The position numbers and the translations under genes were made by a program. Positions 1 to 64,000 of a stretch of DNA of 64,000 nucleotides are shown here, piece by piece. Source of the DNA: Dehalobacter sp. DCA (lineage in GTDB: Bacteria; Bacillota; Desulfitobacteriia; Desulfitobacteriales; Syntrophobotulaceae). Where the stretch lies: NCBI RefSeq assembly GCF_000305775.1, contig NC_018866.1, forward strand, positions 558,001 to 622,000, in the 5' to 3' direction. The notes under the pieces are model-generated. The model searched no databases. It saw only the letters and a list, made by a program, of their open reading frames with translations, and had not been told where the DNA came from. Every line of letters starts with the position of its first letter. Position 1 is the stretch's first letter.

Positions 1-1097
1 GTAAAACTATAATTTCCTCCCAGTTCGCAGACCACCAGTTGACTGACAGTTACTGCCTCGGACATGCTGGCGAGGTGCAGGCCTGAGAGCGGGGAGAAGC
101 CGGATCCGGCCAGTTTCGGGGCCAACATAAACATGATTTGATCAATCAGCCTGGATTCCAGCATTTTACCGGCGAGCGTGCCGCCGCCTTCCAATAAGAT
201 GCTGTTTAAGCCTCTGGCCGCGATATCTCTCAGCAGGTCCGGCAAGGGAACCTGCCTGGACGTATCATACTGCCAGATCTCAACCTTGTCGGCAGCAAAT
301 GTTTCACGCATCCGCAGCAGTTTATTCTCGTCAGCAGCCTTTGTTGTCGCGATGATGCAGCGGCTGGCGGATTCGTTCCGGAGGATCTGAGCGTTTAAAG
401 GAACAGACAGGGAACCATCGACGATCAGCCGGACCGGGTCCCGGCCATTCTCAATATTGCGGCAGGTTAAGAGCGGGTTATCCTGAAGGACTGTTTGACT
501 GCCGACCATAATGACGTCAAAAGTATTTCTTAACCCATGAACGAAATGTCTGGCCTCTTCCGAAGTGATCCATTTGGAGTCTCCTGATTCTACGGCAGTC
601 CGGCCATCGAGCGTCATTGCAGCTTTATACAGTACAAAGGGCATTTTTGTGATAATCGCTTTCAGAAAAGGCTCATTAATTTTTCGAGCTTTTTCAGCCA
701 GCAGACCGGTTTCGACAAGAATACCGGCATCCTGCAGCTTTTTCACACCCTGACCGCTGACCAGCGGATTCGGGTCCGTCATCGCGACAATCACTTTCTT
801 TACGCCTGCTGCAATCAGCGCATCGGTGCAGGGAGGTGTACGGCCGTAATGGGAGCAGGGTTCCAGTGTGACATAGACATCGGCACCTTCTGCGCTTGAT
901 CCTGCAGCATTTAAGGCATGGACTTCCGCATGCGGCGTACCGGCTTTCCTATGGCAGCCTTCCCCGACAATCTGCCCATCCCGGACAATGACACAGCCCA
1001 CAAGCGGATTTGGACTGGTTCTGCCTGCTGCCAGTAAGGCAAGATTCAGCGCGCGTTCCATGTAGTTTTTATCTTCTGCGGTAAAACGATCAGGCAA
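1..1097 (-). CDS. ribD: RibD, bifunctional riboflavin deaminase/reductase (3' end outside window)
   Basis: RibD deaminates diaminohydroxyphosphoribosylamino-pyrimidine and then reduces the ribosyl side chain, early steps of riboflavin synthesis in the cytoplasm. The N-terminal deaminase domain shows the zinc motif HAEVHAL and the downstream PCSHYGRTPPC cluster. The reductase domain follows, with MTLDGR and LLEGGGTLAG. The C-terminus runs off the left edge of the window. I place the start at a TTG (codon at 1095-1097) because GGAGGG lies 9 nt upstream and translation then opens MPDRFTAEDKNYMERA, the usual RibD beginning; an ATG 12 codons further in is the alternative. It is probably the first gene of a rib operon and is preceded by an FMN riboswitch with terminator. 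Confidence 0.95.
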   Translation of the reverse strand, partial: MPDRFTAEDKNYMERALNLALLAAGRTSPNPLVGCVIVRDGQIVGEGCHRKAGTPHAEVHALNAAGSSAEGADVYVTLEPCSHYGRTPPCTDALIAAGVKKVIVAMTDPNPLVSGQGVKKLQDAGILVETGLLAEKARKINEPFLKAIITKMPFVLYKAAMTLDGRTAVESGDSKWITSEEARHFVHGLRNTFDVIMVGSQTVLQDNPLLTCRNIENGRDPVRLIVDGSLSVPLNAQILRNESASRCIIATTKAADENKLLRMRETFAADKVEIWQYDTSRQVPLPDLLRDIAARGLNSILLEGGGTLAGKMLESRLIDQIMFMLAPKLAGSGFSPLSGLHLASMSEAVTVSQLVVCELGGNYSF

Positions 1098-1161
1098 TGG
1101 ATGTACCCTCCAGTCATTAGCGTGTCAACGACAAATGAAAATATAAATCATTGATAAATCA

Positions 1162-1199
1162 TAGAAAAAATAATAAAAATGCCCGGAAATACTCCGGGC
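1162..1199 (-). terminator. Intrinsic terminator of the FMN riboswitch
   Basis: On the minus strand GCCCGGAG pairs with CTCCGGGC around a 3-4 nt loop (1181-1199). A T-rich run (ATTTTTATTATTTTTT) follows. It sits between the aptamer and the ribD start, where the expression platform of a transcription-terminating FMN riboswitch belongs. Confidence 0.85.
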
Positions 1200-1288
1200 G
1201 TCATCATTCAGATCAACAGTCATTCAAAACAAGCAGGTGAGAGGCTACGCGACAAACACGACAAGCACGTGCACGATCACACCATGTT

Positions 1289-1412
1289 TTGCTCTTTCCA
1301 TCCAGACTTTAACTGTCGGCTTCGTAATTTCAACGAATCTGCCATAAGGCTCGCGGGCTGTACCGCCGGTAAGGAATTACACCTATCCCCAGAGTAAAGA
1401 ACGTATTCAGTT
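1289..1412 (-). promoter_or_regulatory. FMN riboswitch (RFN element) upstream of ribD
   Basis: Read on the minus strand, the segment carries the hallmark RFN blocks in order: GGGGATAGGTGTAATTCC, then TACCGGCGGTA, then GCCCGCGAGCC, and near the end GACAGT...AGTCTGGATGGAAAGAGC. These form the conserved junction core of the FMN aptamer. FMN binding is expected to favour the terminator at 1162-1199 and stop transcription into ribD. Ends are approximate because I placed them by motif, not by covariance model. Confidence 0.92.
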
Positions 1413-1496
1413 TTACTGCATAGATCGGTCAAGCTGCAATTATCATACTGCAATCCTGTCAAGAATGCAACCATTTTGCACAGAGATCAAGAGAGT

Positions 1497-2030
1497 CTAA
1501 AGGCGGACGACCTCGGCATAATCTTTTTTTAATAAACCTAAGATGATTGCGTCATAATATTGCCCTTCCACATAATAGGCTTCACGCAGCCTGCCTTCGG
1601 CAATGAAGCCGAGCCTTTCATAGCAGGAGAGAGCTCTGGTGTTATTGACCCAGGTTTCGGCGGTCAGTCTCCGGAAATTCCACTGGCCAAACAGGTAGCG
1701 GATAAAAGCAGTCAGCGCATCGGTCCCATAACCCTTTCCCCAGTAATCTTGGAGACCAATTCCGATATAGATGCGGGCCGATCTGGCCGGAATATTGACC
1801 TGATCGAAACCAATTGTACCGATAAGGCTGCCTTGTAAATCCGTAATCGCATAGCGGTTGGTATCCTCTTCAAAAAGTTTGCTCTCCAGATCTTCCCGGC
1901 GCAGCAAGGTTGCAAGCGGCCAATTGCCGCTGATCCAGTAAGAGAAGTCGTGATCATTATACCATTCATACAAGGTGTCCAGATCATCAATTTCGAGCGG
2001 ACGGATTCGGGTTAATTTGCCGTTTAACAT
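1497..2030 (-). CDS. GNAT family N-acetyltransferase, RimJ/RimL type
   Basis: 177-residue single-domain acetyltransferase that would transfer an acetyl group from acetyl-CoA to an N-terminus or small amine; the substrate cannot be told. The acetyl-CoA-binding motif YWGKGYGTDAL lies at about 96-106. The late strand/helix with N-N-x-x-A-x-x-x-Y-E-R-L-G-F (about 129-142) is typical of RimJ/RimL-like enzymes. I start at ATG 2030, 8 nt after AAGG; a GTG nine bases upstream overlaps that ribosome-binding site. It stands alone, upstream of and in the same direction as the ribD riboswitch. Confidence 0.85.
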   Translation of the reverse strand: MLNGKLTRIRPLEIDDLDTLYEWYNDHDFSYWISGNWPLATLLRREDLESKLFEEDTNRYAITDLQGSLIGTIGFDQVNIPARSARIYIGIGLQDYWGKGYGTDALTAFIRYLFGQWNFRRLTAETWVNNTRALSCYERLGFIAEGRLREAYYVEGQYYDAIILGLLKKDYAEVVRL

Positions 2031-2226
2031 GGCAGTCACCTTCCAAACAAAAATGCGTTTAAGTAATCATAGTTTAGCATGTAGAGAAATAAGATCAAGT
2101 AGAAGGAGAAGCAATTGCAAAATTAGGTAAAATATAGCAAAAATGCTTGAATTTTGTTGCTTCTTTCGTTAAGATGAAATTATTCATCTGGAGTCATCAT
2201 TAATAATTTTGAAAGGGGACTAGAAA

Positions 2227-2838
2227 ATGCTTGAAAACAAAGAATTAAGAGCCATGGCCCGCATCCAGTTAAAAGGGCACTGGCTGAGACCAATCCTGGC
2301 CTGTCTGATTTATGCCGTAATCGTGTTCATCCTGTCTTGGATCCCGTGTGTTGGTCCGATTATTACGATTTTAATTGCGGGCCCGCTCATGATTGGTCTG
2401 GTGACCTTTACCTTAAAGTTCTGCCGTGCGGAAGACCCGAATGTTGAAGTGGTCCTTTCTGGATTTAAAAATGCCATTAATTGCGCCGGGCTATATCTCT
2501 GGTATATGCTGTGGACACTTTTATGGTCACTGCTACTGATTATTCCGGGGATCGTTAAAGCATACGGCTATATGATGAGCTTTTATATTTATGCTGATAA
2601 TCCTGATATGGGTATCAGAAAGGCCTTTGATCTCAGTAAAAAAATCAGCTATGGCTATCGCGGCAAGCTATTCCTGCTTACGCTCAGCTTCATTGGCTGG
2701 GCGATCCTGGCCACGATCCCGTTCTGTCTTGGCTATATCTGGCTGATGCCTTACATGCAAATTACGTTTACAAATTTCTATCAGGAACTGAAAAAAGAAA
2801 GCATCAAAAATGGTGTCTGTACTGCGGAAGAGTTTTGA
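2227..2838 (+). CDS. DUF975 family integral membrane protein
   Basis: 203 residues with about five hydrophobic segments. The order is characteristic of DUF975: a soluble start (LENKELRAMARIQLKGHW), a first membrane span, the amphipathic region with KYxxxM-like spacing (IVKAYGYMMSFYIYADNP), then GIRKAFDLSKKISYGYRGKLF and a last pair of spans. The function of the family is unknown. AAGGGGA lies 8 nt before the ATG. It is monocistronic, closed by the hairpin at 2861-2899 and convergent with the SASP gene. Confidence 0.8.
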   Translation: MLENKELRAMARIQLKGHWLRPILACLIYAVIVFILSWIPCVGPIITILIAGPLMIGLVTFTLKFCRAEDPNVEVVLSGFKNAINCAGLYLWYMLWTLLWSLLLIIPGIVKAYGYMMSFYIYADNPDMGIRKAFDLSKKISYGYRGKLFLLTLSFIGWAILATIPFCLGYIWLMPYMQITFTNFYQELKKESIKNGVCTAEEF

Positions 2839-2860
2839 GTCATATTTTGAGTTATATAAT

Positions 2861-2899
2861 AATTTACTCCGGGCAAAAACCCGGAGTAAATTATTTTTT
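2861..2899. terminator. Bidirectional intrinsic terminator
   Basis: A 13-bp perfect stem (AATTTACTCCGGG with CCCGGAGTAAATT) around a short A-rich loop. TTATTTTTTA follows on the plus strand, and an A/T-rich tract lies on the other side. It separates the convergent DUF975 and SASP genes and can serve both. Confidence 0.85.
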
Positions 2900-2912
2900 A
2901 TTGGCTTGATGA

Positions 2913-3062
2913 CTAGATTCTACTGTTAATATATTCAAAAGTTTTCTTAACCATACTGCCCCCAACAGAGCCATTCTGTCTTGCGGAGGTGTCTGGGCCT
3001 AGGTTAACATTAAGCTCGCTGGCAACACTTTGTTTGTTAACCGGCAGTTTATACTTAGCCAT
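2913..3062 (-). CDS. Alpha/beta-type small acid-soluble spore protein
   Basis: 49 residues, MAKYKLPVNKQSVASELNVN... then DTSARQNGSVGGSMVKK, which contains the SASP signature (ARQNGSVGG-x-MVKK). SASPs coat DNA in the dormant spore, protect it from UV and heat, and are degraded by the Gpr protease at germination. AAGGAGGG sits 7 nt before the ATG, a very strong ribosome-binding site. At 49 residues it is shorter than the usual 60-70; the C-terminus ends after FEYINSRI. The gene has terminators on both sides and so is transcribed alone; the forespore factor sigma-G is the expected activator (family knowledge; I did not identify its promoter). Confidence 0.9.
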   Translation of the reverse strand: MAKYKLPVNKQSVASELNVNLGPDTSARQNGSVGGSMVKKTFEYINSRI

Positions 3063-3232
3063 TCAATATCCCTCCTTTTTATTTATTATTTATTTATCTG
3101 TAGTATCTGCATATAGGAATAAAATACACAGGTAGTTTATTTTAGTTCAGTAAGTTTTTAACATTTAACCTAAATATGACAATTCATAAAGAGGTTCAAA
3201 AGTGGGTCAAATATATAAATATAAAAAATAAG

Positions 3233-3260
3233 CTCCGGGTAAAAACCCGGAGTTTCTTTT
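3233..3260 (-). terminator. Terminator of the tRNA-Pro gene
   Basis: CTCCGGGT (3233-3240) pairs with ACCCGGAG (3245-3252). On the minus strand the stem is followed by CTTATTTTTTATATTT, placing it directly downstream of tRNA-Pro. Confidence 0.75.
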
Positions 3261-3272
3261 GAGTTTCAATGG

Positions 3273-3346
3273 TCGGGGCGACAGGATTCGAACCTGCGGC
3301 CTCTTGGTCCCGAACCAAGCACGCTACCAAACTGCGCCACGCCCCG
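3273..3346 (-). tRNA. tRNA-Pro (anticodon CGG)
   Basis: A 74-nt cloverleaf on the minus strand. The acceptor is CGGGGCG/CGCCCCG with discriminator A; the D arm carries GGTAGC, the anticodon stem CTTGG/CCAAG encloses loop TTCGGGA (anticodon CGG, reading CCG), and the T arm has GGTTCGAATCC. No CCA is encoded: the base after the discriminator A is C (minus strand ACC). Confidence 0.97.
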
Positions 3347-3530
3347 ATGTCTCTTTTAAAGAACAAATAAAATCATAACAAAAGGCTGAATTCATGTCAA
3401 GGATAAAATGCTTTGAATATTTGTTATTGAGCGATAGCTAACCTTTGTTTGACAATAACTTTTCTTAAAAGAGGGGACACTTTCGAGGAAAATAAAAGAT
3501 TGATCAGGTTTTGTGCTGATAATTCCAAAT

Positions 3531-3563
3531 AATAATCTGGCTCGTAAAGCGGGATTATTTTTA
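3531..3563 (+). terminator. Hairpin upstream of the CRP/FNR gene, possible terminator
   Basis: AATAATC (3531-3537) pairs with GATTATT (3553-3559), the inner bases partly pair, and TTTTA follows. It could stop transcription arriving from upstream before the promoter at 3569. The stem is AT-rich and weak. Confidence 0.35.
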
Positions 3564-3568
3564 CTTTG

Positions 3569-3597
3569 TTGAAAAGTTGAATCTATTTTGATATATT
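3569..3597 (+). promoter_or_regulatory. Sigma-A-type promoter of the CRP/FNR gene
   Basis: TTGAAA (3569-3574), a 17-nt spacer, then TATATT (3592-3597). The start codon follows at 3624 after AGGGGG. Spacing and position make it a plausible vegetative promoter. Confidence 0.55.
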
Positions 3598-3623
3598 TTC
3601 TTTATAAACATAGGGGGAATTGC

Positions 3624-4097
3624 ATGAAACGTTGCCTCATCTGCCTAGAAGAATTGGATCTGTTTCGGGGTCTGGAAAAAGAACAGATTACAAACTTGTG
3701 TCAATGTACAAATAAAAAACGGCTGTCCAAAGGACACTATCTTTTTTATCAAGGGGATATTACAAGTACTATATTTCTTGTGAAATCAGGAAAACTTAAA
3801 CTTGTGCAAAGTGCTGAAGATGGACATGAAACAATTCTGGATATCTGTGGTCCCGGTGAGGTACTAGGTGAGTTGTCGCTATATCAAGAACAAAAGGAAT
3901 GTTCTAGCGCGTTAGCCATGGAAGAGGCTTGCATCTGTTGCTTTAGTAAAATGCAATTTGAAATGTTAATTAAGAAAGATCCTTCTTTTGCCTTAAGGAT
4001 AATTGATTACCTTGGGCAAAAGCGTTATGCCAATATGAATTCAGATAAGGAAACTAGACGAACTGTAAAAGAAAGATTATTAGGTCTATTTTATAAC
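3624..4097 (+). pseudogene. CRP/FNR family regulator, 5' part (interrupted by IS4 element)
   Basis: The first 158 codons of a CRP/FNR regulator: a cyclic-nucleotide-binding-like effector domain followed by the dimer helix. The ATG at 3624 follows AGGGGGA by about 7 nt. The N-terminus carries four cysteines, C4-x2-C7 and C26-x-C28, which could hold a metal or sense redox state (inference). The effector domain shows GHYLFYQGD and GEVLGELSLY. The frame runs into the insertion element and meets a stop after 14 foreign residues at 4137-4139. Removing the element and one copy of the 7-bp duplication rejoins it in frame with 5766-5975, giving 227 residues, the normal family length. So the gene was intact until a recent insertion. 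Confidence 0.9.
4091..4097. repeat. Target-site duplication, left copy (TTATAAC)
   Basis: TTATAAC directly abuts the left inverted repeat of the IS4-family element and is repeated exactly at 5759-5765 on its right side. Confidence 0.85.
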
Positions 4098-5758
4098 CTG
4101 AAGTTTCGCACCCATAAAACAGCCGAAAATTCGGCTTAGAATAAGACGAAAAAACGATAAAAATCCGCATGAACACTAGGTTTTTGGTATAATAAGATGC
4201 TACTCCAAATCAACCAAAAATGAGGTGTTATCATGCGGAAACCTGTCAAAGAAATTGAAAACGTACTCCAAAATCACGGCTATTCGATTAACAATATTAT
4301 ATGTGAAGTTATGAAGACGTTCAAGCTTAAAACGCTTTGCCGCAAAGTTGGTTTTCTGAAACAGGATGGTTACAGTTCCGCGGAAATCCTCTCACTAATG
4401 TTGATGTTGCCCCTAATGTTACTGAAAAGTGTCCACGCGTTATATAAAAGCGATTTCCAAAAGGTTACTACTATGAAGAAAGATTCCATATATCGACTGA
4501 AGAACAATGAAAAAATGCCTTGGAGAGCATTGCTGATCGGTATATCCAAACAGTTTCAACGATTGGTTAATCCTACGAACGAAGTGGATGAAAAGTCCGC
4601 TTTCATTCTAGATGATACAACTCTTGCTAAGACAGGTCGAAGAATTGAACAAATGACCCAGGTGTTTGACCATGTTGCAGGGAAGAAAGGTAGCAAATTA
4701 GGCTTTAAAAATTTAACCCTTGGTTTCTTCGATGGTAAAAGCCTCACGCCTATAGACTTCACTTTACAAGTGGAAAAGCCCTTAAAAAAGGCAAGGCACC
4801 GTAAAGAACGGTTCAAAAAGCAACGAGACCCCAAATCTGCTGGGGCTAAACGGATCAGAGAATGCCATGTTAGCAAAATTTCGAACGGTCTGGATATGAT
4901 AAAACGGGCGGTAAAACAGGGGTTTAAGGCTAAATATGTCCTGGTTGACAGCTGGTTCAGCAGTTACGAGTTCATTCAAACGATTCGAGGATTAGACAAA
5001 AAATCGATGCATTTGGTCTGTGGTGTTCGGCAAGATACGAGGAAGTATCGCTACAAAGAGACTTCCCTTAATGCCAGCCAATTAAAATCGGTCCTCAAAA
5101 GTGAGGGAAACGAAAAACGCTGTAGGAAACGGAATATCCGTTATTTCGAAGTCCTTGTTGATTATGAAGGAATCGGACAAATCAAACTGTATTTTTGCCG
5201 GTTTCCCTATCAAAAGAAATTTAGACTGTTCCTCTCGACGGATATATCTCTTAGTTTATTGAGTATGTTGGAGATTTACAGTATCCGTTGGACCATCGAA
5301 GTCTTTTTTAAGGAAGCCAAGCAGCATTTGAAGCTCGGGACTTGTCAATCGAGGGATTTCGATGCGCAGATTGCCCATATCACGACCTGCTATCTCCTCT
5401 ATACACTCCTAGCCTATTTTCGACGAGTAAACGCCTACGAATCCTTAGAAGGATTATTTGCGGAAATCAAGGACGAACTCATAGAGAAGAATGTAGCGGA
5501 GCGGCTCTGGGAATTATTTGATGATTTGCTGCAAGTGGTGATCACCAGCATCGCCAAGTCTGGTTTAGTGGACATTTTGGAATTTAGGAATTCCAGTGAA
5601 TATGAACATTTGAAAGAACTATTTGAGAATTCTTTTCTTAGTAATCAGCTTATAGCCCTTAAAAATGCCAGTTAATCGGTAATAATCAGAAGGAACCACT
5701 GGCATTAGGATACCTTTAAATTAGAGATACAAGGGTTTTGAGGGGTGCGAAACTTCAG
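4098..5758 (+). mobile_element. Complete IS4-family insertion sequence (1661 bp)
   Basis: The ends are perfect 16-bp inverted repeats (CTGAAGTTTCGCACCC at 4098-4113, its complement at 5743-5758), flanked by 7-bp direct repeats TTATAAC. One intact transposase gene fills most of it. A short palindrome just inside the left end (AGCCGAA...TTCGGCT, 4121-4136) may block transcription coming from the host gene. A TATAAT box at 4188-4193 lies in front of the transposase. Perfect ends, perfect duplication and an open frame point to a recent insertion that may still move. It disrupts a CRP/FNR gene. Confidence 0.93.
4233..5675 (+). CDS. IS4-family DDE transposase
   Basis: 480-residue transposase that would cut and join the element's ends. 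The acidic triad is visible: D127/D128 in FILDDTT, D239 in VLVDSWFSS, and E356 within the IS4-family signature Y349-x2-R352-x3-E356-x6-K363 (YSIRWTIEVFFKEAKQHLK). All catalytic residues are present and the frame is unbroken. GAGGTG lies 7 nt before the ATG. No accessory gene is carried. Confidence 0.93.
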   Translation: MRKPVKEIENVLQNHGYSINNIICEVMKTFKLKTLCRKVGFLKQDGYSSAEILSLMLMLPLMLLKSVHALYKSDFQKVTTMKKDSIYRLKNNEKMPWRALLIGISKQFQRLVNPTNEVDEKSAFILDDTTLAKTGRRIEQMTQVFDHVAGKKGSKLGFKNLTLGFFDGKSLTPIDFTLQVEKPLKKARHRKERFKKQRDPKSAGAKRIRECHVSKISNGLDMIKRAVKQGFKAKYVLVDSWFSSYEFIQTIRGLDKKSMHLVCGVRQDTRKYRYKETSLNASQLKSVLKSEGNEKRCRKRNIRYFEVLVDYEGIGQIKLYFCRFPYQKKFRLFLSTDISLSLLSMLEIYSIRWTIEVFFKEAKQHLKLGTCQSRDFDAQIAHITTCYLLYTLLAYFRRVNAYESLEGLFAEIKDELIEKNVAERLWELFDDLLQVVITSIAKSGLVDILEFRNSSEYEHLKELFENSFLSNQLIALKNAS

Positions 5759-5765
5759 TTATAAC
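5759..5765. repeat. Target-site duplication, right copy (TTATAAC)
   Basis: Matches 4091-4097 exactly and directly follows the right inverted repeat of the IS4-family element. Confidence 0.85.
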
Positions 5766-5975
5766 CTTGCCAACCAATATGGGAAAAAGCTGCCAAACGC
5801 GACAATGATCGATTTAATAATTACGCAGCAGGAATTAGCTGATATGATTGGTTCTTCACGGGTAATGGTCATTCAGGCCCTTAATGAGTTAAAAGAAGCC
5901 AAAATAGTCGACCGCACTAACAGATATTACATATTAAAAGATGACCCTTGTCTTAGTACGCACATATTTAAATAA
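5766..5975 (+). pseudogene. CRP/FNR family regulator, 3' part (DNA-binding domain)
   Basis: The last 69 codons of the interrupted regulator: a winged-helix domain with TQQELADMIGSSRVMVIQALNELKEAKIV, the CRP-type helix-turn-helix in which SSRVMVIQAL is the recognition helix. It continues the frame of 3624-4097 across the insertion. A GTG inside the right inverted repeat (5745) is in frame with this piece, so a stand-alone DNA-binding domain could be made, but no good ribosome-binding site precedes it. Confidence 0.88.
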
Positions 5976-6043
5976 TAGGGTCAAGCAGCTACTTCTCTGA
6001 TTTTTAGGTATGGAAATTCAACTTTTCAAATTTTTTTATTAAT

Positions 6044-6087
6044 TGTTAAATACTTAACAGTATTAGAAACATAAATCACCTTATAAT
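6044..6087 (+). promoter_or_regulatory. CRP/FNR-type operator and -10 box before the yisL-like gene
   Basis: TGTTAA-ATAC-TTAACA (6044-6059) is a perfect palindrome of the CRP/FNR-site kind. TATAAT lies at 6082-6087 with no good -35 element 17 nt upstream of it. Taking +1 at about 6093-6094, the centre of the palindrome falls at about -42, the classic class II activator position. Confidence 0.6.
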
Positions 6088-6119
6088 AAATCATAATTAT
6101 ATTCTAGGAGGGATTTTCT

Positions 6120-6467
6120 TTGATAGCTTTAGGTCCTATAGAAATAATGAATCATACTCCCTGGCATTTTCTGGCTGCATGTGTGCTCCTGGTCTTATTT
6201 TTTATCGCTACTTTTAGTGATGACCAAAACCTAAAAACAAAACTCCGTAAAATCATGTATGTTGTCTTTGGCTTCGCAGTATTAACAGGATGCTATGTTT
6301 GGACACTTGTTGATTTTAGCCTTCCATTGTTAATCAAGAGCATTGGAGGTTTCGCACTCTTTTGGGTGATGATCCAACTCACAAAGAACCGATTCAATAA
6401 ACTTTATTGGGGGTTATTTATTTTAATTGCCGCTGTAGGTTTGACATTGGCTTTCGTCTACATTTAA
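6120..6467 (+). CDS. YisL-like (DUF1516) small membrane protein
   Basis: 115 residues with four hydrophobic segments (about 14-32, 44-62, 70-86 and 96-114) separated by short charged loops, matching the size and pattern of the YisL/DUF1516 family, whose function is unknown. The match is by resemblance only. TTG at 6120 is preceded by AGGAGGG with 7 nt spacing; an ATG nine codons later (MNHTPWHF) has no ribosome-binding site, so I keep the TTG. The promoter has a CRP/FNR-type palindrome, so expression is probably tied to a regulator like the broken one next door. Confidence 0.6.
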   Translation: MIALGPIEIMNHTPWHFLAACVLLVLFFIATFSDDQNLKTKLRKIMYVVFGFAVLTGCYVWTLVDFSLPLLIKSIGGFALFWVMIQLTKNRFNKLYWGLFILIAAVGLTLAFVYI

Positions 6468-6669
6468 TTGAATTAATTAACCTGTTATAAGACTAATTAT
6501 CCGAAACAATATCAGGCCGCTTCTAACGGAGTAAAGGGTTGAACAAAGGGAAATACAAACGCTGTCAAGTAGTAAAATATACTATAGAAATTGATTAAAA
6601 TGGGGGGCTGTAACGAAACTTAGCCCCAAGCGAAAGACGTCAATTATGGCGTCTATTCTTTTTGGGGTG

Positions 6670-6854
6670 TTGCAGGGTTGCATAGATTTTCCGCTCCCCC
6701 GTTCCCGCAAGCTAAAACCAGAAATCCGCGCTAACCTGCCAAAACCCCGCTGCTTACAGCAAGTTAACCGTTGGCAGGTCTTAACGCTCGAATTTCTGGT
6801 TTCTTAACGCTTACTCCCACTAACGTTCGCTTGTAAATCTATGCAACCCTGCAA
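6670..6854. repeat. 185-bp nested palindrome inside the IS1182 element
   Basis: The outer arms are a perfect 20-bp inverted repeat (6670-6689 with 6835-6854, beginning TTGCAGGGTTGC). Inside are two more matched pairs, AAACCAGAAAT with ATTTCTGGTTT and ACCTGCCAA with TTGGCAGGT, so nearly the whole segment can fold into one long interrupted hairpin. It has no coding capacity. It may be a separate small non-autonomous element sitting in the IS, or part of that IS lineage. Confidence 0.75.
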
Positions 6855-6949
6855 TATTTGAAGAAATAATAAGATATATGGAGATATTTTGGTATGAATG
6901 TGGCATAATGTTCATAGATATAAAGATTGCCATATTGGGAGGTATTTGA

Positions 6950-8345
6950 GTGTCTAAGAAAGGACAGAAAGTACATACCAAGAAAGTATTCAAACCTTAT
7001 GTGCAGGAACAACAAACCCTGCCTTTAAGCATCGACAGCCTGATCCCACAAAATCATGTCGTCCGCGTTGTGAATCGCGCCATCGATCGCATGAATCTTG
7101 AACCCTTGTTTGCCAAATATCCTGGAGGCGGCCGTTCCAGCTTTCACCCTGTCATGATGACCAAATTATTGGTTTATGCGTATACAGACAGGGTTTTTTC
7201 ATGCCGCAGGATAGCGAAAGCAGCCCGTGAAAATATTATGTATATGTGGCTCTGTGGCGGCAATAAGCCGGATTTTATGGCGATCAACCGCTTTCGGTCT
7301 CAGCGGATGAAAGAGGTTATCCTGGATGTATTTGCGGAAGGATTTAGAAGAACTGGGCAATGGCAAACCAATCGACACAGAGGCGATTGAGGAAGCCGTC
7401 AGAAAGATCGACGAGAGACTGGCCAAAAAATCGGAAGAAGAGAAAACAGACGCTGAAACCAAAAAGTTAAAGAAAACAAGAAATACCCTTACGAAAGATT
7501 ATCTGCCCCGCATGCAAAAATATGAGCAGCAAGAGCATATCTTGGAGGAAAGAAACAGTTATTCCAAGACAGATCATGATGCCACCTTTATGCGGATGAA
7601 AGAAGACCATATGAAAAATGGCCAGTTAAAGCCGGGTTACAATGTTCAGATCGGGACAGAAAACCAGTTTGTGGTCGGTTACAGTATTCATCAGAGGCCA
7701 GGCGATACCAGCTGTATGAAAGACCACCTGGAAGAATTAAAATCGATTCTCCATGGCAAATTACCAGAAAACATTATTGCCGATGCCGGGTATGGCAGCG
7801 AAGAAAACTATGACTATCTGCAGGAGAAAAAGTTAAAGCATTACGTCAAATACAATACCTTCCACAAAGAAGCCAGTAAGAAATGGAAAGACGACATAAT
7901 GAAGCCGCAGAACTTCACCTACGATCATGAAAACGATGAATATATCTGCGGTTATGGGAGAACACTTAATTTCTTATATGAGCGGCACCAAAAAAGTGAT
8001 AACGGCTACAGGAGTTTAATCCGAATCTATGAATGCCTGAATTGTTCCGGTTGTCCTCATAAGAACCAGTGCGTGAAGTCGTCGGATCCACACGCCAACA
8101 GAAGAATATATGTCAATCGGAGACTGAATGCTTATAGAGAACAGGCTCGCAGGAATTTATGTTCAGAAGAAGGTTTGCGCATGAGGAGCTTGAGGCCGGT
8201 CGAGGTTGAAAGCGTCTTTGGAGACATTAAAGGGAATCACGGTATGCGAAGATTCCTGTTAAAAGGGCTAGAAAAGGTTAAAATCGAGTGGGGATTACAC
8301 TGCATCGCTCATAATATGAGGAAGATGGCGCTGAGTACAGAGTAG
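6950..8345 (+). pseudogene. IS1182-family transposase, internal deletion and frameshift
   Basis: The frame starts at GTG 6950 after GGAGG and reads a normal IS1182 N-terminus (LPLSIDSLIPQNHVVRVVNRAID ... MAINRFRSQRMKEVILDVFAEGF). It then goes out of frame at about 7345 and ends at 7390. The other frame takes over with RKDLEELGNGKPIDTEAIEEAV and continues to 8345. Family members have roughly 100 residues between DVFAEGF and KDLEELGNG, including the first catalytic aspartate (in the VDGT motif); here these are gone. The second aspartate (IIADAGYGSEENY) and the glutamate (VEVESVFGDIKGN) remain. The zinc-like CLNCSGCPHKNQC cluster is present. The protein is almost certainly inactive. Confidence 0.88.
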
Positions 8346-8383
8346 AAACTTACTTTTTAAAAAATTTCTCCATAAAAGTGAGA

Positions 8384-8428
8384 GGGGACGTAACTGAAAC
8401 ATAAAGTTTCGTTACATCCCCTTTTATT
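8384..8428 (+). terminator. Terminator-like hairpin at the right end of the IS1182 element
   Basis: GGGGACGTAACTGAAAC pairs, with one bulge and one mismatch, with GTTTCGTTACATCCCC, and TTTTATTT follows. The distal arm is the right inverted repeat itself. It should stop transcription from the element before arsR. Confidence 0.65.
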
Positions 8429-8547
8429 TATAAAGTATGTGATCATCGTTTAATCTCGACCTTTGCTACTCGCTACAAGTTTCCAGTTCACCAGTGCTTT
8501 AGGTTTACTTAGGTTTTCTGCGATTTGCCGAATATTTATATACCATA

Positions 8548-8606
8548 GACATTGACAAGTATCAATGTCTTGACTAATATATAAACATATTGATGTTTAT
8601 CAATAT
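8548..8606 (+). promoter_or_regulatory. arsR promoter with two ArsR-type operators
   Basis: A consensus promoter, TTGACA (8552-8557), 17 nt, TAATAT (8575-8580). Operator 1, GACATTGA-N6-TCAATGTC (8548-8569), overlaps the -35 box. Operator 2, ATATTGAT-N4-ATCAATAT (8587-8606), covers the expected start point at about 8587. Both share the TTGA/TCAA core of ArsR/SmtB sites, so repressor bound here would block polymerase. Confidence 0.8.
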
Positions 8607-8632
8607 ATAAACCTACAACAGGGGCGGTTGAA

Positions 8633-8914
8633 TTGGAACAAAATTATCAAGCTTATGCCTTAGCGATGAGAGCATTATCTGATGAAACAAGATTGAAAAT
8701 ATTTGACATGTTGGGCAATGGGGAACTATGTGCTTGTAAGATACTCGAAGCGTTCAACATAACCCAATCCACGCTTTCTTATCACATGAAGATCTTATGT
8801 GAAAGCGGTCTGGTGAATGGCAGGCGGGATGGCATCTGGATGCGGTATTCTATCAATGAAAGTAAACTTGAAGTCATTGCCGGCTTTTTAATAAGGTTAC
8901 AAAAATCAATGTAA
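8633..8914 (+). CDS. arsR: ArsR family metalloregulatory repressor
   Basis: 93-residue winged-helix repressor. ELCACKI (C33-x-C35) matches the As(III)/Sb(III)-binding ELCVCDL motif of classical ArsR, and the recognition helix follows (TQSTLSYHMKILCESGLV), then the wing RRDGIWMRYSI. It should hold the operon shut until arsenite binds the cysteines. TTG at 8633 is taken as start, after GGGGCGG. First gene of an operon with the permease (8974) and thioredoxin-like protein (10021); it would regulate itself through the two palindromes upstream. Confidence 0.88.
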   Translation: MEQNYQAYALAMRALSDETRLKIFDMLGNGELCACKILEAFNITQSTLSYHMKILCESGLVNGRRDGIWMRYSINESKLEVIAGFLIRLQKSM

Positions 8915-8973
8915 CAAAAAGTAAAAAAAATAACTATTGAATTAAACAAATAAACAGCAAGAAGGTGACTTAG

Positions 8974-9975
8974 ATGGTATTTGAATGGCTAAACAACCAA
9001 TTGCTCAGGATGGAATGGCTTTCAAATTTGGTAAAGCGCTTGGTTGAGAATGTATTAGGGTTTAGTATCCAGGATCGCTGGGGAGGCGGTCTCCATTTTT
9101 TTATCTATGACGTTCTTAAAATATTTATTTTGCTAGCCGTCCTGATTTTTGTCATTTCTTATGTCCAAAGCTTTTTCCCGCCGGAGAGAACAAAAAAAAT
9201 ACTCGGCAGGTTTAACGGTATTTCAGGAAATATTATTGGCGCTTTACTCGGTACGGTAACGCCTTTTTGCTCCTGTTCTTCTATTCCGCTTTTTATTGGC
9301 TTTATTAGTGCGGGGCTTCCCGTCGGTGTTACTTTCTCGTTTTTAATATCATCCCCCCTGGTGGATTTGGCTTCGGTGCTTTTGCTGGCAAGTATCTTTA
9401 ATTGGACCATTGCCATTGCCTACGTTGTCGTCGGCTTGATTCTGGCAGTGATCGGCGGAACCGTGATTAGCAAAGCAAAGCTGGAAAAGTATGTAGAACC
9501 GTTTGTATTCAGCAATAAAATGCCGGAAATAGAACCGGAGCAGTTAACAGCCCGGGAAAGGCTGGACTTTGCTAAAGATCAGGTTCGTGATATTGTGAGA
9601 AGAGTGTGGGTCTATATTCTAATAGGTGTCGGTATAGGTGCCGTGATTCACAATTTTATTCCTGAAAACGTGATTTCCTTGCTTCTGGGTCAGGATAAAT
9701 GGTATTCGGTATTGCTGGCTACATTGGCAGGGGTTCCAATGTATGCGGATATTTTTGGGACGCTGCCGATTGCGGAAGCGTTAGTGGCCAAGGGAGTTGG
9801 TCTGGGAACTGCTTTATCCTTCATGATGGCTGTAACTGCACTTTCTCTCCCGTCGTTGATCATGCTCAAGAAAGTTGTAAAAATGAAACTGCTTATCATA
9901 TTTGCAGGGATTGTAACCATTGGTATTCTTATCATCGGTTATACATTTAATGCCTTCGGATATTTGCTCATATAA
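8974..9975 (+). CDS. ArsP/COG0701-type permease (DUF318)
   Basis: 333 residues with about eight membrane spans in two halves. The first half holds the family signature TPFCSCSSIP (C99 and C101); the second repeats the pattern with GVPMYADIFGTLPIAEAL. Members include ArsP, which exports trivalent organoarsenicals, and other metal/metalloid permeases. Position behind an ArsR with arsenic-type cysteines favours arsenical export (inference). AAGAAGGTGA precedes the ATG. Predicted to act in the cytoplasmic membrane, possibly served by the thioredoxin-like protein encoded next. Confidence 0.85.
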   Translation: MVFEWLNNQLLRMEWLSNLVKRLVENVLGFSIQDRWGGGLHFFIYDVLKIFILLAVLIFVISYVQSFFPPERTKKILGRFNGISGNIIGALLGTVTPFCSCSSIPLFIGFISAGLPVGVTFSFLISSPLVDLASVLLLASIFNWTIAIAYVVVGLILAVIGGTVISKAKLEKYVEPFVFSNKMPEIEPEQLTARERLDFAKDQVRDIVRRVWVYILIGVGIGAVIHNFIPENVISLLLGQDKWYSVLLATLAGVPMYADIFGTLPIAEALVAKGVGLGTALSFMMAVTALSLPSLIMLKKVVKMKLLIIFAGIVTIGILIIGYTFNAFGYLLI

Positions 9976-10020
9976 GAGGTTATAATATTTGAATTTTCAA
10001 GTAAAAGGAGTGTATTGAAT

Positions 10021-10260
10021 ATGATGATTAAAATTTTAGGAACCGGCTGCAAAAATTGCGTTACCCTTGCTGAAAACACGAAAGCTGCTTTGGAAGAGAC
10101 GGGCATTGCTGCCGAAGTAATCAAAGTTACCGATATTAAAGACATCATGGCCTATGGTGTGATGTCCACGCCGGCCCTGGTTATTGACGAAAAGGTGGTA
10201 TCTTTTGGGAAAGTTCTAAAACCCAAGGAAATCGTAAAGATTCTAGAAACTGCGAAGTAG
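10021..10260 (+). CDS. Small thioredoxin-like protein (redox-active disulfide type)
   Basis: 79 residues with the thioredoxin-fold motif C10-K-N-C13 near the N-terminus and a cis-proline segment MSTPALVID. This is the short 'redox-active disulfide protein 2'/TM0996 type, often encoded beside COG0701 permeases. I start at ATG 10021, 10 nt after GGAG; a TTG six bases upstream is too close to the ribosome-binding site. Likely reduces the substrate, or cysteines of the permease or repressor, in the cytoplasm (inference). Last gene of the arsR operon, closed by the terminator at 10330. Confidence 0.85.
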   Translation: MMIKILGTGCKNCVTLAENTKAALEETGIAAEVIKVTDIKDIMAYGVMSTPALVIDEKVVSFGKVLKPKEIVKILETAK

Positions 10261-10329
10261 AAAAAAATGAAGCTATCGCTAGCATTTGGCTTGTAGTGAT
10301 TGAATAAAATAATTTTGGTATGATTAAAA

Positions 10330-10363
10330 GCGAGTACGATGAAAAAGTACTCGCTCGTTTTTT
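10330..10363 (+). terminator. Terminator of the arsR operon
   Basis: GCGAGTAC (10330-10337) pairs with GTACTCGC (10347-10354), followed by TCGTTTTTT. Confidence 0.9.
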
Positions 10364-10474
10364 GCAGCTTACTGCAGATACTTTCATATTTCACACGTGT
10401 TTAAGTAGGAAATATCAAGAAAATGTCGAATCAAATATAATTAACCCATTCAAAGATTATTGGGGAGTTACGCC

Positions 10475-11596
10475 ATGGATAAATTAACAGTCATTTTTGA
10501 ATCAACGCTCAAAGCAATCGAGAACAGTAAAGAAGAAATATTCAATATTTATGAGATGACCCGCAATGAAATACAACGGTTAAAAAAAGAGCTGGAATTT
10601 ATGCGCAGGGAAATCGAAGACACCATCAAAATGGTGGATACCCAGTTTATGAAAGAAAAACGCTTCCGTCGGAAGCTGATGGAAGTCAACAAGAACTTCG
10701 ATAAGTTCAATGAGAAGCAGATGCTCGAAGCGTATTCGGAAACAAAGGATGCACAGGTAGAGCTGCAACTGCTCCAGGCGAAAGAGCTTCAGCTGCGTTC
10801 CCGCAGGGATGAAATCGAAAGAACGTTAAAAAATTTGGATATCACAGTGATTAAGGCTGAGGACCTGATGAGCCAGGTCAGTCTTGCCCTGCGGCTTTTA
10901 AAAGAAGGAATCAGTGAGATCAGTCAGTTCTATAGCAGTGACCAGAGAAAAGAAACCGCTTTTCAGATCATCAAGGCCCAGGAAGAAGAACGCCTGAGGG
11001 TCGCCCGTGAAGTTCACGACGGTCCCGCCCAGAGTCTGGCCAACATTGTTCTGCGTCTGGAAATAGCGGAGAAGCTTCTGGAGCTTGATCACCGCCAGGT
11101 GAAAAAAGAATTGAAAGAACTGAATATGCTGGTCAGGGATAATCTGAAGGATATCCGCAGAATCATTTTCGGACTCAGGCCAATTCCTTTAAATGGGGCG
11201 GGAATTGTTGATACCATCAATCATTATATGAAAAATTTTGAAAAAACGTATGGGCTGACCTGTGAACTTATCGTGGAAGGACAAGAAAGGGAGCTTGATT
11301 CTTCCGTAGAAGTGGCCCTTTTCCGACTGGTTCAGGAAGGGATGACCAATGTGGCCAAACATGCGGAATCTCCGAAGTGCAGGGTTCATTTGAATTTTCA
11401 GGATGACAGAATTGTCGGTCAGATTATCGATGATGGTAAAGGATTTGATATCAGCAATGGCTTGGATAATTCCGGTGCCCATTTCGGCTTGATTGGAATT
11501 AATGAGCGAATTCAGGCTTACTCCGGACAATTATCGATTCAATCAGAACTGGGCAAGGGCACTGTTGTTACGTTTAACATTCCATATTCTGAATAA
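10475..11596 (+). CDS. degS: DegS-like sensor histidine kinase
   Basis: 373-residue cytoplasmic kinase with no membrane span. Residues 1 to about 150 are a long coiled coil (DegS signal domain). The HisKA_3 phosphoacceptor block EEERLRVAREVHDGPAQ has the histidine at 181, and the C-terminal HATPase domain shows NVAKHA (N box), DDGKGFD and HFGLIGINERI. It phosphorylates the DegU-like regulator encoded 17 nt downstream. Start at ATG 10475 after GGGGAG; the earlier TTG has no site. In Bacillus the pair controls exoenzymes, motility and competence; the targets here are unknown. Confidence 0.93.
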   Translation: MDKLTVIFESTLKAIENSKEEIFNIYEMTRNEIQRLKKELEFMRREIEDTIKMVDTQFMKEKRFRRKLMEVNKNFDKFNEKQMLEAYSETKDAQVELQLLQAKELQLRSRRDEIERTLKNLDITVIKAEDLMSQVSLALRLLKEGISEISQFYSSDQRKETAFQIIKAQEEERLRVAREVHDGPAQSLANIVLRLEIAEKLLELDHRQVKKELKELNMLVRDNLKDIRRIIFGLRPIPLNGAGIVDTINHYMKNFEKTYGLTCELIVEGQERELDSSVEVALFRLVQEGMTNVAKHAESPKCRVHLNFQDDRIVGQIIDDGKGFDISNGLDNSGAHFGLIGINERIQAYSGQLSIQSELGKGTVVTFNIPYSE

Positions 11597-11613
11597 AGGA
11601 GGAAAGGATCAAG

Positions 11614-12252
11614 ATGATAAGGGTTGTAATTGCCGATGATCACCCGCTTCTCAGGGAAGGATTACGAAGAATTCTGGAATTTGAAGAAGGCATTCAGGTT
11701 GTATCCGAAGTTGGAGATGGTCAAGGGGCAATTAATATGGCGAGGAAGACGCCGTTTGATGTTCTGCTGATGGATTTGAATATGCCTGGGGTAAATGGTC
11801 TTGAAGCCTGTAAAGTCATCAGAAGGGAATTCCCGAACATTGGGATTTTGATTCTTACTGTTGATGACTCGGATGAAAAGGTGTTCCAGGTATTACAGCT
11901 CGGGGTAGCTGGATACCTGCTGAAAGACGTTATTCCGAAAGCTCTGGTTGATTCCATCCGCAAAGTATATGCTGGAGAACCCATTCTGTCCCCGTCGGTA
12001 ACCGGCAAACTGCTTGGCCAGCTTTCCAATCCGAACAGTCCAAAAGATCATTTCGGATTAAGCAACAGGGAAATGGAGATACTTACCTATGTGGTCAAAG
12101 GCTCGTCAAACAAAGATATTGGCTTAACTCTGTTTATAAGTGAAAAAACAGTCAAAAATCATCTTTCCAGTATTTTTAGAAAACTAGAGGTTGAAGACCG
12201 CACCCAGGCTGCTTTGAAAGCAGTGAAGACGAAACTTATTACACTGGAATAA
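11614..12252 (+). CDS. degU: DegU-like response regulator (NarL/FixJ family)
   Basis: 212 residues. The receiver domain has the acidic pair D8-D9, phosphoacceptor D54 (LLMDLNMPG), and LLKDV with the conserved lysine. The C-terminal LuxR/NarL helix-turn-helix lies at about 147-205 (LSNREMEILTYVVKGSSNKDIGLTLFISEKTVKNHLSSIFRKL). All phosphorylation residues are intact. AAAGGAGGAAAGG precedes the ATG. Forms the response half of the two-component pair with the upstream kinase. Confidence 0.93.
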   Translation: MIRVVIADDHPLLREGLRRILEFEEGIQVVSEVGDGQGAINMARKTPFDVLLMDLNMPGVNGLEACKVIRREFPNIGILILTVDDSDEKVFQVLQLGVAGYLLKDVIPKALVDSIRKVYAGEPILSPSVTGKLLGQLSNPNSPKDHFGLSNREMEILTYVVKGSSNKDIGLTLFISEKTVKNHLSSIFRKLEVEDRTQAALKAVKTKLITLE

Positions 12253-12291
12253 ATTTTTTGTGGCTTCACAAGGCTGCAGAAGGGAATACGC

Positions 12292-14040
12292 ATGAAGCTT
12301 TGTTTTTATGGTGCCAGTCAGACTGTGACGGGGTCCTGTTATTTGCTGGAAACAACAGATACCAGAATCCTGATTGACTGTGGAATGTTTCAGGGTTCCA
12401 AAATCATGAAAGAACTGAATTACGGCGCGTTTCCGTTTGATCCCAACCTTCTTGACGCTGTGATTTTAACGCACGCCCATATTGACCATTCCGGGCTTAT
12501 TCCGAAGCTCATCAAAAAAGGTTTCAGCGGGCCGATCTATGCGACCACGGAAACCATAGAACTATGTTCTGTGATGCTGCCGGACAGCGGGCACATCCAG
12601 GAAATGGAGGTAACCAGAAAAAACCGCAAGCACAGCAGGATGGATGTTCCATTAATCGAACCGATTTATACGGTTGAAGATGCGGTGAATGCTCAAAAGC
12701 ACTTTGTCGAGGCGGCCTATAATCAAAAGACCCAGATCTCGCAATCGCTGTCCTTTCAGTTTGCCGATGCCGGGCATATCTTGGGCTCGGCCCATGTCAT
12801 TGTCAGCGTCAAAGAAAACAATACGACGAAAACCATTGCATTTTCCGGAGACATCGGGACTTCCGGTCAGCCTTATGTCGAAGATCCCGTAGGGATTAAA
12901 GAAGCGTGTATGCTTAAGGATCCTGATGGTATACGAGATGCCTGTATGATTGTGATGGAAACAACCTACGGCAACCGGATTCATCCGGATAAAACCAATC
13001 GAATGGAAAACCTGGCCAGGGTCATTAATAATGCCCACCAAAAAGGCGGCAATATTATCATTCCGGCTTTTGCCATAAATCGGACACAGGACCTTTTGTA
13101 CTACCTGCGCAAACTTCAAGATGACAAAAAAATTCCGGTAATGCCGATTTACATCGATAGTCCGCTGGCTGTTGCAGCGACGAGAATATTTGGGCGGAAT
13201 ACCCGGAATTTTGATCAGGAAACCAAGCAGCTGCTGGAGGCGGGCCAAAGCCCGTTTACCATGCCGAATCTTCATTTGAGTGAAACTGCGGAGGATTCGA
13301 TCCGGCTGAATGCGATACAGGGCGGCGCGATTATCATTTCGGCTAGCGGGATGGCTGATGCCGGAAGAATCAAACATCATTTGAAACATAATCTGTGGCG
13401 GCACGATGCCACGGTCATCTTTGTCGGTTATCAGGCTCAAGGGACACTTGGCCGGTTTTTAACTGACGGTGCCAAAGAAGTGACTATCCATGGAGAGAAA
13501 GTGGCGGTCAACGCCGAAATCGTTGCGTTCCAAGGTTTTTCAGCGCATGCGGACCAGAATGAATTGCTGGCCTGGCTTAAAGCCGCCGGCGGCAACACAG
13601 ATCATCTCATCCTGGTCCATGGCGAAGATGATGCGATTCAGGCGTTTTCATCTCTGGTCCAGCAAAAATTCGGGATTGCGCCAATCATTCCGGAACTGGG
13701 TGAATGCCTGGAGATAGCGGACGGCGAAATCAAGCGTCTGAAACCTTCCAAGCCCTGGCTAAAGGAGATTGAAGATAGGATGGGTTATCCTGCACCTCAG
13801 GAATGGCAGTCACATTCGTCCAAATCTGTTAAGCAAAGATCTTCAGAAGAAGGACCAGGGGGCAGAACCTTCAAACGCCGGAGAAAAGTTCTGCTTTCCG
13901 AAGCAAACAGAGCCTATACCAAACTCCGCAAAGACCTGAAACTATTCATTGATAGGAGCAATGAGCGCAAGGACTATGAAAACCTGATTGATACCTTTGA
14001 GAGCATTTCCGATCTTTTAAAAACAAGAATGAAACGGTAA
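12292..14040 (+). CDS. MBL-fold/beta-CASP ribonuclease-like protein with RMMBL domain
   Basis: 582 residues. Metallo-beta-lactamase motif HAHIDHSG (H61, H63, D65, H66), later FADAGHILGSAHV and FSGDIG for metal binding. The beta-CASP insert has ETTYGNR, AFAINRTQ and SASGMADAGR, and then comes the RMMBL HGE block (FSAHADQ, LVHGEDDA). This is the YSH1/COG1236 group, related to RNA 3'-processing nucleases, so a role in RNA turnover is likely. A basic C-terminal extension of about 90 residues follows the RMMBL part. It lies downstream of degSU by 39 nt and converges on the HD gene with only 6 nt between stops. Confidence 0.88.
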   Translation: MKLCFYGASQTVTGSCYLLETTDTRILIDCGMFQGSKIMKELNYGAFPFDPNLLDAVILTHAHIDHSGLIPKLIKKGFSGPIYATTETIELCSVMLPDSGHIQEMEVTRKNRKHSRMDVPLIEPIYTVEDAVNAQKHFVEAAYNQKTQISQSLSFQFADAGHILGSAHVIVSVKENNTTKTIAFSGDIGTSGQPYVEDPVGIKEACMLKDPDGIRDACMIVMETTYGNRIHPDKTNRMENLARVINNAHQKGGNIIIPAFAINRTQDLLYYLRKLQDDKKIPVMPIYIDSPLAVAATRIFGRNTRNFDQETKQLLEAGQSPFTMPNLHLSETAEDSIRLNAIQGGAIIISASGMADAGRIKHHLKHNLWRHDATVIFVGYQAQGTLGRFLTDGAKEVTIHGEKVAVNAEIVAFQGFSAHADQNELLAWLKAAGGNTDHLILVHGEDDAIQAFSSLVQQKFGIAPIIPELGECLEIADGEIKRLKPSKPWLKEIEDRMGYPAPQEWQSHSSKSVKQRSSEEGPGGRTFKRRRKVLLSEANRAYTKLRKDLKLFIDRSNERKDYENLIDTFESISDLLKTRMKR

Positions 14041-14046
14041 AACGAA

Positions 14047-14637
14047 TCAGATCCAGGCATACTCCGAAGTCTGACGCTTAATCCCTGACAGAAAACGCAT
14101 GATCTCTTCGCGCCGTTTGACAGCGATTCTCCTGCCGGTCTTGGAGTATACTTTCTTGGGCAGTGCTTCAGCAAAGGTCTGCGCTCGCATTAAAGCCTCA
14201 TCGGGACTCGGGATCAGCTCGTCCTGTCCGACAAGGCTCAGCAGTTTCATTAATCCGATGTTTCCGAGATTATCAAGGATATTGGCGTCCCTTAAATAAA
14301 TAGCCTCGTCACTGTTGCCCGGCTCGGAATAATACATGTGGCATTCAATGGCGTCCAGAATTTTTGCCAGTTTTTCCTGCTCAAAGTGATAGCTCTTCAA
14401 CAGGTTCATCGCGACACCTTTTGATCTGAGGGTATGATCGACGTTGGGAAGCGCGTACATCGGGTACTTTCCGGTATCGTGAAGCATTGCAGAAATATAA
14501 AGTACTTCATCATTCAGGTTGAGATGCTGAGATAATTCTTTGGATAAATGATAGACCCGCTGACAGTGTTTCCAGCCAAGAGCCGGATGAGCACCGGATT
14601 GGTTGATAATTTGAAATAGTTCTTTGGAGATATCCAT
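14047..14637 (-). CDS. HD-domain phosphohydrolase
   Basis: 196 residues with an HD fold: H24 (GWKHCQRVYHL), H53-D54 (SAMLHDTGKYP), ECHMYYSE and a later D in LRDANILDNLG. These are the metal ligands of nucleotide/phosphate hydrolases; the substrate is unknown. The start is ATG 14637 because AAAGGTGG lies 8 nt upstream; an in-frame ATG 57 bases earlier has no such site. A perfect inverted repeat at 14732-14756 lies upstream, between this gene and the divergent dnaD-like gene. Confidence 0.82.
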   Translation of the reverse strand: MDISKELFQIINQSGAHPALGWKHCQRVYHLSKELSQHLNLNDEVLYISAMLHDTGKYPMYALPNVDHTLRSKGVAMNLLKSYHFEQEKLAKILDAIECHMYYSEPGNSDEAIYLRDANILDNLGNIGLMKLLSLVGQDELIPSPDEALMRAQTFAEALPKKVYSKTGRRIAVKRREEIMRFLSGIKRQTSEYAWI

Positions 14638-14731
14638 ATCCTGCACCACCTTTCTGTTAAGTATTACGGCAAAAAAACGCAAAAGTCCTTCCAATACATG
14701 GAAAAAATGTCGTCATAAAAATTGTTTTTCC

Positions 14732-14756
14732 TCCTAAAATCTTTAGGATTTTAGGA
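14732..14756. promoter_or_regulatory. Perfect 10-bp inverted repeat in a divergent intergenic region
   Basis: TCCTAAAATC - TTTAG - GATTTTAGGA. It lies between the HD gene (minus) and the DnaD-like gene (plus), where an operator could act on both. On the minus strand the distal arm runs into AGGAGG, which it would partly bury. No regulator can be named. Confidence 0.5.
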
Positions 14757-14839
14757 CAGTAATAGTGTAATATATAGAATAGTAGCAATAATGCCAATAA
14801 TTTTTTTCTAACATCAATGAATGGTATGAGGTGGTAGCA

Positions 14840-15583
14840 TTGTCAAAAAACAAGGTATACGGGGGCTTTTGTCAAGCTCTTTTATTTTCCGGTTCCGTTT
14901 CGATTCCTAATCTTATTCTTGATCATTATACGGAACTTGGAATCGGTCACAAGGAAATGATGCTGATGATTCATATGATGACTGAGTCAAGTACGAACAG
15001 TGATCGTATTGAGGAACAGATCACCAAAAAAATGGGACTCTCGGTTGAAGAATACAAAATCATGATCCAGAATCTCCAGACCCGAGGACTGCTTTCTGTC
15101 AATAGCCGCAAAGCGAAAAACAGCGTGAATCGTGAATATGATTTCAGTGGGCTGATCGATCAGTTATTGGAATTATGGGGAATCAATGAGTTTAAGCAGA
15201 TGTCCTCAGGCAGTGAACGTAATGGCAAAATGAATATAGAGAATATGCCGGACCTTTCTCAGGCTAAGCTGACTTCGCTGTTCGAACAGGAATTAGGCAG
15301 GCCGTTAACCGGTCTGGAGTGTGAACATATTGAAAAATGGCTGATGGCCTCGTATTCCGAAGAACTGATTATTGAGGCTTTACGAAGAGGCGTTGGCGCC
15401 GGGATTCGGAATTTCCGCTATCTCGATTCTATTTTAAGAGAGTGGGAGAAGAAGGGGATCAAAACGCGTCTGGAAGTCGAGGCTGAGGACCAAAATTTCC
15501 AGTCCAGACAAAATAAAAAAAATGCCAAACCGTTGAAAGGCTCACCAAAAATCAAAAGCAAATATGATAATATTTATCTCTAG
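14840..15583 (+). CDS. dnaD: DnaD-domain replication initiation protein
   Basis: 247 residues. The N-terminal winged helix (about 18-85, with LDHYTELGIGHKEMMLMIHM) is the DnaD oligomerisation domain. The C-terminal DnaD/DnaB2 domain (about 150-215) carries FEQELGRPLTGLECEHIEKWL and YSEELIIEALRRGVGAGIRNFRYLDSILREWEKKGI, a strong family signature. DnaD helps remodel DNA and load helicase at replication start. I use TTG 14840 because GAGGTGG ends 5 nt before it, whereas the GTG nine bases upstream lies within that site. The DnaI-like ATPase gene follows about 440 nt downstream after a dispersed repeat. Confidence 0.88.
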   Translation: MSKNKVYGGFCQALLFSGSVSIPNLILDHYTELGIGHKEMMLMIHMMTESSTNSDRIEEQITKKMGLSVEEYKIMIQNLQTRGLLSVNSRKAKNSVNREYDFSGLIDQLLELWGINEFKQMSSGSERNGKMNIENMPDLSQAKLTSLFEQELGRPLTGLECEHIEKWLMASYSEELIIEALRRGVGAGIRNFRYLDSILREWEKKGIKTRLEVEAEDQNFQSRQNKKNAKPLKGSPKIKSKYDNIYL

Positions 15584-15624
15584 TAGCGCGTTCTGAGAAT
15601 GATTATACAAATTTGTTAGGGCAA

Positions 15625-15780
15625 GTCTGCGTGCCACAATACCGCTTTCGGCCGTTGTGTCTTCCGTGACGCGTCGCTCCTTGCCATCCATGGCATCGCG
15701 ACATTAGGCCATCCGTGGCCGTCAAAAGGCCGCGCTACGCCATCCAGGCTTCGCTCGTCGCGGTACTGTGGCACGCAGAC
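15625..15780 (+). repeat. Dispersed palindromic element, copy A (long form, 156 bp)
   Basis: The outer arms GTCTGCGTGCCACA...GCGGTACTGTGGCACGCAGAC pair almost perfectly over 21 bp. The core carries GCGTCGCTCC, CCATCCATGGC and GGCCATCCGTGGCC. The core is identical to copy B over more than 50 bases. It lies in the gap between the dnaD- and dnaI-like genes; apart from it, 15584-16024 holds no gene I can support. Confidence 0.88.
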
Positions 15781-16024
15781 TGATAACAAGCATGTTAGAC
15801 TATCCCCAGACCGATTATCGGGTTAGACAAGCAGGTCTGATCGTTGGAATGTATCTCATTATTTGTGGGGTTATTTTAAGAACATTTTCTCGCAAAATGG
15901 TATTTGAAATATAGGTAGATAGACATCATTGAAGGGTAACGAAATTGTTGTCAGAGGGGGATTTCATCTGGAAAGAACAGATCGTATCATTGAGAGAGTG
16001 CTGCCGAATCAAGGAAACACGAAC

Positions 16025-16855
16025 ATGGAAGACCGGACTGCAACGGATTTGGATAAAACAAATCGGAATGAATCGGAGATAAAGATTCAGCCGACTGTTC
16101 AGCACGGAACAAATATTGAAGCCGGTGCTGTCTGCCCGCTCTGCGGAGACAGGGGAATCATCCTGAACGGAGATACTGCGGTACCCTGTTCGTGTATGGA
16201 GAAAAAGAGGATTGTAAACAGCTTTAAATATGCACGTCTGTCCAGGGAACTGATGAACTGCCGTTTTGAAAAATTCAGCCTCGAATACTATCGGAACACC
16301 CAGCAGGATCAGGAAGATTACCTGAATGCCCAAAAAGCACTGAAGGCCGCCAAGGAGTTTGTAAAAAATGTCCGGACAAATCCCCATGAAGTCGGGCTGC
16401 TCTTCACGGGCTCCGTCGGAAGCGGCAAAACGTTTCTGGCAGCTTCCATCGCGAATGAGATTCTGGAAAATAATCACAAGCTGCTCTTTTTGATTGTCCC
16501 GGACCTTTTGGATGAACTGCGTGCTACATTCAGTAATAAAAGTGAAAATACGGAATACGACTTGCTGGATATTGCCAGAACCGTACCGATTTTGATTCTC
16601 GATGACCTGGGTGCGCATAATTATACCGAATGGTCCCGCAACCGGATCTACTCCATCTTGAATTATCGGATGAACGAGCAGCTGCCGACTGTCATTACGA
16701 CCAATCTTGATTTTGATGAGATCGATCATTATTTGGGAGAACGGACCTGCTCCCGGCTTCTTCAGATGTGCAGGATTTTCCGTTTGTCTGCACCACAGGA
16801 CATCCGGATGCAGAATTATTTAAAACGGGAAGGATTAAAAAAGGATAAAAAATAA
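16025..16855 (+). CDS. dnaI: DnaI/DnaC-type helicase loader ATPase
   Basis: 276 residues from ATG 16025, chosen for AAGGA 9 nt upstream. The frame stays open to a TTG at 15929, and an in-frame CTG at 15968 follows GAGGGGG well, so the start is uncertain. The N-terminal part carries a zinc-type cluster (CPLCGDRG...CSCMEKKR). The AAA+ core has Walker A GSVGSGKTFLA, Walker B LILDDLG and sensor 1 VITTNLDF, ending with a C-terminal RLL/FRL helix. It would load the replicative helicase with the DnaD-like protein encoded upstream. Family knowledge supports the role; interaction is inferred from proximity. Confidence 0.85.
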   Translation: MEDRTATDLDKTNRNESEIKIQPTVQHGTNIEAGAVCPLCGDRGIILNGDTAVPCSCMEKKRIVNSFKYARLSRELMNCRFEKFSLEYYRNTQQDQEDYLNAQKALKAAKEFVKNVRTNPHEVGLLFTGSVGSGKTFLAASIANEILENNHKLLFLIVPDLLDELRATFSNKSENTEYDLLDIARTVPILILDDLGAHNYTEWSRNRIYSILNYRMNEQLPTVITTNLDFDEIDHYLGERTCSRLLQMCRIFRLSAPQDIRMQNYLKREGLKKDKK

Positions 16856-16944
16856 GAGTACAATCAGAAAAAAGCTAAGATATTTTCCTAAGCTGTCTGC
16901 TTAAGGCGAATTTCCTCAAACCATAAGGATTTTTTGGGTATAAA

Positions 16945-16982
16945 CCTATGCATGTCCATGAAAAGCATGCATAGGTTTTCTA
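16945..16982 (+). terminator. Terminator after the dnaI-like gene
   Basis: CCTATGCATG (16945-16954) pairs with CATGCATAGG (16966-16975), followed by TTTTCTATT. Confidence 0.85.
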
Positions 16983-17012
16983 TTAGAAATGGTTTTATGG
17001 AGGTGCAGACAC

Positions 17013-17567
17013 TTGGCTAAATTCTTCATTATTAAAAGAAAGTATTTGTTTGTCGGAGGACTGGTCATATTGGTTGCTCTTATTGGTATTATGGGCAGCT
17101 TGATCGGAAATACGGAGATCGTTTCCACTCCGGAACAAACAGAACCTGAGATTAAAATTGTAAGTATTGATTTTGATCCTCAAATTGTCATCCGGGACAT
17201 CACTTATGGGGAGGAAATGTTTAAGGGAGTTCAGATCCTACCGGCAAGTCATTTTAAAGTCTCTGCGATCATTCAAAACATGACTGAAAACACGATGACC
17301 AATGTGCCGGTTGTCCTGACCATTCAGTCCCTGGAAGATAAAAATAAGCAGGTCAGCAAGGAAGGGATTATACCGACACTGGAACCCGGAGCAACAGCTA
17401 AAATTGCCTTTGAAAATATTGAAGCCTTAGGTGATGCAACTGGCAAGAGTGCGACGGCAGGCCAGCATGAGATGGTACTGGCGATCAAAGCCAATCTCGA
17501 AGGCGGTGCGTCTCAAAATACGGAAGCCAGGGTGGTTTTCAATGTCGATTCGTCGATAAAGTCCTGA
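17013..17567 (+). CDS. Membrane-anchored protein with CARDB-like extracellular domain
   Basis: 184 residues. A short basic N-terminus (AKFFIIKRK) and one membrane span (about 10-30) anchor an extracellular domain that reads as beta strands: FKVSAIIQNMTENTMTNVPVVLTI ... LEPGATAKIAFENI ... HEMVLAIKANLEG, the pattern of a CARDB/immunoglobulin-like fold. The function is unknown. TTG 17013 is the start because GGAGGTG lies 7 nt before it. It stands alone between two terminators. Confidence 0.72.
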   Translation: MAKFFIIKRKYLFVGGLVILVALIGIMGSLIGNTEIVSTPEQTEPEIKIVSIDFDPQIVIRDITYGEEMFKGVQILPASHFKVSAIIQNMTENTMTNVPVVLTIQSLEDKNKQVSKEGIIPTLEPGATAKIAFENIEALGDATGKSATAGQHEMVLAIKANLEGGASQNTEARVVFNVDSSIKS

Positions 17568-17647
17568 CTTTATCGAACCATGTCACCGTAGTAAAACGGA
17601 GTGTAAGGAAAAATCATTGCTTAGAAGCTTATAAATATAGTATCATT

Positions 17648-17706
17648 AAGTGCCTGGTACCTTGTTATCCAAAAAATTCTTGGTACAAAGCACTTATTTT
17701 TTTTTG
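17648..17706 (+). terminator. Strong intrinsic terminator
   Basis: AAGTGCctgGTACC pairs with GGTACaaaGCACTT across a roughly 20-nt loop, followed by A and a run of nine or more Ts. It ends the gene at 17013 and precedes the ANTAR operon by about 60 nt. Confidence 0.8.
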
Positions 17707-17765
17707 CCTTGCCAAATAGTATAATAGAATTGTTGACCGATTTCTTGATGGAGTAAAGAGACTAA

Positions 17766-18332
17766 ATGAAAAGAGCCATACTGATTAGCCAGGAAAAACA
17801 AATCAATGAATTGAATGCCGTCCTGCCTTTAGCCAATTATCAGGCCATTGCAAGGACTGACAGCGGTATAGAGGCTCTGCGCATAGCGCAGCGGGTTGAG
17901 CCTGACCTGATCATTTGCGGAGGGGATATCCATGGGATTTCCCCGCTTGATCTTGTTCAGAATCTCGTACACGCCAATATTTGTCCGGTTATTTTCGTGC
18001 TTGATCAAAAGGATTATGTGAACCTGGATTTTGCGCTGAAAACCAATGTCCACCATATCATGACGGCTCCGCTCAGAGCGATAGATGTCGTCTCCGGGAT
18101 TGCCCAGGCTGAACACCAGTTTAACAGAGAAATAGAACAGCGCAAAGAAATGAATAAATTAAATGACGAGCTTAAAACAAGAAAACTGGTGTATCAGGCG
18201 ATTTTAATCCTGATTGCAGGCGGGATGGATGAAGAAACAGCCTATGCCTCGATTCGAACAGAAGCGATGACCTCAAGAAAAACAATTCGGGCAATCGCTG
18301 CCGAAGTCGTAAAAGGAACGTGGAGACCTTGA
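17766..18332 (+). CDS. ANTAR-domain RNA-binding antiterminator with degenerate receiver
   Basis: 188 residues. The N-terminal 120 have a response-regulator receiver layout, but the phosphorylation residues are gone. The acidic pair is S8-Q9, the phosphoacceptor position in PDLIICGGD is G52, and the conserved lysine before proline is A101 (MTAPL). A short coiled linker leads to the ANTAR domain (about 130-186: ELKTRKLVYQAILILIAGGMDEETAYASIR...TIRAIAAEVV), a three-helix RNA-binding fold that prevents termination. Activity is thus unlikely to depend on phosphorylation, as in AmiR-type pseudo-receivers. It overlaps the following gene by 4 nt. Confidence 0.85.
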   Translation: MKRAILISQEKQINELNAVLPLANYQAIARTDSGIEALRIAQRVEPDLIICGGDIHGISPLDLVQNLVHANICPVIFVLDQKDYVNLDFALKTNVHHIMTAPLRAIDVVSGIAQAEHQFNREIEQRKEMNKLNDELKTRKLVYQAILILIAGGMDEETAYASIRTEAMTSRKTIRAIAAEVVKGTWRP

Positions 18333-19333
18333 TAACAAAAAAACAATTTGTGATCCGGTTCATCGTTGGGAATATGCTGTTGTTTATCCTCTTAGGACCT
18401 TTCATTGTTTTTTACGGTCCTTTTCATTCGTTGACGTATGTTACGGTCAGTACGATTCTGTCGTCCCGCCATCCTCAAGTCGCGGATTTTTTTTTAGCGG
18501 AGCAGAAAATTGCAGAAATCACTCAGAAATATGGAAATACATCAGTTACCGTGGAACCTGTCATCCAGCATATTGACCATCAAATTGTGGATGAAGAAAA
18601 CGGGATCAGGCTAGAGAATATTGAAGGTAAATATTTTAAAGGCATTGTCATGCTCGTACGTAATCCTCTTCAGATTGAAGTAGCGGCTACCAAAGAGATT
18701 GGCGTAGCCGGACAACGCTTATCAGAACTGGTCACTGCGGAGGGTGCGGTAGCCGGTATAAATGGCGGAGGCTTTTATGATCCGAATTCTCAGGGGAACG
18801 GCGCTTATCCGGATGGGATCACCGTCAGGGATGGGCAGCTCATTCATGAAAACCTGAACGCAGCTAAAAGTGCGAATCTGATCGGTTTTAACAAGGAAGG
18901 AAAGCTGATCCTCCGGACAGTCTCTGCCAAGGAAATCTCTTCAGGGATTATCGGTGATCTTGGGATTCGGCATGCGGTCAGCTTCGAACCAAACCTTATC
19001 CTGAACGGAGAACCTCAGATCAAAGGTGACGGAGGTCAGGGCCTTGCTCCCAGGACAGGAATCGGGCAAAAAGCCGATGGTACGGTTGTTTTTGTTGTGA
19101 TCGACGGCAGACAGCCTGACTGGAGTATGGGAGCCACACTGCGGGATCTGATGAATGTATTTATAGAATACGGGGCTGAAAATGCAGTGAATCTTGACGG
19201 CGGTTCTTCAACGGAATTGTTCTATCAAGGTCGGATTATCAATCAACTTTGGAACATCTACGGTGAACGTTATATGCCTACAGCTTTTGTGGTCATGCCA
19301 GGAAAGAATCAGAGTGGGGTGGGGCAGAATTGA
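18329..19333 (+). CDS. Phosphodiester glycosidase family protein (NAGPA domain)
   Basis: 334 residues with an N-terminal membrane span (about 10-32) and an extracellular domain of the NAGPA/phosphodiester alpha-GlcNAcase type. Motifs include NGGGFYDPNSQGNGAYPDG, GLAPRTGIGQ, VVIDGRQPDWS and NLDGGSSTELFYQG. Relatives cleave sugar phosphodiesters or act on exopolysaccharide. TTG 18329 overlaps the upstream stop (TTGA), with AAGGA 11 nt upstream; GTG 18320 is the alternative but is too close to that site. Central gene of a three-gene operon with 4-nt overlaps on both sides, suggesting coupled translation. Confidence 0.85.
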   Translation: MITKKQFVIRFIVGNMLLFILLGPFIVFYGPFHSLTYVTVSTILSSRHPQVADFFLAEQKIAEITQKYGNTSVTVEPVIQHIDHQIVDEENGIRLENIEGKYFKGIVMLVRNPLQIEVAATKEIGVAGQRLSELVTAEGAVAGINGGGFYDPNSQGNGAYPDGITVRDGQLIHENLNAAKSANLIGFNKEGKLILRTVSAKEISSGIIGDLGIRHAVSFEPNLILNGEPQIKGDGGQGLAPRTGIGQKADGTVVFVVIDGRQPDWSMGATLRDLMNVFIEYGAENAVNLDGGSSTELFYQGRIINQLWNIYGERYMPTAFVVMPGKNQSGVGQN

Positions 19334-20400
19334 AAAGGCGATGGATGATCTGGCTTATAATGCTTTCCCTGGTCTTACAGCTTGCTGTTTATGCGCTGCT
19401 GAACTGGAAAGCAGATCAGCTGTTAAACCCTTCTTTGCACATTAATCAGGTTTATGTTTTGAAGACGGATCTCAGTCAGGCTGATAGTTTCATGCTGTCA
19501 TACAATAAAAAGTTTTTGGCTTATCAAACTGGACGTTATCTTGAAGTCATTGACTTGACGACCAACACGAAAATTTTTGCGGAGAGTCCGGAAAAGGACA
19601 CGGCAAAGATTATTGGCTTCGCCTGGCTTCCGGACCGGAACGGTATGGTCTATCTGATCAGGGAGCAGAACAAGAATGCCGTGACAAGCTTATATTCAGT
19701 GGATTTCAGCACCGGCTCTTCTGAATTGAACAGCTTTAAACCGATGCTGGACAGGGAATTAAGTCTTGCGGTCGATCAGGTGCTGCAAATTGAAATGTCG
19801 ACCTATACGAACAAGCTATTTATCTTGTTTAAGGATGACAATCAGATTCACCAGCTGATTACAATGGATATTATGAAGACCCTGAACAGGGTGAATCAGC
19901 AGGGAGAAGAAATCCTAAACATTGCGGTTTCCAATAAATTCGGCAGCATCTATGCAGAGAGCAGAATGGGGACGGACAAGACGATTGATGTTTATCAGGC
20001 CGGCAGTAAGAACCCTATTTCTGTTGACCCTGAAGATACGCTGCTTGGCTGTCGTGACGACAAAATCTATGTTGGCAAAATCAGCGGGAACATCCTTCGG
20101 GAGGTAACCGTTTATCAAGTACAGCCATCCGGCCCGGCGATGACGGAAGCCGTGGTCTGGCAAGGGGAGATTCCGTATGCGGAGACAGAAACAAAAATCA
20201 GCAGTGCGAATCAGGTCATAATCAAAAGCAGGGGACGCCTGGACGTTATTTCCGCTAACGGCAAACATCAATGGCTGAGATTACCGGATATGTCCACTAC
20301 AGAATCCAATGCGGTCATCATCCTAGCTCCAACGGGTGATTTGTACCTGGAGCTTTTGCCGGGAAACGAAAAGTCTGTTTATTACTGGAGGGAAGTATAG
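19330..20400 (+). CDS. Membrane-anchored beta-propeller-like protein
   Basis: 356 residues. One N-terminal span (MIWLIMLSLVLQLAVYALL) is followed by an extracellular part made of repeating strand units of the TolB/WD40-like kind (for example KKFLAYQTGRYLEVIDLTT, IIGFAWLPDRNGMVYLIR, NQVIIKSRGRLDVISANG). No catalytic residues are evident. The TTG start overlaps the glycosidase stop (TTGA), so the two are probably made together and act at the outer face of the membrane. Function unknown; the propeller call rests on the repeating pattern. Confidence 0.65.
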   Translation: MKRRWMIWLIMLSLVLQLAVYALLNWKADQLLNPSLHINQVYVLKTDLSQADSFMLSYNKKFLAYQTGRYLEVIDLTTNTKIFAESPEKDTAKIIGFAWLPDRNGMVYLIREQNKNAVTSLYSVDFSTGSSELNSFKPMLDRELSLAVDQVLQIEMSTYTNKLFILFKDDNQIHQLITMDIMKTLNRVNQQGEEILNIAVSNKFGSIYAESRMGTDKTIDVYQAGSKNPISVDPEDTLLGCRDDKIYVGKISGNILREVTVYQVQPSGPAMTEAVVWQGEIPYAETETKISSANQVIIKSRGRLDVISANGKHQWLRLPDMSTTESNAVIILAPTGDLYLELLPGNEKSVYYWREV

Positions 20401-20437
20401 TTCATGCCAATTTTAAAGTTAACGAGGTACTAGTCCC

Positions 20438-21136
20438 ATGATGGAGAATATGCCTGAAAAGGTCTTAAATGAATATAATTGGGCCCGCTTAAATGAAGAA
20501 GCCGTTAATATAGAAAAAGTATATTTCTATAAAACAGACAAACGCGTCAATCCACGGCAGGAAGAGCCGTTCCTGTTAACGCGCGGGGAGCTTCCGGTGC
20601 TGGTGTCCGCGCCGCATGCGGTCAGGCATTACAGGCAGAAAAAGATCCTGGTGTCGGACCAGTTCACCGGCTCGGTTGTCTTCCTGTTAAACAAATTGAC
20701 GGGATGCCATGCCATAGCAGCGACAAAGCTCTACGGCGGAGACCCGAATGCCGACGATCCCTGCCTGTATAAAGACCGGATCGCCAGCTTCTGCCGTGAA
20801 AAGAAAGTAAAGGTTGTTCTGGACATTCATGGGGCTGCCCGGGAGAGAGATTTCGATGTGGACCTGGGCACAAATCAAAAGAAGAACCTGCTTGGCAAGG
20901 CGAATATTTTGGAAATCCTGGAACAAAACTTCCGGGATTTCGGCTTAGCCAGAGTTTCGACGGACTTTTTTGCCGCTTCCGGCGCGAATACCGTCTCCCA
21001 TTTTGTCTCACACGAACTGGGAATTCCGGCAGTACAGATAGAGATCAACAAACATTACCGGGTTCCAGCTCAAAATGCCTTGGGGTTTCACCGTCTAATG
21101 GGTGCCCTGGCGGAAAGTGTAAAACGGCTGGCCTGA
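20438..21136 (+). CDS. N-formylglutamate amidohydrolase-like protein
   Basis: 232 residues. LPVLVSAPHAVRHYR near residue 50 corresponds to the early metal-binding histidine, VVLDIHGAARERDFDVDLG to the Asp/His-containing centre, and IPAVQIEINKHYR to the C-terminal block of the N-formylglutamate deformylase family, which resembles zinc carboxypeptidases. Substrate unknown; no histidine-degradation genes are nearby. GAGGT lies 9 nt before the ATG. It follows the propeller gene by 37 nt in the same direction and may be the operon's last gene. Confidence 0.75.
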   Translation: MMENMPEKVLNEYNWARLNEEAVNIEKVYFYKTDKRVNPRQEEPFLLTRGELPVLVSAPHAVRHYRQKKILVSDQFTGSVVFLLNKLTGCHAIAATKLYGGDPNADDPCLYKDRIASFCREKKVKVVLDIHGAARERDFDVDLGTNQKKNLLGKANILEILEQNFRDFGLARVSTDFFAASGANTVSHFVSHELGIPAVQIEINKHYRVPAQNALGFHRLMGALAESVKRLA

Positions 21137-21248
21137 ACGCGGCGAATGCGTACTTAAAATTTTCTGATCAGGAAATTAATAGCCAGGCACGATCCGTGAA
21201 TTAATGAGATAGAATAAACCAACAATTGATGTTGGGGAGGTATCTTAT

Positions 21249-21653
21249 ATGGTTCCGGGCACAAGCTCATTAACTCAGGATTTGGTCAGGGCAATCAACG
21301 GAGAGTATAGCGCGATCGCCTGTTACGCCAAGCTGGCTGAAAAAGCGCCGAATCAGGAAATAAGAAAACAAATCCTGGAGATCCGCCAGGACGAGGTGCG
21401 GCATTATCACATATTTTCTCAGATATTTACTGAAATCACAGGGACAAAACCAAACCCTCAGATGACTGAAGAATGTCCTGCCGCTTACAGGACAGCTCTA
21501 AAGTCTGCCTTTCAGGATGAGCAGCATACGGTTGATTTCTATCATAATGTGGCTGAAAAGACACAGGATCCTTTTATCAAGGAACAATTCAAAAGAGCAG
21601 CCGCCGATGAGCAAAACCATGCAGTCTGGTTCTTGTGGTTTTTAAAAGTCTAA
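21249..21653 (+). CDS. Ferritin-like/rubrerythrin-type diiron protein
   Basis: 134-residue four-helix bundle with the spaced carboxylate/histidine ligands of a diiron site: E in INGEYSAIACY, ExxxH-type EIRQDEVRHYHIF, then DEQHTVDFYH and AAADEQNHAVWF. It lacks the C-terminal rubredoxin domain of classical rubrerythrin (COG1633-like). A role in peroxide handling or iron storage in anaerobes is likely. GGGAGGT lies 7 nt before the ATG. It converges on the MscS gene with 7 nt between stops. Confidence 0.82.
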   Translation: MVPGTSSLTQDLVRAINGEYSAIACYAKLAEKAPNQEIRKQILEIRQDEVRHYHIFSQIFTEITGTKPNPQMTEECPAAYRTALKSAFQDEQHTVDFYHNVAEKTQDPFIKEQFKRAAADEQNHAVWFLWFLKV

Positions 21654-21660
21654 AGAAAGC

Positions 21661-22893
21661 TCACAGCCCCATATGCCGCAGATCGTAGCCGGTGGGGCTT
21701 TGATAAATCCGCAGCTCAAACTCCGGAACAATGGCCAGGATATGGTCAAAAATATCGGCCTGGACGGTTTCATAGCTTTCCCAGGATGTATCCTTGGTAA
21801 ACGCATAGATTTCGATCGGAATCCCGTACTCGGTCACCGGAAGCTGACGTGCCATCCTGGTCATTTCCGGGTGGATCTCCGGGTGGTTTTCAAGATAGGT
21901 CTGAAGGTAGGCCCGAAAGGTACCAATGTTCGTAAGTCTTCTGCCGTTTACGAGCTGAGCAGGATCAATGTCATGTTCCAGGTTGTATTTCTCAAGCTCC
22001 CGTTTTTTATTCTCGATATACTCAGAAAGATATCGGAATTCCTTGAACTTCGCCAGCATATCATCGGTGCAGAAACGGATGCTGGAACTGTCAATAAAAA
22101 TAGACCTTTTAATTCTTCTGCCGCCGGATTCCTGCATACCGCGCCAGTTTTTAAAGGAATCGGAGATCAGGGCATACGACGGAATTGTTGTAATCGTATT
22201 ATCAAAGTTTCTGACTTTGACGGTGTTCAGGGAAATGTCCGTAACGTCACCGTCAGCGCCGTACTTGGGCATTTCTATCCAGTCGCCGATCCTGAGCATA
22301 TCATTGGAAGACAGCTGAATCCCCGCTACCAGACCTAGAAGAGAATCCTTGAAGATCAAGAGGATGATTGCCGTTACTGCTCCAATTCCGCTTAGCAGAA
22401 GGAGAGGGGAACGGTCAATCATCGTAGCAATCATCCAGATGCCGCCGATGAGCCAGACGACTATTTTCAGGGCCTGGACGATGCTGCGGATCGGTTTGAA
22501 CCGGGAAGCTTCAAAAGTCCGATAAATATCGTCAATCGCGTCAAGCAAAGCGAGCATGGCCAATGTGCCGGCCACAATGATGTAAATAATCGCTATTTTT
22601 TGAATGAAGCCGGAATATTCCGGGAACAGTCCGGCTACGGCGTAGATTACAATTGCCGGGATCATATGCGCCAGGCGTCTGAAGACTTTCCTGCCAAGAA
22701 GCTTATCATCCCAGAGGATTTTGTTGCGATGGATGTAGAAAGCAAGGATTCGCAGGAATACTTGCTTTGTAACGATGAAGGCCAAAATACTGACCAGCAG
22801 AACCATCACCACCGCTGCGGCATTCGCGATCAGGACTGCAGCCGTTTCTTCAATTCCTTTGTAAATCAGCCATTGGTCCAGATTGAATATCAT
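21661..22893 (-). CDS. MscS-family mechanosensitive channel (YbdG-like)
   Basis: 410 residues with about five membrane spans in the first 190 residues, then the MscS signature: a pore helix (LLLLSGIGAVTAIILLIFKDSLLGLVAGIQLSSN) and the beta domain RIGDWIEMPKYGADGDVTDISLNTVKVRNFDNTITTIPSYALISDSFKNW. Length and the long C-terminal domain resemble E. coli YbdG. It would open under membrane tension during osmotic downshock. Start at ATG 22893, 8 nt after AAGG; a GTG six bases upstream is too near. Probably co-transcribed with the UPF0182 gene 28 nt upstream. Confidence 0.9.
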   Translation of the reverse strand: MIFNLDQWLIYKGIEETAAVLIANAAAVVMVLLVSILAFIVTKQVFLRILAFYIHRNKILWDDKLLGRKVFRRLAHMIPAIVIYAVAGLFPEYSGFIQKIAIIYIIVAGTLAMLALLDAIDDIYRTFEASRFKPIRSIVQALKIVVWLIGGIWMIATMIDRSPLLLLSGIGAVTAIILLIFKDSLLGLVAGIQLSSNDMLRIGDWIEMPKYGADGDVTDISLNTVKVRNFDNTITTIPSYALISDSFKNWRGMQESGGRRIKRSIFIDSSSIRFCTDDMLAKFKEFRYLSEYIENKKRELEKYNLEHDIDPAQLVNGRRLTNIGTFRAYLQTYLENHPEIHPEMTRMARQLPVTEYGIPIEIYAFTKDTSWESYETVQADIFDHILAIVPEFELRIYQSPTGYDLRHMGL

Positions 22894-22921
22894 ACGCACT
22901 ACCTTTCAAATGTGGATGTGC

Positions 22922-25792
22922 CTATCGGCCCGCGTTCACGGTAGCTTTAGCTGTATCTTTAGCAGAACCGGCGGAGGTATTACCAGCATTATCACCCGCC
23001 GGAAGCTCCTGACTGGTATCCAATCCGCTGTCCACAGTAAGGCCTTCGTTATTGATGGTTGTGAGCTGATTTTCCAAGGCGTCAAGCATTCCCCTAATCT
23101 GCTTAATCTGGTCCAGTACACTTTGCAGCTCTGTTTTCGTGGGATCGGTTGCATTTGTCTGATCAGGATTCCCTGCATTATCAACAGGCGTTTCCTGCAG
23201 CGTATCCAAAGAGGGGATATAACGGCCAAAGATTTCCTTCAGTCCTTCTTCAAGCGTTTCGGTCATCGCGATCTTATCTTCATAGACGATAACCACGCGT
23301 TTCAACTCAGGAATACTGCCGCTGGTTGTGGATTGCAGATAAATCGGTTTTACAAACAGGAAATTACCGCCAATCGGCAATACCAGGAGATTTCCTTTGA
23401 GAACGCTCGATCCTTTTTGGTTCCATAACGCAAACTCTTGGGAAATTTCGGGATCCTGATCGATTCTGGACTCAACCTGGAACGGACCGTCAATCTCCAT
23501 ATTTTTGGGCATTTTGTATAAGACGAGTTTGCCGTAATTCTCACCGTCCATCCTGGCGGCGAGCCAAGCGACAAGATTATTCCGGCTGTTCGTAGAACTT
23601 GAGGCCGGGGTAAAAGGCTGCATTAGTACAAATTCTTCCTTTGTTTCCCCATAAAGTTTCATGATTACGTAATAGGGATCCACATTTTGTTCCGATGAAC
23701 CATAAATTTCCTTCGCAACGTTCCAAGCATCTTCTTTATTATAAAATACAGTGGTGTTGGTCATATGAAACGTGTTCAGCATGTCACACTGGATTTTGAA
23801 CATCGTTTCCGGATAGCGCAGGTGCGATTTTATGGAATTGTGCATTTCCGAAATACTTTTAAATACACCCGGGAAAATCCTTTGATAGGTCTGAAGAATA
23901 GGATCTTCTTTGTCGACCGCGTAGAAATCAACGGTCCCGTCGTAAGCATCGACAACGACTTTAACGGAATTGCGGATATAATTAAAATCCTGGGTGGAGT
24001 ATTTGCTGGAGTAAGGAATGCTGTTCGTTGTCGTATAGGCGTCAATGATCCATTTGATCCTGCCGTTGTCAATCACAGCATAAGGATCATTGTCATAGGT
24101 CAGAAACGGCGCCAGTTTTTTGACACGTTCCAGAACATTCCGGTACAGAAGAAGCTTGCTTTCGGAGGTCACTTCTCCGGCCAGATAAAAACGCGGGGTC
24201 ATCTGATGAAGAGACAGCATCAGTTTGTTAAAGGCAGTAAACGGGATACCTGTCTTGCCGGTATAGCTGTTCTTCGCAAAGTCATTGCCTAGGGGATAAT
24301 CAAATTCTTTGGAATTGGTGTTGACAACGACCCAGTCATTCGTCAGTTCGCCAAAGTAGATTCGCGGTTCGGTAATCTTCAGTTCCGCATAGTCTGTTTG
24401 CGGTGGCACATTGCTTACGGCAAAAGCAGGAAGCCCTTTGGTGGTGACAGCATTGGCGAACGAAGCGGTTAAGCCGAAACCATGCGTGTATTTAAACCGG
24501 GTGTTAACAAAGGTCAAGGCTTTCGGATCAAGGTCCTGAAGTGAAATTTCCCTCGCCGAGAGCATAACCTGGCGATATGTATCACCAATTTTGTAGCGGT
24601 CCACATCAATATCATTAAATTTATAGTATTGGCGTATCCCTTGTTTTTGCGTGTAGATCTGCTGCATGGGGCGGGGATCATTCAGGCGGATATTATTCAG
24701 CGTTCCGAGTTCGTTTTTTAAGTCTTGTGCAGTAACCTTCTCAACCCCGGTGTAATCCTGCTCCTTAATTTTATCCAAACCGTAGGCGTAGCGGGTCATT
24801 TGGATTTCGCTGGCAATGTACGGCGCTTCTTTTTGCAGCTCGTTCGGAACGACAACCAGGGACTGGAGCATGGTAGGAAAGATACCGGAAGTGAAAAACG
24901 AAAAGACAATCAAAAACGAGACCGGCAGGGTCAACAAACGAGAATCTTTTCGGAAAAAAGCGATAAGGGAAAACAGGAAACAGACCAGGCTCACAACGAC
25001 CAGGATTTTAAAGACTGGAAGCGAAGCGTAAATGTCGCTGTATCCGGCACCGACGACGTGGCCTCTATGCGAGTAAACGATTTCATAGGCGCTGATATAG
25101 TAGCCAAAGCCTCTCAGCGCAAAAAGAAGGGTTAAAAGAATTCCAAGATGCCTTCTGGCTGTGGGACTGATCACAACAGCATCTTTCTTCCAAAACCGGA
25201 TGGAATGGAAGCGGACGACCCCCGTCATAATATAGAAAAGTGCGGTAAACAGGGTTAAAATAAGGATTGGAGAGAAAAATGCGTTATAAATAGTCTCAAA
25301 GAAAGGAAGCTTAAACACAAAGAAACCAAGATCCTGATTAAACAGCGGGTCGGAATAATTAAAGGAAGAGGCATTCACAAAGGACAGAAAATCAAGCCAG
25401 CCGGTAAAACCGACGATGAAGCTCACTATAATACTGATCACGGCAGATAAGACAAGCAAGGAAATGGTAACCCTGCGCGGACTGACAGCAGGCGGAAGGT
25501 TGACTTCTTCGACCAGTCTGATCCTTTTACGGAATCTTTCATTGTAAAACGTTGTAAACGCATGTCTTCCCGACATCAATGTTGCGAAAATCACTAAAAA
25601 CAACATTGTTCCGTTAATGGCCTGAATAAGTACTTTGCTGAAGAACGGTGTCCAGAATAGAGTTGCGTACCCTAAGTCGGTAAACCACAGCCAGTCTTCG
25701 TAGAATCCGCTCAAGGCCGAAAGCACAGCAATAATAATGATGAGTAAAACGAGTACCTTGAGACCAGGTTTTAAAATAGATTTCCCGCGCAT
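22922..25792 (-). CDS. UPF0182 family large membrane protein
   Basis: 956 residues. The first 330 hold about seven hydrophobic spans, beginning LKVLVLLIIIIAVLSALSGFYEDWLWF with the family's WLWFTDLGY. The rest is a large soluble part with family blocks LTYDNDPYAVI, KWIIDAYTTTNSIPYS and YNKEDAWNVAKE. A Thr/Asn/Gly-rich tail closes it. The role of UPF0182 is unknown. I start at ATG 25792 because AGGAGGG is directly upstream; a frame extension of 29 codons has no such site. First gene of a probable two-gene operon with the MscS channel. Confidence 0.9.
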   Translation of the reverse strand: MRGKSILKPGLKVLVLLIIIIAVLSALSGFYEDWLWFTDLGYATLFWTPFFSKVLIQAINGTMLFLVIFATLMSGRHAFTTFYNERFRKRIRLVEEVNLPPAVSPRRVTISLLVLSAVISIIVSFIVGFTGWLDFLSFVNASSFNYSDPLFNQDLGFFVFKLPFFETIYNAFFSPILILTLFTALFYIMTGVVRFHSIRFWKKDAVVISPTARRHLGILLTLLFALRGFGYYISAYEIVYSHRGHVVGAGYSDIYASLPVFKILVVVSLVCFLFSLIAFFRKDSRLLTLPVSFLIVFSFFTSGIFPTMLQSLVVVPNELQKEAPYIASEIQMTRYAYGLDKIKEQDYTGVEKVTAQDLKNELGTLNNIRLNDPRPMQQIYTQKQGIRQYYKFNDIDVDRYKIGDTYRQVMLSAREISLQDLDPKALTFVNTRFKYTHGFGLTASFANAVTTKGLPAFAVSNVPPQTDYAELKITEPRIYFGELTNDWVVVNTNSKEFDYPLGNDFAKNSYTGKTGIPFTAFNKLMLSLHQMTPRFYLAGEVTSESKLLLYRNVLERVKKLAPFLTYDNDPYAVIDNGRIKWIIDAYTTTNSIPYSSKYSTQDFNYIRNSVKVVVDAYDGTVDFYAVDKEDPILQTYQRIFPGVFKSISEMHNSIKSHLRYPETMFKIQCDMLNTFHMTNTTVFYNKEDAWNVAKEIYGSSEQNVDPYYVIMKLYGETKEEFVLMQPFTPASSSTNSRNNLVAWLAARMDGENYGKLVLYKMPKNMEIDGPFQVESRIDQDPEISQEFALWNQKGSSVLKGNLLVLPIGGNFLFVKPIYLQSTTSGSIPELKRVVIVYEDKIAMTETLEEGLKEIFGRYIPSLDTLQETPVDNAGNPDQTNATDPTKTELQSVLDQIKQIRGMLDALENQLTTINNEGLTVDSGLDTSQELPAGDNAGNTSAGSAKDTAKATVNAGR

Positions 25793-25988
25793 ATTTCCCT
25801 CCTGAGTTAAATTGTTCAAATCACAGAAATGTATGTAAACATCTGCATATTTATTTTTTATTGTTGGCAATATATTCATAGTTTATCATAAAATTCACCT
25901 TATTGGCTTCCTGAAAATAAATTTCTGAGCTATACTTTTAATAAACATAAAAATTAAGCTAAGAATAAAACAAAAGGTTGGTGCAGTA

Positions 25989-26903
25989 ATGTATGATCTG
26001 ATTATTATCGGAGGCGGCCCTGCAGGGCTTACAGCAGCCATTTATGCGGCAAGGGGAGGATTAAAAACAGCAGTTGTCGAATCCATGATGCCGGGCGGGC
26101 AGGCAGCGGCGACGGAAAAAATTGAAAATTATCCGGGATTTCCGGAAGGGATTACCGGCTTCGATTTAATGAATGCTTTTTATAAACAAGCCATGAATCA
26201 GGGCGCCGAATTCATTTTCGAACCGGTCCTGCATCTGGATCTTCAGAAAGAAATAAAGACGGTTGTGACCGGACAGCAAACCCTCGAAGCGAAAGCGATG
26301 ATCATTGCTGCCGGATCCAAGCCGCGTTTTTTGGGCGTAGCGGGAGAAGATACCTTTCACGGACGCGGCGTATCGTATTGTGCCACTTGTGATGGGGCGT
26401 TTTATAAAGGAAAGAAAGTCGCTGTCATCGGCGGCGGAAACGCCGCGCTGGAGGAAGGTGTCTACCTGACGAAGTTTGCATCTGAAGTCTATATCGTTCA
26501 CCGCCGAAAAGAGTTCAGAGCTTCGCAGGTAGCAGCCCAAAGGGCGAAAGAAAACCCGAAAGTTAAGTTTGTCCTGGACAGTGTTGTTCAGGAGATCGCC
26601 GGTAATGATAAAGTACAAAAAATAATTCTTAAGAATGCCGGTTCCGGGGCTGTGGAAGAAATCGAGGTTGACGGTGTCTTTATTTATATCGGCACCGAAC
26701 CAAATACCAAGTTTACGTCAGAATACTTCGAAGTCGATCAATATGGGTATATTATCACAGATGCTTTGCTGAAAACAAATATTAATGGGGTCTATGCGGC
26801 CGGAGATATCCGTAATACCCCTTTGAGACAGGTTGCAACCGCAGTCGGGGATGGAGCGCTTGCGGCAGTTCAGGTTGAAAAGTATCTGGCGAAAATGGAA
26901 TAG
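25989..26903 (+). CDS. trxB: Thioredoxin reductase
   Basis: 304-residue NADPH-dependent flavoenzyme that keeps thioredoxin reduced. FAD-binding GGGPAGL at 8-14, redox pair C131-A-T-C134-D, NADPH-binding GGGNAALEEG, and C-terminal FAD motif GVYAAGDIRNTPLRQVATAVGDGALAA are all intact. Length is normal. AAAGGTTGGTGCAGTA precedes the ATG. It lies divergent from the UPF0182 gene and upstream of the LysM gene. Confidence 0.96.
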   Translation: MYDLIIIGGGPAGLTAAIYAARGGLKTAVVESMMPGGQAAATEKIENYPGFPEGITGFDLMNAFYKQAMNQGAEFIFEPVLHLDLQKEIKTVVTGQQTLEAKAMIIAAGSKPRFLGVAGEDTFHGRGVSYCATCDGAFYKGKKVAVIGGGNAALEEGVYLTKFASEVYIVHRRKEFRASQVAAQRAKENPKVKFVLDSVVQEIAGNDKVQKIILKNAGSGAVEEIEVDGVFIYIGTEPNTKFTSEYFEVDQYGYIITDALLKTNINGVYAAGDIRNTPLRQVATAVGDGALAAVQVEKYLAKME

Positions 26904-26993
26904 AAACACGTAAAAATAATCAGACAATTATTACCATGTACAGACACTTTAGCAGTGTTTCTCCATATCCTATAACAAAAAGGAGGTATGGAG

Positions 26994-27428
26994 ATGTACT
27001 TCGGAAGAAAATCCGGCTATATGAATCAGCCGCCGGCTGTAAATATGATGAATCAGCCTGATATGACCGGTATGATGAATCAGCCTGAGATGACTGGTAT
27101 GATGAACCAGCAGGATATGATGGGCATGATGAACCCGGAAATGATGTCTCAGTATGAACAGATGGGTCCTGAAGGCATGTATGCGGAGCAGACGCAGTCA
27201 GGGTATACCTGCGATCCATGCGATCCATGCGGCTGTACACCTTATTATGAACACATGGAGGTTCATAAGCCGCTGCCGGAAGTTTATGTCGTTCAAAAAG
27301 GGGATACCGTTTACAAAATCGCGCAGAGATATGGACTGGATTGGCGTGAACTTGCTGGGTATAACCATTTAGGCAATCCCGATCTTATCTATCCCGGTGA
27401 AAGACTTTTTATTCCTCCCAGATATTAA
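26994..27428 (+). CDS. LysM protein with Met-rich repeat region (spore-coat-like)
   Basis: 144 residues. The first 60 contain a Met/Gln/Pro-rich repeat in which units of the form MMNQPDMTG and MMNQPEMTG recur four or five times. A short cysteine cluster follows (CDPCDPCGC), then one LysM domain (about 98-143: YVVQKGDTVYKIAQRYGLDWRELAGYN...LIYPGERLFIPP), which binds peptidoglycan. The layout recalls SafA-type spore coat proteins, but this is inference. AAAGGAGGT lies 6 nt before ATG 26994; the ATG six bases earlier touches that site. Monocistronic, followed by a terminator. Confidence 0.75.
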   Translation: MYFGRKSGYMNQPPAVNMMNQPDMTGMMNQPEMTGMMNQQDMMGMMNPEMMSQYEQMGPEGMYAEQTQSGYTCDPCDPCGCTPYYEHMEVHKPLPEVYVVQKGDTVYKIAQRYGLDWRELAGYNHLGNPDLIYPGERLFIPPRY

Positions 27429-27467
27429 GTGAATCATGTTCCCGCGTCAGGTGCGGAGGACAAAACC

Positions 27468-27526
27468 GGCAGCCGGATACACATTCAGGGTTCTTAAGGT
27501 GCACACATTCCGGCTGCCGTCTTTCT
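27468..27526 (+). terminator. Terminator after the LysM gene
   Basis: GGCAGCCGG (27468-27476) pairs with CCGGCTGCC (27510-27518) across a 33-nt loop, followed by GTCTTTCTC. The stem is strong and the T tract interrupted. Confidence 0.65.
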
Positions 27527-27593
27527 CATAAATTTTCAAGCGAATGCCGATAAATATGGGCATTTTTAATCATTATGATGAATGGTGGATGAA

Positions 27594-28193
27594 ATGAATA
27601 CGACATATAAGGAAGAATTCAAAGTTTTTTATGTAACCTATTTGCTTGTCCTGATCAATGTGGTTGTTTTTCTTGTCATGGAGCTGGCCGGGGGGACGCA
27701 AAACCCATATGTCCTGATCTTTTTCGGGGCTAAAATGAATACATTGATCGATGCAGGGCAATACTGGCGTCTTTTGACCAGTATGTTCATACATATCGGT
27801 TTTACCCACCTTCTGTTCAACGTGTACGCACTGATTGTTCTGGGAAAATTAGCCGAGAGATTGTTTGGCCATGGCCGCTTTTTGCTGATTTACCTGTTCA
27901 GCGGTCTGGCCGGGTCACTTATCAGTTATCTCTGGGGACCCGAATTGTCGGCAGGTGCCTCCGGAGCGATATTCGGCCTGCTGGGGGCAATTATCATTTA
28001 TGGCTGCAGAAAACCAGCGTTTTGGAGAACGGGTCTGATTACCAATCTTGCAATCGTGCTCGGTATTAACTTGGTCTTTGGTGTTGTTTTTTCAGGTATC
28101 GATAATTTCGCTCATTTAGGCGGACTTTTTGGCGGCGCTGTCAGCAGTGCGCTTCTCCTTTTCTTGCAGCGTCAAAGACAAAATTTACAATGA
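27594..28193 (+). CDS. Rhomboid family intramembrane serine protease
   Basis: 199 residues with six membrane spans. The catalytic serine lies in GASGAIFGLLGA and the partner histidine in NFAHLGGLFGGAVSS; loop 1 has QYWRLLTSMFIHIGFTHLLFNVYAL, the WR motif and histidine cluster of the family. It would cleave membrane-spanning segments of substrate proteins. ATG 27594 is preceded by GGTGG; an ATG four codons earlier is possible. A large hairpin follows at 28226-28292. Confidence 0.92.
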   Translation: MNTTYKEEFKVFYVTYLLVLINVVVFLVMELAGGTQNPYVLIFFGAKMNTLIDAGQYWRLLTSMFIHIGFTHLLFNVYALIVLGKLAERLFGHGRFLLIYLFSGLAGSLISYLWGPELSAGASGAIFGLLGAIIIYGCRKPAFWRTGLITNLAIVLGINLVFGVVFSGIDNFAHLGGLFGGAVSSALLLFLQRQRQNLQ

Positions 28194-28225
28194 ATGCTTT
28201 CGTTTAATTGGGGGAGAATAGATTC

Positions 28226-28302
28226 AAGCTCACAGATCTTAGCAAGGTGGTTTTTATTTAATTGCCATCGATAGTTAAGATTATGTGAGCTTTTGATGTT
28301 TT
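28226..28302 (+). other. Large hairpin between the rhomboid gene and spoVD
   Basis: AAGCTCACA (28226-28234) pairs with TGTGAGCTT (28284-28292), and just inside, ATCTTA pairs with TAAGAT, giving about 15 bp around a roughly 35-nt loop. TTGATGTTTT follows. It may end rhomboid transcription or act as a leader structure for spoVD; it matches no riboswitch I recognise. Confidence 0.5.
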
Positions 28303-28371
28303 GGATCTTATCAACTTGAAAACATATGGTAAAATAGAAGCAGAGCATCATGACAGGAAAGGAACAACACC

Positions 28372-30399
28372 GTGAAAAAAACGAAGCAGTATTTTTACCG
28401 GGAGTGGGTTATCTATGGCCTGCTCATCGGTTTGAGCGTCTTAATATTAGGAAGACTGTTTTACCTCCAGGTTATCAATTCCGCAGAGTTAAAGGCCAGA
28501 GGTGCAGATTTCCAGGCGATAAGACAGACCATGCTTTATGAGCGGGGAGCCATTATGGATGCACAGGGCAATGTGCTGGCGAAAAGTGTGCCGGTGAAGG
28601 ATGTCTATGCCGATCCGAGAATGCTGGATAAATCCATTGCCAAGGATAAAACGCTGACAAGCGAGCAAATATTACAAAAAAAAGAGAAAATCGCTGAAAA
28701 TATTGCGGCCATTTTGGGGGAAGATAAAAATGATATTCTTACCCTGCTGCGAAAAGACTTGGCATGGGTCAGCTTGAAACGGCAGGTAGATATCAGTACG
28801 GCGGAAAAAATTAAAGAACTTGATATTCAAGGGATCGGCTTCAGTGATAATTATAAAAGAAGCTATCCGGCAGGGGAGATGGGAGCGGCTATACTTGGCA
28901 TCGTCAATATGGCTGGAGACGGGGTTGAAGGTCTGGAGTATTCCTACAACGCCGAGCTTAAAGGGGAAGCAAATTTAGAGAATCCGGCAGAAACGGATCA
29001 AAACAATGAGATTCAGGATAATGTACAGTCAGGGGACAATTTAACCCTGACCCTCGATTCCACCATTCAGCATCTCATTGAACACGAGCTGGATGATATT
29101 GTGGCAGAAACCAAGCCACAGAGAGCGGTTATCCTGGCCATGGATCCCAAGACCGGCAAAATACTCGGTATGGGCTCCAGACCGTCCTATGATCCGAGCA
29201 ATTATGCCTCCACCAAACCGGATCAAAGGAAAAACCTGGCCATCAGCATGATTTATGAACCCGGGTCCACGTTTAAAATCATCACCGGATCGGCAGCACT
29301 CGAAGAAAATGCCATTAATACGACCCAGCTCTTCAAAGATCCAGGCTATTGGGTTGTCGGGGGCCGCAGGATCACAAACTGGGATTCCGACAGAAAGGCG
29401 CATGGCAACATTACTTTCGTCGATGGCATGAAGCTGTCTTCCAACGTTGTACTTGCCCAGGTCGGACAAAAACTAGGCAGAGACCTATTCTATACATACT
29501 TAAAGTCTTTTGGCTTCGGAAGTCTGACAGATATTGATATTTCCGGTGAAGAAAGAGGCCTATTGATTGACAAGAGCAGGGTCAAAAGCCTTGAACTGGC
29601 GACCATGTCGTTCGGTCAGGCCAACCTTGTCACCCCGATCCAGCTCTTAACGGCAATCTGTGCGGTGGCCAACGGAGGCCAGCTCATGCAGCCGTATATT
29701 GTAGAAAACATTAAGAATAAGGACGGGGAGATCGTCAGTAAAACCCAGCCGAAGGTTGTCCGTCAGGTTATTTCCAAGACAACCAGCAAGACCATGAGCG
29801 ATATCCTCGTGAGTGTCGTAGACAGCGGTACCGGAAGCCGGGCTAAAATTTCCGGTATCAAAGTTGCCGGCAAAACGGGAACAGCCCAGAAAATTGATCC
29901 TGAAACCGGGAAGTACTCGGATACCGATTATATCGTCTCTTTTGTCGGCTATGCTCCGGCCAACGATCCAAAGATAGCCGTACTGGTAGTTATTGATACC
30001 CCACATGCACCGGTCATCCAGGGGGGAACACTCGGTGGACCGCGCGTTAAAAATATTATCGAGGGCACTTTACAATATTATGGCGTGCCGGTTTCCGCTG
30101 AGACCCCGAGTGATCTTACCAAGGTTGACCCTGACGTTCTGGCGGAGCAAGCAGCCGCTAAAAACGGTAATACGGCAGCAGACAAGAACAATACTCCTGC
30201 CAGACAGGCCGGGGAAGGCGAAGTCCTTGTACCTGATCTAAAAGGATTGACCATCAGACAAGCCGGCGAATTACTAGGAAAACTGGATTTGCGCTATGAA
30301 TTCGGCGGCAGCGGGCTCGCCTATAAACAGTCACCGGAGGCCGGCAAAGTTGTCAATCGGGGAGATACGATCGAAGTTCTGTTTGGGACAGGTAAGTAG
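28372..30399 (+). CDS. spoVD: Stage V sporulation protein D (class B penicillin-binding protein)
   Basis: 675 residues: cytoplasmic tail and one membrane span (about 14-35), PBP dimerisation domain (RGAIMDAQGNVLAKSVP...), transpeptidase domain with active-site S-T-F-K near residue 300 (YEPGSTFKII), S-S-N and K-T-G (KVAGKTGTAQ), then a Thr/Ala-rich linker and one C-terminal PASTA domain (about 615-675). The single PASTA is typical of SpoVD, which makes spore-cortex peptidoglycan in the mother cell, rather than of vegetative PBP2x, which has two. GTG start after AAAGGA. It stands apart from the usual division cluster (mraW-ftsL-pbpB-spoVD), and murE does not follow it. Confidence 0.9.
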   Translation: MKKTKQYFYREWVIYGLLIGLSVLILGRLFYLQVINSAELKARGADFQAIRQTMLYERGAIMDAQGNVLAKSVPVKDVYADPRMLDKSIAKDKTLTSEQILQKKEKIAENIAAILGEDKNDILTLLRKDLAWVSLKRQVDISTAEKIKELDIQGIGFSDNYKRSYPAGEMGAAILGIVNMAGDGVEGLEYSYNAELKGEANLENPAETDQNNEIQDNVQSGDNLTLTLDSTIQHLIEHELDDIVAETKPQRAVILAMDPKTGKILGMGSRPSYDPSNYASTKPDQRKNLAISMIYEPGSTFKIITGSAALEENAINTTQLFKDPGYWVVGGRRITNWDSDRKAHGNITFVDGMKLSSNVVLAQVGQKLGRDLFYTYLKSFGFGSLTDIDISGEERGLLIDKSRVKSLELATMSFGQANLVTPIQLLTAICAVANGGQLMQPYIVENIKNKDGEIVSKTQPKVVRQVISKTTSKTMSDILVSVVDSGTGSRAKISGIKVAGKTGTAQKIDPETGKYSDTDYIVSFVGYAPANDPKIAVLVVIDTPHAPVIQGGTLGGPRVKNIIEGTLQYYGVPVSAETPSDLTKVDPDVLAEQAAAKNGNTAADKNNTPARQAGEGEVLVPDLKGLTIRQAGELLGKLDLRYEFGGSGLAYKQSPEAGKVVNRGDTIEVLFGTGK

Positions 30400-30443
30400 C
30401 TTCGATTGAGGGATAACAGGGTACTAAGGAAAGGAGGATGCAC

Positions 30444-31496
30444 GTGTTAAGGAACTCCTTCGAGCTTGCGCGGGAACTTACCTGTTCGTTAACGGAAATG
30501 ACAGGTGTTTCCGGGTATGAACAGGGCTTAAAAACAACACTTCAGGATATTTTTGTGCCACTATCGACAGAGACTTTCTCTGATTTTATCGGCAATTTCT
30601 ATGCGGTTAAAAAAGGAGAACACAGCGGGAAACATTCCGTAATGCTTGCTGCCCATATCGACGAGATCGGATTGATGATCACCCATATTGATGAAAGAGG
30701 ATTTTTACACTTTGTCACGCTCGGCGGAATTGACCAGAGAACCTTGCTTTACCAGGAAATCCTGGTACACGGAAAGGAAGAGCTGCGGGGCGTAGTTTGC
30801 CTGGGATCTTCCCACAAGGACAGCAAAAAACAGCAGACCCTCGATATAGAGGATCTGGTGATCGATATCGGTTTTAATGATGCAGCGGCAGTTCAAATGG
30901 TCAAACCGGGAGATATCGCCAGCATCAAAAGATGCCCACTGCATCTGCTCAACGACAGAATATCCGGCAAAGCGCTTGACGACAGAGCTGGAGTCGCAGT
31001 ACTGGCTGTATGCCTGAACGAACTGATGGGTATGAAACATCAGCATGATGTGGTAGCGGTCGCTACGGTTCAGGAAGAAGTGGGTTTAAGAGGAGGGCTT
31101 ACCAGCTCAGAGCGACTTCTGCCGTCGCTGGCAGTTGCCGTTGATGTGACGCATGCCCAAACGCTGGATACCAAAAGTCAGGTTTCCGCTGAACTGGCGA
31201 AAGGACCGGTGATCAGTCTCGGTCCGAATATCCATCCCTGGGTCTACGCCAGGCTCTCCGACAGTGCACAGCAGAACAGGATTGCCTGTCAGCGGCAGGC
31301 GGTCCCCGGGGCAACAGGCACCGATGCCAGAGTAATTCAGCTGACCGGTTATGGTATACCGACCGGGCTGGTCTCCATACCTCTCCGGTATATGCATACG
31401 TCCGTCGAGACGGCCTCGCTGCAGGATATTGTTGAATGCGGCAAGCTGCTGGCGTATTTCATTGCGTCGTTGCCGGAAGAATTGGAGGAACTCTAA
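30444..31496 (+). CDS. M42 family aminopeptidase, first of three
   Basis: 350 residues. M42 (glutamyl aminopeptidase/CelM) zinc ligands and catalytic residues: AAHIDEIGLMI (His), DDRAG (Asp), QEEVGLRGG (Glu-Glu), AVDVTHA (Asp) and a late MHTSVE histidine. These enzymes trim N-terminal residues from peptides in the cytoplasm as large tetrahedral complexes. GTG 30444 is used: AAAGGAGG is 6 nt upstream, and the ATG six bases earlier overlaps it. Next gene begins one base after this stop. All key residues are present. Confidence 0.88.
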   Translation: MLRNSFELARELTCSLTEMTGVSGYEQGLKTTLQDIFVPLSTETFSDFIGNFYAVKKGEHSGKHSVMLAAHIDEIGLMITHIDERGFLHFVTLGGIDQRTLLYQEILVHGKEELRGVVCLGSSHKDSKKQQTLDIEDLVIDIGFNDAAAVQMVKPGDIASIKRCPLHLLNDRISGKALDDRAGVAVLAVCLNELMGMKHQHDVVAVATVQEEVGLRGGLTSSERLLPSLAVAVDVTHAQTLDTKSQVSAELAKGPVISLGPNIHPWVYARLSDSAQQNRIACQRQAVPGATGTDARVIQLTGYGIPTGLVSIPLRYMHTSVETASLQDIVECGKLLAYFIASLPEELEEL

Positions 31497-31497
31497 C

Positions 31498-32553
31498 ATG
31501 CTGTTAAAAGAATTATCTGAACTTAACGGCGTATCCGGTAATGAAAAGACTGTCAGGGATTTTATTCTGGAACATCTTAAATACCGACTCCAGGAAAAGT
31601 TAAATTCCTGCAGGACGGATCAAATCGGAAATCTACTGATAGAGAAAAAAGGGATTGAAAAAGGTTCCGGTGAAAAAATGCCAAAAGTCCTGGTTTGTGC
31701 CCATATGGATGAAATCGGCCTGATGGTTACGGAAATTACTGCGGATGGCTATCTGAAGTTTCAGACTGTCGGCGGTATTGAACCGGGGATCCTGATAGCT
31801 AAGACTGTCGTATTCAGCGGCGGTCTGCAGGGCGTCATCGGTTTGAAAGCTGTTCATTTACAGAAAACGGAGGAAAGAAAAAAAATCCCAGATGTTGAGG
31901 ATCTCTACATCGATATCGGGGCATCCTCGAAGGCAGAAGCAGAGAACGTTGTGAAGCTGGGCGATTACGTCACATTCCCAACAATATTTGAAGAGATTGG
32001 TTCAGGACTGTACAAAGGAAAAGCTCTTGATGACAGGGTGGGCTGTGCGGCGATCATGGAGCTCTTAGAACAGGATTATCCTTGTGATCTGACAGCCGTA
32101 TTCACAGTACAGGAGGAGGTCGGCCTGCGCGGATCGAAAGTGGTAAGCAATTATCTTCAGGCTGATCTGGCACTGGTTGTTGAGGCGACACGCGCTGCTG
32201 ATTTTACTGAATCCGAACGGGAAAACTGGATTGTCACACTAGGAAACGGTCCGGCCTGTTCGCTGATGGATTCCGCAACCGTCTATAAACCTGGACTCGT
32301 CCAAAAAGTGATGGCTGCAGCTGCAAAAAATAATATTCCGCTCCAATTCAGACAAGGGGCTGCCGCGGCCAATGATGCAGGAAATATCCATCAGGCCGGT
32401 ATCGGCATACCTACGATTACACTCAGTGTACCCTGCCGGAATATTCATACCATGAGCTCCATCATTTCAAAGAATGATTATCAGCACTGCGTGCGGCTTC
32501 TTCAATGCATTTTAAATGACATTCACGATTTCTTAAATCTTAATATTTCTTAA
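31498..32553 (+). CDS. M42 family aminopeptidase, second of three
   Basis: 351 residues, same architecture: SELNGVSGNEKTVRDFI start, CAHMDEIGLMVT, ALDDRVGCAAIMELL, VQEEVGLRGSKV, VVEATRAADF and IHTMSS. AttGGAGGAAct lies before the ATG (31498), which begins one base after the first gene's stop, so the pair is surely co-translated. Relative to the first gene the acidic residue after VVE changes from D to E (AVDVTHA against VVEATRA), as seen among M42 members. Copy B of the dispersed palindrome begins 3 nt after its stop. Confidence 0.88.
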   Translation: MLLKELSELNGVSGNEKTVRDFILEHLKYRLQEKLNSCRTDQIGNLLIEKKGIEKGSGEKMPKVLVCAHMDEIGLMVTEITADGYLKFQTVGGIEPGILIAKTVVFSGGLQGVIGLKAVHLQKTEERKKIPDVEDLYIDIGASSKAEAENVVKLGDYVTFPTIFEEIGSGLYKGKALDDRVGCAAIMELLEQDYPCDLTAVFTVQEEVGLRGSKVVSNYLQADLALVVEATRAADFTESERENWIVTLGNGPACSLMDSATVYKPGLVQKVMAAAAKNNIPLQFRQGAAAANDAGNIHQAGIGIPTITLSVPCRNIHTMSSIISKNDYQHCVRLLQCILNDIHDFLNLNIS

Positions 32554-32556
32554 CAT

Positions 32557-32713
32557 AGTCCGAGGGCCACAGTTCGGCGAAAAGCGAAGCTGGATGCGGA
32601 GCGCGGCTTTTTGACGGCCACGGATGGCCTAATGTCGCGATGCCATGGATGGCAAGGAGCGACGCGCCAAGGATGGCACAAGAGCCGAAAAGCGGTATTG
32701 TGGACCTCAGACT
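32557..32713 (-). repeat. Dispersed palindromic element, copy B (long form, inverted)
   Basis: On the minus strand it begins AGTCTGAGGTCCACAATACC and its core (GCGTCGCTCC...CCATCCATGGC...GGCCATCCGTGGCC) matches copy A base for base over more than 50 nt. The outer arms pair with a few G-T wobbles. It starts 3 nt after the stop of the second M42 gene and lies between two co-directed M42 genes, in the opposite orientation to copy A. Confidence 0.87.
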
Positions 32714-32766
32714 TACCCGAGAAAATACGCCTAATGGAATCCCTGATAAGAAGTAGGAGGCTCTTT

Positions 32767-33771
32767 ATGACAGATACAAAACCTTTAGACCCTTTAGATT
32801 TCACCTTACTTCAGCAGCTCACCCAGACTTTTGGTCCTTCAGGCCAAGAACACAACGTTGCGGCGCTGATTTTAGACCAGACAAAAAATTATGCGGATAC
32901 CGCTTATACGGATACACTGGGTAATCTGATTGTCAGAAAAAAAGGCCAGGGAAGGAAAATGATGATTGCCTGCCATATGGATGAAGTCGGCATCATGGTG
33001 ACCCATATCAATAAGCAGGGCTATCTGTATTTTGCACCGGTTGGCGGTTTACGAGATCATGTTCTGCTCGCGCAGCGCTTTGTTTTTGCCAACGGAGCAG
33101 TAGGTGTCGTCAGCCGTGAAGAGAAAAAGAAGCCGGATGAAAATTCACCGGAACGGCTGTTCCTCGATCTTGGAGCAACCAGTGAGCAAGAGGCCAGAAC
33201 GATGGTCCGGGAAGGCGATATGGCCGTATTCTCCGGAGCTTATCAGGAGACCAAAGACTGTATGATCTCCAAAGCGCTGGATAACCGGGCAGGCTGTTTT
33301 ATCGCCTTGGAAGTATTGAAAAGAGTCAGCAGCCAGGATGACTTGTACTTTGTGTTTACTGCCCAGGAAGAAGTAGGCGCGCGCGGAGCAAAAACAGCTG
33401 CCTACGCGCTGGAACCGGATCTCGCTTTGAATATCGATACGACGTTCAGTTTTGATATGCCCAGGGAATACGAGGTGCCGCGGACTTCTCTGAATAAAGG
33501 TATTGCGATTAAAGTGATGGACAGATCGATCGTCGTATCTCCCCAAATTAAAAACTGGATGGCCGAAATCGCCGAACAGCACGAGATACCCTATCAATGG
33601 GAAATCATTACAAACGGAGGTACCGATTCCGGCCCGGTTCACCTGACCAAAGGCGGGATCCCTACCGGGGGCCTGGCTGTTCCAGTCCGGCATCTGCATA
33701 CGCCAGGTGAAATTGCGTCTAAAAACGATATTAGATCCGGTATATCGCTGTTGCTTGCCTTACTTGAATAA
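32767..33771 (+). CDS. M42 family aminopeptidase, third of three
   Basis: 334 residues with the M42 set: IACHMDEVGIMVT, ALDNRAGCFIALEVL, AQEEVGARGAKTA, ALNIDTTFS and a late RHLHTPGE. GGAGG lies 9 nt before ATG 32767. The reading frame stays open back through the palindromic element, but that extension is not coding. It is a separate paralogue, more diverged from the other two, and the dispersed element between may break or stabilise the shared transcript. larB follows by 17 nt. Confidence 0.88.
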   Translation: MTDTKPLDPLDFTLLQQLTQTFGPSGQEHNVAALILDQTKNYADTAYTDTLGNLIVRKKGQGRKMMIACHMDEVGIMVTHINKQGYLYFAPVGGLRDHVLLAQRFVFANGAVGVVSREEKKKPDENSPERLFLDLGATSEQEARTMVREGDMAVFSGAYQETKDCMISKALDNRAGCFIALEVLKRVSSQDDLYFVFTAQEEVGARGAKTAAYALEPDLALNIDTTFSFDMPREYEVPRTSLNKGIAIKVMDRSIVVSPQIKNWMAEIAEQHEIPYQWEIITNGGTDSGPVHLTKGGIPTGGLAVPVRHLHTPGEIASKNDIRSGISLLLALLE

Positions 33772-33788
33772 GAGAGAGTAGGAATAAC

Positions 33789-34538
33789 ATGAAAGATAAA
33801 ATTAAACAAATCCTGAATCAGGTTCAGGACAGTCAGATTTCAATCGATGAAGGCTTGCAGCAGCTTGAGCAGATGTACAGCTGTGACATGGGCTATGCGC
33901 GTTTGGATACTCACCGTCAGTATCGTAAGGGTTTTCCGGAAGCAATCTTTTGTCCGGGCAAAACGACAGACCAAATTGTTCAGATTGCCAAAAAACTGCA
34001 TGAGGTTTCCGATCAGAACGTACTCGCAACGAGAGCCAGCAGGGAAGTCTATGAGGTCGTCTGCCGGGAGATCCCGTCGGCTGAGTTCAATGAAACCTCC
34101 CGCACGATTGTGATCAGAAAAGGGGTTCAACGGTCTGTTGGCAATATCCTCGTTGTGAGTGCAGGTACTTCAGATTTGCCGGTTGCCGAAGAGGCGGCTG
34201 TAACCGCGGAAGCTATGGGCAATAAGGTCGAACGCATGTATGATACAGGCGTAGCAGGTCTTCACCGACTATTGTCCCAGTCGGAGCGGCTGCAGCAGGC
34301 CAAGGTGCTGATTGTTGTCGCCGGGATGGACGGCGTGCTGCCAAGTGTTGTCGGTGGACTGGTCGCCAGTCCGGTCATCGCGGTCCCAACAAGTGTCGGT
34401 TATGGCGCAAATTTTGGCGGACTCGCCCCTTTGCTTACCATGCTGAACAGCTGCTCGGAAGGAATCGGCGTTGTAAATATTGACAACGGCTTTGGAGCCG
34501 GGTATCTGGCTTCGCTGATTAATCAGGCGGGAATATAA
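33789..34538 (+). CDS. larB: LarB, nickel-pincer cofactor biosynthesis carboxylase
   Basis: 249 residues. The C-terminal two thirds resemble PurE-type AIR carboxylase (VVSAGTSDLPVAEEAAVTAEAMGNKVERMYDTGVAGLHRLL; VGGLVASPVIAVPTSVGYGA; NIDNGFGAGYLASLI), with the LarB-specific N-terminus (IDEGLQQLEQM...ARLDTHRQYRKGFPEAIFCPGKT). LarB carboxylates and hydrolyses nicotinic acid adenine dinucleotide, the first step to the nickel-pincer nucleotide of lactate racemase. larC and larE are not in this window, so the partner genes must lie elsewhere or the gene is used differently. ATG after GAGTAGGAAT. Confidence 0.88.
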   Translation: MKDKIKQILNQVQDSQISIDEGLQQLEQMYSCDMGYARLDTHRQYRKGFPEAIFCPGKTTDQIVQIAKKLHEVSDQNVLATRASREVYEVVCREIPSAEFNETSRTIVIRKGVQRSVGNILVVSAGTSDLPVAEEAAVTAEAMGNKVERMYDTGVAGLHRLLSQSERLQQAKVLIVVAGMDGVLPSVVGGLVASPVIAVPTSVGYGANFGGLAPLLTMLNSCSEGIGVVNIDNGFGAGYLASLINQAGI

Positions 34539-34615
34539 CGAGGCTAAAAAATTAAAAGAATTTATTAATAATTGTGATTAATCTTAGTTTTAAATGGAGG
34601 AGAGGAGGGGGAATC

Positions 34616-35341
34616 ATGGGAAGCAGCGAAATGGATATTCTGTTATTCTTTACAATCTATTCTTTTTTAGGCTGGATGCTGGAATCGGGGTTTGCCTGCA
34701 TCGTCCATGGAAAATTTGTCAACAGGGGCTTTTTAGCCGGATTCTTTTGCCCGCTTTATGGTTTTAGCGCTGTTTTAGTGCTTCTTTCTTCCCAATGGGC
34801 GAGTTCCGTCTTTGAAAGCTCACCAGCCGCAGTACTGATCAGTATTTTGATGGCTGCCCTGGTTGTTACCGGATTGGAATATCTGACAGGGTTTCTTCTG
34901 GAAAAAATATTTCACTACAAATGGTGGGACTACAGCAATAAAACCGCCAATCTAAAGGGGTATATCTGTCTGGAATATTCTGTACTCTGGGGTTTGCTGG
35001 CCTTTGTGCTGCTCCAGTATGTTCATCCGGTCATTTCGGCAAGGGTATTCTTGATACCGGCGGAAGTCAAGGTGTATCTGGTCATTGCGTTTATTGTCTA
35101 CTTTTTCGCAGATACAGTGAAATCTGTCGGCGATGCGCTGAATCTCAGGGAAGTCATTCTGAATTATGCCAACGTCCCCGTAATCAAATATCGAGAAAAG
35201 GTATTGAAATACAAACGGTTTTTCCTGGCTTTTCCACGCCTGATGGTTTTGAATGCGGGTATCATTAACCGTGATGTAAGGAGCATCCTGAATGAAAGGC
35301 TTAACAAAATTAAGATCGAACTTAAAGACAGATTCCAGTGA
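34616..35341 (+). CDS. DUF1113/COG4905 integral membrane protein
   Basis: 241 residues with about five membrane spans. The order is that of the COG4905 family: FLGWMLESGFACIVHGKFVNRGFLAGFFCPLYGFSAV, then GLEYLTGFLLEKIFHYKWWDYSNKTANLKGYICLEYSVLWGLLA. Often annotated as a putative ABC transporter permease, though no ATPase gene is nearby and transport has not been shown for the family. ATG 34616 follows GGAGGGGGA. Its end overlaps the next gene by 50 nt, in a different frame. Confidence 0.78.
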   Translation: MGSSEMDILLFFTIYSFLGWMLESGFACIVHGKFVNRGFLAGFFCPLYGFSAVLVLLSSQWASSVFESSPAAVLISILMAALVVTGLEYLTGFLLEKIFHYKWWDYSNKTANLKGYICLEYSVLWGLLAFVLLQYVHPVISARVFLIPAEVKVYLVIAFIVYFFADTVKSVGDALNLREVILNYANVPVIKYREKVLKYKRFFLAFPRLMVLNAGIINRDVRSILNERLNKIKIELKDRFQ

Positions 35342-35837
35342 TTTCGATGAATACCGGGACTGTATTCAGGAATTGATCATTAACGAAAAACTGTATGTCA
35401 TGGAGAAGTATATTCATCATAAGCATATTACCTGTCTGGAACACAGCTTTTCCGTGTCCTACACCAGTTTTATGCTTTGCCGTAGACTGGGGCTCGACTT
35501 CCGGTCTGCGGCGCGGGGCGGACTCCTGCACGACTTTTTTCTGTATGACTGGCATACGACGAAACCGGAAAAGGGGTTGCACGGATTTACGCATCCGTCA
35601 GCTGCCCTGGAAAATGCCGGCAAGTATTTTATTTTGAATGATGTGGAAAAGGACATTATTGTCAAGCATATGTGGCCCTTAACTGTGAAACCGCCGCGCT
35701 ATACGGAATCGTTTGTTGTCGCCTTCGCAGATAAATACTGCGCACTGTTTGAAATCGTTATTCCAAAAATCGGCGATAGCAAGGAAGGATCATTTAAAAA
35801 CGCTGATGATCAGCAACCACAATTAGAAAGAAAATGA
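35292..35837 (+). CDS. HD-domain phosphohydrolase
   Basis: 181 residues. HD motif GGLLHDFFLYDW with an earlier conserved histidine in HITCLEHSFSVSYTSF and a later one in HMWPL; resembles the small HD hydrolases that follow COG4905 proteins in Firmicutes. The start at 35292 lies inside the previous gene but has AAGGAG 8 nt upstream, so translational coupling is likely. The last residues are a polar tail. Substrate unknown. Closed by a strong terminator. Confidence 0.82.
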   Translation: MKGLTKLRSNLKTDSSDFDEYRDCIQELIINEKLYVMEKYIHHKHITCLEHSFSVSYTSFMLCRRLGLDFRSAARGGLLHDFFLYDWHTTKPEKGLHGFTHPSAALENAGKYFILNDVEKDIIVKHMWPLTVKPPRYTESFVVAFADKYCALFEIVIPKIGDSKEGSFKNADDQQPQLERK

Positions 35838-35839
35838 TA

Positions 35840-35878
35840 AACCAGGATAGTATCTCATTAAGCTATCCTGGTTTTTTT
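35840..35878 (+). terminator. Strong intrinsic terminator
   Basis: AACCAGGATAG (35840-35850) pairs with CTATCCTGGTT across a 12-nt loop, followed by TTTTTT. Ends the run of genes from 30444. Confidence 0.93.
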
Positions 35879-36044
35879 ATGCAGTAATCCTTGAAATTTC
35901 CTGAAAGATTTGTTTTTTTCTGGGGACGCTATGTTCATATGCAAATTTTCAAAACAAAAATGTGCGAATTAACATTTTGAAGCAGGAATATGTTCATTTA
36001 CACGGAATATATATGTTTAAATAAACATTTGGAGGATGATATTT

Positions 36045-37055
36045 ATGTCCGTTAAAGTAGCAATCAATGGTTTTGGCAGAATCGGAAGGCTTTGTATGAG
36101 AGCTCTCCTTGAATCTTCAGGGGATTTGGAAGTCGTTGCAGTCAATGATCTTGGCAAAGCAGATATGCTGGCGCATTTGCTGAAATATGATTCTACCCAC
36201 GGTACACTGCCTTACGATGTTATCGTCGAAGATGGTGTGATGAAGGTCAAAGGAAGCACCATAAAACTTCTGGCCGAAAAGAACCCGGAAGAGCTACCCT
36301 GGAAAGAAATGGGCATCGATGTCGTGATTGAATCGACCGGAAGATTTGTGGACAGGGAAGGCGCAGGTAAACACCTGAAAGCAGGCGCTAAAAAGGTTGT
36401 GATTTCGGCACCCGGTAAAGATGAAGATATCACGATTGTGATGGGTGTCAATGACGATAAATATGATCCGGCCAAACATCATATCATTTCCAACGCTTCT
36501 TGTACCACCAACTGCCTGGCTCCTGTTGCGAAAGTGATTATGAAAGAATTTGGCATCGAGCAGGGAATGATGACAACAACGCACTCCGTAACCAATGACC
36601 AGAGAATTCTAGACTTTGAGCATTCCGACTGGCGCAGAGCCAGAGCTGCATTCCAATCAATGATCCCGACAACCACAGGAGCGGCAAAAGCCGTGGCCCT
36701 TGTTTTGCCAGAACTCAAAGGAAAGCTGAATGGTCTGGCAGTAAGAGTCCCGACACCGAATGTGTCTTTGGTCGATTTTGTTGTGAATGTCAGCAAAGTG
36801 ACGACGAAGGAAGAAGTCAATGCCAAGCTTAAACAGGCTGCAGAAGGTGAGCTTAAAGGAATCCTTTCCTATAACGAACTGCCCCTTGTTTCGAGCGATT
36901 ATAACGGCAATAACGCCAGTTCGATCGTTGACGGACTGTCCACAATGGTTATCGGCGATAAGATGGTCAAAGTCCTGGCCTGGTATGACAATGAATCCGG
37001 CTATTCGAACAGGGTGGTCGATGTGATCAAGATGATGGCTGCCCGTGGGCTTTAA
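36045..37055 (+). CDS. gap: Type I glyceraldehyde-3-phosphate dehydrogenase
   Basis: 336 residues. NAD-binding [14 protein letters not shown] at the start, catalytic Cys near 152 in [12 protein letters not shown], then [13 protein letters not shown] and [14 protein letters not shown]. Glycolytic/gluconeogenic enzyme, phosphorylating and NAD-linked as judged from the motifs. ATG 36045 is 9 nt after GGAGG; the ATG nine bases earlier touches the site. Next to pyk but without pgk, tpi or a CggR-type repressor gene. Copy C of the dispersed palindrome lies just after the stop. Confidence 0.96.
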
Positions 37056-37096
37056 TTAATATCTTGGGTAAATAACATTTTTAGTATCTCGGGCCT

Positions 37097-37200
37097 GTCT
37101 GCATGCCACAATTCCGCTTCCAGCCGTTGTGTCCTCCTTGACACAAAAGGCTGCGCTACGCATCCTGCTTCGCTTGACGCTGGAATTGTGGCACGCAGAC
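37097..37200 (+). repeat. Dispersed palindromic element, copy C (short form, 104 bp)
   Basis: GTCTGCATGCCACAATTCC at the left pairs with GGAATTGTGGCACGCAGAC at the right. The core has TTGTGTCCTCC...GACACAAAAGGCTGCGC. It lacks the CATCCATGGC segment of the long form. Located between gap and pyk. Confidence 0.87.
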
Positions 37201-37302
37201 AAAATCTGGAGTAATGTAGATGAATCTTTGCATGACAGTTATTTTTCGTAGGCAAATTAAGTATGTCGCTGTTAGCCAAATTCAGCAAGAGAGGGCGATA
37301 TG

Positions 37303-39030
37303 ATGCGAAGAACCAAGATCATTTGTACGATCGGTCCCGCCAGTGAGCATCCGGAAAAGATTAGACAGCTGATTCAGTCCGGCATGAATGTGGCCAGACT
37401 TAACTTTTCTCACGGCAGTCATGAGACGCATGGAAAAACAATTGTGAACCTCAAGACTGCTGCAGAACAAACCGGTGTTAATCTGGGGATCCTGCTGGAT
37501 ACCAAAGGTCCGGAGATTCGTACAGGCTTGGTTCCTGAGCAAGGGGTCCATCTGGAAAATGGAAGCAACTTTATGCTTGATCAGGATGAAAGCCTTGGTT
37601 CTGCGGAGCGGGTCTTTGTGACCTATCCGGATCTCTGGACCGAGGTTGTGCCCGGAAATCATATTCTGCTGAGTGATGGGCTGCTTGACCTGGAAGTCGC
37701 CTCAGCTGCAAATGGACAAATCACGACGATCGTCAGAAACGGGGGCCTGCTAAAATCCCAAAAAGGGGTCAATGTTCCCGGCGCCAGCATTCAGCTGCCG
37801 GCCCTCACACTGAAAGATATCGAAGATATTCAGTTCGGGCTGCGAAACGGGATTGATTTTATCGCGGCTTCCTTTACCCGCAAGGCTTCGGATATTCTGG
37901 AAGTGCGGAAAGTCGTCGAGGAAGCGAACGCTGCGGTAAAGATTATCGCCAAGATCGAAAGTCATGAAGGTATACGTAATATCGACAGTATTTTGGAAGT
38001 TGCCGACGGTATTATGGTAGCCCGGGGAGACCTTGGCGTGGAAATCCCGGTGGAAGAAGTCCCAATTTATCAAAAAGAGATTATTTGCAAATGCAATGCG
38101 TTGGGCAAAACAGTCATCGTAGCGACGCAGATGCTGGAATCGATGACGCACCAACCGCGTCCGACCAGAGCAGAAGCAAGTGATGTCGCCAATGCCATTT
38201 TAGACGGCACGGACGCGATCATGCTCTCTGGTGAGACTGCAGCCGGTGAATTTCCGGTCGAAGCGGTACAAACAATGGATAAAATAGCGCACAAGGCTGA
38301 AGGGATATTTTTTAAGACCAGTGCCCCGTTGGAAAAAGGACGCAATATTGCCGACGCGATCGGTCATGCCAGTTATACCATAGCAGCGGATCTGAACGCG
38401 GCCGCAATCATTACGCCGACCCAGTCCGGCAAAACAGCCAGAATGATTTCCCGTTACCGGCCGAAGTCTCTGATCATCGCAACAACGCCTTATCCCGAAG
38501 TAGCGAGAAGCCTGACCCTCAGCTGGGGTGTTCATACCATCATTGTCTCGGAAAGTACAGGAACGGACCAACTGCTTTCCGTTGCCGTGACAAGATCTTT
38601 GGATCAGAAATTGATTCAAACCGGCGATGTTGTGGTGCTGACTGCGGGTGTCCCAGTCGGCAAAGTTGGCACGACCAATCTGATCAAAGTCCAGGCGGTC
38701 GGGAATGTGCTGGTAAGAGGTACCGGGATCGGACGAAGAGCTTATTCGGGAAAAGCAAGCAAAGTTAGCGATCCGGAAAAATTCAGCCAAGGAGATATTC
38801 TTATAGCCCCTTTCACGGATGCCGAGCAGCTTCCGGTTATGGCGAAAGCCGGTGCAGTTGTGATTGAACGCGGAGGACTGACTTCACATGCGGCTATTGT
38901 CGCTTTGGAATATGGAATTCCGGCAATCGTCGGAGCGGATGACGCTGTACAGAAGATTCAGGAAGGTGTTTTAATTACTGTAGACGCCTTGTCTGGTGTT
39001 GTCTATGAGGGTTCCGTTGCAATACTATAA
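37303..39030 (+). CDS. pyk: Pyruvate kinase with C-terminal PEP-utilising domain
   Basis: 575 residues. The N-terminal TKIICTIGPAS and RLNFSHG, metal/substrate motif IIAKIESHEG and MVARGDLGVE, and MLESMTHQPRPTRAEASDVANAI mark pyruvate kinase, which makes pyruvate and ATP. Beyond about residue 475 there is a PEP-utilising (swivelling) domain with the histidine motif GGLTSHAAIVALEYGIPAIVG, as in Bacillus-type enzymes; its histidine is not known to be needed for the reaction. Two ATGs (37300, 37303) are possible; the second gives better spacing to GAGGG. Confidence 0.95.
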   Translation: MRRTKIICTIGPASEHPEKIRQLIQSGMNVARLNFSHGSHETHGKTIVNLKTAAEQTGVNLGILLDTKGPEIRTGLVPEQGVHLENGSNFMLDQDESLGSAERVFVTYPDLWTEVVPGNHILLSDGLLDLEVASAANGQITTIVRNGGLLKSQKGVNVPGASIQLPALTLKDIEDIQFGLRNGIDFIAASFTRKASDILEVRKVVEEANAAVKIIAKIESHEGIRNIDSILEVADGIMVARGDLGVEIPVEEVPIYQKEIICKCNALGKTVIVATQMLESMTHQPRPTRAEASDVANAILDGTDAIMLSGETAAGEFPVEAVQTMDKIAHKAEGIFFKTSAPLEKGRNIADAIGHASYTIAADLNAAAIITPTQSGKTARMISRYRPKSLIIATTPYPEVARSLTLSWGVHTIIVSESTGTDQLLSVAVTRSLDQKLIQTGDVVVLTAGVPVGKVGTTNLIKVQAVGNVLVRGTGIGRRAYSGKASKVSDPEKFSQGDILIAPFTDAEQLPVMAKAGAVVIERGGLTSHAAIVALEYGIPAIVGADDAVQKIQEGVLITVDALSGVVYEGSVAIL

Positions 39031-39126
39031 ACAAAGAACTGGCAGATCTAATACCTTGTCATACTTAAATAAACTTTAATATGGCAATATAGCATGAAAT
39101 GCATATGTAAAGCTGGAGGTGGGTAG

Positions 39127-39903
39127 TTGACAGCAGGCAGACAGGAAAAAATCAGATATTTGCTCCAAAAACACGGGCATTTGACGGTAGCGGAACTGGC
39201 TGCTGAGTTTAATGTTTCCGAAATGACCATACGCCGTGATCTTAAACAACTTGCTTTGATGGGCTTGATTCAGCGGGAACACGGCAAAGCCGTTTATCCT
39301 CAAAACCCTCAAATTAAAAATACCGTTTTTACCACCCGGCTTGGCGAAGCCCAAAGTGAAAAGCTTAGCATTGGCCGAGTAGCGGCTGCTCTGATTAATG
39401 AAGGAGAATCCGTGATTCTGGATTCTGGAACGACGACGCTGTCGATTGCGCTCGCCCTTGACATAAAATGCACGGTTGTAACGAATTCCCTTGCCGTTGC
39501 CGAAATTCTCAGTATGCGTGAAGATATCACGACTGTCCTAACAGGCGGGGAAGTGCAAAGCACGACCTATTCGCTGCTGGGTCCGATGACTAGGGAAAAC
39601 CTGGATGGTTTCTACGCGGATAAACTGTTTCTGTCGGCGACAGGCATCAGCACGGAAAAAGGTCTTTCGACATCGAGCATGATCGAATCCGAAGTCAAAC
39701 AGGCCATGATTACTTCGGCCAGGGAAGTTATTCTTGTCGCTCACAGCGCGAAACTCGGTCACATTCTCTACCATACGTTTGCCAAATGGGAAAAGGTAAA
39801 TAAGTTTATCACCGATGCCGGGGCATCTCCGGAGCAAATTGATAAAATCGAGCAATACGGTGTAGAAGTCATTATTGCTTCTCCTAAAGTATTGCTTCCA
39901 TAA
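39127..39903 (+). CDS. DeoR family transcriptional regulator
   Basis: 258 residues. N-terminal helix-turn-helix (LTVAELAAEFNVSEMTIRRDLKQLALMGLIQREHGKAV) followed by the DeoR sensor domain with VILDSGTTTLSIALAL, VVTNSLAVAEIL and TGGEVQSTTYSLLGPM, the fold that binds a sugar phosphate. Likely a repressor of a sugar pathway; the target is not evident, though pyk lies directly upstream. TTG start with GGAGGTG 5 nt upstream. Confidence 0.9.
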   Translation: MTAGRQEKIRYLLQKHGHLTVAELAAEFNVSEMTIRRDLKQLALMGLIQREHGKAVYPQNPQIKNTVFTTRLGEAQSEKLSIGRVAAALINEGESVILDSGTTTLSIALALDIKCTVVTNSLAVAEILSMREDITTVLTGGEVQSTTYSLLGPMTRENLDGFYADKLFLSATGISTEKGLSTSSMIESEVKQAMITSAREVILVAHSAKLGHILYHTFAKWEKVNKFITDAGASPEQIDKIEQYGVEVIIASPKVLLP

Positions 39904-39959
39904 TTCAGCCTTAGCGTTCTTTACACGTTGGCCCTGAAAATTGCTTATGGTAATATAAA

Positions 39960-39988
39960 ATGATTGCCCATTGCAGTCATTTTTTTTT
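39960..39988 (+). terminator. Terminator after the DeoR gene
   Basis: ATGATTGC pairs with GCAGTCAT (one G-T wobble) around CCATT, followed by eight Ts. Confidence 0.85.
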
Positions 39989-40058
39989 ATAAGCCAGAAG
40001 GGAACTTGTCCTTCGTTGTAGAAAATTATATAGCAGTTCAGAATTCGGGAGGAAATTA

Positions 40059-41144
40059 ATGAATCAGCCACAATTCTTTGCAGGACAAAAACTTAATTTT
40101 ACGACAAACTCCGAATTGTTTCACGACATCTATACTGCAGAAATAAAGAATGTATTCCCTGACCGCTTGGAATTGGCAATCACTTTACATAAAGGTTATC
40201 TGCTGCTGATCCCGATTGGTACCGTGATACGCTGGCTGGTTTCCGATTCGAGAACCGTCCTTACATCCGAAGTGATTTCCCGGCAGCCTGCTCAGCAGAG
40301 CTGGTGCGTTACGATTCCAACTGTCCAGAGACAGCAAAAAAAATCCAGAGTCATTGCGATCGGCAGCGGTAAGGGCGGAGTTGGTAAAACTTCACTCACC
40401 ATCAATTTGAGTATGGCTTTAAGCCAGCTTGGTAAAAGAGTTATTATCCTTGATGCCGATATTGGGATGGCCAATGTCGAATTATTGTTGAAATTGAATA
40501 ATCCGCTGAACCTTACCCATGTCCTGAAAGGAGAGTGCACCTTAAAGGACATTCTGACTCCCGGCCCGGGAGGAATTAAGCTTCTGCCGGGTTCAAGCGG
40601 TATTTCATCGTTAACAAATCTCAGTCCTCTTCAGTTTAACCGTATCATATCCGGATTTGCGGATCTGGAAGGTGAATGTGATATCTTTCTGATCGATACC
40701 GGAGCGGGTATTTCGGAAGTCGTACTTAAATTTTTGGAGGCGGCGGATGACCTGTTGCTGATTACCACCACAGAACCGCACGCGATGATGGATACATACG
40801 GACTGACCAAAGCGCTGGCGTACCGCAATTCGAATATCCGTCCTTACCTGGTGATCAATCGCTGTGAAGATGAAGCCGAAGCGATAAAGTGCTGTGAAAC
40901 ATTTAAGAAAGCTTCGTCCAAGTATCTCAAGCTGCAGCCGGAACTGCTTGGCTGGATTTATGATGACAAAAAAGTCACAAAATCCTTAAAGAGTCAAAAC
41001 CCCTTATTTTTATCCCAGCCTAATTCGGAATATGCAGTTCAGGTCCTCAGTATCGCCAAAACGCTTCTTGGGAAAAGAGTCACCCATGAAAGGTCCACGG
41101 GAATCTTGTCCTTTATCAATAAAATTAAAAGAAATTTTGCCTAG
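40059..41144 (+). CDS. MinD/FlhG-type ATPase fused to an N-terminal YcgR-like domain
   Basis: 361 residues. Residues 1 to about 90 resemble the YcgR/PilZN beta-barrel (FFAGQKLNF...DIYTAEIKNVFPDRLELAITLHKGYLLLIPIGTVIRW). The rest is a ParA/MinD ATPase with deviant Walker A KGGVGKT (105-111), IILDADIGMANVE and DIFLIDTGAGIS. FlhG/MinD2 proteins of this type set flagellar number and site, and a YcgR-like part suggests a link to flagella or c-di-GMP control, but no flagellar gene is in view. GGAGG precedes the ATG. A M23 peptidase gene follows. Confidence 0.8.
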   Translation: MNQPQFFAGQKLNFTTNSELFHDIYTAEIKNVFPDRLELAITLHKGYLLLIPIGTVIRWLVSDSRTVLTSEVISRQPAQQSWCVTIPTVQRQQKKSRVIAIGSGKGGVGKTSLTINLSMALSQLGKRVIILDADIGMANVELLLKLNNPLNLTHVLKGECTLKDILTPGPGGIKLLPGSSGISSLTNLSPLQFNRIISGFADLEGECDIFLIDTGAGISEVVLKFLEAADDLLLITTTEPHAMMDTYGLTKALAYRNSNIRPYLVINRCEDEAEAIKCCETFKKASSKYLKLQPELLGWIYDDKKVTKSLKSQNPLFLSQPNSEYAVQVLSIAKTLLGKRVTHERSTGILSFINKIKRNFA

Positions 41145-41269
41145 AATATAAGGAATTTCTCAAGGAATAAACGTGTGCGTCAATGAATTGGAAAATTCCT
41201 GTATTTTCTTAAGGCTTAATTAATGGTATGATATAGCAGTGTACGAATGACAAGCCAAGGGGGGCGAGA

Positions 41270-42805
41270 ATGATTAGTAGAAAGATAAACAAAAATTATC
41301 TGGACAAAATCATACAAAAATTTAAAAAAGTGAATACTGCAGAGGCTTTGGCTAAGCAAGCGAAAAGAATAAAATTTGGCGTCGTGAACTTAGCAAATAA
41401 AATCGAATATAAAGAAATTTTTTCGAAGACAGCAGCAAAGATTAAAAATATTTCCTGGAAATCTCCAAAGACGATCGGGATCACCGCGCTGGCTTTGGCA
41501 GTGATTTTCAGTGGTTGTTTTTATTTTAGCGCGACAACTCCGGCAGTAGGTATTGTTGTAAACGGTAAAAACATTGGTTATGCAGCAAGTAAGTCTGAGG
41601 CTAAACAACTGGTTCAAGAGATTCTTACCCAGCAGGGGAGCGCAGCTGGAACCGTTGCTCAGACCAGCGATACCATAGAATATAAAAGTCTAAGATTAAA
41701 GAATGAAGATTATACCGGGCCGGTGTCTAAAGATGTTTTGGCAAATGCCATTAAGCCGTATGTCGATGGCTTTGGGTTACAGGTGAATGGCAAAGTCGTG
41801 GTTGCTTTAGCCAACGAACAAGATATCAATACTTTGTTGAAAAAGTATGAGGATTATCAGACGAAGCCTTCGAAAAATAATACTGTTTCTTTAGTCAAAA
41901 TTGTCGAACCGGTCTCCAAAATTGCATCAAAGGTTCATCCGAGTGAAGTCAAGACAGTTGATGCTGCTTTGGAAATCTTGGTTAAAGGCGATGTGGCAGA
42001 AACCACGTATACCATTCAAGAAGATGATTCTTTATGGCTGATTGCCCGTAAGAACAATATGCTGACAGACGAAGTGATTGCTGCTAACCCGGGATTTACT
42101 GAAGACTCAGTAATTCAGCCGGGACAGAAAATCAAGCTGGTTCAAACAAAGCCTTACCTTACAGTACGAAGTGAAGGTACGAAAGTAGTCAGTGAGATTG
42201 TTCCGTTTGATGTGGTTTCCAAGACGGACAGCAGTATCGGCTACGGCAAGAGTATCATTAAGCAGGCTGGTAAAGATGGTGAAAAGGCCGTTACATATTC
42301 GTATGTTGAGGAAAATGGTAAAATGATCGAAAAGCAGGTTGTCAAGGAAGAAGTCGTCAGTAAACCTGTAAATCAGATTGTTGCCAAAGGTCCTGGCCGC
42401 TCAATTGTCTATGTGGGGACATCCCGCGGATCGGGCAGTATCTCCGGTTTAAGCTGGCCCATCAGCGGAGGCATTACCTCCTATTATGGTTCTCGACATG
42501 GAAGCTTCCATACTGGAATCGACATTGATGGAGTTACCGGCCAGCCCTATTATGCAGCAGCTTCCGGCACCGTTGTGGAAGCAGGATGGGATGGCGGATA
42601 TGGATACTGCATCATGATCGATCATGGTAATGGCGTATCTACCCGGTATGGTCACTCATCCAAACTGTTTGTCAGTGTCGGACAAACTGTATCGAAAGGC
42701 CAAAACATCGGTAATGTAGGCTCAACCGGCAATTCAACAGGATCACACCTGCATTTTGAAGTAATCATTAACGGCAGTACTGTAAATCCTTTGAACTATC
42801 TCTAA
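41270..42805 (+). CDS. Secreted M23 endopeptidase with LysM and G5 domains
   Basis: 511 residues. A basic cytoplasmic N-terminus of about 70 residues and one membrane span (about 70-88) are followed by an unassigned region, a LysM domain (about 245-290: TYTIQEDDSLWLIARKNNMLTDEVIAANPG...IQPGQKIKL), a G5 domain (about 300-375: VVSEIVPFDVVSKTDSS...KQVVKEEVVSKPVNQIVAKG), and an M23 peptidase domain with GSFHTGIDIDG (HxxxD) and HLHFEVIING. It should cut peptidoglycan cross-links at the cell surface. GGGGGG precedes the ATG and a terminator follows. Confidence 0.92.
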   Translation: MISRKINKNYLDKIIQKFKKVNTAEALAKQAKRIKFGVVNLANKIEYKEIFSKTAAKIKNISWKSPKTIGITALALAVIFSGCFYFSATTPAVGIVVNGKNIGYAASKSEAKQLVQEILTQQGSAAGTVAQTSDTIEYKSLRLKNEDYTGPVSKDVLANAIKPYVDGFGLQVNGKVVVALANEQDINTLLKKYEDYQTKPSKNNTVSLVKIVEPVSKIASKVHPSEVKTVDAALEILVKGDVAETTYTIQEDDSLWLIARKNNMLTDEVIAANPGFTEDSVIQPGQKIKLVQTKPYLTVRSEGTKVVSEIVPFDVVSKTDSSIGYGKSIIKQAGKDGEKAVTYSYVEENGKMIEKQVVKEEVVSKPVNQIVAKGPGRSIVYVGTSRGSGSISGLSWPISGGITSYYGSRHGSFHTGIDIDGVTGQPYYAAASGTVVEAGWDGGYGYCIMIDHGNGVSTRYGHSSKLFVSVGQTVSKGQNIGNVGSTGNSTGSHLHFEVIINGSTVNPLNYL

Positions 42806-42816
42806 AACAGGAATAA

Positions 42817-42847
42817 AATAGCGCTTGGACAAGCGCTATTTTTTTTA
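42817..42847 (+). terminator. Terminator after the M23/LysM/G5 gene
   Basis: AATAGCGCTT pairs with AAGCGCTATT around GGAC, followed by a run of at least six Ts. Confidence 0.95.
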
Positions 42848-42935
42848 AACTGTCTAAGTCTATCAGAAAAACTTGACAAACAGGATGTAATTGGTAGGAT
42901 TATTTATAGTATCATTTTTTGGATGGAGTGATAGC

Positions 42936-43793
42936 ATGCCATTTCAGATCGTAGTAGACAGCGCTTCAGATATTCCGAGAGATCTAGCTGAAAAGCTTGG
43001 GATTGTTGTTGTCCCGATGCCGGTTAATATTGATGGGGTCACCTATGCAGAAGGAATCGATATTTTTCCGGAAAAATTCTATGCTGACTTCAAAGACTAT
43101 AAAGAACTCCCGAAGACTTCGCAGCCTAATTTGAATCTCTTAAAGGGTGCCTACGAAAAAGTGTTGGCTGAAGGTAAAGAAGTTATTGCCATACACCTGT
43201 CTTCCGGCTTAAGTTCAACTTGTCAAACGGCAGTGATGGTGCGGGAAATGTGCAGCGTTTCGGAGAGAATACATATCATCGACAGCCTTGGTGCATCTTT
43301 GGGATTTGGGCTGCAGGCCATACTTGCGTCAGAAATACTGAAGCATACCGATACCTGGCAGGAGATTGAACCGCAAATCATGGAGATTAAAAATAGAATG
43401 CGGTACATTTTTACCATTGATACGCTGGAGTACCTTGTGAAAGGCGGAAGATTAAGCAAAACCGCCGGATTCGTCGCCGGACTTTTGGATGTCAAACCGA
43501 TCCTGCACATGAATACGGAAGGAAAAATTGACGTATTCAACAAAGTCAGATCCAGAAAAGCGGCGATCCGCAAGCTCATCGAAATCATGAAAAATGAAAT
43601 AGTCGAAGCAGAAAAGCAAGTGATCGGGATTTCTCATTCGGCATGTCTGGAAGAAGCCGAAGCCCTGGCTGAAGAAATTAAAAATACACTGCAGGTCAAA
43701 GACGTAATTATTAGTGATATTGGCTGTGTTGTAGGCAGTCATGTCGGACCGGGAACTCTGGCGCTGTATTATCAGTCCGTTTCGAAGATGTAA
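42936..43793 (+). CDS. DegV family fatty-acid-binding protein
   Basis: 285 residues. DegV hallmarks: IVVDSASDIPRDLAEKLGIVVVPMPVNIDGVTYAEG, then KTSQPNLNL, HLSSGLSSTCQTA, IIDSLGASLGFGLQ and LVKGGRLSK, ending GPGTLALYY. DegV/FakB proteins hold fatty acids for a FakA kinase; no fakA is nearby. ATG 42936 is 9 nt after GGAGTGATAG; the open frame upstream lacks a site. Copy D of the dispersed palindrome follows 12 nt after the stop. Confidence 0.92.
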   Translation: MPFQIVVDSASDIPRDLAEKLGIVVVPMPVNIDGVTYAEGIDIFPEKFYADFKDYKELPKTSQPNLNLLKGAYEKVLAEGKEVIAIHLSSGLSSTCQTAVMVREMCSVSERIHIIDSLGASLGFGLQAILASEILKHTDTWQEIEPQIMEIKNRMRYIFTIDTLEYLVKGGRLSKTAGFVAGLLDVKPILHMNTEGKIDVFNKVRSRKAAIRKLIEIMKNEIVEAEKQVIGISHSACLEEAEALAEEIKNTLQVKDVIISDIGCVVGSHVGPGTLALYYQSVSKM

Positions 43794-43805
43794 TAAACCG
43801 GGTAG

Positions 43806-43911
43806 GTCTAAAGGCCACAATACCACTTTCCGGCCTTTTGCGTCCTCCTTGACGCAAAAGGCCGCGCTTCGCAATACTGCTACGCTCACAGCGGAACTGT
43901 GGCCTTCAGAC
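43806..43911 (+). repeat. Dispersed palindromic element, copy D (short form, 106 bp)
   Basis: GTCTAAAGGCCACAATACC on the left pairs with GGAACTGTGGCCTTCAGAC on the right. Inside, CCTTTTGCGTC pairs with GACGCAAAAGG. The variable stem bases (AAGG with CCTT) differ from those of A, C and E but still match each other. Located between degV and miaB. Confidence 0.87.
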
Positions 43912-44005
43912 TGATCATAAGTTTTATAAGTAAGTCTTCATAGCAACAGTTTTTATCTGCATAAATATTATATGAACGCTTTCAAGCAGAGGATTGATTG
44001 AATAT

Positions 44006-45340
44006 ATGTCGAACAAAATGAATAAGAAAGTGTGTACGATTTCGTATGGCTGTCAAATGTCCGAGCGGGATGCCGAGACCTTGACGGCCATTTCGGAAAA
44101 AAACGGGTACGAGCGTACCGACAACCCTGAACAGGCCGATTTGGTTATCATTAATACCTGTTGTGTCAGAGAAAGCGCAGAAAATAAAATTATTGGCAAA
44201 ATCGGTCAATTAAAAAATCTAAAAGAAAAAAAACCGCAGCTTAAGATTGCGGTTGCCGGATGCATGATCCAACAGCCCGGCCTGCTGGAAAAACTGCAAA
44301 AAAAGGCCTCTCATGTTGATATCTGGACAGGGACCTTTGATCATCATCAATTTGAAGATTTGCTGAAAACAGCGGATCAGGGCGGCAAAGCCTCACTTGT
44401 TTCCGAGGCTGCCTGTGAAACCACTGAGGTTGTTCCTTTAGCTGAAAAAGGAAAGCTTCGTACCAATGTCAACATCATGTATGGCTGTGACAATTATTGT
44501 GCCTATTGCATTGTTCCTTATGTCAGGGGAAGAGAACGCAGCCGTCCGATGGACGTCATTCTGGACGAAATCAGGACACTTGTCGAAAATGGCTGCCGTG
44601 ATGTTACCTTGCTTGGCCAGAATGTCAATTCCTACGGGAAAAAAGACGGTTTTGCCTATGATTTTTCCGATTTACTGAATGAAATCGATAAAATTGAAGG
44701 GCTTTACCGAATCCGGTTTATGACCTCTCATCCCAAAGATTTCAGTGATAAGCTGATCGAAACGGTAGCCCGCGGCGAGCATATCTGTGAACACTTCCAT
44801 CTGCCATTCCAGGCCGGAAGCAATCAAGTGCTGACGGCGATGAATAGAGGGTATACCAGGGAATATTACCTGGAAAGAATTGCGCGTATTCTGGAAATTG
44901 TACCCGAGGCCCGATTGACAACCGATATTATTGTTGGGTTTCCCGGGGAAACGGAAGAAGATTTTGAACTGACGCTTGAGCTTGTCAATACAGTGCCTTT
45001 CAACCAGGCCTTTACCTTTATGTTTTCCAAACGATCCGGGACGGCGGGGGCGTTGCTTCCGGATCAGGTTCCGCTCGACATCAAGAAGAACCGTCTGCAG
45101 CGCCTGATGGTGCTTCAAAATTCTCAGAGTCTGAGTTGGCGCCAGAAAATGATTGGCAACCGCTATGAAATTCTGGTGGAAGGACCCAGCAAGTCGGATT
45201 CTAAATATTTAACAGGCCGTACCAGAGGAAATGAGATTGTTGTATTTGAAAGCAGGGAGGACTTGGTTGGTTCACTTGTTTCGGTTACAATCAGATCTGC
45301 AAATTCCTGGACGCTTTTTGGGGAGCTAAGTGAACCATGA
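44006..45340 (+). CDS. miaB: MiaB, tRNA-2-methylthio-N6-dimethylallyladenosine synthase
   Basis: 444 residues. N-terminal UPF0004 domain with three cysteines for one iron-sulfur cluster (SYGCQMSERD, NTCCVRESAE, AGCMIQ), radical-SAM motif C-x3-C-x2-C (YGCDNYCAYCIVPYVRGRERSR), and a C-terminal TRAM domain. It adds a methylthio group to i6A37 of tRNAs, the modification begun by MiaA, encoded 9 kb downstream. The start is uncertain: ATG 44006 lies 13 nt after AGAGG; a TTG at 43994 is in frame but almost touches that site. The stop overlaps the mutS start (ATGA). Confidence 0.95.
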   Translation: MSNKMNKKVCTISYGCQMSERDAETLTAISEKNGYERTDNPEQADLVIINTCCVRESAENKIIGKIGQLKNLKEKKPQLKIAVAGCMIQQPGLLEKLQKKASHVDIWTGTFDHHQFEDLLKTADQGGKASLVSEAACETTEVVPLAEKGKLRTNVNIMYGCDNYCAYCIVPYVRGRERSRPMDVILDEIRTLVENGCRDVTLLGQNVNSYGKKDGFAYDFSDLLNEIDKIEGLYRIRFMTSHPKDFSDKLIETVARGEHICEHFHLPFQAGSNQVLTAMNRGYTREYYLERIARILEIVPEARLTTDIIVGFPGETEEDFELTLELVNTVPFNQAFTFMFSKRSGTAGALLPDQVPLDIKKNRLQRLMVLQNSQSLSWRQKMIGNRYEILVEGPSKSDSKYLTGRTRGNEIVVFESREDLVGSLVSVTIRSANSWTLFGELSEP

Positions 45341-47889
45341 ATACACCCATGCTGCAGCAATATCAAAAGATAAAGAACAGGGTACCGGATACGATCCTGT
45401 TTTTCAGGCTTGGCGATTTTTATGAAATGTTTGGCCAGGATGCCGAGACCGCTGCTCCAGTTCTGGAAATTGTGCTAACGGCACGGGACGCAGGCAAGGG
45501 CCAGAAAATACCCATGTGCGGAGTTCCGCATCATGCGGTGGACGGTTATCTTCTGAAATTGGTCGCTGCTGGATTTAAAGTTGCCATTTGTGAACAAATG
45601 GAAGATCCTCAAGCCAGTAAAGGGATTGTCAAAAGAGATATTGTCCGGATTGTGACGCCGGGTACGCTGGACAATATCAGTTCGGAAACAAAGAACAACT
45701 ATTTAGCGTGTGTCTATAAGGAGAAAACGTGGGCGCTCGCTTATCTCGACATCACAACGGGTGATTTCCGGATCATGGAAACGCCGTCCATTCAAATACT
45801 GCAGGCAGAATTAAACCGTATTGCACCCTCAGAACTTATCCTGCCCAAGGACATTGCGATGCTGTCCAAGCTATTTACGGATTATTATCTGACAGCGATC
45901 GAAAAAAATTTGTTCCTGAGGACGGCTGAACTTCGTGAAAGATTTAAGGAGCAGGCAGAGCTTTTGCAGCAAATGCCGGTTGCCTGTAAAGCTGCCGCCG
46001 GACTCTGGCAGTATATCAGTCAGAATATCCCCAACTCGGGACAGGAACATATCCTGCGCATTTCAGTGAGCCAAAGCAGCACGGCAATGGTTCTCGACAA
46101 ATGGACCAGAAGAAATCTTGAGCTTGTTGAATCACTGCGGACCAGCGATGAGAAGGGGACCTTATTTTCCACCCTGAATTTAACCAAAACGGCCTTTGGT
46201 GCTAGACTGCTCAGAAATTGGGTGCAGCAACCCTTACGCGATCCTGAAAGCATTAATGAACGGCTGGCTTCCGTCGAAGAGTTAACACGGAATACTTTTT
46301 TACGCCAAGATATACAAAAAGCTTTGACAACAGTGTATGACCTGGAAAGGCTGCTTGGAAAGCTGTCCCTCGGCAAAGCAAGTCCCCGGGATCTGCTGGC
46401 GCTGGGCAGCACGTTATCCTGCCTGCCCAAGGTCAGAGATTGCATCACTGACAACGATTCTCAAAAATTGGCTAAATATCTGCCGTCCCTGGCAGGACTT
46501 GATGACCTTGCGCAGGAACTGCTTGCGGCCATAAACCCTGAAGCACCGTACTCACCGAAAGATGGAAATATTATTCAGAACGGCTATTCCGCAGAAATTG
46601 ATAGTTTAAGGGCGATATCGTCCGGTGGCAAAGAATGGATTGCCCGCCTCGAAAACCAGGAAAGAGAACGCACCAAAATCCGTTCGTTGAAGATCGGCTT
46701 TAATAAGAACTTTGGGTACTTTATTGAAATCACCAATGCGAATGCTCATTTGATTCCGGATGATTATCAGCGAAAACAGACGCTGGTTAATGCCGAGCGA
46801 TTCATCACCCCGGAATTAAAGGAATACGAGCAGCGCGTCCTGACTGCGCAGGACAAACTCAGCGATCTCGAATATCAGCTGTTTTCTGTGCTTCGGGACA
46901 AGGTTCTAGCTTGTTCGCTGCTGATCATTAACGCGGCCCAGTCGCTGGCCGAAATCGATGTTTTTGTATCCTTGGCCGGAACCGCTATTCAGAACAATTA
47001 TGTCAAACCGGAAATACGTTCCGATGGGATCATTCATATTGTTGAGGGACGGCATCCGGTTGTGGAAAGAATCTGTGATACGTTTGTTCCGAATGATACC
47101 TATCTTACCCGTAATAAACACCTTGCACTGATTACCGGCCCCAATATGGCCGGGAAATCGACCTATATGCGCCAGGTAGCACTGATCGTTTTAATGGCCC
47201 AGATCGGCAGCTTCGTGCCGGCTCAGAAGGCCGCCATTTCGATCGCCGACTGTATTTTTACCCGGGTAGGAGCCGCCGATAACCTGGCAGCAGGGCAAAG
47301 TACATTTATGGTCGAAATGAACGAAGTCGCCCATATCCTCAAAAATGCCACGGCGGACAGTCTGATTATTCTGGACGAAGTCGGTAGGGGAACAGCCACG
47401 TTTGACGGTCTCAGTCTGGCCTGGGCCATTGCCGAATATCTGGTTGAAAACACCAACATTAAAGCCAAAACATTATTTGCGACACATTACCACGAGCTAA
47501 CCGAATTAGAAGAACGTTATCCTGAAGTTTTTAATCTGCATGTGGCTGTTAGGGAACAGGGGGACGATGTTGTTTTCCTGCATAAAATACTTCCCGGCAA
47601 AGCTGACCGGAGCTATGGCCTTCATGTGGCGAAAATTGCCGGCCTTCCGCCTCATCTCTTAAAAAGGGCGGCTATCATTCTCGGTGAGCTCGAAAATTCC
47701 CCGACCCAGCGCAAGATAGTGAAAGCTGTTGACGCCAATATGCTGCAGCCATCACTGTTTGATACCCAGAGCACGCATCCGATCTTCAAGGAGCTTGAAG
47801 AACTCGATCTGGATAATCTTGCACCGCGTCAGGCGATGGATTACCTCTATGATCTGGTCAGCCGCGTTAAGGCGACCAAGATTATTTAA
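45337..47889 (+). CDS. mutS: MutS, DNA mismatch recognition ATPase
   Basis: 850 residues. N-terminal mismatch-binding domain with the Phe-x-Glu motif (LGDFYEMFGQDA), connector, lever and clamp regions, and a C-terminal ABC-type ATPase with Walker A GPNMAGKSTYMRQ, FTRVGAADNLAAGQSTFMVEM, Walker B LIILDEVGRGTATFDGLS and FATHYHEL. Begins the mismatch repair cluster with mutL 3.5 kb downstream, with two unusual genes between them. Translation is coupled to miaB by an ATGA overlap. Copy E of the dispersed palindrome lies 100 nt after the stop. Confidence 0.97.
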   Translation: MNTPMLQQYQKIKNRVPDTILFFRLGDFYEMFGQDAETAAPVLEIVLTARDAGKGQKIPMCGVPHHAVDGYLLKLVAAGFKVAICEQMEDPQASKGIVKRDIVRIVTPGTLDNISSETKNNYLACVYKEKTWALAYLDITTGDFRIMETPSIQILQAELNRIAPSELILPKDIAMLSKLFTDYYLTAIEKNLFLRTAELRERFKEQAELLQQMPVACKAAAGLWQYISQNIPNSGQEHILRISVSQSSTAMVLDKWTRRNLELVESLRTSDEKGTLFSTLNLTKTAFGARLLRNWVQQPLRDPESINERLASVEELTRNTFLRQDIQKALTTVYDLERLLGKLSLGKASPRDLLALGSTLSCLPKVRDCITDNDSQKLAKYLPSLAGLDDLAQELLAAINPEAPYSPKDGNIIQNGYSAEIDSLRAISSGGKEWIARLENQERERTKIRSLKIGFNKNFGYFIEITNANAHLIPDDYQRKQTLVNAERFITPELKEYEQRVLTAQDKLSDLEYQLFSVLRDKVLACSLLIINAAQSLAEIDVFVSLAGTAIQNNYVKPEIRSDGIIHIVEGRHPVVERICDTFVPNDTYLTRNKHLALITGPNMAGKSTYMRQVALIVLMAQIGSFVPAQKAAISIADCIFTRVGAADNLAAGQSTFMVEMNEVAHILKNATADSLIILDEVGRGTATFDGLSLAWAIAEYLVENTNIKAKTLFATHYHELTELEERYPEVFNLHVAVREQGDDVVFLHKILPGKADRSYGLHVAKIAGLPPHLLKRAAIILGELENSPTQRKIVKAVDANMLQPSLFDTQSTHPIFKELEELDLDNLAPRQAMDYLYDLVSRVKATKII

Positions 47890-47988
47890 CAGTATTTCTG
47901 TGTGTTATTGTGTGATATCTTAATGAGACCTTCTGCATTCTAATGTTATGTGGCCTTTTCGAAAACGAAAAATCCCTGTATGTGGCCT

Positions 47989-48093
47989 GTCTGTGGGCCA
48001 CAATACCGCTTTCGGCCGTTGCGCCCTCCGTGGCGCAAAAGGCCGCGCTGCGCACTCCATGCTCCGCTTGTCGCGGAACTGTGGCCCACAGAC
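47989..48093 (+). repeat. Dispersed palindromic element, copy E (short form, 105 bp)
   Basis: GTCTGTGGGCCACA on the left is perfectly complementary to TGTGGCCCACAGAC on the right. Inside, TTGCGCCCTCC...GGCGCAAAAGGCCGCGC forms the inner stem. The right flank CTGATTATAAGCATGTTAG resembles the flank of copy A, so a little beyond the palindrome is shared too. Located between mutS and the hydantoinase-like gene. Confidence 0.88.
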
Positions 48094-48462
48094 TGATTAT
48101 AAGCATGTTAGGGTCGTACGCTTATCAGAATATGCTTTAATGTAGATTTCCTTTTATGAATAATATCTTAGCTTTGAGATATGCATAATAGCCTTATACA
48201 TAATCTATCGTGATACATACACGAATATATCCTGACGCATCTGATAATGTTTGCTCAAACCCAGAACCCAGCTCTTCAAGTCTCATTAGAAAGGATAGCA
48301 TGCAAAAACTTGAAACAATACATAATTTGATAATAATACTGATTGCGCAGACCAACCCCATACAAAAATGATTTGAGCAATAAACACATATATAAACTAT
48401 TTACACAAACATGTATCGAATAAATGACACAGATTAATGCTTTTTAGAAGGAGGAGATAACA
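48094..48462. other. AT-rich intergenic region before the hydantoinase-like gene
   Basis: No gene seen. It contains an imperfect long-range inverted pair, TTTGCTCAAA (about 48249) and TTTGAGCAAT (about 48371), and ends in a strong ribosome-binding site, AAGGAGGAG. A promoter for 48463 must lie here or upstream of mutS; I could not place one. Confidence 0.5.
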
Positions 48463-50133
48463 ATGGCCAGCCTTATTGGCATCGATGTGGGCGGAACATT
48501 TACCGATGCTGTCATGATCACAAATGGCGTGATCGAGCGCAAGGGTAAAATCCCGACCAATCAGGATGACATTCTGAATACAATCATCAGCGCCCTGGAT
48601 TATCTCCAAATTTCCAAGGCTAAAAACATCGAAACGATCACCGTCAGTACGACGCTTGTAACGAACGCGATTATGCAAAAAGACCTGCCTGAGGTCGAAC
48701 TGATCCTTTTCCCGGGGACCGGCATGAAGCTTTCCTCATTGCCATGGCCGGTGGATTACAGTGTTTTGACCGGTGTTTTGGATTATCGGGGAAGGGTCGT
48801 TGTGCCAGCGGATCAATCAGAGTGGCAGACGCTTGCTGAAAAATTGAACAAACAGTCTGTTAAGCCACTTACGGCCATTGTCAGCAAATTCTCCCATCGC
48901 AACAATGTCTTTGAGGAGCAGCTGGCGGCATATTTGCATCGAGAGGTGCCCGGAATTACAACGGCTCTGGGAAGTCAGTCCGGGCAGGCCAATTTCTACC
49001 GCAGAAGTCTGACGACTTATCTGAACCTGGCCGCAACAGAATTGTTTCAGAATTTTGCTTATCAGTTGAAGATGGCGGTTGAGGCAAGGGGATGCCGGGC
49101 GCCGATCCGGGTGCTAAAGGCGGATGGCGGGGTCTTGCCGCTGGCAAAGATCAGACCGGTTGAGTCGATTTACTCCGGACCGGCGGCAAGTGTACTTGGA
49201 ACGCTCGCCCAGAGCAATCCGGAGGAATCCTATGTCGTTGTCGATATCGGCGGAACCACGACTGATATAGGGCTGGTATTATCCGGATCTCCGTTAATCA
49301 GCACCCACGGCGCGCAGATCGGACCCTTCCTGACGAATGTCCGCTCGCTGGCTGTACGTTCAGTCTCGATTGGAGGGGATTCAGCTGTCTGTCTGGATCA
49401 GGGAGAGGTTATGCTGGCCGAGTACCGCTTAGGTCCTGCCTACTGCATAGGAGGAATCAGCCCGACACCTACGGATGCGCTGCGCTACCTGAATCTGACG
49501 GATTACGGTGATCTGCAGCGGGCTGAAGAAGCGCTTGGCATGCTCCTGCCCGAGAACCAAAGAACAGCATCTGATCTGCGCCGGACAGCAGAGATCATCG
49601 TTGAGAAAATGGTTGAAAAAATTGCTCGGGCCATTGAGCAGCTGCTAGAGGAATGGAAAACCGAGCCGGCCTATAAGGTCTGGGAAGTCATCCATCATCA
49701 TGATGATTTTAAATTCTATATCCAGCTCAGCGGAGGAGGAGCACCGGGGCTTGAAGCAGCGCTGGAGGACCGGATGAAGCTGCGGACGGTTCTGACAGAA
49801 TTCTCGGAAGTCTCGAATGCGATCGGAGCAGCGATGGCTAAACCAACCTTTTCCTGGACGCTCCACCTGGATACGAAGTTCTCCATTTACAGGATAGAGG
49901 AAACCGGGGAGCAGGGTATTTGGACCGGACCCAAAAAACCCCATCGGGAAGTAGAAGATTTTTTGAAAGAATTAGCGCAAAAACAGGCAGTCGGTCTTGG
50001 AATAGAAACAGACGACCTGGAGAAAGAGATCTTTGATTACTTTCCGCTGGTTGAGAATTATCATACGGTCGGCCAGATTGTCAAAGGTGCGATGCATGTT
50101 CCGCCGGGAGTCATTGGGAGGATACGGTCATGA
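48463..50133 (+). CDS. Hydantoinase/oxoprolinase family protein (HyuA-like)
   Basis: 556 residues. N-terminal Hydant_A_N domain with IGIDVGGTFTDAVMI (sugar-kinase/actin-type phosphate loop) and VSTTLVTNAI, then Hydantoinase_A with KADGGVLPLAKIRPVESIYSGPAASVLG and VVVDIGGTTTDIGLV, an ATP-binding actin-like fold. Family members open cyclic amides (hydantoin, 5-oxoproline) with ATP. The substrate here is unknown; there is no HyuB subunit, and the usual partner is replaced by a deacetylase-like gene with which it overlaps by 4 nt. AAGGAGGAG lies before the ATG. Confidence 0.88.
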   Translation: MASLIGIDVGGTFTDAVMITNGVIERKGKIPTNQDDILNTIISALDYLQISKAKNIETITVSTTLVTNAIMQKDLPEVELILFPGTGMKLSSLPWPVDYSVLTGVLDYRGRVVVPADQSEWQTLAEKLNKQSVKPLTAIVSKFSHRNNVFEEQLAAYLHREVPGITTALGSQSGQANFYRRSLTTYLNLAATELFQNFAYQLKMAVEARGCRAPIRVLKADGGVLPLAKIRPVESIYSGPAASVLGTLAQSNPEESYVVVDIGGTTTDIGLVLSGSPLISTHGAQIGPFLTNVRSLAVRSVSIGGDSAVCLDQGEVMLAEYRLGPAYCIGGISPTPTDALRYLNLTDYGDLQRAEEALGMLLPENQRTASDLRRTAEIIVEKMVEKIARAIEQLLEEWKTEPAYKVWEVIHHHDDFKFYIQLSGGGAPGLEAALEDRMKLRTVLTEFSEVSNAIGAAMAKPTFSWTLHLDTKFSIYRIEETGEQGIWTGPKKPHREVEDFLKELAQKQAVGLGIETDDLEKEIFDYFPLVENYHTVGQIVKGAMHVPPGVIGRIRS

Positions 50134-51461
50134 ACAAGACAGGAATTATCTTTTTTCCGGCTTTTGACTGGTCTCTTGGGGAATTCCATCCGGAACGGGA
50201 AGAACGCTTGCTTTATACCCAGGAACAGATCTTTGAAGAAGGGATCATGGATCTTCCCCAGGTCAGGCAATACTCTCCCGGGGTGGCGGATCTCTTTGAT
50301 GTTTTACGAACCCAGGCGATTTTTCCGGATCTCCAGCAGCATAATCTCGATGCCCATCTGATCGCTGTTGGAAGTTCGCTGGTTCTGGGCAACGCGCTGA
50401 TGAAAAAGGAAATTACGAACGGCTTTGCGCTGGTGCGCCCGCCTGGCCATCATTCCGGAGCGACAGTCTGGGGAAACAGAGGATTCTGCACCCTGAATAA
50501 TGAAGCTATTTTAATTAATGTCCTTCGGGCCAAATACGGCATCAAAAAGATTGCCGTCATTGATACGGATGTTCATCACGGTGACGGGACGCAGGATATT
50601 TTTTATCATGATCCGAATGTCTTATATATATCGATCCATCAGGACGGCAGAACCATATTTCCCGGAACCGGATTTACGGAAGAAAAAGGCGGGCCGAATG
50701 CCTGGGGATCGGTACTGAATATCCCGCTTCTGCCGGGAGTTGGTGATGAAGGTTTCCTCTATGCGCTGGAAAACTGGATTATGCCTGCAGTGGAAGCATT
50801 TAAACCGGATCTGATCATCAATTCCGCCGGACAGGACAACCATTTCACGGATCCGTTGGCTTCGATGAATGTAACGGCCAGAGGCTATGGCAAAATCACT
50901 GAAATGATCAAGCCCGATCTTGCAGTATTGGAAGGCGGATACGCGATTGAAGGTGCGCTGCCTTATATCAATATGGCTATTTTCCTGGCGCTGGCCGGAG
51001 AAGATTATTCCGGGGTGGTGGAGTCGCAGAAACCTCAGAATACTGAAATTGGCGGTGATACGATCCGCTCTTTTCTGACCGATCTGAAAAGAACGAATAA
51101 GGCTGTCCGGCCTTCCTGGGTTTTCCGTAAAGAACAGTTTCTGCCGGCAGGTGACTGGGTATATTCCGAAAAAAGTATTTATTATGATACGGATGGATTT
51201 AAAGAAAACCGCAAGGAATACATCCGCAAATGCAGTCATTGCGGGGGAACGGTGCTGATGATATCCCAAAAAACGTCGGCTTTTCAAAAAGCGGTGCTTG
51301 CCAGAATTCCGTTTGAAGCATGTCCCGATTGCGAACAGGCTGGATACGATCTGGCAGAGACTTTTAAGAAATTGGAAAAGACCGTTCTACTGCAAAATCA
51401 ATTGAGAGATCAAGTCCATTTATGGAGGGACGGCAGGGAGGTGAATCCATTTGGCGGCTAG
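50130..51461 (+). CDS. Histone-deacetylase-fold amidohydrolase with C-terminal zinc-ribbon-like tail
   Basis: 443 residues. The HDAC/AcuC/acetylpolyamine amidohydrolase core occupies about 1-310: RPPGHHSG (catalytic His pair), GFCTLNNEAI, VIDTDVHHGDGTQ (zinc Asp and His), IFPGTGF, NSAGQDNHFTDPLA (third zinc ligand Asp) and LEGGYAIEG (Tyr). It is a zinc deacylase of small amides or acyl-lysine. The remaining 130 residues are unusual and hold two CxxC pairs (CSHC at about 370, CPDC at about 395), a likely zinc ribbon. Overlaps the gene before by 4 nt and mutL by 11 nt, so it is locked into this operon. Confidence 0.87.
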   Translation: MNKTGIIFFPAFDWSLGEFHPEREERLLYTQEQIFEEGIMDLPQVRQYSPGVADLFDVLRTQAIFPDLQQHNLDAHLIAVGSSLVLGNALMKKEITNGFALVRPPGHHSGATVWGNRGFCTLNNEAILINVLRAKYGIKKIAVIDTDVHHGDGTQDIFYHDPNVLYISIHQDGRTIFPGTGFTEEKGGPNAWGSVLNIPLLPGVGDEGFLYALENWIMPAVEAFKPDLIINSAGQDNHFTDPLASMNVTARGYGKITEMIKPDLAVLEGGYAIEGALPYINMAIFLALAGEDYSGVVESQKPQNTEIGGDTIRSFLTDLKRTNKAVRPSWVFRKEQFLPAGDWVYSEKSIYYDTDGFKENRKEYIRKCSHCGGTVLMISQKTSAFQKAVLARIPFEACPDCEQAGYDLAETFKKLEKTVLLQNQLRDQVHLWRDGREVNPFGG

Positions 51462-53496
51462 AATTAAGCTCCTTGAGGAGCATTGCATCAATCAAATTGC
51501 AGCCGGCGAGGTTGTGGAAAGGCCTCTTTCCGTAGTCAAAGAACTGGTTGAAAACGCACTGGATGCCGGTGCCCGAAAAATAGATATCAGTATAGAGGGT
51601 GGAGGTACAGCGCTAATCAGAGTGAAAGACGACGGCGCCGGAATTCTGGCCGAAGATTTGCGTCTGGCAGTTCTTCCGCATGCTACCAGTAAAATATCAG
51701 CAATTACAGACCTCGATGACCTCAGAACATTGGGATTTCGCGGAGAAGCGCTGCCGAGCATCGCCTCGGTATCCAAATTGAGTATTATGACGCGGACACC
51801 GGATGATGTTGCAGGTCAGGAATTAAAAGTTGAGGGCGGCACGTTCCTTTCCATGACGGAAATCGGATGCCCGCCGGGTACAGTCGTAACTGTCAAAGAC
51901 TTGTTTTATAATACACCGGCCAGACACAAGTTCCTGCGTTCAGCCGTTACGGAGTTTGGCTGGATTTCCGACATGGTCGGCAGACTTTCCCTAGCCAGAC
52001 CTGATGTTGCTTTTTCCCTGCGTCACCCGAATAATATCTTACTGCATACGCCTGGAAACGGCAGTCTTATCGAGGCCATAGCAGCCGTCAGTGGCAATGA
52101 TGCTGCCCGTAAAATGCTGCCGATATCCTACCAGGATGAAAGCCTTGAGATTTTCGGTTATGTCAGCATGCCGGAGCATGTCAGGTCGTCACGCAGCGGT
52201 CTTACCTTTTTTGTTAACGGCAGGGTGATCCGTTCCCAGTTAATGAATCAGGCCATTAAAGACGGTTATCATACGCTGATTCCCGCCAATACCTATCCGG
52301 TATGTGTTATTTCGCTGAACCTGCCTCCTTCGGATTATGACGTGAATGTCCATCCCGCCAAACTGGAAATCAAATTTAAAGAAGAAAAAGAATTGAGCAG
52401 GAAGATTACGGAGGTTATCCAGAAAAACCTTCTGGACAGTTTTCCAATGCGGAAATATTCCTTTACGGGAAAAACAAGGGCCTCAGAATCGGCTCCGTCT
52501 GAATCCAGTCCGTCTCACTGGGAACAACTCAAGATATTATACCGGCCGCTGGAACCGAATAGGTCAGATCAAAGCTCTCCGGCGTACGATAGTGATATAC
52601 CAATCATCCCCAAAACTCAGTCTTTCAGAGATGTAGAGAAGATAAAAGAACATCATTACCCATACCTTAAAGAACAACTGTCTGAACCACAGTCAGACCA
52701 GACGGACTACATTTCTGACAGATTATCCGGGGGTATACCAGAAAGTATACCTGATCGGGTTCCAGAGCGCACTCCCGACACGATTTCTGATCGTAATCCA
52801 GAGATTGCCTCAGACCGCGATCGTGGGCGCATCACCGACAATATTTCGAAGATCTTCCCGGACGAAATGACTGAAGTATCTCACACTTCGCAGCAGGATA
52901 AGGAAACCGTCTCGAAATTCCTGGAACTGAAAGCTGTTGGACAAGTCTTTCATATGTATATTCTTGCTGCAGACGACAAGAATCTGTATATTATAGACCA
53001 GCACGCAGCCCATGAACGGATCAGATACGAAAGCCTGCTCCGACTTGCCAAACGAAGCGAAGCGGCAAGCCAGCTCCTTTTGATTCCGGAAACGGTAGAA
53101 CTTACAGTTCAGGAGGAGCAGATCCTGCTTGCGCATTTTGACGAACTACATGGAATGGGCTTCATTTTTGAACACTTCGGAGACAGGACGTACTTTTTGC
53201 GGGGGGTTCCGCTGCTGGAGAACCTGGAATCACCGGGGAAGATGTTCAAGGCCTTTATCGATGAAATCCTGAACACATCTTTTTCTCCATCCTTGGAGAA
53301 GCTTCTGGAAGAGTGGATCATGATGCTGGCCTGCAGGTCGGCTGTCAAAGGCAAAGAGCGCTTAATGGTTCAGGAGATGGATGAGATCATACAAAAGTTG
53401 GGCAGAGCAGATAATCCTTACTCCTGTCCCCATGGCCGCCCTACGATCATTCAGATATCCGAGAAAGAACTCAATCATAAGTTTGAGAGGGAATGA
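51451..53496 (+). CDS. mutL: MutL, mismatch repair ATPase/endonuclease
   Basis: 681 residues. GHKL ATPase domain with INQIAAGEVVERP, NALDAGA, DDGAGI and GFRGEALPSI, a proline/serine-rich linker (about 345-480), and a C-terminal dimerisation domain with the endonuclease metal motif DQHAAHERIRYE, ACRSAVKG and CPHGRP. This is therefore a nicking MutL, as in bacteria without MutH. The linker has degenerate short repeats built on IPD/TPD/ISDR. TTG start with GGAGGTG 7 nt upstream, inside the end of the deacetylase gene. Confidence 0.96.
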   Translation: MAARIKLLEEHCINQIAAGEVVERPLSVVKELVENALDAGARKIDISIEGGGTALIRVKDDGAGILAEDLRLAVLPHATSKISAITDLDDLRTLGFRGEALPSIASVSKLSIMTRTPDDVAGQELKVEGGTFLSMTEIGCPPGTVVTVKDLFYNTPARHKFLRSAVTEFGWISDMVGRLSLARPDVAFSLRHPNNILLHTPGNGSLIEAIAAVSGNDAARKMLPISYQDESLEIFGYVSMPEHVRSSRSGLTFFVNGRVIRSQLMNQAIKDGYHTLIPANTYPVCVISLNLPPSDYDVNVHPAKLEIKFKEEKELSRKITEVIQKNLLDSFPMRKYSFTGKTRASESAPSESSPSHWEQLKILYRPLEPNRSDQSSPAYDSDIPIIPKTQSFRDVEKIKEHHYPYLKEQLSEPQSDQTDYISDRLSGGIPESIPDRVPERTPDTISDRNPEIASDRDRGRITDNISKIFPDEMTEVSHTSQQDKETVSKFLELKAVGQVFHMYILAADDKNLYIIDQHAAHERIRYESLLRLAKRSEAASQLLLIPETVELTVQEEQILLAHFDELHGMGFIFEHFGDRTYFLRGVPLLENLESPGKMFKAFIDEILNTSFSPSLEKLLEEWIMMLACRSAVKGKERLMVQEMDEIIQKLGRADNPYSCPHGRPTIIQISEKELNHKFERE

Positions 53497-53587
53497 AAAG
53501 AATTTAATTTCGAAATAATAATCAATTAAAGGTGATCAAATAAGATCAATGAGCGCAGACAGGAAAATAGATTGATAGGATAATAGA

Positions 53588-54418
53588 ATGGATCAAACAG
53601 ATAATGTGATTGCCTATAAACGGTCAGATGAAAAACTTAAACTGCGGCTTGAAAAGCTCAGTATGCAATCCGGGATAAAAATTGTTCCGATGGATGCCTT
53701 ATCAGAAGCTGATGGTCTCCCGATACTTCGTTACGTTAAACAGAAGCTCTGCCTTGAAGATGATGGAGAAAGACTCTTTTTCCATCCAAGTATGGCGTTG
53801 TTAAGGATGATCAATATCTTACGCGGCGTGCCGGACCGTTTTCTTCAGGCAGTGAATCTTGAGGCTGGGGATATTTTTCTTGATGCGACCATGGGTCTTG
53901 CCTCGGATACACTGATTGCTGCGTATGCGGCAGGCGGCAAAGGCAGAGTGATTGCTGTGGAAAGCTCGCCGTTAATCCATTTTCTGGTTCAGGATGGTCT
54001 GGATCAGGTCAACCAGTTTAAACCTGCCAAGAAAATATCTCAGGAAAAAACTCAGGCCTGGACAGAATTGAGCCGGGCCGCTTCCCACATTGAAACGGTC
54101 TGGGCAGATCATACCAGGATATTGGAAGAGCAGCCGGATGCATCTGTGGATGTCGTCTATTTTGACCCAATGTTCCGTGTTACGGTTAGAGAATCTTCCT
54201 CGATCCGGCCGCTGAAGAAATGGTCCGATCCGAATCCTTTGGACAAAGGCACAATCCGAGAGGCATGCCGCGTGGCCAGGAAAAGAGTTGTGTTGAAAGA
54301 ACGAAAAGGCAGCAGTGAATTTGCCCGGCTTGGTTTTTATGTTGAAGAGAAGAATAAATACAGCCCTGTGGATTTTGGTATCATTGATTTAGCCAGGGTG
54401 GGGGAGGGTTTCCAATGA
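53588..54418 (+). CDS. RsmJ-like SAM-dependent methyltransferase
   Basis: 276 residues. Class I methyltransferase fold: LDATMGLASDTLIAAYAAGGKGRVIAVES (SAM-binding motif I), VVYFDPMF (motif IV DPMF, close to the DPMYP of RsmJ) and the block KERKGSSEFARLG. The middle resembles the DUF548/RsmJ family, which methylates 16S rRNA at G1516; the equivalence is not certain. Ends with an ATGA overlap on miaA, so the two RNA-modification genes are coupled. Confidence 0.8.
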   Translation: MDQTDNVIAYKRSDEKLKLRLEKLSMQSGIKIVPMDALSEADGLPILRYVKQKLCLEDDGERLFFHPSMALLRMINILRGVPDRFLQAVNLEAGDIFLDATMGLASDTLIAAYAAGGKGRVIAVESSPLIHFLVQDGLDQVNQFKPAKKISQEKTQAWTELSRAASHIETVWADHTRILEEQPDASVDVVYFDPMFRVTVRESSSIRPLKKWSDPNPLDKGTIREACRVARKRVVLKERKGSSEFARLGFYVEEKNKYSPVDFGIIDLARVGEGFQ

Positions 54419-55356
54419 AGCCCCTGATCGTTATTATCGGACCAACAGCAGTCGGCAAGAGTGCTCTTGGCGTCGAACTGGCACTCAGGCTGAACGGAGA
54501 AATCATTTCCGGAGATTCCGTTCAGGTTTACCGAAAGCTTGATATCGGATCAGCAAAACCATCGAAGGCTGAACAGAAGGGTGTGCCGCATCATCTGATC
54601 GATCTGCTTGACCCGGCTGAACCATTTACAGTGGCAGGATTTCAGTCTCAGGCCAGAAAATGGATTGAGAATATTCAAGCCAAAGGGAAAATCCCGATTG
54701 TCGTTGGCGGAACGGGACTTTACATACGTTCAATTTTGGATGAGTTTGAATTTCCTGAAGAAGGATCGGACCCAATCAAGCAAAAGTGGCTGGCTTATGC
54801 CAATCAGTATGGCAATAAGGAGCTGCATCAAAGACTCGCGGAATGTGATCGGGCTTCTGCCGAAAAACTTCATGTGAACGATACGGCAAGAATCGTCAGG
54901 GCCCTGGAGATCTTTGAATTAACCGGTAAACCATTATCTGAACAAAGGTCATACAAGGAAAAAATGTACGCTGAATTGGATGAATCGGTCATTTATTTAG
55001 GGCTGACGGCTCCAAGAGATGTGATTTATGAACGAATCAATGAACGTTGCCATAAAATGGTAGATTGTGGTATAATCGGAGAAACTTTATGTTTACTCCA
55101 GGAGGGCTATTCACCAAGGCTAAAATCTCTTCAAACCATCGGCTACCGTCATGTCGTTTATTTTTTGAGAGGTTTGGTCACCCAAAAAGAAATGCTGCGT
55201 CTGCTTCAGAGAGATACAAGACACTTTGCTAAAAGACAATTAACCTGGTTTAGGAGGGATCCCAGAATCAAATGGTATGACTTGACAGAATGTTCGTCTC
55301 AACAAATTCTTGACGAAATTTGCGATTCTCTTGACTTGCGAAGTGATGGAAACTAA
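54415..55356 (+). CDS. miaA: MiaA, tRNA dimethylallyltransferase
   Basis: 313 residues. P-loop GPTAVGKSALG, GDSVQVYRKLDIGSAKPS, HHLIDLLDPAEPFTVAGFQ, VVGGTGLYIRSI and the C-terminal RRDTRHFAKRQLTWFR-type block are all present. It adds dimethylallyl to A37 of tRNAs reading U-initial codons, providing the substrate for MiaB encoded at 44006. Followed by hfq, the usual order. Confidence 0.97.
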   Translation: MKPLIVIIGPTAVGKSALGVELALRLNGEIISGDSVQVYRKLDIGSAKPSKAEQKGVPHHLIDLLDPAEPFTVAGFQSQARKWIENIQAKGKIPIVVGGTGLYIRSILDEFEFPEEGSDPIKQKWLAYANQYGNKELHQRLAECDRASAEKLHVNDTARIVRALEIFELTGKPLSEQRSYKEKMYAELDESVIYLGLTAPRDVIYERINERCHKMVDCGIIGETLCLLQEGYSPRLKSLQTIGYRHVVYFLRGLVTQKEMLRLLQRDTRHFAKRQLTWFRRDPRIKWYDLTECSSQQILDEICDSLDLRSDGN

Positions 55357-55403
55357 GGTAAAATTAGACAATAAGAAAAATGGTGATGGAGGTAAAAAAT
55401 AAA

Positions 55404-55649
55404 ATGAATAAATCACCGATTAACTTGCAGGATGTTTTCTTGAACCAAATCCGCAAGGATAACATACCTGTTACGATCTATTTGGTCAATGGATTCCAGC
55501 TTAAAGGATTAGTCAAAGGCTTTGATAATTTTACGGTTGTTCTGGACTACGAAGGCAAACAACAAATGGTATATAAACATGCCATTTCTACCATAATGCC
55601 AATGAGACAAGTCAATTTAAATGCCTTAGTCGGGGAAATGACTGAGTAA
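55404..55649 (+). CDS. hfq: Hfq RNA chaperone
   Basis: 81 residues with both Sm motifs: [41 protein letters not shown] (Sm1) and the YKHAIST form of the Sm2 motif. Hexameric RNA-binding protein aiding small-RNA action. ATG 55404 after GGAGGT (10 nt); the in-frame ATGs upstream overlap the ribosome-binding site. Downstream of miaA as in Bacillus and proteobacteria; a terminator follows. Confidence 0.96.
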
Positions 55650-55735
55650 TTTCCTGCTGTGGCCATCATTGGACTGGGACATATAGCTGACAGATAGCAC
55701 TGAGACATCGAACAGAACAGAATGAAATAAAATAG

Positions 55736-55780
55736 AACATCGTGTTGTGTACCCTACATAGCACGATGTTTATTTTTCTT
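55736..55780 (+). terminator. Terminator after hfq
   Basis: AACATCGTG (55736-55744) pairs with CACGATGTT (55762-55770), followed by TATTTTTCTT. Confidence 0.82.
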
Positions 55781-55870
55781 ATTATTTATATTTTTCCCAG
55801 ATTAATGATTCACATTTTTTGCACTGCGCTATATATATATAATGACGTTCTTATGGGGGGTGCTTCTTTT

Positions 55871-56773
55871 GTGTCCATTAAGATAACCTTCAGATCAAAT
55901 CTTCCGCCGGTGCTCCAAACCCAGCCAATGACATCAGAACCTGAGTTGCCGGACTATGCCGGCAGCAGTAACAAAATGACTGAAGAAATCATCACGGAAC
56001 TCGATAGTTTAATTGGCTTAGAGTCAGTAAAAAAACTGATTCATGAGTTGTATGCTTTTGTAGAAATCTGCAAACGACGGGAAAAAGAAAAACTGAATAC
56101 GGAACCTTTAGTCTTACATACGGTTTTCAGCGGCAATCCGGGTACAGGAAAAACCACGGTCGCAAGGCTGATCGGAAGATTATTCAAGGAAATGGGCGTC
56201 TTGCCGAAAGGACATATTATCGAATGTGAAAGAGCAGATCTTGTTGGGGAGTATGTCGGACATACAGCCAATAAGACCAGAGAATTGGTTAAAAAGGCGC
56301 TCGGCGGGATCCTGTTTATTGATGAAGCCTATTCCCTGGCAAGGGGTGGGGAAAAGGATTTTGGCAAGGAAGCAATTGATGCCTTAGTCAAAGCAATGGA
56401 AGACCATAAGGATAACCTCATCCTTATCCTTGCCGGATATAAGGTTGAAATGGATGCATTTATAAAGACAAACCCTGGTTTGCGGTCGCGCTTTCCGCTC
56501 CATATCGATTTCCCGGACTACTCTCTGGATGAACTGATGTCTATTGGTGAGCAGATGCTGACAGACAGGCAATATACATTTTCTCCGCAGGCAAAAATTG
56601 TGTTTCGAAGAAACCTGCAGGATATGAATGACATGCAGCCTTATTCCGGTAATGCCCGGATGGTGCGCAATTTCGTGGAAAAAGCGATTCGCAAGCAAGC
56701 CGTCAGACTCTACAGGCAGGCGAATCTGTCCAGGGAAGATTTAATGTGTATCAAAGAAGTGGATATTTCTTGA
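55871..56773 (+). CDS. spoVK: SpoVK-like AAA+ ATPase
   Basis: 300 residues. Single AAA+ module of the CbbX/SpoVK type: LIGLESVKKLIHELYAFVE, Walker A SGNPGTGKTT (at about 87-96), Walker B GGILFIDEAYSLARGG, sensor/arginine finger region LRSRFPLHIDFPDY. In Bacillus SpoVK is needed for spore maturation in the mother cell. Position between hfq and the methionine gamma-lyase-like gene matches Bacillus order. I use GTG 55871 with GGGGGGTG 8 nt upstream; the open frame extends 43 codons further with no site. Confidence 0.87.
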   Translation: MSIKITFRSNLPPVLQTQPMTSEPELPDYAGSSNKMTEEIITELDSLIGLESVKKLIHELYAFVEICKRREKEKLNTEPLVLHTVFSGNPGTGKTTVARLIGRLFKEMGVLPKGHIIECERADLVGEYVGHTANKTRELVKKALGGILFIDEAYSLARGGEKDFGKEAIDALVKAMEDHKDNLILILAGYKVEMDAFIKTNPGLRSRFPLHIDFPDYSLDELMSIGEQMLTDRQYTFSPQAKIVFRRNLQDMNDMQPYSGNARMVRNFVEKAIRKQAVRLYRQANLSREDLMCIKEVDIS

Positions 56774-56881
56774 TCGGGGGGCGTTTGCCCTTTTACATAT
56801 CAACGAGAAGAAGATACAATATGCCTATAGCCGCATAAACAAAAAGGTGGGCCACGTAGACATAAAGGAGAGACTTAACCA

Positions 56882-57047
56882 ATGCCGGAAAAGATAAAAG
56901 TAGCCTTTGTCTGTGTTCACAACTCCTCCGCTCACAAATGGCAGAGGCCATCGCCAAGAATATATTAAGACGGCCAAAATCATCGAAGAAAAAATACTGG
57001 AGCTCAAATGCAGCGTGAATATGAAGTCTTATGTGTCTTTGCCTTGA
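56882..57047 (+). pseudogene. Remnant of an arsC-type arsenate reductase gene
   Basis: ATG after AAAGGAGAG reads MPEKIKVAFVCVHNSS, the start of a thioredoxin-coupled ArsC, but a one-base loss in the active-site loop (NSCRSQMAEA expected; the bases read TCCTCCGCTCACAAATG) throws it out of frame. The other frame gives RSQMAEAIAKNIL. Most of the middle is missing, and a piece like the family's C-terminus (KIIEEKILELK) follows to a stop at 57045-57047. The catalytic P-loop is destroyed. Confidence 0.78.
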
Positions 57048-57117
57048 TCGTCAAGTAATATTTTTTCGTATATTGAAAAGTAAGCCAATTCGATGTAGTA
57101 TTTTAGAAGACCTTTTA

Positions 57118-57155
57118 ATGGAGGATCGTTTTTTGTATGGAGGATCGTTTTTTGT
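57118..57155. repeat. 19-bp tandem duplication spanning a translation start
   Basis: ATGGAGGATCGTTTTTTGT occurs twice head to tail (57118-57136 and 57137-57155). Each copy holds an ATG, a GGAGG and a TTG. Only the second copy is in frame with the following gene. Confidence 0.95.
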
Positions 57156-58411
57156 CCGATTTGAATTTATCCGCGAAAATTACAGACGCGCTGTGCTATG
57201 CTGAACAGGCTTTGACAAAACAAACCTGTATCATAAATCCAATCATTGAGAAGAACCATCAACGTGTCCTCAAAGCTTTCCAGGAGGCCAGAGTCTCAGC
57301 TTATAATCTGAACGGAACAACCGGCTACGGACTTGGCGATTCCGGGAGAGAAAAACTTGATACGGTGACCGCATCCATCATGGGTACTGAAAAAGCCATC
57401 ATCAGGCACCAGTTTGTATCGGGTACCCATGCGATTGCATCAGCGCTCTTTGGTGTTCTCCGGCCTGGAGATCATTTTATTTCTGTTACCGGGATGCCGT
57501 ATGATACGCTTCAGCAGGTGATCGGAATTAAAAACAACATTTCCGGCAGCCTGGCTGACTGGGGCGTGTCTTTTGATATCCTGCCTTTGGATGCTGATAG
57601 TCAGATTCAAATGGAAAAACTGGCTGCGATGGTGACTCCGCAAACGAAGCTGTTTATCATCCAGCGTTCCAAGGGTTATGAATGGAGAAACTCTGTTTCC
57701 ATTGCCCAGATCAGTGAATTTGTTGGCTATGCCAAAACGCATTTTCCGGAGATCGATATCTTCGTCGATAATTGCTACGGCGAGCTTGTTGAAGACCAGG
57801 AACCCGGACATGTGGGGGTAGACCTGCTGGCAGGATCACTAATCAAGAATCTCGGAGGCACGCTGGCCCCGACAGGCGGCTACATTGCCGGCAGAGAAGA
57901 TTTGGTCACGAAAGCCGCGGCCAGGTTTACCGCACCCGGCATCAATGCCGATGTGGGAGCAACCCTCGATAATCTTCGGCTCATGTACCAGGGACTGTAC
58001 TTCAGCCCGCTGACGGTCAGTGAAGCGATCAAAGCTGCAGTTTTTTCCTCGGCCTTTTGGTCCAGACTGGGTTTTGAAGTCCATCCGGGTCCGGAGGATC
58101 TGCGGACGGATATCATTCAGGCGGTAAAATTGAATTCCAAAGAAAAGATGCTGGCCTTTTGCCAGGGTCTCCAGAAAGGTTCGCCGATCGATTCGCATGT
58201 TCTGCCGCTGCCTTCGGAGATGCCAGGCTATACGGACGAAGTGATCATGGCCGGAGGAACTTTCATTCAGGGAGCCACGAGCGAATTTTCTGCCGATGGT
58301 CCGATTAGAGCCCCTTATGCCGTATATATGCAGGGCGCGATTTCTCATATCTATGTGAAAAACGCTAATATTTCAGCTGCGCAAATGCTTGAACAAAATC
58401 ATCTGTTATAA
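57137..58411 (+). CDS. Methionine gamma-lyase family / aluminium-resistance-like PLP enzyme (YnbB-like)
   Basis: 424 residues from ATG 57137. Fold-type I PLP enzyme of the YnbB family: FVSGTHAIASALFGVLRPGD, DNCYGELVEDQEPGHVGVDLLAGSLIKNLGG with the PLP lysine in GSLIKN, and TAPGINADVGA. The reaction is not established; 'aluminium resistance' is a legacy name. The start is doubtful: TTG 57152 has GGAGG 8 nt upstream in the second repeat copy, while ATG 57137 would use the GGAGG of the first copy at 12 nt. Position after hfq-spoVK matches Bacillus ynbB. Confidence 0.88.
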   Translation: MEDRFLSDLNLSAKITDALCYAEQALTKQTCIINPIIEKNHQRVLKAFQEARVSAYNLNGTTGYGLGDSGREKLDTVTASIMGTEKAIIRHQFVSGTHAIASALFGVLRPGDHFISVTGMPYDTLQQVIGIKNNISGSLADWGVSFDILPLDADSQIQMEKLAAMVTPQTKLFIIQRSKGYEWRNSVSIAQISEFVGYAKTHFPEIDIFVDNCYGELVEDQEPGHVGVDLLAGSLIKNLGGTLAPTGGYIAGREDLVTKAAARFTAPGINADVGATLDNLRLMYQGLYFSPLTVSEAIKAAVFSSAFWSRLGFEVHPGPEDLRTDIIQAVKLNSKEKMLAFCQGLQKGSPIDSHVLPLPSEMPGYTDEVIMAGGTFIQGATSEFSADGPIRAPYAVYMQGAISHIYVKNANISAAQMLEQNHLL

Positions 58412-58452
58412 CGGTCTAAGCCAATAATGCGCCGGAAGCAGGGATCGTCAAT

Positions 58453-58986
58453 ATGGTAAGAATAAGACGCGATATGATGAACAATCCGTATAGCCAATTT
58501 CTTCAGGAAATCATTGAGATTATTCTGATCGTTTTTGCCTTGTCCTGGCTGCTAAAAACTTATCTGATCGGGTTTGCCCATCTTGAAGGAGCGGAAATGA
58601 TGCCGACACTTTCACTGGACAGCCAGGTGCTGGTTGAAAAATATTTTTACCGCAGCATTGACGCTTTGGACAGGGGAGATGTCATTCTCTATTCAGATAA
58701 CGGTGTAGAAAGCATCAAACGGGTAATCGGCTTACCAGGTGAGAAAGTAGAAATTAAAAACGGTTATACGTATATTAATAACAAACCAATTTACGAACCT
58801 TATGCCAATACACCAAAGGCATATACATTTTCAATGGTTGTTGTGCCGGAAGACCATGTTTTTGCGTTGAATGACAATCGGGCGAGTAAGAATGATTCCC
58901 GTTCATTCGGCAGTGTCCCGATTCAGAGCATAGAAGGCAAAGCCCTGTTCTGCTACTGGCCGCTGAGCAGTGTTCAAATCCTGTAG
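58453..58986 (+). CDS. Signal peptidase I homologue lacking the catalytic serine
   Basis: 177 residues with an N-terminal membrane span (about 19-40) and an extracellular part with the S26 boxes: GAEMMPTL (box B), RGDVILYS (box C), SIKRVIGLPGEKVEI (box D, Lys at 89) and LNDNRASKNDSRSFGSVP (box E). Box B should read S-M-x-P; here the serine position (48) is glutamate, GAA, while the lysine base and all structural boxes are kept. It therefore should not cleave signal peptides by the known Ser/Lys mechanism. Follows the YnbB-like gene by 41 nt and may be co-transcribed; a terminator follows. Confidence 0.85.
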   Translation: MVRIRRDMMNNPYSQFLQEIIEIILIVFALSWLLKTYLIGFAHLEGAEMMPTLSLDSQVLVEKYFYRSIDALDRGDVILYSDNGVESIKRVIGLPGEKVEIKNGYTYINNKPIYEPYANTPKAYTFSMVVVPEDHVFALNDNRASKNDSRSFGSVPIQSIEGKALFCYWPLSSVQIL

Positions 58987-58991
58987 GGCCA

Positions 58992-59026
58992 TGTCAATCC
59001 ATCATTTTAGATTGACAAGGTACTAT
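58992..59026 (+). terminator. Terminator-like hairpin after the signal peptidase homologue
   Basis: TGTCAATC (58992-58999) pairs with GATTGACA (59010-59017). A T run (CTATTTTT) comes about 7 nt later, so the terminator is weak. Confidence 0.55.
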
Positions 59027-59079
59027 TTTTACTTAACAAGATGTAAGGAACGGAACATATGAATAAGAATGATTAAGGG

Positions 59080-59115
59080 TAATTTTACCTGGAATCTTAA
59101 TTTTACCTGGAATCT
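59080..59115. repeat. 18-bp tandem duplication upstream of ddl
   Basis: TAATTTTACCTGGAATCT occurs twice head to tail (59080-59097, 59098-59115) in the 187-nt gap before ddl. A second small tandem duplication within 2 kb of the one at 57118. Confidence 0.95.
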
Positions 59116-59173
59116 ATCGTAAAAAATAACCGGGAATTTAGACACGGTATGAGTTGAAGGGAGTACAATCAAA

Positions 59174-60268
59174 ATGAACAACAAAACGAAAGTGCTTGTT
59201 ATCTTTGGCGGTCAATCGGGGGAACATGAAGTTTCGGTCATTTCTGCAGCGTCAGTCATCAAAGCGCTACATGCTGACCGGTATGAGATTCAGACCATCG
59301 GGATCACCAAGGAAGGAAGCTGGTATTGGGGGGCAAGACCGGAAGCGTGGAAGGAAGCCAAAGAAGATATCACGGACGGCGCCAAACAGGTCGCAGTCGT
59401 TTTAAACCCGCAAAAACCTTACTTTCAGGCTATAGACGGAAGTGAACTGCCGGATCAGGGCAGATGTGATATTATTTTCCCGGTCATGCATGGCCCCAAA
59501 GGGGAAGATGGTACGATTCAGGGGCTTTTCGAAATGGCGGGGTTCCCCTATGTAGGTTCAGGTGTGCTGGGTTCTTCTCTCGGAATGGACAAAGACCGGA
59601 TGAAGGCCGTTTTCAAAGAAGCCGGGCTGCCGATAGTGCCGCACCTTACCTTGCTTCGAAGTGAAATCAATGCTGCACCCGAAGCAGCGGTGAAACGCAT
59701 CTCAGACAGCATTGGTTTTCCATGTTTTATCAAACCAGCCAATCTCGGTTCCAGTGTCGGTATTTCCAAAGCTGAAGACGGTAAGCAACTGCTGGAAGCT
59801 TTGATCTACGCAGCAAAATTTGACCGGAAAATTGTGATCGAAAAAGGTGTGAAGGCAAGGGAAGTTGAACTGAGCGTCCTTGGCAATGAAAGTGCCAAAG
59901 CCTCCATCCCCGGTGAAATTAAACCGGCCAAAGATTTTTATGATTATGAAGCTAAATACCTGGATAATAGCTCAGAATTGATTATTCCAGCCATATTGAG
60001 CCAGAAATTGATTGAACAGCTTCAGTCCTATGCAGTGATTGCTTTTGAGGCCGTCGGCGCTTCGGGGCTAAGTAGAGTTGATTTCTTCGTTACTGAAGAC
60101 GAGCAAATCTTTATTAATGAAATCAATACAATGCCTGGCTTTACGCAAATTTCGATGTACCCAAAACTGTGGGAAGCCAGCGGCTTAAGTTACAGCCTGC
60201 TGCTTGATGAACTGATCAGACTTGGATTTGAAAAATTCAGAGATGATGCCGAAAGAAGACTTTCCTGA
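59174..60268 (+). CDS. ddl: D-alanine--D-alanine ligase
   Basis: 364 residues. FGGQSGEHEVSVISA at the N-terminus, PVMHGPKGEDGTIQGLFE, ATP-grasp body with KPANLGSSVGISKA and YEAKYLDNSSELIIPA, and GLSRVDFFVTEDEQIFINEINTMPGFTQISMYPKLW (metal and ADP ligands). Makes the D-Ala-D-Ala dipeptide for peptidoglycan. The loop carries Tyr in FYDYEAKYLDN as in D-Ala (not D-Lac) ligases. Length normal. Confidence 0.96.
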   Translation: MNNKTKVLVIFGGQSGEHEVSVISAASVIKALHADRYEIQTIGITKEGSWYWGARPEAWKEAKEDITDGAKQVAVVLNPQKPYFQAIDGSELPDQGRCDIIFPVMHGPKGEDGTIQGLFEMAGFPYVGSGVLGSSLGMDKDRMKAVFKEAGLPIVPHLTLLRSEINAAPEAAVKRISDSIGFPCFIKPANLGSSVGISKAEDGKQLLEALIYAAKFDRKIVIEKGVKAREVELSVLGNESAKASIPGEIKPAKDFYDYEAKYLDNSSELIIPAILSQKLIEQLQSYAVIAFEAVGASGLSRVDFFVTEDEQIFINEINTMPGFTQISMYPKLWEASGLSYSLLLDELIRLGFEKFRDDAERRLS

Positions 60269-60395
60269 GTACATCTTCTAAAGGGAGTTAAGGGAGTCTA
60301 TCCTTAATCAGGTGACCTCAAACAAGAATTTCTTCTTATCTGAAATTAAGATAATCATATAAAATGATATACAGGTAATACTTCAAGTCTACCCG

Positions 60396-60434
60396 CCAAA
60401 AAGGGCGCAGCAGATAAATATTTCTGCTGCGCCC
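60396..60434 (-). terminator. Terminator of lexA
   Basis: GGGCGCAGCAGA pairs with TCTGCTGCGCCC (60403-60434), and on the minus strand TTTTTGGCGG follows. On the plus strand only a broken T tract follows, so it mainly serves lexA. Confidence 0.87.
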
Positions 60435-60458
60435 TCGCTTTCTCCCGCATATTATGTA

Positions 60459-61085
60459 TCAGTGGATATCTCGGAACAGTCCGATCACTTTGCCGAGAAT
60501 GGTTACGTGATCGGAATATATCGGCTCCATATACTGATTCTCCGGCTGGAGCCGGATCTGGTTCTTTTCTTTGTAGAAACGCTTGACTGTAGCGCCGTCT
60601 TCGGGGCCGTCTGAGACTAAAGCAACAACAATATCGCCGTTACTGGCATTCTGCTGTTGTCTGACCAGAATTAAATCATCGTCAAAAATACCGGCATCGA
60701 TCATGCTTTCGCCCTGAACCTTGAGCATAAAGACCGTGTCTGATTTTACCATATCATACGGAACAGGGAAGGAATCCTCAATGTTTTCTATGGCCAGGAT
60801 CGGTTCACCGGCGGCAACATGTCCAACTACCGGAACGTGAACGATTTTTCTGGAATTATATTCGCCGAAGGAATCGAGGACTTCTATGGCCCTTGGCTTC
60901 GTAGGGTCTCGTCTGATATATCCTTTTTCTTCGAGAATGTTCAGATGATTATGCACAGTCGAACTTGATGAGAGCCCAACAGCTTCGCCTATTTCACGGA
61001 CCGAAGGGGGATAACCTTTTAAGGCAATCTCCTTCTTGATAATATCCAAAATCTGCATCTGACGTGAGGACAGATCCGAAGTCAT
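60459..61085 (-). CDS. lexA: LexA SOS repressor
   Basis: 208 residues. Winged-helix DNA-binding domain ([49 protein letters not shown]) and S24 autoprotease with cleavage site A92-G93 (VAAGEP), nucleophile S127 (GESMID) and general base K168 (GATVKRF). RecA-stimulated self-cleavage releases the SOS regulon. AGGAGGG precedes the ATG. Divergent from the yneA-like gene with LexA boxes between, so both are probably repressed by LexA. Confidence 0.97.
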
Positions 61086-61159
61086 GACATCCCTCCTGAT
61101 TATTTATTTTGAATCAATATTTGGTCTAGCTAGATCGTAACATAAAAATTGGAAAAAAG

Positions 61160-61237
61160 CAAACAAATGTTCGTGATTTTTCTTGACACGAACATTTGTT
61201 CGTATTATAATCAAAACATAAATAGAACATACGTTTG
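61160..61237 (+). promoter_or_regulatory. Three LexA boxes and the yneA promoter
   Basis: A consensus promoter reading right: TTGACA (61183-61188), 17 nt, TATAAT (61206-61211). Its spacer contains a perfect Gram-positive LexA box CGAAC-ATTT-GTTCG (61189-61202). A second box CAAAC-AAAT-GTTCG (61160-61173, one mismatch) lies toward lexA. A third, AGAAC-ATAC-GTTTG (61224-61237, two mismatches), lies downstream of the start point. Confidence 0.88.
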
Positions 61238-61258
61238 ATCTAATGGAGGTTGATGATC

Positions 61259-61576
61259 ATGATTGCAGTATCCAGATCCTATATGCGTTATAGAAGAAAT
61301 TCAACTAAAATTGTATTTGTATTGGGGCTGTGCCTAACAATTATTGCTGCACTTTTAATGTCTCTGGTGGTAAATTATCTAACTGCTGAAAATTCCAACC
61401 CTACATCATATAAGGCGATCACAATACAACAGGGAGATACGTTGTGGGAACTTGCTGCAGAATCCAACTACAGCAGTGATATCAGTGCACTGGTGGATAA
61501 AACCATGCGCTATAATAACCTACGCAGCACGTATATTGAACCAGGACAGGTGATCTATATTCCGGTTCGGTCATAA
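61259..61576 (+). CDS. yneA: YneA-like SOS cell-division suppressor with LysM domain
   Basis: 105 residues: short basic N-terminus, one membrane span (about 20-42), and a C-terminal LysM domain (KAITIQQGDTLWELAAESNY...YIEPGQVIYIPV). Size, layout and position opposite lexA match Bacillus YneA, which stops septation during the SOS response. ATG 61259 is 8 nt after GGAGGT; the TTG/ATG just upstream lie within the spacing. The strong promoter holds a perfect LexA box in its spacer. Confidence 0.85.
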   Translation: MIAVSRSYMRYRRNSTKIVFVLGLCLTIIAALLMSLVVNYLTAENSNPTSYKAITIQQGDTLWELAAESNYSSDISALVDKTMRYNNLRSTYIEPGQVIYIPVRS

Positions 61577-61675
61577 TTTAGAATTTAGTTTATCATTAAC
61601 GATAACGATCTTTCAATTCTTACGAACTTTAATTATGTTTCTATATTGCCTATGTTTTAGTCTATATTTTAATAT

Positions 61676-61703
61676 AACCTCCATATATACAACTATGGAG
61701 GTT
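61676..61703 (+). promoter_or_regulatory. Hairpin burying the ribosome-binding site of the M23 gene
   Basis: AACCTCCATA (61676-61685) is perfectly complementary to TATGGAGGTT (61694-61703), with an 8-nt loop. The distal arm contains the GGAGGT that precedes the ATG at 61712 by 9 nt. In mRNA the 10-bp stem would hide the site unless opened. Confidence 0.75.
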
Positions 61704-61711
61704 ATTGTCAT

Positions 61712-62524
61712 ATGAAACTCATTAAACAATTCAGAAAGACAATATGGCCTAATTCTATCATATTGATCATTTTTGTGATGATTGCTATCACCGCCATTAT
61801 TGTCAAGCAAGTAGTTATCCATGATGAATCAAAATCAGACGACTATAGCGATCTTTCACTTATATCTTCGGAAGTTGTTATTCATTTTCAGAAAGTAAAA
61901 CCGGACTCATGGAAGGACTATGTGGCTGTTATTCATGTTTGCGGTCCAACAGCAAATCGCCTTGTTCAGCAGCTGGATAATGGAATTAACTTCAATAATC
62001 TTGACTGGTCCGGACTGAATAGCGAAGAATTCAAACAAGTAAAATACTACCGTCATTTACTTGATCAGTATCTGTTCTTTACGCCGGGAGAATATCAGTT
62101 CCCACTTCAGGAACCTTCGCATTATACAGATACCTATGGTGCCGATAGGGAGGGAGGACAGCGAAAGCATGAAGGCACAGACATATTTAATAAAAAAGGT
62201 ACACCCATCTTTAGTGTCTGCGATGGCAATGTTGAAAAAGCAGGATGGAACCGGTTGGGCGGGGAACGGGTCGGCATTCGCGGGGAAGACGGTAATTATT
62301 ATTACTATGCTCATCTTGATACGATAAATAATGAACTGACTGTCGGTAATCCTGTCCAAAAGGGGGAACTGATCGGTACGATGGGGAACACAGGTGATGC
62401 ATTGACAACACCGGATCATCTGCATTTTGGCATAGAACTTCCTAATGGGGAATGGGTCAATCCCTATGTTTGGCTTAAGGTGTGGGAATATCACACCTAT
62501 TCGATAAGCGCACATCCAACATAG
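61712..62524 (+). CDS. Membrane-anchored M23 family metallopeptidase
   Basis: 270 residues: basic start, one membrane span (about 15-37), an unassigned extracellular stretch (38-135), then an M23 domain with RKHEGTDIF (HxxxD zinc ligands), YYYYAHLDTI and DHLHFGIELPNGEWVNPY (HxH). Zinc ligands are all present, so it is probably an active peptidoglycan endopeptidase. The final residues WEYHTYSISAHPT overlap the end of the convergent DUF2284 gene by 28 nt. Its ribosome-binding site lies in a perfect hairpin. Confidence 0.88.
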   Translation: MKLIKQFRKTIWPNSIILIIFVMIAITAIIVKQVVIHDESKSDDYSDLSLISSEVVIHFQKVKPDSWKDYVAVIHVCGPTANRLVQQLDNGINFNNLDWSGLNSEEFKQVKYYRHLLDQYLFFTPGEYQFPLQEPSHYTDTYGADREGGQRKHEGTDIFNKKGTPIFSVCDGNVEKAGWNRLGGERVGIRGEDGNYYYYAHLDTINNELTVGNPVQKGELIGTMGNTGDALTTPDHLHFGIELPNGEWVNPYVWLKVWEYHTYSISAHPT

Positions 62525-63042
62525 GTGATGGTATTGGGTCCGTAATAATAAGGAATATTATTTGCTGCACACACATCACTGACCACAAGCCCGTAAGCTT
62601 CCATGGACGAATTCATCTTATCGGGGAATCTGCAAGGCTTATCTGGATAGGTACATTCTTTACAGCGGGTACATGCGCCGGCGACCAGAAAAAGGCTGTC
62701 AGGGAAATTTTTATGAATATATTCAGAAAATTTATTGCAGTGTTCGTTGTGCAATTCCTGTGTTTCTGCCATGGCCTCAATGTCGAAGGAATCTTCCAAC
62801 TGGCCGGTCGTTTGCAGAATCAGACCGTTTTTATATTTCTTGATATCACTCGCGCATTCTTCCAAAGGACCGCAAGCCGGCGGACAAGACCAATTCTTGT
62901 CATACACCTTGCATTTATTTTTGGCGCAGTCTGAGCGAACCTCTTCTCTGACGACGATCGTATCTGCATCGAGGTTGCCAACATGACTGAAGCCGAATTC
63001 CAGGGCTTTTTCCTTAAGTTCATTATAGTCAATAGTATTCAT
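62497..63042 (-). CDS. DUF2284 cysteine-rich metal-binding protein
   Basis: 181 residues with twelve cysteines in three groups: CAKNKCKVYDKNWSCPPACGPLEEC near the N-terminus, and GACTRCKECTYPDKPCRFP and DVCAANN...YVGCALIE toward the C-terminus. This is the DUF2284 pattern, thought to bind an iron-sulfur cluster or zinc; role unknown, common in anaerobes. ATG with GGAG about 9 nt upstream. Convergent with, and overlapping by 28 nt, the M23 gene. Confidence 0.85.
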   Translation of the reverse strand: MNTIDYNELKEKALEFGFSHVGNLDADTIVVREEVRSDCAKNKCKVYDKNWSCPPACGPLEECASDIKKYKNGLILQTTGQLEDSFDIEAMAETQELHNEHCNKFSEYIHKNFPDSLFLVAGACTRCKECTYPDKPCRFPDKMNSSMEAYGLVVSDVCAANNIPYYYGPNTITYVGCALIE

Positions 63043-64000
63043 CGATATTACGGATCTCCTTGCTTTAAATATATCATAAAGAATTACAAAAGAATTACAA
63101 GCAATTTATAATGTACCATAAATCCAAGTAAAAGTAAGTAATGGAATTATTGCCATTATGCTTTTATAAGTTAAACTTAAAAAGATACAAAAGGTTAGGG
63201 AACTTAAAGCAGTACACTGTTAATCTAATTGGTATGAAATACTATTTACATTTTATTATAAAAGAATTGTATGGTTTTAATTATCTATAAAAATGAATTG
63301 AGTTGAATAGCTTTTTGATCATTGCGTCCGATAATAAATATTATGTAAACTAAAGTGTAATACAAAGATGGGATTATGCGTTGCGGTTTGTAATCAGCAA
63401 TAAATCTGTTGTCATCGCGCTGTTCAAGTGTTTTTGATTTATTGTTTGTCATAAATTATCTTATTTGCGCTTGTTTGGATTCTTGTTTCACTAAGCTTCT
63501 GTTTATTTTGTGGCTTTCTTATTTATATAACCTACATTATTGTCGCTCGCATATCTTTTTCATGGCGCTTGTATTTTTTTATTTCTATCTCCGCTTTATC
63601 TGCCTGGCCTATTTTACTTTATCGGTCATTTTTTTAATCTTTTATCGTAATTTTATCGTATTAATTGCTGTTCTGTTTTTTTATTGTATTTGCCTAAAAA
63701 TGCTTCTGAATAGCAGTCCCATATTTGCCCTGTAAGGCGTTAAAATATATTGGGTAAGGTATTTGTACCTTGGGATTTTTGTACTCTTATTTGAGTTAAT
63801 CAATTTCCAGGCAATTTTAGTTCTCTTACGAATTATAACCAGATTTTGTTTAATTGCATCGCTTAAACTTTAGTATATAGTTTGACAACGAATTTTCGTT
63901 ATATTTAACCTGAAGTAATTTTATCCTCATAAATTGTTAGAATTATTTAGATGCAGTCAATTATATAAATATAAATATAAATGGAAAATGAGTTATAGGA
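63043..64000. other. AT-rich region without a supported gene
   Basis: About 960 bases, with no frame that has both a ribosome-binding site and a recognisable protein. A T-rich stretch (63400-63735) is open in one frame, but the product is only hydrophobic low-complexity residues. Small features seen: AAGGTA-N4-TACCTT (about 63756-63771), and near the right edge TTGACA overlapping the palindrome AACGAATTTTCGTT (63884-63902), which could be a regulated promoter for a gene beyond the window. Confidence 0.5.

What the first reader, a model, noticed from the sequence alone, without database searches (positions are those of the whole stretch)
58453..58986. Signal peptidase I homologue with glutamate in place of the catalytic serine
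Box B reads E-G-A-E-M-M-P-T-L, where family enzymes have S before M-x-P-T. The codon is GAA, two base changes from TCA/TCT. The base lysine (K89), the GDVI box and the DNRxxSxDSR-type box E are all kept, so the fold is under selection. It could be a regulator or chaperone of another peptidase, or use a new mechanism.
Basis: partly seen in the sequence, partly recalled or inferred. Interest (0 to 1): 0.65.

Follow-up and report, generated by a model that had tools for sequence, protein, structure and literature searches.

The report
Catalytically dead signal peptidase look-alike
A bacterial protein that looks like the enzyme which trims secreted proteins has lost its cutting machinery but is still kept intact by evolution in most of its bacterial family, so it probably now binds or regulates secreted proteins rather than cutting them.

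Summary
The 177-aa ORF at 58453-58986 (+) is a bona fide type I signal peptidase (S26) homologue with Glu48 (GAA) at the nucleophile position. The Glu is shared by four species of the genus, so it is neither a sequencing error nor a single-strain loss. These two box E changes, not the Glu, define the group. All 16 scorable orthologues in the ynbB–ddl slot of this family have Asn for Gly272 and no Ser278, whereas all 118 scorable other signal peptidases compared have Gly and Ser. After that shared step the nucleophile drifted to E, D, T, A or G (kept as Ser in 5 of 17) and the Lys was lost three times. A canonical, separate lepB is present in the same genome. dN/dS is 0.12-0.37, so the gene is under purifying selection. 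The order's other families carry an ordinary active-type signal peptidase in the same slot. Best reading: a membrane-anchored pseudoenzyme, functionally analogous to SipA/SpsA but not a member of the pilus system, as several carriers have no sortase. Ligand and function are untested.

The parts
58453..58986 (+). Signal peptidase I-like pseudoenzyme, 177 aa ('sipX' in this report)
   Evidence: PF10502 and TIGR02227 over cut-off; AlphaFold2 model best PDB matches SpsB Z 12.4 and SipA 4n31 Z 11.3
58486..58566 (+). N-terminal membrane anchor helix, residues 12-38
   Evidence: helix 12-38 in the model; FALSW motif invariant/near-invariant in orthologues
58594..58596 (+). [quoted passage not shown] coli Ser90)
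58717..58719 (+). Lys89 at the general-base position (box D, E. coli Lys145), kept here, lost in 3 orthologues
58870..58872 (+). Asn140 in place of the invariant Gly272 of box E
   Evidence: N in 16/16 orthologues, G in 118/118 others
58888..58890 (+). Lys146 in place of Ser278 of box E
   Evidence: never Ser in 16 orthologues, Ser in 118/118 others
57137..58411 (+). ynbB (Met_gamma_lyase PF06838), conserved upstream neighbour
59174..60268 (+). ddl (D-Ala-D-Ala ligase), conserved downstream neighbour

Best explanation
It is a positional orthologue of the ynbB-linked type I signal peptidase of the order that became a pseudoenzyme in the ancestor of most of this family. Shown: the invariant box E Gly became Asn and box E Ser278 was lost once, at the base of the clade; afterwards the Ser nucleophile changed about seven times and the Lys three times (parsimony counts), while fold, membrane anchor and frame stayed under purifying selection. 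Inferred: it no longer cuts signal peptides and acts as a membrane-anchored, non-catalytic binder, at the outer face of the membrane, of an exported protein or of the translocon/active signal peptidase, as a chaperone, scaffold or modulator. The canonical lepB elsewhere in the genome does the cutting.
For: Glu48 in all four close species. Seventeen orthologues, all beside ynbB, in 17 of 25 family genomes. Gly272 to Asn 16/16 versus Gly 118/118; Ser278 lost 16/16 versus kept 118/118; Ser48 = S5 E4 G3 A2 T2 D1. One change at Gly272, seven at Ser, three at Lys on the tree; the clade has support 100/100. Box B strand residues R42, P45, T46, G47, invariant or nearly so in active-type enzymes, are relaxed. 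dN/dS 0.12-0.37, against 0.11-0.15 for the canonical lepB. Separate canonical lepB with GSMLPT, Lys and GDNR at G000:C1:1004403-1004870. [quoted passage not shown]). Gly272-Asn274 positions Ser90 (PMC12984324).
Against: No activity or binding assay. Five orthologues keep both Ser and Lys, so complete inactivity of the whole clade is inferred from box E alone. The binding role is by analogy, and part of the substrate-gripping strand is relaxed, so the groove may not bind ordinary signal peptides. The model is of middling confidence (pLDDT 71.7; residues 47-55 and 144-150, the active site itself, under 50).
Confidence: 0.8

Rival explanations
1. The protein is still a protease that uses Glu48/Lys89, or another residue, in a new mechanism.
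For: K89, D141, R143, D148, S149 and R150 are all present; the gene is under purifying selection.
Against: The position is not conserved as Glu even within the family (E, D, T, A, G, S), and the Lys is V, E or R in three orthologues. Box E Gly is Asn in all 16 scored. In SipA the analogous Asp and a nearby Lys could be mutated without visible effect (PMC4049620).
Confidence: 0.05
2. A partly active clade: orthologues that keep Ser and Lys (5 of 17) are real but altered-specificity peptidases, and only some lineages, including this one, became dead independently.
For: Ser and Lys both kept in G003, G009, G012, G017, G021.
Against: These five also have Asn for Gly272 and no Ser278, and relaxed box B residues; Gly272 is described as adjacent to the catalytic Lys with no room for a side chain (PMC4049620).
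Confidence: 0.13
3. A decaying pseudogene on its way out.
For: Faster evolution than active-type enzymes (mean column entropy 1.33 against 0.61-0.71); absent in two genera of the family, with ynbB directly followed by ddl in G014 and G019.
Against: Open frame in every orthologue not cut by a contig end; dN/dS well below 1; 28 invariant columns across the 16 complete orthologues.
Confidence: 0.02
4. Sequencing error or single-strain loss.
For: None found.
Against: GAA in all four species-level genomes G000, G001, G002, G004.
Confidence: 0

Closest known systems
SipA/LepA of Streptococcus pyogenes (PDB 4n31, 4k8w)
   Same: S26 fold; catalytic Ser replaced by an acidic residue; box E Gly272 replaced by Asn and Ser278 by a basic residue; residue at the Ser position not conserved among homologues
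   Different: SipA sits in a pilus operon and works with a class B sortase; here the gene sits between ynbB and ddl, and no sortase was found in the carriers G000, G001, G010 and G015. SipA lacks the base Lys, this one has it. SipA's peptide cleft is described as conserved; here box B strand residues are relaxed.
SpsA of Staphylococcus aureus
   Same: A dispensable signal peptidase I homologue lacking two conserved catalytic residues beside an active SpsB (PMC12445088)
   Different: Its sequence and box E state were not compared here; different organism and locus.
ynbB-linked signal peptidase I of the sister families of the order
   Same: Same gene slot after ynbB; best tree joins them with sipX (66/94), and joining sipX to the family's canonical lepB is rejected (p-AU 0.019)
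   Different: All have Ser, Lys, GDNR and Ser278 where scorable.
Canonical lepB of the same genome (G000:C1:1004403-1004870)
   Same: Homologous, 40% identity
   Different: Has GSMLPT, VKRVIGLPG and GDNRPASYDSH, the full active-site set

Membership tests
Type I signal peptidase, S26 (as homologue) | Sequence family match over curated cut-off | tested here: met
   PF10502 125.2 bits, TIGR02227 138.5 bits
Type I signal peptidase, S26 (as active enzyme) | Ser nucleophile in box B | tested here: not met
   Glu48
Type I signal peptidase, S26 (as active enzyme) | Lys general base in box D | tested here: met
   K89 present; lost in three orthologues
Type I signal peptidase, S26 (as active enzyme) | Box E Gly272 and Ser278 | tested here: not met
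   Asn140 and Lys146
Type I signal peptidase, S26 (as active enzyme) | Proteolytic activity on signal peptides | not testable with these tools
   needs an assay
SipA pilus-assembly factor | S26 fold without the Ser-Lys dyad | tested here: inconclusive
   Ser lost, Lys kept in this protein; fold matches 4n31 at Z 11.3, 125 residues, 4.1 A
SipA pilus-assembly factor | Genetic link to a pilus operon with class B sortase | tested here: not met
   neighbours are ynbB, ddl, lexA; no sortase in G000
SpsA-type inactive paralogue | Catalytically impaired second copy beside a canonical active-type signal peptidase | tested here: met
   canonical copy in G000, G001, G004; in G002 the locus is cut by a contig end. 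Sequence relationship to SpsA itself was not tested.

The most novel reading that the evidence does not exclude
A family-wide non-catalytic signal peptidase has taken on a dedicated regulatory or chaperone role in protein export, independent of pili and sortases, for example gating access of particular preproteins to the active signal peptidase.
Probability: 0.3. Interest if true: 0.6.

Novelty: new variant of a known kind. Interest (0 to 1): 0.42.

Why it matters
The dead signal peptidases I found described are single proteins of pathogens (SipA, SpsA). Here an inactive-looking lineage can be traced at one fixed gene position from an active-type ancestor, with the order of loss visible (box E first, nucleophile and base later). 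That makes the question of what a non-cutting signal peptidase is for testable by comparing natural E, D, T, A, G and S versions outside the pilus context. It is also a caution for annotation, because TIGR02227 names it signal peptidase I.

Tried and rejected
Glu as an alternative nucleophile or acid: rejected because the position varies freely in orthologues. Sequencing error or single-strain loss: rejected. Absence of canonical lepB in G002, which would have forced this protein to be the enzyme: explained by contig C137 ending at base 19094 in that locus. Pilus/sortase role as in SipA: no sortase in G000, G001, G010, G015. Origin from the family's own canonical lepB: rejected, p-AU 0.019. 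RNA family search around the locus found nothing. The promoter/terminator scan gave 10 promoter-like sites against 6.3 expected and 7 terminator-like sites against 3.5 expected, none usable. A scan of genome contigs with the single protein found only distant active-type Lachnospiraceae/Bacillota enzymes. Literature searches found nothing on this gene in Dehalobacter or relatives and nothing held on Gly-272 mutagenesis.

Full report
What is there. The ORF at 58453-58986 (+) encodes 177 aa. It matches Pfam Peptidase_S26 with 125.2 bits and NCBIfam TIGR02227 signal peptidase I with 138.5 bits. An AlphaFold2 model from a shallow alignment (mean pLDDT 71.7; the active-site loops 47-55 and 144-150 are under 50) matches S. 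aureus SpsB best (4wvj, Z 12.4, 128 residues, 2.9 A), with S. pyogenes SipA close behind (4n31, Z 11.3, 125 residues, 4.1 A). A helix at residues 12-38 is the expected membrane anchor. The gene lies between ynbB (a PLP enzyme, PF06838) and ddl, with lexA beyond on the other strand. The genome is one contig of 3,069,953 bases; from size and gene content I take it for a Dehalobacter, but this was not tested.

Checking the observation. Codon 48, at the place of the catalytic Ser of box B, is GAA, and it is GAA in all four close species held (G000, G001, G002, G004). The base lysine K89 is present. The statement that box E is kept is wrong in a way that matters: N-D-N-R-A-S-K-N-D-S-R has Asn where all active-type enzymes compared have Gly (E. 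coli Gly272) and Lys where they have Ser (Ser278).

Comparison across the class. I extracted 137 distinct signal peptidase-like proteins, most of them from the 83 genomes of the class plus nine from elsewhere. Seventeen sit beside ynbB in genomes of this family ('sipX'). In the other 120, Ser is present in 120 and Lys in 120; Gly272 and Ser278 are present in all 118 where box E is not cut by a contig end. In sipX, Gly272 is Asn in 16 of 16 and Ser278 is never Ser; the Ser nucleophile is S in 5, E in 4, G in 3, A in 2, T in 2 and D in 1; the Lys is replaced by V, E or R in three genomes that also have Gly for Ser. The 120 are a large sample of the hits, not every hit.

History. On trees built without the trait columns, sipX is one clade (99 SH-aLRT in the quick tree; 100/100 in the careful tree). 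The careful tree joins it with the ynbB-linked signal peptidases of the sister family (66/94, not strongly supported), and a tree that joins it with the family's canonical lepB is rejected (p-AU 0.019). From the coordinates of the Pfam hits, read by eye, 35 of 36 order relatives outside the family have a signal peptidase directly beside ynbB; in the remaining one (G030) the ynbB hit itself is partial. The simplest account is that the ynbB-linked enzyme lost box E Gly and Ser278 once, and that the nucleophile then changed about seven times and the base three times. The gene is missing beside ynbB in two genera of the family; in G014 and G019 ynbB is followed directly by ddl.

Selection. Among the four close species dN/dS for sipX is 0.12-0.37 (0.12-0.18 in the five more divergent pairs), against 0.11-0.15 for canonical lepB and 0.08-0.15 for ynbB. 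The clade evolves about twice as freely as active-type enzymes by column entropy (1.33 versus 0.61-0.71), and the relaxed columns concentrate around the substrate and nucleophile strand (positions 40-48) and include box E. Twenty-eight columns are invariant in the 16 complete orthologues, among them S31 W32 in the anchor helix, the YEP stretch and the WP near the C terminus. So the fold and some surfaces are kept while the catalytic centre is not.

The second signal peptidase. The genome has a canonical lepB at C1:1004403-1004870 with GSMLPT, VKRVIGLPG and GDNRPASYDSH, also found in G001 and G004. In G002 it was not found, but the 94% identical flank runs to the last base of contig C137 (19,094 of 19,094), so this is an assembly gap.

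Mechanism. In S. pyogenes SipA, Asp replaces Ser, Gly replaces Lys, Asn replaces Gly272 and Arg replaces Ser278; [quoted passage not shown] The Gly272-Asn274 tripeptide positions the nucleophile (PMC12984324). From memory, mutagenesis of E. coli box E also found Gly272 essential and Ser278 important; that paper is not held. By this logic all scored sipX proteins, including those that keep Ser and Lys, are probably inactive or nearly so. That is inference, not shown. In SipA the acidic residue at the Ser position could be mutated without visible effect, which fits the free variation here. S. aureus SpsA is a further inactive paralogue (PMC12445088). The sortase-dependent role of SipA cannot be general for this family, since no sortase was found in four carriers, including G000 and G001, each a single contig at 99% completeness or more.

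Verdict. A new, lineage-wide pseudoenzyme variant of type I signal peptidase. The known kind is 'signal peptidase-like protein without the Ser-Lys dyad'; the differences are gene context, absence of a pilus/sortase link, retention of the Lys in most members, and a traceable order of loss. The function is most likely non-catalytic binding at the membrane surface; the partner is unknown.

Noticed in passing
window 56801-57136: Between the spoVK-like AAA ATPase gene and ynbB the window has only about 360 bases with what look like remnants of an arsenic operon (a short start resembling an ArsC-like reductase), where G001 (L041:2034-3119) has an intact 361-aa gene that looks like an ACR3-type arsenite transporter; it appears deleted here. 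The gene names are by eye.
   Followed up: partly
window 59080-59115: A perfect 18-bp tandem duplication (TAATTTTACCTGGAATCT) in the sipX-ddl gap; two copies also in G001 (second with one change), one copy in G002 and G004.
   Followed up: partly
L063 (G022:C33), L155 (G014:C4), L146 (G019:C60): Two or three signal peptidase genes in tandem in the genus that lacks sipX between ynbB and ddl.
   Followed up: no
L028 (G013:C2:6022-6492): A canonical signal peptidase of a family genome that groups with those of another family of the order (near G031 L012), suggesting transfer or contamination.
   Followed up: no
L054 (G015:C112), L055 (G010:C1:457425-457961): A further signal peptidase type with an insert of roughly 25 residues after the GDI box, with complete Ser/Lys/GDNR motifs.
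   Followed up: no
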